Shown in pieces: positions 1 to 31,431 of a DNA stretch of 31,431 nt. The notes beneath the pieces are model-generated. The model was not told where the DNA came from, did no database searches, and saw only the letters and a program-made list of their open reading frames with translations. The translations under genes and the position numbers were made by a program. Position 1 is the first letter of the stretch; every line of letters starts with the position of its first letter. Location: positions 1 to 31,431 of the IMG/VR virus record IMGVR_UViG_3300028045_000055; one strand, written 5' to 3'. The DNA comes from a virus.

Positions 1-825
1 AAAGAGCCAATGAAGATTCCAAAACTCCCTCCATTTATTAAGATTTGGGAATTACCTCGAAAATCTGAAGAGATGGAAGCGAAGAACTGGGAATATGTAG
101 CTTCACTGGATTCGGGGTATGGTGTATATAAAGATAATACTGTAATGCAGATATTTTTAGTTAAATCAAATATCACGGCACATCAAGTTTGTACAATGCA
201 TTCCAACTCAATGGAAATTGAAGAGTTTTGTAAAAAAGCCAGAGTCTTACTTAAGAAGTATAATGACCCAGCGCTTATAATTGAGCAAAATGGTCCGGGA
301 ATCGCAGCAACTAAATATTTCCATAGTACTGCTGAGTATGACAATCTAATGCACTTTGACCATACTGGTAATCATATGGGACTATGGGCAAGTGAAAAAT
401 TAAAACAGAATGCTGTTATTCTTTTGAAAACTTATGTTCAGCGTAAGTTCCTTAAGTTACATGATGGGATTACTATCAATGAACTTCACTCATATGGCCA
501 AGTAACTCAGAATAAGTGGGGAGCCCTCGGTGGTAATCATGATGACCATGTTACATCACTATATTGGATTCCATTTTATCTACAGTCGCCGCTATTCTAT
601 GGTAATATTGTTGAAGTAAATATTAAGCAACTTGAGGAGGATGAAATCATTCTAACTCCTGAAGATGAAATGGCAAGTAGAGATAAATTACTACAAGAAA
701 TGTCAGACACTGCTCAGCAACAAGAAGACTTATCAAATGCAGCCGAGCATTTATCAAAAAATGAAGAAAATGAAGAAGAAGATGAAGAAGACCCTGAAGA
801 AAGTACCTTATTTTTCAGAAGATAA
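1..825 (+). CDS. Large terminase subunit, C-terminal (nuclease) part, truncated by window edge
   Basis: This is the C-terminal part of the DNA-packaging motor, whose RNase H-like nuclease cuts concatemeric DNA at headful packaging. The frame is open to base 1, so the ATG at 10 is probably internal and the ATPase half lies outside the window. Visible nuclease features are an Asp in VASLDSGYG (about residue 35 counted from the ATG at 10), an acidic strand ALIIEQNGPG (about 88-97) and GGNHDDHVTS near residue 178, the arrangement of the metal-binding acids of gp17-like terminases. The last 60 residues are a very acidic tail rich in Glu and Asp, probably disordered. A late-type motif starts 6 bases after the stop. 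The family call is by motif order only. An upstream intron or split gene cannot be excluded. Confidence 0.82.
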   Translation, partial: KEPMKIPKLPPFIKIWELPRKSEEMEAKNWEYVASLDSGYGVYKDNTVMQIFLVKSNITAHQVCTMHSNSMEIEEFCKKARVLLKKYNDPALIIEQNGPGIAATKYFHSTAEYDNLMHFDHTGNHMGLWASEKLKQNAVILLKTYVQRKFLKLHDGITINELHSYGQVTQNKWGALGGNHDDHVTSLYWIPFYLQSPLFYGNIVEVNIKQLEEDEIILTPEDEMASRDKLLQEMSDTAQQQEDLSNAAEHLSKNEENEEEDEEDPEESTLFFRR

Positions 826-830
826 TTTAT

Positions 831-840
831 TATAAACTAT
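831..840 (+). promoter_or_regulatory. Late-type promoter motif TATAAACTAT
   Basis: TATAAACTAT lies 26 bases before the ATG at 867, directly followed by TATAAATAC, which resembles the T4 late consensus. No -35 box is visible. It is one of about nine copies in intergenic positions of this window. Confidence 0.65.
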
Positions 841-866
841 TATAAATACCTTTAAGGAGCCTTATT

Positions 867-1370
867 ATGCACGGATTTGGATATTTCAATCGCATTGACG
901 AGTTAAGAGACGCTAGTAAAAAATTGATGGAAGCAGAAATGATTCCATTAGAAGAAGAATACACTGATGATGAACAAGCAGATATAGATAATGTTACTGT
1001 TGTTAAGATTGGTGACGATAACTTTAAAGCATCAGGAAGCGCTGGTAATGCAGTTGGTGGTAAAGCCACTGATGGTGCCGAGCCACAATTAGGTGGAATG
1101 GGATTAGGTACTTCTTGTGGTATCTCGAAAGAGATGGGACGCACTGAAGGATTTCAAGGCGGTGAAACAATTGATGATGAATCATCTAATATTGCTCAAG
1201 AAATTGCCGACAGCAACAAGATTGAAAAATTGGGACCAGAATCACAAATAGGCGAAATGTTCGGTGAGATGTTTGGTAAGAATTTTGGTGACGAAAAACA
1301 TATTCATGATATGTCAAAACCACAAACTGATGTAGTAGTGGATGGAATCAAAGTTAAGAAAGGGTGGTAA
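867..1370 (+). CDS. Hypothetical acidic late protein (167 aa)
   Basis: I do not recognise the family. The start is set by AAGGAG at 854-859, eight bases before the ATG. The protein begins MHGFGYFNRIDELRDAS, followed by an acidic stretch (about residues 25-45), a Gly-rich central part (about 52-95) and a helix with repeated GEMFG around residues 126-135. There is no signal peptide or membrane segment. A late motif precedes it, and the next gene's ATG lies one base after its stop, so the small genes are probably co-transcribed and translationally coupled. Its place beside the terminase suggests a virion or assembly role, but this is inference. Confidence 0.72.
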   Translation: MHGFGYFNRIDELRDASKKLMEAEMIPLEEEYTDDEQADIDNVTVVKIGDDNFKASGSAGNAVGGKATDGAEPQLGGMGLGTSCGISKEMGRTEGFQGGETIDDESSNIAQEIADSNKIEKLGPESQIGEMFGEMFGKNFGDEKHIHDMSKPQTDVVVDGIKVKKGW

Positions 1371-1371
1371 C

Positions 1372-1671
1372 ATGTCGCGTTACAACAAACATTTGAGTCA
1401 ACTAGAAGCTATGTTTGAAGTTGCTGAGCCTGTACTTAAGTCTGTTGACCCTGTACACGTATCGGACTTTATCCACTATGTTTTTGAAAATACATCTAAG
1501 TATGACTTGGATGGATTGGATAAAGAGTGGTTTTGTAGTTATGTGAACCTCAACGAAAATAAAGCAGTTAACTTTGTTAACAACCTTCTGGAAGGCCAAG
1601 GACATCTGGTTACAAAGAAATCTATATTAGAAGGCGTGAATACATTTAAAAAGGAAGAATATAATGGCTAA
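1372..1671 (+). CDS. Hypothetical protein (99 aa)
   Basis: Unknown function. An upstream in-frame ATG exists at 1342, but the ATG at 1372 is preferred: the Shine-Dalgarno-like AGGGTGG (1361-1367) sits just upstream and the previous gene stops at 1370. The protein is mixed alpha-helical and acidic, begins MSRYNKHLSQLEAMFEVAEP, and has no membrane segment. Its end overlaps the next gene by 8 bases, which suggests coupling with the DCC-type oxidoreductase. Confidence 0.72.
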   Translation: MSRYNKHLSQLEAMFEVAEPVLKSVDPVHVSDFIHYVFENTSKYDLDGLDKEWFCSYVNLNENKAVNFVNNLLEGQGHLVTKKSILEGVNTFKKEEYNG

Positions 1672-2005
1672 ACCACAATTAGTGTACGATGCGAACTGTC
1701 CTATCTGTACAAACTACGTAAGACTTCTGAAAAAGAAAGTCACACCTGATAAGTTAGAATATGTACCAAGTACTGCTAGTCTCGATGAGTTCCAGTATAT
1801 CAATGCAGATGGGGTGACTTTTGAAGGAGCTCCGGCAATTGATGAACTAACTAAAGACTTTAGTGAAGTAACTCAATTTTTCTGGCTACTACCACAAAAA
1901 TACAGAACTACTGCACTCAAAGCTGTTTATGCAGCATCTGGTGTAGTTCGTAATGTATTAGGTAGAGTAAAAAAAGGTGGATGTGGCTGTGGTAAGAAAA
2001 AGTAA
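1664..2005 (+). CDS. DCC/YuxK-type thiol-disulfide oxidoreductase-like protein
   Basis: The 113-residue protein begins with the DCC-family signature: YDANCPICTNYVRLL carries the DxxCPxC motif with Cys12 and Cys15. A predicted thioredoxin-like segment follows, with GAPAIDEL near residues 56-63 in the place of the usual substrate-facing loop. This family (DUF393) is thought to act as thiol-disulfide oxidoreductases, but substrates are poorly known. The C-terminus ends in a basic Cys-Gly cluster (GGCGCGKKK), which could bind metal or be redox active. AAGGAAG precedes the ATG. It is the last gene of the + block and meets the heat-shock gene tail to tail with 4 bases between. Confidence 0.8.
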   Translation: MAKPQLVYDANCPICTNYVRLLKKKVTPDKLEYVPSTASLDEFQYINADGVTFEGAPAIDELTKDFSEVTQFFWLLPQKYRTTALKAVYAASGVVRNVLGRVKKGGCGCGKKK

Positions 2006-2009
2006 ACCC

Positions 2010-3008
2010 CTACATAATAGGGATTGATACTTCTTCACCTTTAACTCTATGTGGTAATTCCACATGGAGTATACCATTTTCCATATCTGCACTTAATTTT
2101 GATTCATCAACCAGTCGCTGAAACGGGTATTTAAACTCGAATTTACCGACTAAAAATGGTGGGACAGTATTATGTTCAGTTAATACAGGGTCCTTTCTTC
2201 CACGGCCCTTTATTTTTTTGCGTAATTCAACTACACTACCTTTACGCTCACCACCGATAACTAATGTACCAGCATTAAAGTGAACCTTAAGCGATTCCTT
2301 ACTAACTCCAGATAAATCAACAAATACATGATATGAACCTTCAATCATTGCAATCTCACTCGGTGGTAAGTATTGCCCTGCTGCTTGATTCACTGGTACT
2401 TGTTGTTGCTGTGGTGGATAGCCATTAGGAACTACATTATAAGGTTGTTCCTGATACTGAGGTGCAGGTTGTTGATATGGCTGCTGTGGTGCTACTGGTG
2501 CTTGCTCATACCCTGCTGGTGCCTGTGCTGGCGCTTGTTGTTGATACCCAGCCGGTGGTTGTTGCTGTGGTGGGCGCTGCTGCTGCTGTCCTTGTGGTGA
2601 TGGACGTTGCTGCTGTCCCTGTGGAGGGCGTTGATGTCCCTGTGGAGGACGTTGTGGTTTCTTACCACCCACTTTACCTAATCCCGGTATATTGATACCA
2701 TCTGGCACCTTTTCTTGCATATCGGTCATATCACTCGCACTTACGATTCGAGTTTTTCCAGTTTTTTGGTCAATCATTTCAATCTGATTAGTGTTGATAT
2801 TATCGGCTTGTTCTATTTTACTTGGCATTTTTTTGTTCCTTGGATAAGGCGTAGGAGAGTCATGAACATAAAATATTTCATCGAAGAGTTTTTCTTCTGT
2901 AGGTAATTTATTTTTTCTGACCTCAATACAATCATATTTTTCGTCAATCAGTCCAATTGGACTGTGATGCTTCGGTTGAGAGAAAAGTTTTTTAAAGAAG
3001 TTGAGCAT
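2010..3008 (-). CDS. Small heat-shock protein (Hsp20/alpha-crystallin) with long Pro/Gln-rich insert
   Basis: The C-terminal ~110 residues (about 222-332) form an alpha-crystallin domain. GSYHVFVDLSGVSKESLKV, LVIGGERK, GKFEFKYPFQ and MENGILHVELPHR are the expected strands and the G-x-L-like motif. The C-terminus ends VSIPIM, containing the I-x-I motif (IPI) used in sHSP oligomerisation. Before it lies a region of about 95 residues (117-212) made almost only of Pro, Gln, Gly, Ala and Tyr, unusual for an sHSP (typically 140-180 aa; this is 332). Hsp20 proteins occur in several T4-like phages and probably act as holdases during assembly. The ATG at 3008 has only a weak ribosome site. The gene follows the sigma-factor gene by 10 bases. 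Confidence 0.88.
   Translation of the reverse strand: MLNFFKKLFSQPKHHSPIGLIDEKYDCIEVRKNKLPTEEKLFDEIFYVHDSPTPYPRNKKMPSKIEQADNINTNQIEMIDQKTGKTRIVSASDMTDMQEKVPDGINIPGLGKVGGKKPQRPPQGHQRPPQGQQQRPSPQGQQQQRPPQQQPPAGYQQQAPAQAPAGYEQAPVAPQQPYQQPAPQYQEQPYNVVPNGYPPQQQQVPVNQAAGQYLPPSEIAMIEGSYHVFVDLSGVSKESLKVHFNAGTLVIGGERKGSVVELRKKIKGRGRKDPVLTEHNTVPPFLVGKFEFKYPFQRLVDESKLSADMENGILHVELPHRVKGEEVSIPIM
2373..2660 (-). repeat. Low-complexity Pro/Gln-coding tract inside the sHSP gene
   Basis: Imperfect short repeats encode RPPQGQQQ-like and PAGYQQQAP-like units. It also opens spurious Leu/Val-rich frames on the opposite strand, which are not genes. Confidence 0.85.
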
Positions 3009-3018
3009 CCATCATACT

Positions 3019-3852
3019 TCACTGTATGTCATCCAAAACATAACGAAATTCTTTCATGTCTCGATGTTTAGCAAGCTTTTTTAATGCACGGTCACGTAAC
3101 TGACGTACACGTTCATGAGACTTTCCTATTAATTCTTTTGTTTCACGTAGAGTTATCTGTTCATGTCCACATAAACCAAATAAGCGAGTGATGACTTTAT
3201 ATTCATCTGTACTTAATACAGTTTCGAGTATATCAGCAGTTACATTGGATATATTACGAAGTAAGCAAATCTTTTCGGCATCCTCAGCAGTATCATCCTC
3301 TACTAAATCACCTAACATCGTATCACCATCACCTATAGGTGTATCAAGTGAACTATGAGATTGAGCAATTCTATGTAGGTATTGAATGTCATCACCAAAG
3401 TCTTCTGGGTCCATCTCTTTACGAGCTCTATTTAGTTTTACCCTTTGATGTGCAGGTAATCTAATTAGGTCACGCTCTTCAAGATATTTACTAATTCGAC
3501 ATCTTATTTGCCAAACCGCAAATGAAATAAATTTATTTCCCTTACGCCAATCAAATAAATCAACCGCATTTAGAAGTCCTATCTTACCTTCAGTCATTAC
3601 TTCGTTCACATCCACCGACATCTTTGCCTTATATTGCAATGCAATCTTAAGGACAAATCGAAGATTCGCTTGAACTAGCTTTGTTTTTATTTTCTGTCGA
3701 GTTCGTATAGATGCGGTTTCATACTCTTTAAAAAGTAACTGCTCTTCATCTCTACTGATTACTACGGTTTTAGAAACTTCATGTAACATAAGTTTGGTTA
3801 CATAATCTTCTTCACCTAGTCCTGATTGAACAGGTGTATTTCTTGAAGTCAT
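3019..3852 (-). CDS. Phage sigma-70-family RNA polymerase sigma factor
   Basis: The 277-residue protein has the complete architecture of a primary-type sigma factor. Region 2 (about 59-135) contains LVQANLRFVLKIA, EGKIGLLNAVDLFDWRKGNKF and the aromatic-rich FAVWQIR DNA-melting segment. SSLDTPIGDGDTMLGDLVED (about 157-176) matches the region 3.2 finger of RpoD-like factors. Region 4 (about 200-264) has the helix-turn-helix TLRETKELIGKSHERVRQLRDRALKKL. This is unlike the minimal T4 gp55. It should redirect host core polymerase to phage promoters, and the recurrent TATAAACTA motif is the obvious candidate target, though that link is inferred. GGAGG four bases before the ATG gives a strong ribosome site. 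Confidence 0.93.
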   Translation of the reverse strand: MTSRNTPVQSGLGEEDYVTKLMLHEVSKTVVISRDEEQLLFKEYETASIRTRQKIKTKLVQANLRFVLKIALQYKAKMSVDVNEVMTEGKIGLLNAVDLFDWRKGNKFISFAVWQIRCRISKYLEERDLIRLPAHQRVKLNRARKEMDPEDFGDDIQYLHRIAQSHSSLDTPIGDGDTMLGDLVEDDTAEDAEKICLLRNISNVTADILETVLSTDEYKVITRLFGLCGHEQITLRETKELIGKSHERVRQLRDRALKKLAKHRDMKEFRYVLDDIQ

Positions 3853-3920
3853 ATGACCTCCGGCTTTTCTTAGTAATAAAAATAGTAATATTTAGTAAAG
3901 GTGGATAAAATATCTCACTA

Positions 3921-3940
3921 AAGTAACTTAATTATTATAG
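3921..3940 (+). promoter_or_regulatory. Candidate promoter element upstream of adenylate kinase
   Basis: AAGTAACTTAAT (3921-3932) is followed by TATTATAG. The same 12 bases occur at 6965-6976 upstream of another + gene. It may be a third (middle-type) promoter class. There is no experimental anchor. Confidence 0.35.
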
Positions 3941-3966
3941 GTTTGGGTTTAATAGAGGAGACTATC

Positions 3967-4518
3967 ATGAATATTATTATAGCAGGAATACAGGGCTCAG
4001 GAAAAGGGACCCATGGAAAAAAATTAGCTAAACTATTAAAAATACCTCATATTTCGTTCGGTGATGCTATACATAAACATTTACTTGATGAAACTGGCAT
4101 TGCTGACCCATATACAATAGCAGACTATAATGCAGGTACATTAGCTCCCGATTCAGCTTTATTTAAAGTTGCTGAATTTGAACTTAAGCCATCAAGAGTT
4201 AAAAAAGGATTTTTATTAGATGGATTCCCACGAACTCCCGGACAGCATCAATATGTAGCTAATAACTTTTTAGTTGATGTATGTATAGTATTAGACATCC
4301 CAGATGAAGTATCAGTGGGAAGATTAATGAAGCGTGGTCGAATAGATGATACTGAATCCGGAATTACAAAGAGACTAGAGCAATTCAAATCAGTTACAGA
4401 GCCTATCTTCTCATATTATGAGAAACGTGATATGTTAATTAGAGTCAATACTAATCAACCTATACAGGACTCATATGCAGAAATTATAAGAAAACTTGAA
4501 CCTTTTTTAAAAAAGTGA
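3967..4518 (+). CDS. adk: Adenylate kinase
   Basis: Nucleoside monophosphate kinase of 183 residues (ATP + AMP to 2 ADP), probably supporting the nucleotide pool during infection. Seen directly: P-loop GIQGSGKGT (residues 7-15), AMP-site motif LLDGFPRT (83-90), and the short-LID signature RGRIDDTESGITKRL (123-137). The frame extends upstream to a TTG at 3943, but the ATG at 3967 is chosen because GAGGAG (3955-3960) lies 6 bases before it. The length fits short-LID adenylate kinases rather than the long bacterial type (~214 aa). The stop codon directly abuts the -35 box of the tRNA-operon promoter. Confidence 0.92.
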   Translation: MNIIIAGIQGSGKGTHGKKLAKLLKIPHISFGDAIHKHLLDETGIADPYTIADYNAGTLAPDSALFKVAEFELKPSRVKKGFLLDGFPRTPGQHQYVANNFLVDVCIVLDIPDEVSVGRLMKRGRIDDTESGITKRLEQFKSVTEPIFSYYEKRDMLIRVNTNQPIQDSYAEIIRKLEPFLKK

Positions 4519-4546
4519 TTGACTTCTCGCTCAGATTGTCTATATT
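4519..4546 (+). promoter_or_regulatory. Sigma70-like promoter of the tRNA operon leader
   Basis: TTGACT (4519-4524), 16 bases, then TATATT (4541-4546). The same architecture recurs at 8240-8267 and 10177-10204. It should start transcription near 4553, about 45 bases before the leader ORF. Confidence 0.85.
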
Positions 4547-4596
4547 AGGTAACAGAACAGCACAATAACGTGCAATTCAAAACATTGGAAAATACT

Positions 4597-4686
4597 ATGA
4601 AAAACTTATCTTTACATTCGCTCAGTTGCTTATGTCTGTCGTGGTCACACGAGAGGGGTTTTTCATTTGGTATAGAAGGTTGTTAA
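4597..4686 (+). CDS. Leader peptide of the tRNA operon (29 aa, Leu/Ser/His/Cys/Trp run)
   Basis: This short ORF lies between the operon promoter and an intrinsic terminator. Codons 4-18 read LSLHSLSCLCLSWSH, fifteen successive residues drawn only from Leu, Ser, His, Cys and Trp. These are the same five amino acids, and no others, carried by the tRNAs downstream. Synonymous codons are varied: Leu TTA/CTC/CTG, Ser TCT/TCG/AGT/TCA, both His, both Cys and the Trp codon are all sampled, as if to test many isoacceptors. GGA about 7 bases before the ATG is a modest ribosome site. The stop (4684-4686) lies so that a terminating ribosome would cover the antiterminator arm at 4671-4681. By analogy with trp/his/leu leader peptides, translation itself, not the peptide, is the likely function. 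Confidence 0.85.
   Translation: MKNLSLHSLSCLCLSWSHERGFSFGIEGC
4636..4655 (+). promoter_or_regulatory. Candidate pause hairpin within the leader ORF
   Basis: TCGTG (4639-4643), loop GTCA, CACGA (4648-4652), extended by CT/AG around a G-G mismatch, followed by GGGGTTTTT. It sits over the Trp-Ser-His codons and could hold polymerase until a ribosome arrives, as the 1:2 hairpin does in the trp leader. Confidence 0.5.
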
Positions 4687-4730
4687 TAATATAATTACAA
4701 TCTTACAAAACTGAAGAGGAACCTTTTATA
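4671..4730 (+). promoter_or_regulatory. Antiterminator of the tRNA-operon attenuator
   Basis: UAUAGAAGGUU (4671-4681) can pair over 11 positions (ten Watson-Crick, one G-U) with AACCUUUUAUA (4720-4730). The latter is the inner part of the 5' arm, the loop and the first base of the 3' arm of the terminator at 4714-4741. The two folds are mutually exclusive. The upstream strand begins 21 bases after the last codon of the Leu/Ser/His/Cys/Trp run and ends just before the leader stop codon. Stalled ribosomes would therefore leave it free, while a ribosome at the stop would mask it. Confidence 0.78.
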
Positions 4731-4746
4731 AGGTTCCTCTTTTTTT
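4714..4746 (+). terminator. Intrinsic terminator (attenuator) before the tRNA cluster
   Basis: A perfect 12-bp stem (4714-4725 with 4730-4741), loop TTAT, then a T-run to 4746. It lies between the promoter/leader ORF and the first tRNA, so it would block tRNA transcription unless prevented. Confidence 0.92.
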
Positions 4747-4822
4747 ATACCCAATTTTGGGATTTGACTCCACTGAGAGCAAATGATATTTGAAAGTTTA
4801 AAATCCATGTTATAAAAAATAC

Positions 4823-4905
4823 GGAGAGTACCACTCAATGGTGGGTAAGTAGCCTTGAAAGCTATGGACTGGTAAAACAGTGGGGTTCGAGTCCTCTACT
4901 CTCCT
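4823..4905 (+). tRNA. tRNA-Ser (UGA)
   Basis: Acceptor GGAGAGT pairs with ACTCTCC (4898-4904). Anticodon stem GTAGC/GCTAT holds loop CTTGAAA with anticodon TGA. The long variable arm is typical of Ser. The T-loop is TTCGAGT, with a T-T mismatch at the base of the T-stem. CCA is not encoded; the next bases are CTA. The discriminator is T rather than the usual G. Confidence 0.88.
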
Positions 4906-4936
4906 CTATGAATTTGATTATGAATGTGCAGTTATC

Positions 4937-5023
4937 AGTTACTTCGCGCAATTGGTTGACGCAATCTGCCTTAAAAACAGACTCCTTTAAAAGGGATTAC
5001 AGGTTCAAATCCTGTAGTATCAA
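4937..5023 (+). tRNA. tRNA-Leu (UAA), imperfect acceptor stem
   Basis: The D-arm (GCGC, loop with TTGG, CGC), anticodon loop CTTAAAA (TAA), a class II variable arm and the T-arm ACAGG-TTCAAAT-CCTGT are clear. The acceptor strands AGTTACT and AGTATCA pair at only five of seven positions (A-A at 1-72, T-T at 3-70), and the anticodon stem has a C-A at its top. It may be decayed or need an unusual fold. The 5' end is uncertain by a few bases. A second Leu(UAA) gene lies at 5528. Confidence 0.6.
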
Positions 5024-5064
5024 TCTGATGACGATTTTTCTTCATACTCAAATTCAAACTTTAT

Positions 5065-5149
5065 GCCGAGATGGTGAAATTGGTAAGACACGCTGGCCTT
5101 AGAAGTCAGTGCTTTAAATAGCGTGAGGGTTCGACTCCCTCTCTCGGTA
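5065..5149 (+). tRNA. tRNA-Leu (UAG)
   Basis: Acceptor GCCGAGA/TCTCGGT with a G1-U72 wobble, a feature also found in bacterial tRNA-Leu. Anticodon stem CTGGC/GTCAG with loop CTTAGAA (TAG), a long variable arm, T-loop TTCGACT and discriminator A. CTA follows instead of CCA. Confidence 0.93.
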
Positions 5150-5153
5150 CTAT

Positions 5154-5237
5154 GCAGTTGTGGTGGAATTGGTATACACACTGGCCTAAGAAGTCAGCGA
5201 GCGCAAGCTCTTGAGAGTTCAAATCTCTCCAACTGTA
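5154..5237 (+). tRNA. tRNA-Leu (AAG)
   Basis: Acceptor GCAGTTG/CAACTGT (G1-U72), D-loop AATTGGTA, anticodon stem CTGGC/GTCAG with loop CTAAGAA giving anticodon AAG, a long variable arm, T-loop TTCAAAT and discriminator A. A34 in a Leu tRNA is unusual in bacteria, which normally use GAG for CTT/CTC. Its sequence is close to the Leu(UAG) gene just upstream, suggesting duplication. Confidence 0.9.
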
Positions 5238-5247
5238 CTAAAAATAT

Positions 5248-5332
5248 GTCGAAGTGGTGGAATCTTGGTATACACAGCGGTTTCAAACGCCGTGTCCTAA
5301 TGGACGTGAGGGTTCGATTCCCTCCTTCGATA
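5248..5332 (+). tRNA. tRNA-Leu (CAA)
   Basis: Acceptor GTCGAAG/CTTCGAT (G1-U72). Anticodon stem GCGGT/GCCGT with loop TTCAAAC (CAA, reads TTG). Long variable arm, T-arm GAGGG-TTCGATT-CCCTC, discriminator A, followed by CTA. Confidence 0.92.
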
Positions 5333-5346
5333 CTAACAAAACACAT

Positions 5347-5420
5347 GGTGATTGTAGCTTAATTGGTAAAGCCCCAGACTGTGACTCTGGTCATTGCGAG
5401 TTCGATTCTCGTCATTCACC
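5347..5420 (+). tRNA. tRNA-His (GUG)
   Basis: A G at 5347 fits the special G-1 of tRNA-His, opposite discriminator C73 (5420). Acceptor GTGATTG/CATTCAC has one T-T mismatch. D-arm GCTT/AAGC with TTGG. Anticodon stem CCAGA/TCTGG, loop CTGTGAC (GTG). T-loop TTCGATT. CTA follows. Confidence 0.9.
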
Positions 5421-5426
5421 CTATAA

Positions 5427-5510
5427 GGAAGGTTCCCATAATTGGTATTGGAGTGCCCTGCTAAGGCATCGCCGCGAAAGCGGTTACGGGTTCGAATCCC
5501 GTACCTTCCG
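5427..5510 (+). tRNA. tRNA-Ser (GCU)
   Basis: Acceptor GGAAGGT/ACCTTCC, anticodon stem GTGCC/GGCAT with loop CTGCTAA (GCT, reads AGC/AGT). The variable arm is a GC-rich hairpin (CCGC GAAA GCGG). T-arm ACGGG-TTCGAAT-CCCGT, discriminator G as expected for Ser. It starts only 6 bases after the tRNA-His gene. Confidence 0.95.
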
Positions 5511-5527
5511 TTAATTTTCAAAACTAT

Positions 5528-5609
5528 GCTACTGTGGTGGAATGTATACACATTTGCTTTAAGCGCAAACGCCGGTAACGGATTGGGGGTTCGAGTCCCC
5601 CCAGTAGTA
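5528..5609 (+). tRNA. tRNA-Leu (UAA), shortened D-loop
   Basis: Acceptor GCTACTG/CAGTAGT (G1-U72), anticodon stem TTTGC/GCAAA, loop TTTAAGC (TAA), long variable arm, T-arm GGGGG-TTCGAGT-CCCCC, discriminator A then CTA. Compared with Leu(AAG) and Leu(CAA) the D-loop has lost two bases, leaving one G where the G18-G19 pair should contact the T-loop. Confidence 0.85.
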
Positions 5610-5680
5610 CTAAAAATAGCATATTTGGTATTAATTGAAATACATAAACATCAATAGAAATATGTGTATTTCACCTTTTA

Positions 5681-5690
5681 TATAAACTAT
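5681..5690 (+). promoter_or_regulatory. Late-type promoter motif TATAAACTAT
   Basis: It lies 18 bases before the HNH endonuclease start, inside the tRNA cluster. No -35 box is visible. Confidence 0.6.
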
Positions 5691-5707
5691 ATGAAAGGAG
5701 ATTTATT

Positions 5708-6463
5708 ATGGATTGGTTTGATAAATATAACATAACAGAACTGGAATTTATAAATGTATGTAAATCCTCACGTAGCATGCGACATGCATGTACAGAGCTA
5801 GGTTTACATTTCAATACATTTAGACGACAAGCTATTAAAATAGGGTGTTATGATACAAACCAGTCAGGTAAAGGGGTATCAAAATATAGACCAAATACAA
5901 TTAAATTGGATGATGTGTTGAATGGACAATATCCACATTACAAGACTGGCAATTTAAAAAGACAGTTGATGAAGTATGGACTAAAATCAAATCAATGTGA
6001 GTTATGTAAAATCACTGAATGGAATGGAAATAGTATTGTAATGGAGTTAGACCATATTGACGGTAATAGATTTAACCATTCATTGGATAATTTAAAGATG
6101 CTCTGCCCAAATTGCCATTCACAGACACCTACGTTTAGAGGTAGGAATATAAAAAGTGTTAATGGAGTCAGAGAATTACCAAAGGCCCCTACTAAACCAC
6201 GTAAGCCTAAACGAGCTCCACGTCAATGCATTGATTGTAATAATGAGATTACTTACAAGGGGAAAACCGGAAAATGTACAAGTTGTGTACAGAAATCAGA
6301 AACTAAACCCTCAGTAGAGCAATTAAGTATTGATTTAAAAAGTTTACCGATGACTAAAATCGGAGAAAAATATGGAGTATCAGATAATGCAGTCCGTAAA
6401 TGGCTGCGAAGTTATGAACTCCCGGTAAAATATTCAGATATTCAGAGATGGAAATCCGAGTGA
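5708..6463 (+). CDS. HNH homing endonuclease (free-standing, in tRNA cluster)
   Basis: The 251-residue protein begins with a helix-turn-helix-like segment (SSRSMRHACTELGLHFNTFRR, about 20-40). It carries a zinc-bound HNH nuclease: CELC (Cys97, Cys100), ELDHIDGN (Asp115-His116), the Asn/His segment around 123-128, and CPNCH (Cys133, Cys136, His137). A second zinc-ribbon-like pair follows (CIDCN and CTSC), then a C-terminal helix-turn-helix (IGEKYGVSDNAVRKWLRSY). This is the modular pattern of phage homing endonucleases with DNA-binding tails. AAAGGAG precedes the ATG. It separates the Leu/Ser-rich tRNAs from Cys, His and Trp and probably invaded the cluster. The target site is unknown. Confidence 0.92.
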   Translation: MDWFDKYNITELEFINVCKSSRSMRHACTELGLHFNTFRRQAIKIGCYDTNQSGKGVSKYRPNTIKLDDVLNGQYPHYKTGNLKRQLMKYGLKSNQCELCKITEWNGNSIVMELDHIDGNRFNHSLDNLKMLCPNCHSQTPTFRGRNIKSVNGVRELPKAPTKPRKPKRAPRQCIDCNNEITYKGKTGKCTSCVQKSETKPSVEQLSIDLKSLPMTKIGEKYGVSDNAVRKWLRSYELPVKYSDIQRWKSE

Positions 6464-6470
6464 TAAACAT

Positions 6471-6545
6471 GCACTAGTAGTCAAGTCTGGTCTAAGACAG
6501 AAGATTGCAACCCTTCCATCGTCGGTTCGAATCCGGCCTAGTGCT
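6471..6545 (+). tRNA. tRNA-Cys (GCA)
   Basis: Acceptor GCACTAG/CTAGTGC and discriminator U73, the identity element of tRNA-Cys. Anticodon stem GAAGA/CCTTC (one A-C mismatch next to the loop), loop TTGCAAC (GCA), T-loop TTCGAAT. It begins 7 bases after the endonuclease stop. No CCA. Confidence 0.9.
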
Positions 6546-6555
6546 TATTTTTATA

Positions 6556-6627
6556 CCCAGCGTAGTGTAATTGGTAACACCTCAGCTTGTGATGCTGAAA
6601 TTTCCGGTTCGAGCCCGGACCTGAGGA
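6556..6627 (+). tRNA. tRNA-His-like (GUG), degenerate acceptor stem
   Basis: D-arm (GTG, loop with TTGG, CAC), anticodon arm TCAGC-TTGTGAT-GCTGA (GTG) and T-arm TCCGG-TTCGAGC-CCGGA are good. The acceptor strands CCCAGCG and CCTGAGG pair at few positions, and G-1/C73 are missing. The 3' strand CTGAGG is complementary to CCTCAG of the anticodon stem instead. It may be a pseudogene, a mimic, or a tRNA with an uncommon fold. An intact tRNA-His lies at 5347. Confidence 0.5.
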
Positions 6628-6647
6628 TTTATTTTAAAGGAGTTATT

Positions 6648-6791
6648 ATGAATGAACAAAAGAAAATGTCCAAAAGTGATGCGCCTAATATGCCAATGGT
6701 AATAACCGATGGTATGCGAATTAGTTCACTGGAATCCCAAGTTAAGTATTGGGAACTTAGATATGAACTTACATTAAAATATTGTAAATAA
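6648..6791 (+). CDS. Small hypothetical protein (47 aa) between tRNA genes
   Basis: This ORF starts with ATG at 6648 behind a strong AAAGGAG (6637-6643). It encodes a hydrophilic peptide beginning MNEQKKMSKSDAPNM, with a likely C-terminal helix (SSLESQVKYWELRYELTL). It is too short for most gene finders. The ribosome site and coding-like composition support it. The stop at 6789-6791 is 5 bases before tRNA-Trp. No family recognised. Confidence 0.65.
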   Translation: MNEQKKMSKSDAPNMPMVITDGMRISSLESQVKYWELRYELTLKYCK

Positions 6792-6796
6792 AATTT

Positions 6797-6866
6797 AGGG
6801 TGTCGTATAGGCGTACTAAGCAGTCTCCAAAACTGTGACTTAAGGGTTCGACTCCCTTACATCCTG
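6797..6866 (+). tRNA. tRNA-Trp (CCA)
   Basis: Acceptor AGGGTGT/ACATCCT (one G-U), anticodon stem GCAGT/ACTGT, loop CTCCAAA (CCA), T-arm AAGGG-TTCGACT-CCCTT, discriminator G as in bacterial tRNA-Trp. CTA follows. It is the last tRNA seen; no terminator is evident after it. Confidence 0.92.
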
Positions 6867-6964
6867 CTATTTCGTAACATGGATTTAACTTTCACATATC
6901 TCCTCCATTAATACATACCTCACTTATTTAACTCACTATATGAACTTAATTTATTTAGATTAGT

Positions 6965-6986
6965 AAGTAACTTAATAATACCGGAT
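6965..6986 (+). promoter_or_regulatory. Candidate promoter element shared with the adk upstream region
   Basis: AAGTAACTTAAT (6965-6976) is identical to 3921-3932 and is followed by AATACCGG. It lies 30 bases before the ATG at 6995. Confidence 0.35.
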
Positions 6987-6994
6987 GTATTCTA

Positions 6995-7312
6995 ATGCTA
7001 CTTACTATAGAAAAACGAGAGTTCTTACTTGATATAGTCGATATCGTCAATACATTAGGTGTTCATACACCTGATGTTTTTTTGTTGGGTGTCACTGATA
7101 ATGGTGTAGTTTATGAAGATGAACTACTAAAAATTGTTTCGATTAGAGAACACAAGTACTGTGTTGTTACTCGAAAAATGAATGCAAGTCCAATAATAAT
7201 ATTAGAAAACGACGTGCCAATCCGATTCCACGGTGAGTTTATTTACTTACTCCAGCACGTTAAACACCTAATGGAAAAAATAAAAGAGGTTCCTGATGAA
7301 ATTACTAAATGA
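6995..7312 (+). CDS. Hypothetical protein (105 aa)
   Basis: Unknown. The protein has alternating helix and strand character (KREFLLDIVDIVNTL, VFLLGVTDNGVVYEDELLKIV) and no membrane segment. The ribosome site is weak (GGATGT about 10 bases upstream). Its end overlaps the next gene by 17 bases, so the two are translationally coupled. Its place directly after the tRNA cluster suggests it may belong to the same early transcript. Confidence 0.7.
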   Translation: MLLTIEKREFLLDIVDIVNTLGVHTPDVFLLGVTDNGVVYEDELLKIVSIREHKYCVVTRKMNASPIIILENDVPIRFHGEFIYLLQHVKHLMEKIKEVPDEITK

Positions 7313-8243
7313 AATAATTGAAGAGTGTATTGAAGCAAATGCTTTATTTACCGTACATGATATAATCCCTGAAGCAAAATCGCGTGGATGTACGTCATCA
7401 AATGATATTATCACCGAGTACGTTAAGAATTATAGATATCCTATTTTCTACACTCGTACTTTAAAAGAGCTTGACTGTGAAATCATAATTCCAGTATACC
7501 ACCCAGCGGATAAAAAAGTAAGTGAGTATGATGCTAGTGATTTAATACCAACTACATCACTTAAAGTCGAGCAAATATCAGTAGTGAAACATCCTATCAA
7601 TACAGATGCTGTAATCAAGACACTTATATCGAAGCCACTTAAATCGGATACTGATTTACATACCTTTAAAACTCAGATATCTGAAATGATTTCAGGTAGC
7701 AAAGATGGTCTATTCACACGTAAACAAATCAAAGAATGTACAACTTACACAGATTATAGAATTATTCAAATGTTGAAGCAACTGGAATCTGAAAATTACG
7801 TCAAATCAGTATGTGGTAGTATGGGTTCTAAAATTAAGTACACCCTTGTTAATCCAACTCCTGTAGTTAAGCCAGTGAAAAAAATAGTCAATGATGAACT
7901 TTATATGATAACAAATCATAAATCACCAGCTATGGTAACGACACCTAAAGGGCCATTTGATAAACGTGGTCGGTATAATGTAAAAGTATCTGACGTACAA
8001 AAAGCTGGATTTGAAATTGGTGAAAAAGTTAATATCATGTTAGACATTAATGATGATACTATTGTAATCACTAATAAGAGACAGAGTAAGCGATTACATC
8101 AAGTCGGTGCCGTGAAGGTTGATATTTATCAAAACTTATCAGTTGCCCAATCTCCATTCAAACGTTTAAATAAAAATAACCGACCAATTGATTTAAAATT
8201 AAAGGTTACTGATAGAGAAATTAAAATTATCCCTGCCTATTGA
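7296..8243 (+). CDS. Putative DNA-binding regulator (winged helix plus AbrB-like segment)
   Basis: No family is certain for this 315-residue protein, but two parts look like DNA-binding modules. Residues about 125-188 (FKTQISEMISGSKDGLFTRK, followed by RIIQMLKQLESENYVKS and a beta wing) read as a winged helix. Residues about 225-260 (RYNVKVSDVQKAGFEIGEKV, then DDTIVITNKRQ) resemble the strand-loop-strand of AbrB/SpoVT swapped hairpins. AGAGG precedes the ATG, which lies inside the preceding gene. The stop codon overlaps the -35 box of the IF-1 promoter. The regulator role is inference from these segments only. Confidence 0.7.
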   Translation: MKLLNEIIEECIEANALFTVHDIIPEAKSRGCTSSNDIITEYVKNYRYPIFYTRTLKELDCEIIIPVYHPADKKVSEYDASDLIPTTSLKVEQISVVKHPINTDAVIKTLISKPLKSDTDLHTFKTQISEMISGSKDGLFTRKQIKECTTYTDYRIIQMLKQLESENYVKSVCGSMGSKIKYTLVNPTPVVKPVKKIVNDELYMITNHKSPAMVTTPKGPFDKRGRYNVKVSDVQKAGFEIGEKVNIMLDINDDTIVITNKRQSKRLHQVGAVKVDIYQNLSVAQSPFKRLNKNNRPIDLKLKVTDREIKIIPAY

Positions 8244-8267
8244 CAGAATATAAACAATTTCTATATT
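8240..8267 (+). promoter_or_regulatory. Sigma70-like promoter of the IF-1 gene
   Basis: TTGACA (8240-8245), 16 bases, TATATT (8262-8267). The stop codon TGA of the upstream gene lies inside the -35 box. Confidence 0.88.
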
Positions 8268-8290
8268 AACAAAACAAGAAGGAGTCTACA

Positions 8291-8509
8291 ATGGCTAAAG
8301 AAGATGGTATCACCGTTATAGGTGTTGTTACAGATGCGTTACCGAATGCAATGTTTCGGTGTGAGTTAGATAATGGACATAAAGTATTGGCCCATATTTC
8401 TGGGAAGATTCGTAAGAACTATATCAGAATTCTACCTGACGATAAAGTTGAAATTGTCTTATCACCATATGACCTAGCTAGAGGTCGAATTACCTATAGA
8501 TATAAATAG
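8291..8509 (+). CDS. infA: Translation initiation factor IF-1 (phage-encoded)
   Basis: The protein is 72 residues, the same length as bacterial IF-1, and is recognisable along its whole length: MAKEDG start, [51 protein letters not shown]. These correspond to the S1-type OB fold that occupies the ribosomal A site of the 30S subunit during initiation. The conserved basic surface (GKIRKNYIR) is kept, so it is likely functional. It has its own strong sigma70-like promoter and AAGGAG at 8279-8284, pointing to early expression. With the tRNA cluster it forms a translation-takeover module. A gene recently acquired from a gammaproteobacterial host is plausible. Confidence 0.96.
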
Positions 8510-8510
8510 T

Positions 8511-8807
8511 ATGGATGAACGCGAACGATTTAGGCTACTATCTGAAATAGAAGAAGCCGCCGTTGGAGTTAGACATTCCATATTTATTATGACTATATGT
8601 TTTGTTGCATTTGCTATTACTCTTATGATAGGTGTATTTGAACTAGTTCGGTTAGGATTAGATGCGAGAACAATAGGGTGGTATGGAATAAGCGCCATAT
8701 GTTATACCCTAGTGAGAGTAAACGCACCACATCCGGGTAAACTAGAGCATTATATCTCTCTAATCAGGGAATATAATAAGAGTAATGATAATGACAGTGA
8801 TAAGTAA
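8511..8807 (+). CDS. Small membrane protein (two transmembrane segments)
   Basis: The 98-residue protein has two hydrophobic helices, about residues 23-46 (IFIMTICFVAFAITLMIG) and 54-70 (IGWYGISAICYTLVRV), between a charged N-terminus (MDERERFRLLSEIEE) and a charged C-terminal tail. It starts one base after the IF-1 stop with no clear ribosome site, so it probably depends on coupling to IF-1. Its role is unknown. It meets the endolysin gene tail to tail with no gap. A holin role is conceivable given size and topology, but transcription with IF-1 argues for an early function. Confidence 0.72.
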   Translation: MDERERFRLLSEIEEAAVGVRHSIFIMTICFVAFAITLMIGVFELVRLGLDARTIGWYGISAICYTLVRVNAPHPGKLEHYISLIREYNKSNDNDSDK

Positions 8808-9758
8808 TTATCTATTGAGTATCTTTTTAAGAATATTCAGTAATATCTCAAGTATTGAATCTTTTTTAATAGATACTGGTATTACTGGTGGTTCTTTCTC
8901 AATGGGCTCATCTACTAGTACAGGTACTTCATTAGGTTTAATCTCAATTGGCTCATCGATAACGATTTCTTTGTTAGGGAATAAGTAACTCCAATCCATT
9001 TCAGGTCCGATATCCCATTTACCATTTTCGATGAAATTAACATGTGAGCAGATTCCAGTATATACCTTTGCTTCTTTATTCGAAGTGAATAATTCATATC
9101 TAGCACTTTCACCCAAAATTTCTTTGGGTATATTAAATTTAACACATAGATAATCAACTAGGAAATTTAGTGATTTTAATTGTGCGTCGGTATACCCATT
9201 AAAATATTTATACCCTCTATATGATACTGGGAGCTCGGTGTAATGTTGAGTTTCATCAATAGTACAGTATACATCAGTTCCAGTTGTCTTTGAGTTCCCT
9301 TCACTGTCTTTATATGTAATTTTAGAATACATCGTCTCAAGGGTATCGTTAACTCGTTTAAGAGGACCATAAGAACTCAACTCAATGGCGATACTAGATT
9401 TGCTATTAGTTTTATTTCCGCCAACAGCACCTTTACCCAAATGATATGACCACATACTTGGGTCAAATAGTTGATAGATAGTTCCATCTCTGGCTATCAC
9501 AAAAGGAACGCTAACATGCCACTTAGGTTTAGTCATAGCTGCAATATCACTACGAAGAACTCCAACTGTATTATGAATTACTATTTTAGTTTTCTTATAC
9601 TTGGCGGTGTAATAATATGAATTGTACCCCGGATTCAACTTAACGATTTCAGCACCTGTGATGGGTTCTACGGAATCTATCGTAAATTTAGTTCCATTTA
9701 TATCAGTCAAATTTTCGGAAAACGAAGTCTCCTGTCTAATTACTTTTTCTGCTTTCAT
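8808..9758 (-). CDS. N-acetylmuramoyl-L-alanine amidase (endolysin)
   Basis: An Amidase_2-type zinc hydrolase cleaving the amide bond between MurNAc and the stem peptide. Seen: TKIVIHNTVG (His62), WHVSVPFVIARDGTIYQLFD (80-99), YHLG, SSIAIELSS (121-129), YTDAQLKSLNFLVDYL, SHVNF (His239) and GKWDIGPEMDW (Asp249), which give the usual His-His-Asp zinc set. After residue 260 comes a Pro/Glu-rich linker with repeated DEPIE units, then a C-terminal helix SILEILLNILKKILNR (about 301-316) that is amphipathic and basic. AAGAGG precedes the ATG and a late-type motif lies upstream on the minus strand. There is no signal peptide, so a holin is expected elsewhere. Confidence 0.92.
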   Translation of the reverse strand: MKAEKVIRQETSFSENLTDINGTKFTIDSVEPITGAEIVKLNPGYNSYYYTAKYKKTKIVIHNTVGVLRSDIAAMTKPKWHVSVPFVIARDGTIYQLFDPSMWSYHLGKGAVGGNKTNSKSSIAIELSSYGPLKRVNDTLETMYSKITYKDSEGNSKTTGTDVYCTIDETQHYTELPVSYRGYKYFNGYTDAQLKSLNFLVDYLCVKFNIPKEILGESARYELFTSNKEAKVYTGICSHVNFIENGKWDIGPEMDWSYLFPNKEIVIDEPIEIKPNEVPVLVDEPIEKEPPVIPVSIKKDSILEILLNILKKILNR

Positions 9759-9778
9759 AACAACCTCTTAATTGCCAT

Positions 9779-9787
9779 TAGTTTATA
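9779..9787 (-). promoter_or_regulatory. Late-type promoter motif for the endolysin gene
   Basis: TATAAACTA on the minus strand, 20 bases upstream of the endolysin ATG, back to back with the plus-strand copy at 9801. Confidence 0.6.
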
Positions 9788-9800
9788 ATTAGGCGATATA

Positions 9801-9810
9801 TATAAACTAT
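9801..9810 (+). promoter_or_regulatory. Late-type promoter motif TATAAACTAT
   Basis: It lies 22 bases upstream of the Lys-rich protein gene. AAGAGG precedes that ATG. Confidence 0.65.
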
Positions 9811-9832
9811 TTCATATAATAAGAGGTATCAA

Positions 9833-10168
9833 ATGAGCACTGAAAACGAAAAGGACTTTCTTGAAAAAGTAGTCGACGAACCAAACAAAGTTGAAGCTGA
9901 GGTTAAAGTGGTAGAGGTTGCTAAACTAGCACCTAAACCTAAAGCAAATAGACGAACTAAAAAATCTATAATCGCTGAATCTAAAGTAGAGGTGGATGAA
10001 GTAATTGCCCCTGTTAAAAAATCTACGCAGTTCAAAAAGACTACGATTAAGATAATGCCGGGAAGTTATCGTTCAGGTATAAAAGCAGAAGCGGTTCCAG
10101 ATAAATCAAAAAAAGCAAAGAAAGGCACTAAAATCGCCGAGCCTAAAACAGGCTTCGACTTTAGTTAA
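9833..10168 (+). CDS. Lysine-rich disordered late protein (111 aa)
   Basis: Unknown family. The sequence is dominated by Lys, Ala, Val and Glu, with a basic segment (about 35-48, KPKANRRTKKS) and no hydrophobic core, so it is probably disordered and may bind DNA or a virion shell. The C-terminus reads KIAEPKTGFDFS, nearly the same as the end of the repeat protein at 13415-14128 (KLAEPYGGIDFSKFM). Both genes follow a TATAAACT-type motif, which suggests a shared docking or processing tag on late proteins. There is no terminator before the next gene, so read-through into it is likely. Confidence 0.75.
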   Translation: MSTENEKDFLEKVVDEPNKVEAEVKVVEVAKLAPKPKANRRTKKSIIAESKVEVDEVIAPVKKSTQFKKTTIKIMPGSYRSGIKAEAVPDKSKKAKKGTKIAEPKTGFDFS

Positions 10169-10176
10169 AAAATCAA

Positions 10177-10204
10177 TTGACAAAAACTCCTGTTTTTCTA
10201 TATT
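10177..10204 (+). promoter_or_regulatory. Sigma70-like promoter of the secreted-protein gene
   Basis: TTGACA (10177-10182), 16 bases, TATATT (10199-10204). Its -10 box lies partly in the loop of the inverted repeat at 10184-10222. Confidence 0.87.
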
Positions 10205-10222
10205 AAGAAAAACAAGGAGTTT
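10184..10222 (+). repeat. Inverted repeat covering the -10 box and the ribosome site
   Basis: AAACTCCTGTTTTTCT (10184-10199) pairs with 10206-10222 over 16 bp with a single bulged A; the loop is ATATTA. The 3' arm contains the AAGGAG ribosome site (10214-10219). Transcripts reading through from upstream would hide the ribosome site, while those starting at the promoter here (near 10211) would lack the 5' arm. Confidence 0.8.
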
Positions 10223-10225
10223 GTC

Positions 10226-11269
10226 ATGTATAAAATAATCACACTAATCGCTATCATAACTACCACATCAATGGCTAGTATTATTGATTTGGATGCACAA
10301 AGAAAAATTTTAAATGCTAGACAGAATCTCGAGCATATTTCAAAGAATAGTGAGCTCAATCCTAAATTAAGAATATTCCTTAATCAATTACGCAATGATG
10401 CGATTGAGTTAAGTGAAATCGTATATTCCAGAAAATGTAACTCAGTTTCTATTAATAGTATCCCAGACGGTTCATGTGATAATTTCACTAGAGATGCTAA
10501 GAAGTTTAATGATGCTTACGCCAAATGGACCAACTCATTTTTTTCTAGTCGTGTTACACTGATGAAGCAGTCTAAAAGTTTTCGTAAAAAAGTAAATAGT
10601 TGTGTTGAGATGATGTCAGCATTTCTTAATCCGAATATGACACCTGAATCATTATTCCCATATGACTTAAATGTAAATATAGAGAGTAGATATGACACAG
10701 AAGTAAATATATCACTTACACCTAAATACAATAAGAAATGGACGTTTCATGGGAATACATCTGGCTATAACAGAAACGGAGAAGTGAAATACCTTAAAAA
10801 ATATTTCATGCCTTGGACAAATCTATGTCGTGACATAGCAGTTGATAAAAATGGTCATCTGGACCATAGATATATAGAAAAAGTGAATCAATATTGGGAA
10901 AATTCACCATATGAGTTCCGTCACAATGACCATGGTAACCATACAGGTCTGTATGTAGGTTTTAAGGCCCCTAGAGCCTATGTTATTGAAATACTAGTGA
11001 ATGGTAAGGTATATAAAGAAGTGACCGTACAGTACGCTCTTACGATGACTAAAAAGAACCCAAAGTATTATAGAAATGATGTAAATGTTCAGAATTTCAT
11101 GTATCTAGATAATCTACCTAAAGAAGAAATTCGATTCCAACTTGGTTCACCGGCGCGTCATCAAATTATGCACTGGAAATTATATATCGATGGTGAGACA
11201 TCTAACAGAACAGTATCTAATACTTACTCGGTTCCTGAAGGAAATATTGAAGTAAGAGTTAAAAACTAA
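10226..11269 (+). CDS. Secreted or periplasmic protein of unknown function
   Basis: The 347-residue protein starts with a convincing signal peptide (MYKIITLIAIITTTSMA, cleavage after about residue 17). The mature part has a helical N-terminal half (to about 145) and a beta-rich C-terminal half, with four cysteines (71, 84, 126, 201) that could form two disulfides outside the cytoplasm. No enzyme motif is recognised. It has its own sigma70-like promoter and AAGGAG seven bases before the ATG, so it is probably made early. A phage protein exported early could act in superinfection exclusion or envelope modification, but that is inference. A hairpin terminator follows directly. Confidence 0.8.
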   Translation: MYKIITLIAIITTTSMASIIDLDAQRKILNARQNLEHISKNSELNPKLRIFLNQLRNDAIELSEIVYSRKCNSVSINSIPDGSCDNFTRDAKKFNDAYAKWTNSFFSSRVTLMKQSKSFRKKVNSCVEMMSAFLNPNMTPESLFPYDLNVNIESRYDTEVNISLTPKYNKKWTFHGNTSGYNRNGEVKYLKKYFMPWTNLCRDIAVDKNGHLDHRYIEKVNQYWENSPYEFRHNDHGNHTGLYVGFKAPRAYVIEILVNGKVYKEVTVQYALTMTKKNPKYYRNDVNVQNFMYLDNLPKEEIRFQLGSPARHQIMHWKLYIDGETSNRTVSNTYSVPEGNIEVRVKN

Positions 11270-11293
11270 AAAGGGTGGCTAATGCCACCCTTT
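11266..11293. terminator. Bidirectional intrinsic terminator
   Basis: A 10-bp stem AAAGGGTGGC (11270-11279) with GCCACCCTTT (11284-11293), loop TAAT, between converging genes. The T-run is short on + and longer on -, where the stem is followed by TTAGTTTTT. Confidence 0.85.
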
Positions 11294-11297
11294 CCGT

Positions 11298-11792
11298 TTA
11301 GAATGCGTCGAACTCGACTGGGACTGAATTTGTTTCTTCAGTGAGAGTTAACTTCACGGAATATTCAACAAAAACTTTCTTACCGTCTTCGTTCTCTTCT
11401 TTGTTATTCAAATAAGAGACAGCGATTGCAGTATCTCCATTCTCAACATCTTTGATAAATGTCAACATATATTCGAATACATCAATACCATTTTTGTTTT
11501 TACGGCTAATGGAGATATCTACTAACTTTGCATTAAAGTCAATTTCATCAAATTCCACTAAAAAGTAATTTTTGGTGTAATCACTCGTATCAATAGATAG
11601 TTTTTTCCATCGTACAGGAAATTCAAATAACTGTTTGTAGTTATTTGTCCCTAGTTCTTTTTCGAAAGAATTAATAAAACTCTGAACATCACCTTCGTTC
11701 GTGTGTTTTATAACTACTTTACTATACACAGTCTCATCTTGCTTACCGTGTAGATGCTTGGTCATAATGCCATCCCAATTTGTATTTAACAT
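11298..11792 (-). CDS. Hypothetical protein (164 aa)
   Basis: Unknown. The frame is open further upstream, but the ATG at 11792 is chosen because AAGGAG (11800-11805 on the minus strand) lies 7 bases before it. The protein begins MLNTNWDGIMTKHLHGKQDE and is mostly predicted beta strands with acidic patches (DTSDYTKNYFLVEFDEIDF, YLNNKEENEDGKKVFVEYSV), as in a compact beta-sandwich. There is no membrane segment or Cys. No clear promoter motif of either class lies upstream on this strand. Confidence 0.72.
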   Translation of the reverse strand: MLNTNWDGIMTKHLHGKQDETVYSKVVIKHTNEGDVQSFINSFEKELGTNNYKQLFEFPVRWKKLSIDTSDYTKNYFLVEFDEIDFNAKLVDISISRKNKNGIDVFEYMLTFIKDVENGDTAIAVSYLNNKEENEDGKKVFVEYSVKLTLTEETNSVPVEFDAF

Positions 11793-11880
11793 TTGAGACT
11801 CCTTTTTTTTGATATGGTCGTTAATACATTTGAAAAGATAGTAAATTAGATTCAATTGTCAGATAAATTATTTTTAGTAG

Positions 11881-11890
11881 TATAAACTAT
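11881..11890 (+). promoter_or_regulatory. Late-type promoter motif TATAAACTAT
   Basis: It lies 23 bases upstream of the ATG at 11914, in the divergent gap between two genes. Confidence 0.65.
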
Positions 11891-11913
11891 ACTATAACCT
11901 AAATCGAGATATT

Positions 11914-13026
11914 ATGAAGTCCGTAAAAATAGCAGGCATTCGCTTAGTAAACTATCTAACTGATGGTATCAACTGGAAAGACCATAAAGATATCATTTTA
12001 GATTTTTGGATTACCTATATGGCCCAAGACGCTGGCTATAATCCAATTAAGTTCAGAAATATGTTTCTGGTGGATGAATTACCAACAGAAGCCCAATCTG
12101 TTTATGAAGAGTGGTTCAATGAATGGGACTTCCAGACAGATGCTGACGAAAATTGGATTGAGTTTGTAGATGGTACACTTAATATATTTTACCATACCAC
12201 AATGCCAACTATTATGGATGATGGTCTATGGTATGTGGATTTAATGCAATCCGAACTACAAGCACGCGAAATAGTCGAAACCCAAATTTATCATGGAAAT
12301 CCGAATCTAAACTCTTTCTGGAAGATGGATACCAATACTAAACCCGAAGAAGTTGGCGGTAGACGTAATGGATATATGTTCACTCGAGAGCTTAAGGACA
12401 TTTCTCCGCCTGATACAAGGGGGTTTTTCTGGGCTGTATGCTATCAATGCCCTGAGACGGTAAAACTCTACTACAAGGACGGAGAGGAGACTGTAAGTAA
12501 ATGTATTAACTGGGCGGCGAATGCTGAGCATATGACTCTACTCAAGGTCACCTCAAGTGGTCGATTCCAAGTGCAACGTGTATTTGTTGAGGGTAAGGCT
12601 TGGCGAGATGATAGATTTGTTCCTCAGGACAATACTCCTAAAAATCCATTAACTGGCAGTGGACTGAATAAGTATATTATGCAGAACTATATGCCGATGT
12701 ATGGTGTATGGGATAAAATTGATGAAGTTAAGAAAGAGCATAACGAACAAATCAATCAACGCAAAGGTGCACTTAATACATTCAATGATGAAGAAGTCAA
12801 AGTAAGTCGAGTTATTGATGATATTGATGAATTTATCGTGCGTGGTAATGTGAGTAACAAAAGACGTTTACGTAATAAAGCAATGCGTCAAGCTTCTCGT
12901 GACAAAAATAAAGTCCGTGAACGTGAGATTAAGAAGAAGATTAGAGAAATGGAAAAAGACAAGAACAAGCAGTCTCGTAGAGATAGAGAGTCACTTAATC
13001 CATTTCTAGGAAAGCAATCTACGTAA
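11914..13026 (+). CDS. Hypothetical late protein (370 aa)
   Basis: No family recognised. Residues 1-270 are rich in Trp and Tyr and look globular (for example DGINWKDHKDIILDFWITYM near the N-terminus and GFFWAVCYQCPETVKLYYKD near 165-185). From about 300 onward the protein is strongly basic with long helices (SNKRRLRNKAMRQASRDKNK), possibly DNA- or capsid-binding. The ribosome site is weak. The late-type motif directly upstream and the position among structural genes suggest a virion or assembly protein. Confidence 0.75.
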   Translation: MKSVKIAGIRLVNYLTDGINWKDHKDIILDFWITYMAQDAGYNPIKFRNMFLVDELPTEAQSVYEEWFNEWDFQTDADENWIEFVDGTLNIFYHTTMPTIMDDGLWYVDLMQSELQAREIVETQIYHGNPNLNSFWKMDTNTKPEEVGGRRNGYMFTRELKDISPPDTRGFFWAVCYQCPETVKLYYKDGEETVSKCINWAANAEHMTLLKVTSSGRFQVQRVFVEGKAWRDDRFVPQDNTPKNPLTGSGLNKYIMQNYMPMYGVWDKIDEVKKEHNEQINQRKGALNTFNDEEVKVSRVIDDIDEFIVRGNVSNKRRLRNKAMRQASRDKNKVREREIKKKIREMEKDKNKQSRRDRESLNPFLGKQST

Positions 13027-13335
13027 TTACTCAAATCCATCAATATCTAAATCAATTTCTGTATCATCATTAAAATTATCGAAATCGTCCACTGGAATAT
13101 CTTCAGTGGACGCTTCTGTGCTATCATCCATAGGTGGTAAATCCAAATCATCTACCATTGGCTCAGATTCGGAAATTTTCTCTTCAGTGTTTTGCTCTAA
13201 CTTCATATCAGCATCATCTAATGCTTCTTCAGTTTGAAGGCCCTCAACAATTATTTTATGTGCATCGGTAACACCCTCAATTAATGTGGGATTTACATGT
13301 TTAATAGAATCTAAGAAATCGTAAAATTTTTTCAT
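13027..13335 (-). CDS. Small acidic late protein (102 aa)
   Basis: The N-terminus (MKKFYDFLDSIKHVNPTLIE) is helical. Residues 38-102 are almost all acidic or polar (Asp, Glu, Ser), ending DTEIDLDIDGFE. It is probably disordered, like many phage prohead-core or internal proteins. A late-type motif lies upstream on the minus strand at 13361-13369. Its stop directly abuts the stop of the converging gene. Function unknown. Confidence 0.68.
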   Translation of the reverse strand: MKKFYDFLDSIKHVNPTLIEGVTDAHKIIVEGLQTEEALDDADMKLEQNTEEKISESEPMVDDLDLPPMDDSTEASTEDIPVDDFDNFNDDTEIDLDIDGFE

Positions 13336-13360
13336 GGTACACTCAGTTAATTATTTACAA

Positions 13361-13369
13361 TAGTTTATA
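13361..13369 (-). promoter_or_regulatory. Late-type promoter motif (minus strand)
   Basis: TATAAACTA on the minus strand, 25 bases before the ATG of the small acidic protein, divergent from the plus-strand copy at 13379. Confidence 0.6.
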
Positions 13370-13378
13370 CCTAATCGT

Positions 13379-13390
13379 TATAAACTCTAT
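13379..13390 (+). promoter_or_regulatory. Late-type promoter motif TATAAACTCTAT
   Basis: A variant copy 24 bases before the repeat-protein gene. Confidence 0.55.
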
Positions 13391-13414
13391 TATATAACAT
13401 CTAAAGGCTCAAAC

Positions 13415-14128
13415 ATGGCTACAGAACGCAATAACTACGAAATGCCCAATAATGAGGACTACGAGGACCTTCTTCAAGAAAACTTGAAGACAATAAAGCC
13501 TCTAGAACTCAAAGAAAAAGAAGTGGGTGGACACAAACAATTATTTCCTTTTTGGAATGTTGTTGAACCAGAAGAGGTTCATTATACTCCAGAATCATAT
13601 CTAAGCGCTAAACAAAAGAAAGAGCGTTCTATGAAAGGCGAGGGGAATCTCGTTGACCGTATGGAAGATGTGATGGGTAAAATGAAAAATACTCAGATGG
13701 TTGATATGACAGATGCTGTTAAACCACTTAAGAATGACCTAAGTGCAACGGCTTCAGCTAAACAAGTAACTGAATGGGATGCAACGGCAGAAATGCAAAC
13801 AGACGTTAAATCTAATGCAGATAAACCTAAGAAAGACAATGTAGGCGCTGTTAAGCCTACAGAAGCTGATATGGGAAAAACTGCTACTACCAAACAAGTT
13901 ACTGAATGGGATTCAACTAAAGCTATGGACTCAGTTGTTAAATCTGATGCAGCTACACCACCAAAAGATAATGTTGGTGCGGTTAAGCCTAAAGAAGCTG
14001 ATATGAGTGCTACTGCTACTACAAAACAGGTTACTGAATGGGATTCAACTAAAGTTGATACTCCTAAGAAATCTAAGAGTAAGTTAGCTGAGCCATATGG
14101 CGGAATAGACTTTAGTAAGTTTATGTAA
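13415..14128 (+). CDS. Repeat-containing late protein with three 44-residue units
   Basis: The 237-residue hydrophilic protein carries repeats starting at residues 101, 145 and 189. Each begins AVKP, then an acidic/polar segment, then the invariant KQVTEWD. The first two are 44 residues long and end in DNVG; the third is cut short. The N-terminal third is acidic and contains HKQLFPFWNVVEPEEVHYTP. The C-terminus KLAEPYGGIDFSKFM resembles the end of the Lys-rich protein at 9833-10168. Repeated KQVTEWD could be a binding peptide presented several times, for instance to a virion shell, but no family is recognised. A strong terminator follows. Confidence 0.78.
   Translation: MATERNNYEMPNNEDYEDLLQENLKTIKPLELKEKEVGGHKQLFPFWNVVEPEEVHYTPESYLSAKQKKERSMKGEGNLVDRMEDVMGKMKNTQMVDMTDAVKPLKNDLSATASAKQVTEWDATAEMQTDVKSNADKPKKDNVGAVKPTEADMGKTATTKQVTEWDSTKAMDSVVKSDAATPPKDNVGAVKPKEADMSATATTKQVTEWDSTKVDTPKKSKSKLAEPYGGIDFSKFM
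13715..14053 (+). repeat. Tandem coding repeats, period 132 bp
   Basis: Units start at 13715, 13847 and 13979; the third is partial. They lie in frame in the gene at 13415-14128, so they are not a CRISPR array. Confidence 0.85.
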
Positions 14129-14130
14129 AT

Positions 14131-14156
14131 AAAAAGGCTCTTAGGAGCCTTTTTTT
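14131..14156. terminator. Bidirectional intrinsic terminator
   Basis: AAAAAGGCTC (14131-14140), loop TTAG, GAGCCTTTTT (14145-14154) with two further T's. It serves the + repeat-protein gene and the converging small gene. Confidence 0.92.
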
Positions 14157-14157
14157 A

Positions 14158-14367
14158 TTAGCAGGGTGATTGAAAGCGAGAAGTTGAGCAATCAGTACAT
14201 GGAGTTGTATCCCCATCGTCATTTACCCAACCACCTACATTACATCCTTTATACGCACCGCCGCTTACTTCCCATACCCGACCACCTAAGTTACCACCAA
14301 GTAATTGCGTTGGAATCGTTTCGTGTGATGAATGGAGCGTATTTTGATTTATTTTATTAGTTGTCAT
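14158..14367 (-). CDS. Small Gly/Cys-rich protein (69 aa), possibly leaderless
   Basis: Residues 22-69 are rich in Gly and contain four Cys (GGAYKGCNVGGWVNDDGDT, then PCTDCSTS and a final PC), suggesting a small disulfide- or metal-stabilised fold. The only in-frame ATG lies 5 bases downstream of a minus-strand TATAAACTA motif and has no ribosome site. If that motif is a promoter, the mRNA would start at or near the ATG. Function unknown. The ORF is supported mainly by the promoter motif, the terminator at its end and the non-random composition. Confidence 0.55.
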   Translation of the reverse strand: MTTNKINQNTLHSSHETIPTQLLGGNLGGRVWEVSGGAYKGCNVGGWVNDDGDTTPCTDCSTSRFQSPC

Positions 14368-14372
14368 AGTTC

Positions 14373-14386
14373 TAGTTTATAAACTA
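14373..14386. promoter_or_regulatory. Palindromic, bidirectional late-type promoter
   Basis: TAGTTTATAAACTA is a perfect 14-bp palindrome holding one TATAAACTA on each strand. It sits between the diverging genes at 14367 and 14415. Confidence 0.65.
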
Positions 14387-14414
14387 TGATAGCACACTAA
14401 AAGAAAGTACGAAT

Positions 14415-15059
14415 ATGAATTATGATTTTAAGAACACAGGTGATATAAGTTTACCGAAACGTACCAGAAAACGTCAGTCGCCTTTACTTCCACTAGTAGA
14501 GGCTATGAGTGCTACAGGAGAAACTATGGATATTAAATCCAAGAGAGACTATACATATAAGTACAGTTGTGCATTATTGCCCCTGAGTGATAGCGTGGGC
14601 CCTATTCTTAAATACTGGGCACGTAAAATGATTCCAGAGGAAGTATTATATGTGAATCAAGATGAGGGGATTGACGGATATGAGTTCAATCCACATGTAA
14701 CCATTAAATATGGCCTCCATGATGCTAACCCCGATAATTTAAACGAACTATGTAATGGATGTGGACCCATAAATATAGAGTTTGGTAAAGTTGATAAATT
14801 CGATACGAATCCAAATTTCGATGTAATTAAAGTAAATATCGAAAGTGGTCAACTTAGAATACTGAATGAAAAAATTTCAGCAGGATTGTCTCATGATGAA
14901 AAATGGGATTCCTACAAACCGCACGCAACTTTAGCTTATGTTAAAAAAGGCGCATGTGAAGACTTAGTTAAGAGTGGATTTTTCACTAAACTAAATGATG
15001 TTATAGACCAAGTTTGCTTTAGTTCTAAAACAGGAACTGAGCATTATATTAACTTATAA
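14415..15059 (+). CDS. 2H phosphoesterase (LigT / Acb1-like)
   Basis: Two histidine motifs spaced as in the 2H phosphoesterase superfamily are present: NPHVTIKYG (His94, Thr96) and YKPHATLAY (His170, Thr172). The core between about 45 and 205 reads as alternating helices and strands of the two-lobed fold. About 40 basic residues precede it (SLPKRTRKRQ). The family includes 2'-5' RNA ligase-type enzymes, cyclic phosphodiesterases acting on tRNA-splicing products, and phage Acb1, which degrades cyclic nucleotides to defeat CBASS defence. Which role applies cannot be told from sequence alone. The late-type promoter argues for action late in infection or inside the virion. The next gene follows by 9 bases. 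Confidence 0.82.
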   Translation: MNYDFKNTGDISLPKRTRKRQSPLLPLVEAMSATGETMDIKSKRDYTYKYSCALLPLSDSVGPILKYWARKMIPEEVLYVNQDEGIDGYEFNPHVTIKYGLHDANPDNLNELCNGCGPINIEFGKVDKFDTNPNFDVIKVNIESGQLRILNEKISAGLSHDEKWDSYKPHATLAYVKKGACEDLVKSGFFTKLNDVIDQVCFSSKTGTEHYINL

Positions 15060-15068
15060 GAGGGAACA

Positions 15069-15695
15069 ATGGACGGACCACTTTTAGATAGATGGGTAGG
15101 TAGGTTACACCAAGGCACCGCAAGATGTATCATAAGTGATTTACCCGTTTCATACGCAGAAGAAGATGCACCATCATCGGAAACAATAAATGCAAATATA
15201 ACGTCATTTGTTGGACCCGGATTACAGTTGCGTTACCAAATAGATGGTAGCTATAAAGGACTGGTACATATCCCTGTAACTGAAGATAACCAGTATTACG
15301 ATAAACTCATTACGATGAACATGATAGTAGATGACAGACAAGAGAACTATTGGACTCTTCACCGTTATATGTCTACAATTCAAAGTGGTATGACTGGACC
15401 TAATGCAAATCCCCAAAAAGATTATAATCATAGAATCTACGGAGCTGATAAACATTATAGGAACCGAAGAATGTGGATACCATTTATTGAAATCCATATG
15501 GCAGATGATTCGTACCAAGAATGGCAGATAATTCGATACGAAAGATGCTGGCCTACGGATATCAGTGATTTGAGTTTGAATTTTCTAGCACCTGAGCCAG
15601 TTAATTTTAACATGAGTTGGACATATGAAGTTAAGAAAATCATTCGATGCCCTAAACCAATTGCAGATGTTCCACCGAAATGTATAACAAACTAA
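15069..15695 (+). CDS. Tail-tube-fold protein (gp19-like)
   Basis: The C-terminal part (about 135-195) reads IPFIEIHMADDSYQEWQIIR, then CWPTDISDLSLNF, then FNMSWTYEVKKI. This strand order matches the end of T4 gp19-type tail tube proteins, where a W-P-x-x-I segment precedes the last strands. With 208 residues it is longer than T4 gp19 (163). It might be the tube protein itself or one of the related baseplate/tube-initiator proteins. AGAGGGAA precedes the ATG. It is followed by another protein of similar fold. Confidence 0.65.
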   Translation: MDGPLLDRWVGRLHQGTARCIISDLPVSYAEEDAPSSETINANITSFVGPGLQLRYQIDGSYKGLVHIPVTEDNQYYDKLITMNMIVDDRQENYWTLHRYMSTIQSGMTGPNANPQKDYNHRIYGADKHYRNRRMWIPFIEIHMADDSYQEWQIIRYERCWPTDISDLSLNFLAPEPVNFNMSWTYEVKKIIRCPKPIADVPPKCITN

Positions 15696-15707
15696 AGGAT
15701 ATTAATA

Positions 15708-16754
15708 ATGGGAGCACCTAAATTACCCACAGTCTACAATCAAAGTATGACACAACGCATAGATGAGTTCTATGGTAATTCGAGTATATTCAAAAACAAT
15801 ATGTTCTACGTTGGGTTATGGGGTGAATATGTTGACGATGCACTTAATGTTATGGCAGAGTCGACTAAGAGAGACCCATTCCTTAACCAATCTAGAAGTG
15901 GCCAAACTAAGGGCGCTGATGTTTTTGATACTGCATTTAAAAGATGGAAATCGGTTCATGTCGACGATGATACACATGAAGTTGAATTGAAATGGACATG
16001 TAGCCAGATTACAATACCTACAGTGGAGTCTCAATTCGAAACTAAAGACTATTCAATTGATACAATCAAACCTATTCAGTATCCACTATTGACTGGATAT
16101 GGCGGTGCTAAGAATGTTGACATAACTATTGTTGAGGACCGTAACATGATGTTATGGCATTTCTTCAATACACTCCATAACCAATTCTACAATGCACAGG
16201 AACTAATACCTAAAAGTTCATTCCATAAAGTAGGGATGTATTGTGCGGTAATGCAATCTGATGTATTAACTAATGCACCAGACTCTATCAAGGATGGACT
16301 GGAATGGTCGATTGATGAATTTGGTGTTGATAGACTTATAACTGATGTACCTGCAATGGTATATGAGTTTAACTCAGTATTGATTACTGAAGTGGGTAAG
16401 ATTCAACTATCACAGGACCAACCGGATAAGTTTACATTTACGGTACAAATCCAAGTACCTAATACATTCCAAGGCACCTTTAAAACTCAGTTCAGAGGAT
16501 TAGCTAATAATAGCAGTCAAGGTGGATATGTACCAACGTCCGGTGTAGATGCCAGTGCTATTAAGAATGGAAGTTATAATAAAGCATTCTTCGAAGAAGG
16601 TGGACTGCCGATAGATAGAGGTGGTAAAGGTGGCGGTGGTGGTCAGAGTACTGATAGAAAGGGGAATGTCAGTAAGATTAATGGTAACCAATCAACATTA
16701 AATACTAATTTACCAAATAATACAGTGGCTAAGGCTACTAAAAACCTTAATTAA
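15708..16754 (+). CDS. Tail tube/baseplate tube-related protein with Gly-rich tail
   Basis: The core (about 85-265) shows tube-like segments: KWTCSQITIPTVESQFETKD, YPLLTGYGGAKNVDITIVED, RNMMLWHFFNTLHNQF, then SVLITEVGKIQLSQDQPDKF and FTVQIQVPN. This matches gp19/gp54-type proteins, in which an IP-x-V strand, an R/D-rich ITxxED strand and a helix follow each other. The C-terminal ~80 residues are Gly/Ser/Asn-rich and probably flexible. AAAGGATA precedes the ATG. The gene end overlaps the converging glycosyltransferase by 8 bases. Confidence 0.62.
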   Translation: MGAPKLPTVYNQSMTQRIDEFYGNSSIFKNNMFYVGLWGEYVDDALNVMAESTKRDPFLNQSRSGQTKGADVFDTAFKRWKSVHVDDDTHEVELKWTCSQITIPTVESQFETKDYSIDTIKPIQYPLLTGYGGAKNVDITIVEDRNMMLWHFFNTLHNQFYNAQELIPKSSFHKVGMYCAVMQSDVLTNAPDSIKDGLEWSIDEFGVDRLITDVPAMVYEFNSVLITEVGKIQLSQDQPDKFTFTVQIQVPNTFQGTFKTQFRGLANNSSQGGYVPTSGVDASAIKNGSYNKAFFEEGGLPIDRGGKGGGGGQSTDRKGNVSKINGNQSTLNTNLPNNTVAKATKNLN

Positions 16755-17610
16755 AGAACTCGATATCAAGAGGGTGGAGCTTAGTCTTCACCCTCAGTCG
16801 TTTTACTTGTTCCTGAAAATAATCTTTATGGTTGATAGTATATTTATCTTTTGGTCTAGGGTGGTCAATATGCTGAACACCGCATTTAACTTCACCTACT
16901 GTAGTGATAAATGCCCTAACATACCAAGATTGAATACCAAGGAATCCATCCTCACCGCCCCACTCACCTAAAAACTCGCTACTGAATACTTCCTCACGTG
17001 AGTAGTATTTATTATTGAATTTCTTAAGTAACTTAACAAGGGTTAAATTCAATCCTATGTTACAACTCCATACAATAACACAACTAGTAATGAGTTCTGG
17101 ATTGTTAATGAGCATACCTTCAGTGCGAAATATATCAAGATGAGTAAACTCTGGTGATATTTCACGCTGGTCTTTCCATCTAAACTTTTGTTCTCGTCTA
17201 CGACCTATACTCAATACAGGTAAATCAGCTGATAATTTATTTGAGTGTGATATGAATAAACCAGATTGCGGAATGCAGTCACCGTCAATGAATATGAATT
17301 GCTCAAATCCCTCAGCTATAGCTCGGTCAAGTCCATAATTTCTAATATACCCCACATAAAATGGGTCACCACTAGATTTACGATTCACTAAGTAATGCGG
17401 TGGGACTGGGCACCGAATAACTTCTATATTGATTTCACTGGAATCCGAAAGCTGTTTAACTAATTCATATTCTTCATCAGTAGCTCTATCCATCAAAGCA
17501 TACACTTTTCCCGGAGTACTGGGATTAGATTCAATCCCTTTTAGAATAAGTTCCCAGTGTTTTGCTTGCTTGTAGATAGGAACAAGTAAGGCCAGTTTTT
17601 CAATAGTCAT
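16747..17610 (-). CDS. GT-A type glycosyltransferase (GT2/GT7-like)
   Basis: The 287-residue protein has the N-terminal Rossmann strand LALLVPIYKQ (6-15), YIRNYGLDRA (88-97), the metal/nucleotide-sugar site FIDGDCIP with DGD at 109-111, and the acceptor-side motif WGGEDGFLGI (217-226) as in the GT7 C-terminal domain. It is expected to transfer a sugar from a nucleotide donor. Last gene of the long minus-strand operon, directly after a UDP-galactopyranose-mutase-like gene, suggesting a joint pathway such as decoration of virion proteins or DNA with a galactofuranose-type sugar. That link is inference. Confidence 0.85.
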   Translation of the reverse strand: MTIEKLALLVPIYKQAKHWELILKGIESNPSTPGKVYALMDRATDEEYELVKQLSDSSEINIEVIRCPVPPHYLVNRKSSGDPFYVGYIRNYGLDRAIAEGFEQFIFIDGDCIPQSGLFISHSNKLSADLPVLSIGRRREQKFRWKDQREISPEFTHLDIFRTEGMLINNPELITSCVIVWSCNIGLNLTLVKLLKKFNNKYYSREEVFSSEFLGEWGGEDGFLGIQSWYVRAFITTVGEVKCGVQHIDHPRPKDKYTINHKDYFQEQVKRLRVKTKLHPLDIEFFN

Positions 17611-17618
17611 ATTACTCT

Positions 17619-18653
17619 TTACATGATAACGGTTTGAGTCATTGGCTTTAACGTCAATATCTTACCGGAATGGAGTTTAACAAGTTTTTTATATTCACTG
17701 TACATTTTCTTATTAGCTGACGTATGACATATTTGGGAGATAGTCCCTGTATTCATATTATCTATAAGTTCGGTGGTAATCTTGGTAATATTCCCACGGT
17801 CATTAGATATACACCAATAGTCTTTAGTTGGTGTAAATATTACACCTGAACTAACATCAATAAATTCTTCTAAATTTTGTTCATTACTTTCTTCAACATG
17901 CCACTTCACTCTATCGAAAGCACCATATAAGTAACCGAATATTTCGTCAACCCTATTATCCATTAAGATAACATCAATTCCCATAAATCGCTTAGAAAGG
18001 AATTTACGTATTGATGAGAGTTTAATAGAACTTATCGTAATATTTTCATGGTCAAGGGCATTATTACAGAGGTCCTTATATCCATTAGTTGGAGTATAAA
18101 CAACTCCAGTTGATTTATCATCTAAACATGATAGATTGATTTCTCTGGCTAGTCCCTCTTCACTAAACTTACTTTGACGAAACCCACCCCATTTACTAAT
18201 AGCGACATGCTTGATAATAGTATCATACAACCACTTAGGGAAGAAGTTCTTATAAATGTTAATGTAGTTGGTTGCCTTATCCAGTTTTTCTCGGAATTCA
18301 CCGATACCTGAAATACATGCTTCCATTTGTTCCCACTCTTCAGCGGAATCAATGGATGAGCGATTTATTGGCCAACTCATTAAACCATTTTGGTTATTTA
18401 CAAACTTTACTTGTTCATAGGGTATGAATGCGTAAGTTGAGTTCACCAACTTTCTAAACGGCACATTAATATGCATCGATTTAACACGCAGCATATCTTC
18501 ATATGATATGTAGTCTCTAATTTCATCGAGCGGATACCCTAATTTACCAGTTTGTAGGAAGGTTACTTTCTTCCCTTTACTGGCGAGTTCTCTTGCGAGT
18601 AGTACCGCATCTAAACTGTAACCTATTATATAGGTAGATTCTTTTTCAAACAT
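17619..18653 (-). CDS. UDP-galactopyranose mutase-like flavoprotein
   Basis: The N-terminus (STYIIGYSLDAVLLARELAS, KKVTFLQT) looks like the FAD-binding Rossmann strand-loop-helix, though its Gly motif is degenerate. The middle part (WLYDTIIKHVAISKWGGFRQ, REINLSCLDDKSTGVVYTPT, NGYKDLCNNAL) resembles the substrate-binding segment of Glf enzymes, which convert UDP-galactopyranose to UDP-galactofuranose. With 344 residues it is close to the usual ~370. Activity is uncertain given the altered FAD motif. It lies 8 bases upstream of the glycosyltransferase in the same operon. Confidence 0.6.
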   Translation of the reverse strand: MFEKESTYIIGYSLDAVLLARELASKGKKVTFLQTGKLGYPLDEIRDYISYEDMLRVKSMHINVPFRKLVNSTYAFIPYEQVKFVNNQNGLMSWPINRSSIDSAEEWEQMEACISGIGEFREKLDKATNYINIYKNFFPKWLYDTIIKHVAISKWGGFRQSKFSEEGLAREINLSCLDDKSTGVVYTPTNGYKDLCNNALDHENITISSIKLSSIRKFLSKRFMGIDVILMDNRVDEIFGYLYGAFDRVKWHVEESNEQNLEEFIDVSSGVIFTPTKDYWCISNDRGNITKITTELIDNMNTGTISQICHTSANKKMYSEYKKLVKLHSGKILTLKPMTQTVIM

Positions 18654-18663
18654 ATTAGTCGCT

Positions 18664-19077
18664 TTATTCTCTTATGACATCTAAGATATATTTTTCGAGC
18701 CATGATGGTGGTGGGAACCCGGAAACTATATCAATTACGCGTCCTTTAGAGTCGGCGAAGATGTGCATTGGTGATTTTGTGAAACCCATCTCTATATAAA
18801 GTAAATTATTATCAGGGTCATCCTCAACTACCCATTTAACATTATAGATAGGGTCATTGAAAAAGTTATACTTCTCGAACCATTGATTCATAGAAGCAAA
18901 CTTCATTGTACAATCTTCACACAGGTCTTCATCACGATAGAAAGTGAATATCCACATTTTAGTTTGATTAAATTTTTCTAGAACCGGTCCTTTATATGTA
19001 TCCCTTCCAAAAGCAAGTAACCTTTTATCAAGGGGTGAATATTCTGTACTCATTCCAGTTTTACCACAACATGTCAT
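18664..19077 (-). CDS. Thioredoxin-like protein
   Basis: The 137-residue protein shows WIFTFYRDEDLCEDCTMKF with a redox C-x-x-C (Cys53, Cys56) after a hydrophobic strand, and TKSPMHIFADSKGRVIDIVS with the cis-Pro (Pro103) typical of the thioredoxin fold. A second Cys pair lies at the N-terminus (MTCCGKTG). It could keep tail proteins reduced or help disulfide formation during assembly. Its ATG overlaps the stop of the gp4-like gene by one base, so it is co-translated with a head gene. Confidence 0.78.
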   Translation of the reverse strand: MTCCGKTGMSTEYSPLDKRLLAFGRDTYKGPVLEKFNQTKMWIFTFYRDEDLCEDCTMKFASMNQWFEKYNFFNDPIYNVKWVVEDDPDNNLLYIEMGFTKSPMHIFADSKGRVIDIVSGFPPPSWLEKYILDVIRE

Positions 19078-19577
19078 TAGAATAGTCCTTTCGTATTCTC
19101 TTCATTTAATATACGCCATGTGACACCATGTTTACTGCACCAATTTTGAGCTGCCTGCCATTTAGCCATATTAATGACATATTCATGCTTGTTTATTTCA
19201 TATCGCTTCAAAGATTTTTGATACTTAGTAAGTGATTTAGCATCTCTATTAGTGGGTCGCTTAGGCTGAACTGGATATTTACAGAATCGAGCCGGTTTAA
19301 TTTCAACCAACAACTTCTGTACTACATTATTTTCATTCACTACTTGACAATAGATATCGGGGTAATATACAGTCCATTTCATATAACGGGGATGGTAGTA
19401 GTATATTTCGATACATTCATATCCCCACTTCTGTACATATGTATTGATATCTAGCGCGAGGAATACTTTTTGTTCCCAGCTACTTTTATAAATAGTAGCA
19501 TTGTTGCCTATGTATTTCTCAGGATTTTGTACCTTATATTTTCCTTTTTTAGTATCTTTTTTATAATTAAAGCCCAT
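19077..19577 (-). CDS. Head completion protein, T4 gp4-like nuclease fold
   Basis: The 166-residue protein carries the features of T4 gp4 (head completion; gp50/65 group): KGKYKVQNPEKYIGN near the N-terminus, YKSSWEQKVFLALD, YHPRYMKWTVYYPDIYC with the catalytic-type Asp, KLLVEIKPAR with Glu-x-Lys, and the C-terminal KWQAAQNWCSKHGVTWRILN. D...ExK is the restriction-endonuclease-like core. In T4 it acts after packaging to stabilise the filled head before tail joining. Basic residues are abundant. Confidence 0.87.
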   Translation of the reverse strand: MGFNYKKDTKKGKYKVQNPEKYIGNNATIYKSSWEQKVFLALDINTYVQKWGYECIEIYYYHPRYMKWTVYYPDIYCQVVNENNVVQKLLVEIKPARFCKYPVQPKRPTNRDAKSLTKYQKSLKRYEINKHEYVINMAKWQAAQNWCSKHGVTWRILNEENTKGLF

Positions 19578-19580
19578 TGT

Positions 19581-21377
19581 TTACTCCACAATTTCATTGA
19601 ACCACCTGCTATAATATGCAACTAAGTTTTCACTTTTTTGCTTTTTCGGTGCAATACTATCTTGAATTTCTTCGGATGATTCCGAATCGTAATCAACTGG
19701 TATTACATAACTAGGGACATTTAAACCAAAATTAACCTGAGGTGGTCCTACTATAACTTGGTTAGTATCGGTATCATCAATGGCGGTAGTTATTTGTCGA
19801 ACATCCGGAACTGCAGCGGTGCCCGTTCTATAATTTTCTTTAATCTGATTAAGTAACTCAATATGCGATTGTTGTTTACGGTAGCGAGCTTCCCACGTCA
19901 ACAGATTCATATAGCGCTCATAGTTTGGTTCATCATTAATAGCTGAGCCCAAATTACGAGTTACTGCAATAACTTTATCTTCGACCCCATTAAAGTAATT
20001 CTGGTTCCCCTGTACGATAGGAGTTTCCTCTTCATCAGGACCTTCTTTACCTCTAATCGATTCATATACTTGACCGATACTTTTTTCATCCTGAGCCGAC
20101 TCTATGGCAATTTCACCAAGGTCTTTAAATACATCAGTAATACCAGTAAATACATCTTTACCTTTACCGACATTGGCTGCATAAACTTCTCGGATTGCTG
20201 TAGGGCGAGTTGTATTACCTTGTAGGTTGACCATTACACATGATGTGTAAATATCCAAAGTAAATACGTTGTTCCAATACTTAGCATCGAGTCTAAATTT
20301 TTCTTGATAATCTTTTATACTTAGTTTGATATCCTCAATGAACGGAGCACACACAAACTCAAAACACCCAGTCCATAACTTCAATGTACTAATCATATCA
20401 AGGATACTCATTCCTTCATACTCACGTCCACTATCATCTACTTCGGTTGTGTAAACCAATAGACATTTAGATGGCCCTAAAGTTTTGATAAGGAATGTCA
20501 CATTAATTTTTTCAGTTAAAAGGAAACAATATGCCTTTACTAACTCTCTAAGAGGAGTAATTAAAAGTTCCATCATCAAAGCTACAGATTCCTGAAGGAC
20601 ATTATATCCACGTTGGATATTAGCAATCAATGTATCGTCAATAAAGTCATTTATTGGGCCCAGTAAATCATCAGGATTTATACTGAATTTATCAACCATA
20701 CACTCAAGTACAGCTTCGGGGTCAGTTAGTTTGTTACCATCATCATCTTCGCAATTAAAAATACTAGCAAAAATTTCAGTAACACATGGACATGCTTCCA
20801 TAAGCTCAATTGCAATATCAAAGTCAAGTATGTTATTCACTAATTTATTCAATGCTAATTTAGCATCAACGATAACTGAGATGATACAATCTCTAACTGA
20901 ATCTAAAAAGTCTTGTATTGCATTCTCAAGCTGAAATAAGTATTTATCAATAACCTTAAACAAGCCGATAACAACCTTAAGTGCATTCTCAATGAAGAAC
21001 ACTAATTGCCTGAATATATTCGTAATCGTTACACAGAAGATACTGGTAATTTTAGATATATCGAACCCAACTGTAGGTGAAAGCTTATCACCTAAACCAC
21101 CAAGTTGCTGCATTGCTGTTTGTAGATTTACATTATTAGATACCCAGTTATAACCGGCACCAATATCAAGCCCAGTAGTATCACTGAAATAGTCTAAAAC
21201 TACTTCACTACAGTCTACATTACGAAGTCTTTTTGCTGCACCTGCAATACTATCTTTAAAACTTTCGAAGAAGTTCTCATCGTCAATTTTATTTGAGCCA
21301 GCAGCTCTACTACTTAGAGGAACTGCTCCTCTAACTTTAACATCTCTATTTATAATCTGATTTATACACTTAGCCAT
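19581..21377 (-). CDS. Large structural protein of unknown position (598 aa)
   Basis: I do not recognise a family. The protein is mainly helical in residues 90-310, with hydrophobic helices (IFRQLVFFIENALKVVIGLF) that look like buried packing helices rather than a membrane domain. It contains about a dozen Cys, and the C-terminal 150 residues are polar and partly disordered. It lies in the operon between the gp5-like spike and the head-completion gene, where T4-like phages carry baseplate and neck proteins. A virion component is likely. Confidence 0.72.
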   Translation of the reverse strand: MAKCINQIINRDVKVRGAVPLSSRAAGSNKIDDENFFESFKDSIAGAAKRLRNVDCSEVVLDYFSDTTGLDIGAGYNWVSNNVNLQTAMQQLGGLGDKLSPTVGFDISKITSIFCVTITNIFRQLVFFIENALKVVIGLFKVIDKYLFQLENAIQDFLDSVRDCIISVIVDAKLALNKLVNNILDFDIAIELMEACPCVTEIFASIFNCEDDDGNKLTDPEAVLECMVDKFSINPDDLLGPINDFIDDTLIANIQRGYNVLQESVALMMELLITPLRELVKAYCFLLTEKINVTFLIKTLGPSKCLLVYTTEVDDSGREYEGMSILDMISTLKLWTGCFEFVCAPFIEDIKLSIKDYQEKFRLDAKYWNNVFTLDIYTSCVMVNLQGNTTRPTAIREVYAANVGKGKDVFTGITDVFKDLGEIAIESAQDEKSIGQVYESIRGKEGPDEEETPIVQGNQNYFNGVEDKVIAVTRNLGSAINDEPNYERYMNLLTWEARYRKQQSHIELLNQIKENYRTGTAAVPDVRQITTAIDDTDTNQVIVGPPQVNFGLNVPSYVIPVDYDSESSEEIQDSIAPKKQKSENLVAYYSRWFNEIVE

Positions 21378-21386
21378 ATTTATACC

Positions 21387-22700
21387 TTAAAAGCTTGTAA
21401 GCCTTGAGAGTGCATCTTCAACACCACCGAGAACCTTTGAATTATCAAATCGTTCCCATTTTGTTTTTGGTCCACCTGCTAATGCAGTGGCTGATGCAAC
21501 TAGTACATCTAATGGGTCTAATGATTGTGGTAACAATGATGCCTGCACTGCTTCATCATCAAATTTAGTTCTTGCATTCTGAATTATTAAGTTAACCATT
21601 TCATACTGGAAATCGGTAAAGGCTTGTCCATCACTAACTAATAAAATACTAATAGTATCTTCATTATCTTTGGGCCCGACAGGTGGATAACTAGAACCTA
21701 CATAACAGTCATTTTCTAATTCACAGAATTGAATAAATCCACGAAGTAAATCAGCCGGGGATGCTTGACTAGCATCGGCATTTTGACCTTCAATCGCAGA
21801 CGCACCGTCCTGTTGACCAACTAGATAATGGGCACTTACTTTATTAGTATCATCTAGAATTTTAAGACCCATCGCAGGGAAATCATTCTGACCGGTGTAG
21901 TCAATGATAATTCGTTTAAGTTCTTTATTTCCAGTACGAGGGATAATTGAAGTTGATTCAACGAATTCAATATTACGAACAACGGTATCATTCGCATCAA
22001 CAAGTTCTTTCTTAGTTTCGTCTTCAGTACCTGTTTCACGAGCACTTTCAACTTGAGTATTGAAATCGGAATCCAATACACCATTAATTGCATTTACGGT
22101 TGATTTGCTTATATGAGTTACAAAGAAATATTCAGAACCTTGGAATGCACCACCGTCTTCAATATTATTCCCAACAGGAGTACAGCAAAATACATCTACA
22201 GTACCTTCAGTTAATACTGATTGTACTTTAGAGCCGCGACCTTTATATGCACCACGACCAGCATTATCGTATCCCTTATCACTATTATGTGCAACTCTAC
22301 CCTTTTCATCCCATTGTATCTTACTTGCACTTGGATGTGCAATGATTGTATTCTTCTGGGCACGGTCATGAGTCATAATGAAAAAGTCACCACCGAGATT
22401 TGCAACTGATACATTAGGATAGTTATCTTTATAATCCTGTGGAAGGGGAGTCTTCTCTGGACTAACTTGTAAATAATTTGGTAGATTTATATCACCGTCT
22501 TCAAACGAAACTCGTAAGTAAGTTCCCTTTGTTGGGACTGCTTGAATGTTGTTTACCGTAGGTGATGCAAATGGTTGCTGTTCTATTTCAAATGTATCGG
22601 TAATACCAAATATCTTAACGCGAACAGCACCTGCATGATTTGGGTCAACATCGCCATTAATTACGATTGCATCGTAATATTTATCATTCCACTTTCCCAT
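21387..22700 (-). CDS. Baseplate hub/spike protein, gp5-like, with degenerate amidase domain
   Basis: Residues 8-82 form the gp5-type OB fold: AIVINGDVDPNHAGAVRVKI, then PTKGTYLRVSFEDGDINLPN. From about 261 to 420 the sequence follows an Amidase_2 pattern: KRIIIDYTGQ, VSAHYLVGQQDG, SILLVSDGQAFTDFQYEMVN. The first zinc His is replaced by Asp267 and no clear H...DPG end is seen (SLDPLDV instead). T4 gp5 carries a lysozyme at a comparable place; here a peptidoglycan amidase-like module seems to have lost catalysis. It follows the gp27-like gene by 2 bases, as expected for hub partners. Confidence 0.8.
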   Translation of the reverse strand: MGKWNDKYYDAIVINGDVDPNHAGAVRVKIFGITDTFEIEQQPFASPTVNNIQAVPTKGTYLRVSFEDGDINLPNYLQVSPEKTPLPQDYKDNYPNVSVANLGGDFFIMTHDRAQKNTIIAHPSASKIQWDEKGRVAHNSDKGYDNAGRGAYKGRGSKVQSVLTEGTVDVFCCTPVGNNIEDGGAFQGSEYFFVTHISKSTVNAINGVLDSDFNTQVESARETGTEDETKKELVDANDTVVRNIEFVESTSIIPRTGNKELKRIIIDYTGQNDFPAMGLKILDDTNKVSAHYLVGQQDGASAIEGQNADASQASPADLLRGFIQFCELENDCYVGSSYPPVGPKDNEDTISILLVSDGQAFTDFQYEMVNLIIQNARTKFDDEAVQASLLPQSLDPLDVLVASATALAGGPKTKWERFDNSKVLGGVEDALSRLTSF

Positions 22701-22702
22701 AA

Positions 22703-23995
22703 TTAGTTACTAACCTTTAGTTTTTTGAATAGTTCAGCGATATGGTCAGGGTCACCGTCATTTACATTATTTGAAATTAACCTAACTGTTGTAACCCATC
22801 CCTCTGAGACAGGAGTTTCTTGACCGAGTGCATTTTCACCTACAGTATTCCACTCATAAAATTTACCAGCTACAATGTATTTATCGGAGTAGACTCTATC
22901 TAGATTCATACCACGAACTTTATAATCATTTCCTGCAGTAACCACAGTTACCTTTGAACCAATAGGTGGGCCCATTTGATTATATAACTGTATAGTAATT
23001 ACTTTTCCATAAGTTGCTAATTTATAGTCACGATACATTTTTGACAATGCATAAAACTTATGTGTATTATTTGGGAAATGTCTAACAATTTTACGAGGCC
23101 CGAATGTTGTATTTGGGTCTTTAATATCAGTTGCATTGGCTATGGTCTCTTGGCTTGTATCACCCATATCACCTAATACTTTACCGAAGCAACCTTTAGT
23201 TACTGAAGCACCTTTACCATTGCCTTCTATGTAGGTATTAGGGAATAATTTTTCGCGATTCATACCAAGTTCATTTGATTTAATGTGTTTATCAAATGAC
23301 CATATAGTTATCTTAGGACTATCAAGATGAGTTACACCTGCTGATGTCGATGTATTGGCATCTTGGGCTTCCATAAATACATATTTATCATCCTGAGCCA
23401 TCTCAAGATTAAATGTAGATACATTGAATTTACTGTTAATGTCATCCCATGCCCAGAATGCATAATCATCTTTAACATATGAATGTTCAACACACGCATC
23501 TAGTGATTCCCACATAGTATCCTGAGGAAATCTCCACCACATATTATCGGTAGATTCCACATTATCCTTAGCTGTATTAGTAAATTCTACTTTTCGTTCT
23601 TTAAAAATTTCACCAAGTACTTCGACACTACTGCCGTTCCATGCCTTGGTTAATACGTTAAGTTGGTCAATGTTACCAGCGCTCCATTTTATGTCATATG
23701 TACTTGTACCCACGACTTGCTGACCATTTGAAATACTTTTAATTATACCAGAAATACCTGATTGTTTTTTCTGAATATCATCAGTGGTATTTGTAAAGTA
23801 GATACCAAGTAAACCTAATGAGCGATTTCGCATCATAGAACTTTGGTTATCTACTACACTAAGGTCGCAAACAGGTCTACTATTTAAAGCATTTACAAAT
23901 TTAAAATGAGATACATTCGCATGAGTGAATGCTAATTCATCTGTTACAATAAGTAAGCCTAGATTACTACCTGCATCGGAACGTACAAGAGCCAT
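22703..23995 (-). CDS. Baseplate hub protein, gp27-like
   Basis: The 430-residue protein contains the hub segment EVLGEIFKERKVEF, then MWWRFPQDTMWESLDACVEH and AFWAWDDINSKFNVST (about 125-195). These resemble the tail-hub fold of gp27 and phage late-control D proteins. C-terminal strands (KVITIQLYNQMGPPIGSKVT, KYIVAGKFYEWN) fit the second tube-like domain. Hub trimers link the tail tube to the spike. It overlaps the LysM-like gene by one base and precedes the gp5-like spike gene. Confidence 0.75.
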   Translation of the reverse strand: MALVRSDAGSNLGLLIVTDELAFTHANVSHFKFVNALNSRPVCDLSVVDNQSSMMRNRSLGLLGIYFTNTTDDIQKKQSGISGIIKSISNGQQVVGTSTYDIKWSAGNIDQLNVLTKAWNGSSVEVLGEIFKERKVEFTNTAKDNVESTDNMWWRFPQDTMWESLDACVEHSYVKDDYAFWAWDDINSKFNVSTFNLEMAQDDKYVFMEAQDANTSTSAGVTHLDSPKITIWSFDKHIKSNELGMNREKLFPNTYIEGNGKGASVTKGCFGKVLGDMGDTSQETIANATDIKDPNTTFGPRKIVRHFPNNTHKFYALSKMYRDYKLATYGKVITIQLYNQMGPPIGSKVTVVTAGNDYKVRGMNLDRVYSDKYIVAGKFYEWNTVGENALGQETPVSEGWVTTVRLISNNVNDGDPDHIAELFKKLKVSN

Positions 23996-24438
23996 TAGTT
24001 GTTTCCTTCGTTGCTATCCGGGTTAATGTATTCATATTTCTGTAAATACGCGTCAGCGCTTTCAAATGAAGGTACATATAATAATTTGTTACCATATGCG
24101 TCACTGACATAACCATAAGTTATGTTATTATAGGTATCCCAGTCAAGATTATTAGGACGGCTATTTAATATCTTCTCATTAACCATATCCGGGATATCCT
24201 CTAATGGAACTCCCTTTCGTTCTAATTCAGATGCAATAGCTTCATCATTAGGGCGAATTCCTACGCGATATCCACCACGTACTCTAATCTGATTTGCAGC
24301 AGCGAGTGCTTTATAAAATCTAGTGTCACCATATAAATCAAGTGCCACTAAATCTAGTCTACCTATTTGCCATGCGAGTACAGTAACACTTTTTTCAATG
24401 TCAAAGTCAAACTCTTTTATTCTTGGGTAATTACTCAT
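23995..24438 (-). CDS. LysM-like baseplate wedge protein (gp53-like)
   Basis: The 147-residue protein has VLAWQIGRLDLVALDLYGDT, then RFYKALAAANQI (about 20-52), the pattern of the LysM-like module found in gp53/tail-X type baseplate proteins, where Y-G-D and A-N-x-I positions are typical. The C-terminal part is polar. GTAGGA precedes the ATG. Placed between hub and tube genes as in other myoviruses. Confidence 0.68.
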   Translation of the reverse strand: MSNYPRIKEFDFDIEKSVTVLAWQIGRLDLVALDLYGDTRFYKALAAANQIRVRGGYRVGIRPNDEAIASELERKGVPLEDIPDMVNEKILNSRPNNLDWDTYNNITYGYVSDAYGNKLLYVPSFESADAYLQKYEYINPDSNEGNN

Positions 24439-24454
24439 ATCATATCCTACCTAA

Positions 24455-25684
24455 TTAAAAGGAACGGCCTCCGTATTGTGTACTATATCGAGCCGCATTA
24501 CCAGCAGATTCAACACCAGTACTAAACGTAGTAGCCGATTTTTTGATAATTGATTGTTGATTTGCCTCTGCCTCAGCTGCAACTGAAGCCGCAGCCGCTT
24601 CACGTTTTCTAGATGCTTCAATGTTTGCGATGACCGCTTCTTGGTGAGCATCAAGTCCGAACATTTCAGTACCTAGTAATTGCATGAACTCAAGCTTAGG
24701 AGCAGGGTTAAGCCAAGAACTAAATTTAATATCAACATCACAAAAAATAGGAAGATGTCGACCATTAGGTGATACCCATTGTTCTCTACTAAAACTTATG
24801 TCGATTCCAGTAATAACTAAAGGTTCTAAATCAATATAATGACCTACACTAATTCTAACAGGTAATGGGTCTACAGTAAGATTACGACCAACCAATGAAT
24901 TAAATCCTGTGTAACCACGAGCGATACCACCTGCAACGCCTCTTGCGGTTTGTTGTACGATACCACCATCAGTTTCTTTAATAAGTTCTTGAGTTCCATC
25001 ATCAACTGCCGGTGCCAGTCCATTCTGTTGTCGCTGTACCTCATCAAGTTCATTTGATTTACCTGTGATGACATCTGCAGTATCTCGAGCAAATTGCTCA
25101 AGTACTTCATCAGCTACTTGTCGGGGATATACCATTCGAGTTAAAATTCGTAGGGATGCTGAGGCTAAACTCAACTGTTCAGGTAAGTACCAGCCACACG
25201 AGACACTTAAGTCTCCCATATCAACACCCTTCACTTGCTTAATTGAGCTACTACCAGTTAAGTTGGAATCGAATCCACCAAATGACTTAGCTGCCTTTTC
25301 TATGGCGGATGCAACGTCAATTGCACTACTTGCAGCACTGGCCACTTCACCAATTAAACTAGTACCTGAACCTGCTTTTAAACTTGAACGAAGGTCTCCT
25401 AGAAGACCACCTGAGCCACCAGTACCACTCCAGTCTGCATTAAGGTTCAATCCTTGAATTCCCTGATTTTTTAGGAATCCATAGAATACACTTTCGGACT
25501 TGGGTGCAAAGTTATCATATACTGCTTTTTTAACAGTATTATCAAAGGCCGCCTGAATAGTACCTAGATATCTTGTACGTGCAGAACCATCAAGTAATTC
25601 AATACGGATAATATTTGGTTTAGGGGCCTGAGTACGTAACTCCCTTCCCTCTAGATTTCTGCCGTGTTTATTGTCATCAGCCAT
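24455..25684 (-). CDS. Baseplate tail-tube junction protein (gp48/gp54-like)
   Basis: The 409-residue protein contains strands of a tube-like fold: DMGDLSVSCGWYLPEQLSLA, LRILTRMVYPRQ, PLPVRISVGHYIDLEPLVIT, GIDISFSREQWVSPNGRHLP and CDVDIKFSSWLNP. The last strands match gp48/gp54-type proteins that cap the hub and start tube polymerisation. An Ala/Ser-rich helical insert lies near 95-140 and an Ala-rich tail at the end. AAGGATAA precedes the ATG. It directly follows the tape-measure gene. Confidence 0.72.
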   Translation of the reverse strand: MADDNKHGRNLEGRELRTQAPKPNIIRIELLDGSARTRYLGTIQAAFDNTVKKAVYDNFAPKSESVFYGFLKNQGIQGLNLNADWSGTGGSGGLLGDLRSSLKAGSGTSLIGEVASAASSAIDVASAIEKAAKSFGGFDSNLTGSSSIKQVKGVDMGDLSVSCGWYLPEQLSLASASLRILTRMVYPRQVADEVLEQFARDTADVITGKSNELDEVQRQQNGLAPAVDDGTQELIKETDGGIVQQTARGVAGGIARGYTGFNSLVGRNLTVDPLPVRISVGHYIDLEPLVITGIDISFSREQWVSPNGRHLPIFCDVDIKFSSWLNPAPKLEFMQLLGTEMFGLDAHQEAVIANIEASRKREAAAASVAAEAEANQQSIIKKSATTFSTGVESAGNAARYSTQYGGRSF

Positions 25685-25693
25685 TAGTTATCC

Positions 25694-27799
25694 TTATTTG
25701 AATGCATCTGCATTTTGACGTGCAGCGAATTGAAGCTCACGTTTAATAGTTTCTTGATATGCTGTACTGCTCATTGATTTCACATTTTCATATGCAATCA
25801 TTTTAGCCAACATCTGAAATTCAGTAATTTTATTTGAATCTATTTGAGACATTGCGGTGGCTGTAGCAGATGGTGTGAATGTTGATTTACTTAACATGGC
25901 AGCTTTTTCAGAAGTCTTTGCAGTTTCTGTACTTTTCAATAATGGTTTACCACCTTGATTAGCTTCAATGTTTTTAACACCACTTTCCTCTGCACGTTTT
26001 TCATTCATTCGCTCGATTTGGTTATCTTCTAGTCCCTTTGAAAATCCATCACCTGTAAGTAAACTTTTCCCACCTGCGACTAAATCAGTTACACGTAACC
26101 CATCATCAAATCCTAATTTATCGGCAATCCAATCACCAATTGCCAGTCCACCTAAAGCAGCGGCTATTACACCACCCACTGCAGTAGCAATTCCGGCTGC
26201 ACCTGCACTTAGAAGTCCACCCACTGCTGTAGTTAGTGTACTTACTAATGTAGTACCTACGCTTGCAAGTAAAGGACCAAGCGACATAACACCTCTTAAT
26301 AACATAGGACCGACAAATCTAAGTCCCTTCATTAACATAGGCCCTATACGGCTAATACCCTTCATTACATTACTACCTAAAAACTTCACACCCTTAAGTA
26401 GTTGAGGTCCAAGGAATCTAATCCCTTTCATTATCTTAGAACCGAGGAATTTTACACCCTTCATTAAATTACTTCCAATAAATTTTGCACCTGTCTTGAT
26501 TCCGCCCCATAGTTTTTTAGACATCGTTGCAATTCCACCAAGAATTCCAGAAAGCATTTTACCAAACCAACTTTTACCACCGCCTTTTTTCTCTTTAGCG
26601 ACTTCAGTTTGACCTTCTAGTAATTTACCTAGACCTGTATTAAGATTAACTAACTCACTATGAGTTGATGCTACATATTCACCATACGTTGATGGTGATG
26701 ATGATGGAGAAATACCAGTATCTAATATAAGGCCACCTAATTTTTCATTTTGGCGTTCTTGGGCTTCACCTGCTTGGAACTTTGCCTGTATGCCACCTTT
26801 ACTACCACTTAATGACTTACGTGACTCACTCATCATTTTGGCTTTTTGTGCAGCTTCTGGGCTACTATAACCACCATTTTTTTCTGAATTACCCTTCTTA
26901 TCAATATTCCCAACAAGACCTTTGGAATCACCCATAACGGACGAGAGTATATTAGACTCTTGTTGTTTACGGATTAAATCCAATGTTTTGGAATCCATTC
27001 CCTTTAATGCATTTGGATTTGATTTTCTCTGCTGTCGCATGTATTCAGATGTAAGGTCTTTACTAAGGGTAGTACCCTTTTCTTTTAGTATACCTTGGGA
27101 ATCTTTAATTCGACCCTGTGCCTTTTTTATGCGGTCTTTATCACCTGATTTTTCGGCTTGCTCTAATTCAAATTTTTCGGCACTCATCCCAACTTTAAAA
27201 TCATTGATATCTTGTGTGCCATTGGCAATTCGTTTTCGTCTACCTCTAGTGGCTAAATCACCTACACCAGATGCGCCCATTTTACCAATTTTTATTAACG
27301 ATGCACCTAAGCCTGCTGCACTACCGATACCACTTAGACCAGTCTGCATGTTTGCTTTATCGGATACATCACGTATTTTTGATAGAGTAGTTGCAGTGCC
27401 ACCAAGGAAGCCCTTACTTTTAACATTCGCATTCGTTAAATTAATAAGTTCGTCTTTATTTTGCTTGGTTAGCTTAGCTAATGTCTGTAGATACTCAGTA
27501 GTACTCGCGCTCTGTTTGTTAGATTCCTCTTGGGTCTTGAGCATATTCTTAAGCACATCTAATGATTGCTCATCGACTGCTTTTTGTTCTTCACCAAACT
27601 CACCTAACTTAAATAACTTCTTCTGTTGTTCTTTGTGGTACTCTTCGGCTTTTTTGGCTTCTTCTTTGGCATTATTATTTAACACTAACTTCTCTTGTAG
27701 AGAAGATTGTTTTTGTAGGCTATCAGCCATACTTTTAGTGCTCGTTGCAACTTGACGCATCAAGTCTTGCAATTCATTCAAATTATTATCATCAGCCAT
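25694..27799 (-). CDS. Tape-measure protein
   Basis: The 701-residue protein opens with Lys/Glu/Gln-rich coiled coil (1-130). Seven tandem 11-residue units follow at about 437-513, alternating a basic G-x-K/R-F start with a hydrophobic part (GAKFIGSNLMK, GVKFLGSKIMK, GIRFLGPQLLK and so on), then hydrophobic, membrane-like Gly/Ala helices (about 520-570). Coiled coil plus hydrophobic segments beside tail genes is the hallmark of tail-length rulers. The repeats may form a pore-like or amphipathic region used when DNA enters the host. A late-type motif lies 33 bases upstream and a terminator precedes that. Confidence 0.85.
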   Translation of the reverse strand: MADDNNLNELQDLMRQVATSTKSMADSLQKQSSLQEKLVLNNNAKEEAKKAEEYHKEQQKKLFKLGEFGEEQKAVDEQSLDVLKNMLKTQEESNKQSASTTEYLQTLAKLTKQNKDELINLTNANVKSKGFLGGTATTLSKIRDVSDKANMQTGLSGIGSAAGLGASLIKIGKMGASGVGDLATRGRRKRIANGTQDINDFKVGMSAEKFELEQAEKSGDKDRIKKAQGRIKDSQGILKEKGTTLSKDLTSEYMRQQRKSNPNALKGMDSKTLDLIRKQQESNILSSVMGDSKGLVGNIDKKGNSEKNGGYSSPEAAQKAKMMSESRKSLSGSKGGIQAKFQAGEAQERQNEKLGGLILDTGISPSSSPSTYGEYVASTHSELVNLNTGLGKLLEGQTEVAKEKKGGGKSWFGKMLSGILGGIATMSKKLWGGIKTGAKFIGSNLMKGVKFLGSKIMKGIRFLGPQLLKGVKFLGSNVMKGISRIGPMLMKGLRFVGPMLLRGVMSLGPLLASVGTTLVSTLTTAVGGLLSAGAAGIATAVGGVIAAALGGLAIGDWIADKLGFDDGLRVTDLVAGGKSLLTGDGFSKGLEDNQIERMNEKRAEESGVKNIEANQGGKPLLKSTETAKTSEKAAMLSKSTFTPSATATAMSQIDSNKITEFQMLAKMIAYENVKSMSSTAYQETIKRELQFAARQNADAFK
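26261..26491 (-). repeat. Seven tandem 33-bp coding repeats in the tape-measure gene
   Basis: Imperfect units encode 11-residue blocks (consensus G-[VLI]-[KR]-[FS]-[LIV]-G-[SP]-x-[LIM]-[ML]-[KR]). They lie in frame, and amino-acid similarity exceeds DNA similarity. Confidence 0.85.
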
Positions 27800-27831
27800 A
27801 TTTATTCACACACATAGGTTTCCAGTATTAA

Positions 27832-27840
27832 TAGTTTATA
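27832..27840 (-). promoter_or_regulatory. Late-type promoter motif for the tape-measure operon
   Basis: TATAAACTA on the minus strand, between the terminator at 27865-27888 and the tape-measure ATG at 27799. It would start a new transcript for the tail operon. Confidence 0.7.
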
Positions 27841-27864
27841 ATCATAGTCAGAGTACAAAACCAC

Positions 27865-27888
27865 AAAAATCCCCAAGAGGGGATTTTT
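27865..27888. terminator. Intrinsic terminator between two minus-strand operons
   Basis: AAAAATCCCC (27865-27874), loop AAGA, GGGGATTTTT (27879-27888). It separates the hub-assembly/kinase genes from the tail operon. Confidence 0.9.
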
Positions 27889-27891
27889 ATG

Positions 27892-28041
27892 TTATAAAGT
27901 ATTCATATTCTCATACATATACTCTAAATTGTCTTTTTTCTGTTGTTCTCGCTTCGCAACCATCTTATCCAGTTTAACAAAGTCCGGTAGAAACAATGCA
28001 TCACAATCAGCAATCGTATTGGAACTATTGATTGAAATCAT
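27892..28041 (-). CDS. Small protein (49 aa) upstream of the tape-measure gene
   Basis: The ORF begins MISINSSNTIADCDALFLPD and ends with a charged helix (KREQQKKDNLEYMYENM). It is in the +1 register relative to the end of the gp26-like gene, which stops at 28067. The codons between that stop and this ATG also read as ordinary protein, and the ribosome site is weak. It may therefore be a separate small gene, or a frameshifted extension like the tail-assembly chaperones found before tape-measure genes of other phages. The terminator follows immediately. Confidence 0.6.
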   Translation of the reverse strand: MISINSSNTIADCDALFLPDFVKLDKMVAKREQQKKDNLEYMYENMNTL

Positions 28042-28066
28042 AATCTTTGCTTCACGAACCTCATTA

Positions 28067-29089
28067 TCAGGTATCTGTGGGAAGATATATATCAGGGCGA
28101 AAGGGATACCCCGTTACAGGATTGGTCTCCTGACATTGCGGACATTTAGTAGATATAATAGGCGTTGCTTCCATTGATGATTTGTTTATCTCTTTGATGA
28201 GAGTAACAAAGTCAATAGCAGGCAATTCCTGAATATATGCTGCTGTTTGTCGTAAGTCGTTCGCGCCGATATCTAATATCGAAGACATTAACAGAAGTTC
28301 ATAGTATTCACTACTTGGTTCTTTACCGTAATCCCAGAAATCTTTTTTAATAAGCTCTTGTACTATTGTCATATGTTTACGACGACGCAAGAATATTTTT
28401 ACAGGAATTTGTGATTTAGGAAGGATAGTTTCATAGTAACCCTTCTCATATAGCTTAACCTTTTCGGCAACGTCAGTAACATCCCATGCAATATCAGGCC
28501 AGTTGAATGATGCTTCATCTGCTTTAGTTTCATATTTACACGTATTACATGTAAATGGCATTGCAGGGAAGTTATATCCTTCAAATGAAGTTGCTCTTAA
28601 CCATAAAGCTAAAAACAATTCATCGATGATAAGTATCTCACCCGGACTAATACCCCATAGACGACGATTGAAAATCTGGTCGAATCGGCCAGTAATATTT
28701 CGCTCATCAACTGATTGTATTAGAAGCAAATCCTGTACACGCAATGGTTGTCCATATGCTTGCGTAGGATAGAAAGCTCCAGCAGATGGCATTCCATTAA
28801 TTTCAAGGAATGTATCATCAGGTGGTGGCATATGTGACTGAGTCGTTTGAGGGCCTGTATCAATAGCACCAACTGAACTCATTTTAGTCTGAGCCTGACG
28901 AGCCTGCATAATAAGTGCAGCTTCTTCAGGACTTAACGATGGTGCAGTTGCTACAGGTGTAGTTACAGGCGCAGGGTCTTCCATTGGAAGGGCATCAGAA
29001 AGAGCAGGTCCCACGGAACCTGTCTTCATTGATTGGATTTCTTCAGGTGTAAGCGTTTGCTTAAGACCTGTTTTTTTTTGCTTTGGCAT
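28067..29089 (-). CDS. Baseplate hub assembly protein, gp26-like, with zinc ribbon
   Basis: The 340-residue protein has a Pro/Ala-rich N-terminal third (1-95, probably disordered), a core with GRFDQIFNRRLWGISPGEIL and IDELFLALWLRATSFEGYNF, and two cysteine knuckles: FTCNTCKYET (about 184-193) and TKCPQCQE (about 317-324). These could together bind one zinc. This layout resembles the T4_baseplate (gp26-type) family. AAAGGAAG precedes the ATG. The assignment rests on overall pattern and genome position. Confidence 0.55.
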   Translation of the reverse strand: MPKQKKTGLKQTLTPEEIQSMKTGSVGPALSDALPMEDPAPVTTPVATAPSLSPEEAALIMQARQAQTKMSSVGAIDTGPQTTQSHMPPPDDTFLEINGMPSAGAFYPTQAYGQPLRVQDLLLIQSVDERNITGRFDQIFNRRLWGISPGEILIIDELFLALWLRATSFEGYNFPAMPFTCNTCKYETKADEASFNWPDIAWDVTDVAEKVKLYEKGYYETILPKSQIPVKIFLRRRKHMTIVQELIKKDFWDYGKEPSSEYYELLLMSSILDIGANDLRQTAAYIQELPAIDFVTLIKEINKSSMEATPIISTKCPQCQETNPVTGYPFRPDIYLPTDT

Positions 29090-29093
29090 ATTA

Positions 29094-29819
29094 CTATACT
29101 TCCTTTAAGTACATCTCCACTACTTCAGCTCGCTCGAAGAGGTCAGTTATCTCTTCCTTGATAGTGAATTGCGGAATACCTTCAAGATTAATGTCATTCG
29201 CACAGTCATACCAGTTTTCACCAGCATAATGCTCACCAAGGTATTGGTCACGAACGCCATCTCTGAATTCACGTCCACCTTCGGCTTTCCATGGCTTAGT
29301 CACCATGATAACGTCGAAGAAGTTACGTGTGTTATTTTCCGCGGTTTTACGTACTAACTCAATTAATTTCTGACAGTTTGCGTTGTGTTTCTTACCAAGT
29401 TTTTCTTTTAAGTAATTAACACCACATACGGTCAGTGTATAAAAGTCGATAGGACTTCTATCAATCAAAAGGAAGCTTTCTTTAGTATAGTTGTCATCAC
29501 GGACTCCAAGATATACTTCAGTACTGAAATCATTAAGTAACTGAAACTGTGAACGAATATATTTTTCGTAAATCTCATCAATCTTATTTGACTTCTCAAT
29601 TGGCTTCATAGTTTTTAACTCTTCTTCATATTTCTGAAGAAGTTCAACTGGACTTGTATAGTTATCATTTCGTTGAAATAGGTAACGAATAATTCCAGTG
29701 TTTTGCATAACAAGGCTCCCATTAATGGGACTCTTTACGTTACGGATAATAGTAGTTTTCCCGGCACCTGATTGGCCGAAAAAACCTACAACTTTTATTT
29801 TATCGCTTTTTGCACTCAT
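29094..29819 (-). CDS. P-loop kinase (nucleoside/nucleotide kinase-like)
   Basis: The 241-residue protein has Walker A GQSGAGKT (15-22) and a Walker-B-like segment FLLIDRSPIDFYTLTV (about 116-131), whose DRSPID resembles the DRSP/DRT loop of deoxynucleoside-kinase-like and NadR-like kinases. The remainder is helical with a charged LID-like part. The substrate cannot be inferred. It overlaps the upstream glycosyltransferase by ATGA, so translation is coupled, and precedes the gp26-like gene by 4 bases. Confidence 0.8.
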   Translation of the reverse strand: MSAKSDKIKVVGFFGQSGAGKTTIIRNVKSPINGSLVMQNTGIIRYLFQRNDNYTSPVELLQKYEEELKTMKPIEKSNKIDEIYEKYIRSQFQLLNDFSTEVYLGVRDDNYTKESFLLIDRSPIDFYTLTVCGVNYLKEKLGKKHNANCQKLIELVRKTAENNTRNFFDVIMVTKPWKAEGGREFRDGVRDQYLGEHYAGENWYDCANDINLEGIPQFTIKEEITDLFERAEVVEMYLKEV

Positions 29820-31273
29820 TTTACTTCTCCTGTGGCAAAGTCAACTGCAATGACTTTATCATCATCGTCAGATTGCGTATCCACAGAGGCCGTTTTAGTT
29901 GCTTCTGAGACACTTTGTCTTGCTGCTTGCTCTTCTTGGAAAGACTCTTCTTTTACCTTAGATTCATCTGCTAGGACGTTACGTGCTTGACGTAGCTCAT
30001 CACTAAGCATTAGACTAAAGTATCGAGACCCAATTAGAGGTGAAGCTGCGAGGCGGTTTTCAACAATACTACGACATCTATTAAACTTTTCGTTAAATGT
30101 CACAGGAACCATATGAGCTTCAATCATTTGGCGAATTTTTTTAGGATTCGTATCTTTACCAAATGTAAGACCAGCCGTTACTGCTAGGTTTGTTGAATTT
30201 TCATCATAACCAAGATGGTCAATACCACAGATAGGCAGAGCACCTGATGCGATTGCAAATAGGATATCTTCGTCACCCGTTGTCACTTCATACAAATCAC
30301 CAACCAAATTATCTGGTTTAGTATGAATAACAAAGTCATATGACCCATCACGTTCAATGGAATATGTTGCATTGATATTGGTTCTATTTACGAATGGATT
30401 TGCCCAATGGTAAATATGATTCACTTTACCATTTTGCATAAGTCCCATAAGATGGTCATTTACTTCACCAACCGAACAAACGGTGATGTCCATCTTCTTG
30501 TAATTATCAACAACGAATTGCTGAACATTCTCAGGCATGCTAATACCTTTTATCAAAACTTTTGGTTTTGAGCGCAGTTGGTCTGCACGACTTCCGCCTT
30601 TACGAGAGAAATCTCTGTATAGTTGGAAAAAGTCACTATTCAACGCAGATTGGATATTCCAAATAGGTTTATCTGGGTCTGCAATAAATTTGTAATACTG
30701 TATCGCATCACGAAGTTCCTGTGTTGGAGTAACTACAACATCGGCCATGTTGATATAAGTTTCCATTACTTGCACAGTTTGTATATCATGTGCACGTCCA
30801 ATAGGACCTTCCCATACCCATTCATCAATAGAGTAAATAATTTTCAATTTACTTTCACGTTCTTTATTAATATTACGGATAAGTTCAACGGCACCGTCTT
30901 CATCACCGTCACTCTGAAGTGCTTGAACTTCTTCGCGCCATCCCGGACGAATTTCTTCAAGCAGTGCTGATTGGATTTCATTCAGTTTTTGAGCTGCATG
31001 AAAATCAGATACATTGTCAATCCAAAGGATGTTAATGTTTTCCAACTGACTTAACTTAATTTTGCTAAGATATGAAGGAGTCGCAGTCATGTAACTGATA
31101 TGCGCCTGTGTTTGATATACCTCGGAGAAGGTACGTAGCATTGACTCACCACGGAAAGGTGAAAGATATGAGTCCTTGTCTCCAACATACAAAATGTTGA
31201 ATACTGGGCGCTCGCCTGCTTTTTTACGAAGCTCATCAGTCATAACGAACTCTTGTGTGTTATCATCGCTCAT
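29816..31273 (-). CDS. Glycosyltransferase-like protein (GT-B type)
   Basis: The 485-residue protein has an N-terminal Rossmann-like part (VFNILYVGDKDSYLSPFRGE), a central DVVVTPTQELRDAIQYY typical of the linker in GT4-type enzymes, and a C-terminal domain with DILFAIASGALPICGIDHLG (about 346-365), where GT-B enzymes bind the nucleotide sugar. The last 60 residues are acidic and disordered. Its partners may be the GT-A/mutase pair at the other end of the operon. AGAGGA precedes the ATG. The specific sugar and acceptor are unknown. Confidence 0.68.
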   Translation of the reverse strand: MSDDNTQEFVMTDELRKKAGERPVFNILYVGDKDSYLSPFRGESMLRTFSEVYQTQAHISYMTATPSYLSKIKLSQLENINILWIDNVSDFHAAQKLNEIQSALLEEIRPGWREEVQALQSDGDEDGAVELIRNINKERESKLKIIYSIDEWVWEGPIGRAHDIQTVQVMETYINMADVVVTPTQELRDAIQYYKFIADPDKPIWNIQSALNSDFFQLYRDFSRKGGSRADQLRSKPKVLIKGISMPENVQQFVVDNYKKMDITVCSVGEVNDHLMGLMQNGKVNHIYHWANPFVNRTNINATYSIERDGSYDFVIHTKPDNLVGDLYEVTTGDEDILFAIASGALPICGIDHLGYDENSTNLAVTAGLTFGKDTNPKKIRQMIEAHMVPVTFNEKFNRCRSIVENRLAASPLIGSRYFSLMLSDELRQARNVLADESKVKEESFQEEQAARQSVSEATKTASVDTQSDDDDKVIAVDFATGEVK

Positions 31274-31284
31274 TTATAATCCTC

Positions 31285-31431
31285 TTATGCGTTGATTGTG
31301 TCTTGGTATTTTTGAATTCTTGAAAGGACTTCTTTCTTAGAATCCTCATAAAGTTTTAATTCTGGGAGTGAATCTGCATTCTGGTCAATATATATCTCAG
31401 ATAGGTTCAATGTATCCATAGCTAATATACG
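31285..31431 (-). CDS. C-terminal end of an unknown gene, truncated by window edge
   Basis: The minus-strand frame is open from the window edge to TAA at 31285-31287. It ends KEVLSRIQKYQDTINA, polar and helical. An ATG at 31419 could be the start of a 44-residue protein, but the frame also continues beyond the window, so the start is undecided. It is the upstream neighbour of the glycosyltransferase, 11 bases away. Confidence 0.6.
   Translation of the reverse strand, partial: RILAMDTLNLSEIYIDQNADSLPELKLYEDSKKEVLSRIQKYQDTINA

Follow-up and report, generated by a model that had tools for sequence, protein, structure and literature searches.

Whether the tRNA genes of phages serve to match codon bias or to replace tRNAs lost during infection has been debated for more than 50 years. 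The stretch of DNA analysed here (the window, 31,431 nucleotides) is a 31.4 kb piece of a T4-supergroup phage genome, and it raises this question through a tRNA cluster at 4823-6867 whose eleven genes serve only five amino acids: Leu (five genes), Ser and His (two each), Cys and Trp. The earlier note on this DNA had counted the same genes, and the count was borne out, with ten genes called by ARAGORN and the second His gene recovered by Rfam, for which the gathering cut-off for tRNA matches is 29 bits. The cluster is composed as follows.

4823..4906, + strand: tRNA-Ser(UGA) (ARAGORN; below the Rfam gathering score)
4937..5023, + strand: tRNA-Leu(UAA) (ARAGORN, Rfam)
5065..5150, + strand: tRNA-Leu(UAG) (ARAGORN, Rfam)
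5154..5238, + strand: tRNA-Leu(AAG) (ARAGORN, Rfam)
5248..5333, + strand: tRNA-Leu(CAA) (ARAGORN, Rfam)
5348..5421, + strand: tRNA-His(GUG) (ARAGORN, Rfam)
5427..5510, + strand: tRNA-Ser(GCU) (ARAGORN, Rfam)
5528..5610, + strand: tRNA-Leu(UAA), copy 2 (ARAGORN, Rfam)
5708..6463, + strand: HNH endonuclease, free-standing, homing-type, within the tRNA cluster (phrog_10822, 1.7e-34)
6471..6545, + strand: tRNA-Cys(GCA) (ARAGORN, Rfam)
6556..6627, + strand: tRNA-His(GUG), copy 2 (Rfam alone, 43.4 bits)
6797..6867, + strand: tRNA-Trp(CCA), weak, conserved (ARAGORN; Rfam 27.5 bits, below 29)

For Ser-UGA (4823) as well as Trp (6797), relatives carry a counterpart whose arms pair. The 31.4 kb window, a linear fragment of the virus record, holds no further tRNAs outside the cluster. 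In other phage contigs, 28.6% of the 402 tRNAs serve one of these five amino acids, such that eleven of eleven would arise by chance with a probability of about 1e-6, and homologous clusters in two relatives are confined to the same five amino acids (all 8 called in one; in the other all 15 to which an identity was assigned, with one further tRNA unassigned). Chance is ruled out as the source of this restriction. An HNH endonuclease of the same kind as that in the cluster adjoins tRNA-Leu(UAA) in many phage contigs.

The region directly upstream of the cluster (4519-4746) has the organization of an attenuator leader and follows an adenylate-kinase-like gene.

3967..4518, + strand: adenylate-kinase-like gene directly 5′ of the tRNA operon (Pfam ADK, 2.9e-25; TTG-started ORF from 3943)
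4519..4546, + strand: sigma70-like promoter, TTGACT-N16-TATATT (sequence)
4597..4686, + strand: putative leader peptide ORF, 29 codons and stop, MKNLSLHSLSCLCLSWSHERGFSFGIEGC (sequence)
4606..4650, + strand: control-codon run of 15 successive Leu/Ser/His/Cys/Trp codons (sequence)
4656..4724, + strand: predicted antiterminator (folding; 5 of 300 shuffles as good)
4713..4746, + strand: intrinsic terminator, GAAGAGGAACCTTTTATAAGGTTCCTC + T7 (sequence, folding), after the leader ORF and before the first tRNA

The leader core, LSLHSLSCLCLSWSH, consists solely of the five amino acids served by the tRNA cluster, and the two Leu boxes and two Ser boxes are all represented in the control-codon run. Among 2.89 million six-frame codons, ATG-started ORFs with a run of at least 15 such residues occur only in the window (15) and in the relative L012 (17), and both runs abut their tRNA cluster on its upstream side. 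Two additional leaders, each with a run of 15, were found in L113 and L116, making the peptide common to the window phage and three relatives (binomial p for composition: window, 7e-7; L012, 6e-10; L113, 2e-5; L116, 9e-7). In alignments, the adenylate-kinase-like gene also lies 5′ of the leader in these three relatives. Promoters resembling that of the window precede the leaders in relatives, and promoter, ORF and terminator are preserved in L012 and L116 at 71% identity. Shine-Dalgarno-like sequences at the leader ORFs are weak to moderate. Leader and cluster are nevertheless dispensable, because L010, an 83%-identical relative, has neither. A 15-residue run of these amino acids also occurs by chance in L098, with no start codon.

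The near-complete relative G007 (164.7 kb) places the narrow cluster in a wider context. Its 56 tRNAs lie in eight operons that jointly include all 20 amino acids, and each operon starts with a short ORF whose composition corresponds to the tRNAs of that operon: NNNNERE heads the Asn/Arg/Glu operon, QQQQQQ the Gln operon and VTTITTADTAAIIDRGTIAMGTGV the Ala/Gly/Met/Thr/Ile/Arg/Val/Asp operon. The observed pairing of leaders and operons ranks first among 40,320 permutations, and the order promoter-ORF-terminator is the same at each leader. In addition, 16 of the 18 amino acids with at least two genes are restricted to one operon, compared with at most 8 in 20,000 shuffles. The Pro leader has two Pro codons only and no clear terminator. 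In the Lys leader Gln is as frequent as Lys, which is explicable by transcription running on into the Gln operon; L174 is a 99.99% copy of this Tyr/Phe/Lys/Gln region. The idea that the phage is concerned with five amino acids only did not survive this comparison, as 41 of the 56 tRNAs in G007, serving the 15 other amino acids, are located outside the Leu/Ser/His/Cys/Trp operon and have their own leaders. A larger number of tRNAs of other identity elsewhere, which the earlier note had named as evidence against its reading, was thus found in this relative. The narrowness of the cluster reflects the way in which the tRNAs are divided among regulons, and does not mean that only a few host tRNAs are lost.

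Folding of nine leaders, including that of the window and leaving out the Pro leader, placed a terminator after the ORF in all nine. In the window, the predicted antiterminator has an outer stem (4656-4671 / 4710-4724) and a nested hairpin (~4676-4703); it would exclude the terminator, and be excluded by it, and is predicted to be lost once the ribosome A site reaches codon 18. Across the set, the predicted antiterminator persists for as long as a ribosome occupies the control codons and has usually disappeared at their end; in eight of nine leaders, the window among them, the computed loss lies no more than three codons from where the control run ends. The combined shuffle p for the antiterminators is 1.4e-4. 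That of the Gln leader is weak (91 of 300 shuffles as good), and the correlation between control-run end and antiterminator loss is 0.94 without the Gln leader and 0.58 with it. Equilibrium folds favour the terminator after its full transcription; the switch would be kinetic, and was modelled on truncated RNA only.

These observations coincide with the features expected of an attenuator: a short ORF between promoter and genes (window 4597-4686, and relatives), control codons cognate to the downstream genes (binomial p 7e-7 in the window; rank 1 among 40,320 in G007), an intrinsic terminator between ORF and first gene (9/9), and a mutually exclusive, ribosome-position-dependent antiterminator (8/9 by computation). 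Judging from the promoter, the ORF and its matching composition, the terminator, the potential to form an antiterminator, the conservation and the eightfold repetition in one genome, the tRNA cluster is very probably a single operon within a tRNA supply system that is phage-wide and under ribosome-mediated transcription attenuation. Transcription would start at the host-type promoter, and a ribosome would read the short leader peptide composed of amino acids matching the downstream tRNAs. When charged Leu, Ser, His, Cys or Trp tRNA is scarce, the ribosome would stall within the control codons, allowing the RNA behind the polymerase to form the antiterminator and the tRNA genes to be transcribed. 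When charged tRNA is ample, the ribosome would proceed and block the antiterminator, and the terminator hairpin would stop transcription before the tRNAs. Newly made tRNAs would relieve the stall, and the circuit would therefore be self-limiting and demand-driven. We infer that the leader ORF is translated and that the switch operates; candidates for its trigger are a host defence that cleaves tRNAs, decay of host tRNAs, a shortage of amino acids and sheer demand. The cluster is a genuine functional unit, and with a leader that draws on these very five amino acids its genes should be expressed when those charged tRNAs are scarce. To this extent the earlier proposal that the cluster replaces lost host tRNAs holds, whereas its limitation to five does not. 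More broadly, a phage of this lineage likely possesses a complete feedback-controlled tRNA supply network, in which the 20 amino acids are split among separately sensed operons, each released on its own charged-tRNA shortage, and by which the phage would gauge and mend host translation group by group, possibly in answer to tRNA-cleaving immunity.

It is conceivable, if on balance doubtful, that the attenuator is triggered specifically by tRNA-targeting host immunity, with a shortage of its own tRNAs read as attack and only the missing tRNAs released. Group-wise sensing would provide the selective reply needed against nucleases differing in specificity, and published defences cut single tRNAs (PMC11555353, PMC12409363, PMC13096335), but the same switch would also be flipped by a lack of amino acids, by decay of host tRNAs or by high demand. 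A constitutive cluster replacing five host tRNA families destroyed by a host nuclease or by infection would suit a narrow set that is retained in relatives, and phage tRNAs do oppose tRNA-cleaving defences in other phages (PMC10264068, PMC11555353, PMC13096335). We regard it as improbable, since a terminator precedes the first tRNA, which makes constitutive expression unlikely, and the near-complete relative has tRNAs for all 20 amino acids with a leader per group. Less probable still is general codon compensation, in which an AT-rich phage adds tRNAs for codons poorly read by the host and the leaders are incidental. The five Leu tRNAs do fit phage Leu codon use (UUA/CUU/CUA/UUG fractions of 0.36/0.25/0.17/0.11). 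However, His, Cys and Trp are the three rarest residues of the phage proteins (1.7%, 1.1% and 1.2%) and have few or no synonymous codons among which to choose, and incidental leaders could not match eight operons; phage codon demand thus fails to explain these three identities, in line with the earlier note's suggestion that the cluster does not serve to correct general codon bias. Finally, terminators and short ORFs are individually common and L098 has its chance run, but a reading in which the matching ORFs arose by chance or from low sequence complexity, and in which the hairpins simply terminate the genes before them, is hardly credible and is refuted by the sequence statistics; the permutation rank, the same kind of peptide in four related phages and the constant order all count against it. 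Two other candidates were rejected: a T-box or other Rfam leader (only tRNAs matched in the window at gathering scores) and an altered genetic code (every main ORF reads normally).

The attenuation system appears particular to this lineage within the material searched. A nucleotide comparison with 50,697 phage records gave no match to the window, and tblastn gave none for its 701-aa protein in cultured phages, where terminase matches reached at most about 30%; no terminase relatives were found in the genome contigs searched. Three leader peptides gave no tblastn match, a weak negative for queries so short and low in complexity. A leader DNA pattern search returned L012 again and otherwise chance matches, and a sigma-factor profile search returned already-known contigs only. 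A promoter-pattern search retrieved G007, L012 and L174, the remaining contigs being without such leaders. When other contigs were screened generically for leaders that match nearby tRNAs, no candidate beyond the present lineage fell below 3e-4. T4, T5, KVP40 and ~90 other loci were without a matching leader system, and no comparable system was found in the literature searched.

If the attenuation model is true, this would be the first known example, in viruses or in cells, of tRNA genes governed by cognate leader peptides. In this lineage, the phage's own regulation hints at the purpose of its tRNA genes by coupling them, group-wise, to a sensor of charged-tRNA shortage, and that purpose becomes directly testable through control-codon mutation. 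The leaders would also form a natural set of multi-amino-acid attenuators, add tRNA as a new class of regulated gene to a classical mechanism, and offer a sensor design for individual aminoacyl-tRNAs.

As in the E. coli trp, his, leu and ilv attenuators, a promoter, a leader ORF with control codons and a choice between antiterminator and terminator are present, with ribosome progress decisive. Those attenuators regulate biosynthetic enzymes, whereas the genes regulated here are tRNA genes in a viral genome, one leader would sense up to eight amino acids, and eight leaders in one genome share out the 20. Aminoacyl-tRNA synthetase genes under attenuation or T-box control likewise subject translation-supply genes to tRNA charging, although here the product is the tRNA itself and the window is without a T-box match. 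T4, T5, KVP40 and other lytic phages also carry many tRNA genes, interspersed in T5 and T4 with HNH or GIY-YIG endonucleases as here with HNH, but the clusters tested are of mixed identity and lack a matching leader and terminator. Phage tRNAs acting in counter-defence (retron, PARIS, Septu; the mycobacteriophage VapC hypothesis) likewise make good tRNAs lost in infection, and in one such system the endonuclease SegB adjoins the tRNA, as the HNH endonuclease does here (PMC13096335). Those tRNAs are described as working through early expression, sequence escape or gene amplification, whereas the present operons would carry a built-in sensor of shortage.

Between the end of the adenylate-kinase gene (4518) and the first tRNA gene (4823), the window holds a promoter, a short ORF and a terminator, in that order. 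These leader elements lie 80-300 bases 5′ of the tRNAs and were overlooked in the earlier note.

Leader elements of the window
4519: sigma70-like promoter, TTGACT-N16-TATATT
4597-4686: leader ORF, MKNLSLHSLSCLCLSWSHERGFSFGIEGC
4713-4746: strong intrinsic terminator between the leader ORF and the first tRNA

From codon 4 to codon 18 the ORF specifies Leu, Ser, His, Cys and Trp (LSHCW) exclusively. The two Leu boxes (UUR, CUN) are represented among these codons, as are the two Ser boxes (UCN, AGY), and the whole leader folds far more stably than its shuffles (z -6.5). The cluster that follows (4823-6867) comprises 10 tRNAs found by ARAGORN and an eleventh, the second His, found by Rfam, which bears out the narrow, Leu-rich set first remarked on: Leu x5 (UAA twice, UAG, AAG, CAA), Ser x2, His x2, Cys and Trp. 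Against a background in which LSHCW tRNAs make up 28.6% of 402 in other phage contigs, 11 of 11 has a chance near 1e-6, a figure that serves only as a guide because its null wrongly treats the tRNA genes as independent of one another.

The tRNA genes have peculiarities of their own. In the window cluster and in the related contigs L012 and L116, CCA is not encoded at the 3′ ends, and in many tRNAs CTA follows a fitting discriminator base (A Leu, C His, U Cys, G Trp); the discriminator of the first Ser(UGA) is U in the window and L012. A tRNA-Leu with anticodon AAG (window 5154-5238, L116 17931) is unusual in bacteria and would need A34-to-inosine editing or else read mainly CUU. The Trp-like tRNA of the relative L010 (~8040-8110), the counterpart of window 6797-6867, has paired changes in its stems, but G rather than the near-universal U at position 33, and is missed by ARAGORN. 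Inside the cluster lies an HNH gene (5708-6463) whose family adjoins tRNA-Leu(UAA) in many unrelated phage contigs (L020-L098), which hints that this tRNA gene or sequence close to it is a homing target; the position of the HNH gene is comparable to that of SegB of T6, which amplifies tRNA genes (PMC13096335).

The window is a linear IMG/VR record of 31,431 bases (36.7% G+C, standard code) that carries two phage markers.

Phage markers of the window
10-825: part of a large terminase at the window start, related ~24-30% to T4-supergroup terminases
19077-19577: head completion protein resembling T4 gp4, with ~40% identity to cyanophage versions

Judged by these sequences, the window is therefore a fragment of a T4-supergroup phage genome, probably about one fifth of it. 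A nucleotide search of phage records and tblastn with a window protein found no close cultured relative. The stretch just 5′ of the kinase (2010-3852) encodes a protein with an Hsp20 domain together with a sigma-70-family factor, and this is conserved in the relatives.

Contigs with a shared terminase served as relatives, and leaders of the same kind recur in three of them. L012, with a terminase 57% identical to that of the window, has the same order of promoter, MLLSSLHLSSLCSWLSSHAHPRYA, terminator and tRNAs, the last running Leu, Leu, Ser, [HNH], Leu, Ser, Leu, Trp, Ser until the contig stops. In L116, MKSLSLHLSSLCSWLSSPEYPRYM precedes 16 tRNAs: 15 belong to Leu, Ser, Trp, Cys or His, and the remaining one has no assigned identity. 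L113 carries MKKINEKQLHSLSSLCSSWLSLCRGFPYFLE and ends just 3′ of it. Kinase, leader and cluster are all missing from the 83% identical L010, where a Trp-like tRNA is all that is left. In the six-frame translations of the loci scanned, 2.89 million codons in all, the longest LSHCW runs within an ATG-started ORF were the leaders. Among side observations, a tRNA-like gene with a long arm and an eight-base anticodon loop (ARAGORN: ???, tata) lies inside the L116 LSHCW operon (18113-18195), and in L012 the kinase is separated from the leader by a long insert (14280-17800), missing in the window, that resembles radical-SAM and glycosyltransferase-like coding sequence. A motif close to GCTGATTGNTAATNTGGTNTTG, perhaps a processing signal, is conserved between the terminator or a tRNA and the next tRNA (L012 18010-18060, L116 17400-17440, L150 2570-2600).

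In the 164,708-base record that contains L116, G007, Rfam matches 56 tRNAs at five sites, and every site has its own leader. Including the LSHCW leader there are eight.

Other leaders of G007 and the tRNAs that follow
MNMKRIYKYYRFIKTTPKGSVMR: Tyr, Met, Tyr, Phe, Phe
MQMISKQNKQKKQPSEVVV: Lys x3
MKTNQQQQQQVMDSSARPPD: Gln x3
MEFNMTFTTLNNNNERECRSTETI: Asn x3 and Arg(UCU)
MIIATVYEREEERMRY: Glu x5
MKQINTNIINSMDTVLVSSFAALPPKGV: Pro x2
MQVTTITTADTAAIIDRGTIAMGTGVHA: Ala, Gly, Met, Thr, Ile, Arg, Val, Asp

The actual pairing of leaders with operons ranks 1 of 40,320 assignments, whether tRNA sets are ended at the next leader or at the cluster end. Together the operons span all 20 amino acids. Of the 18 with at least two genes, 16 are confined to one operon (at most 8 in 20,000 shuffles), Met and Arg being split. 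The Arg codons follow the split: the Asn/Arg/Glu leader has AGA (and one CGC past the core) before Arg(UCU), and the eight-amino-acid leader has CGC before Arg(ACG) and Arg(UCG). Tandem leaders look nested, and the first leader of a cluster also holds residues of later genes: the Tyr/Phe leader has K and the Asn/Arg leader has E. With two Pro codons, no clear terminator and p 0.31, the Pro leader is weak, and the Tyr/Phe (p 0.015) and Glu (p 0.017) leaders reach singly only nominal significance; the statistical strength of the match rests in the whole set.

Nine leaders, from three phages of one lineage, were folded with the transcript cut inside the terminator loop and the ribosome footprint kept open at each A-site codon. 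In all nine, with the ribosome early, the terminator 5′ arm is predicted to pair with upstream RNA as an antiterminator, in most cases an outer stem that encloses a small hairpin, and this pairing is lost as the modelled ribosome advances. In 8 of 9 leaders, no more than 3 codons separate this loss from the point where the matching run ends; the Gln leader misfits.

End of matching run and predicted loss of the antiterminator
Window leader: codon 18, codon 18
Eight-amino-acid leader: codon 26, codon 26
Lys leader: codon 13, codon 14

Taken one by one, the antiterminators are modest: of 300 dinucleotide shuffles of the sequence in between, 5 to 91 did as well. The combined p over the leaders is 1.4e-4. 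This leader anatomy is that of the classical trp/his/leu attenuators. We infer that the leader ORFs are translated and that an attenuation switch operates as modelled, tripped by a shortage of cognate charged tRNAs, upon which the sensor would release the phage tRNA operon.

The earlier proposal, in which the phage compensates for a lack of these tRNAs, finds support in form, because such a lack is just what the sensor would respond to. Its step from a narrow set to the loss of a few host tRNAs is not supported, because the other 15 amino acids lie elsewhere in the relative G007 under their own sensors. A setting in tRNA-cleaving host defence would suit a shortage-released operon, and published defences do cleave single tRNAs and are countered by phage tRNAs (PMC10264068, PMC11555353, PMC12409363, PMC13096335), but the same switch would also be tripped by amino-acid shortage or demand.

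The same screen found no matched leader in ~90 loci outside the lineage, many with large tRNA arrays (best p 4e-4, uncorrected), and the tRNA regions of T4, T5 and KVP40, unlike those of the window lineage, have none. The literature searched, with subscription journals and most preprints outside its scope, held no description of leader peptides or attenuation for phage tRNA genes. We neither know of nor found a counterpart to the tRNA-operon network as a whole. At the level of sequence, the tRNA-operon leaders have every feature of a classical amino-acid attenuator and would work like one; what is new in comparison is that the targets are tRNA genes, the carrier is a virus, the sensors would read several amino acids and all 20 amino acids are partitioned among the operons of one genome.
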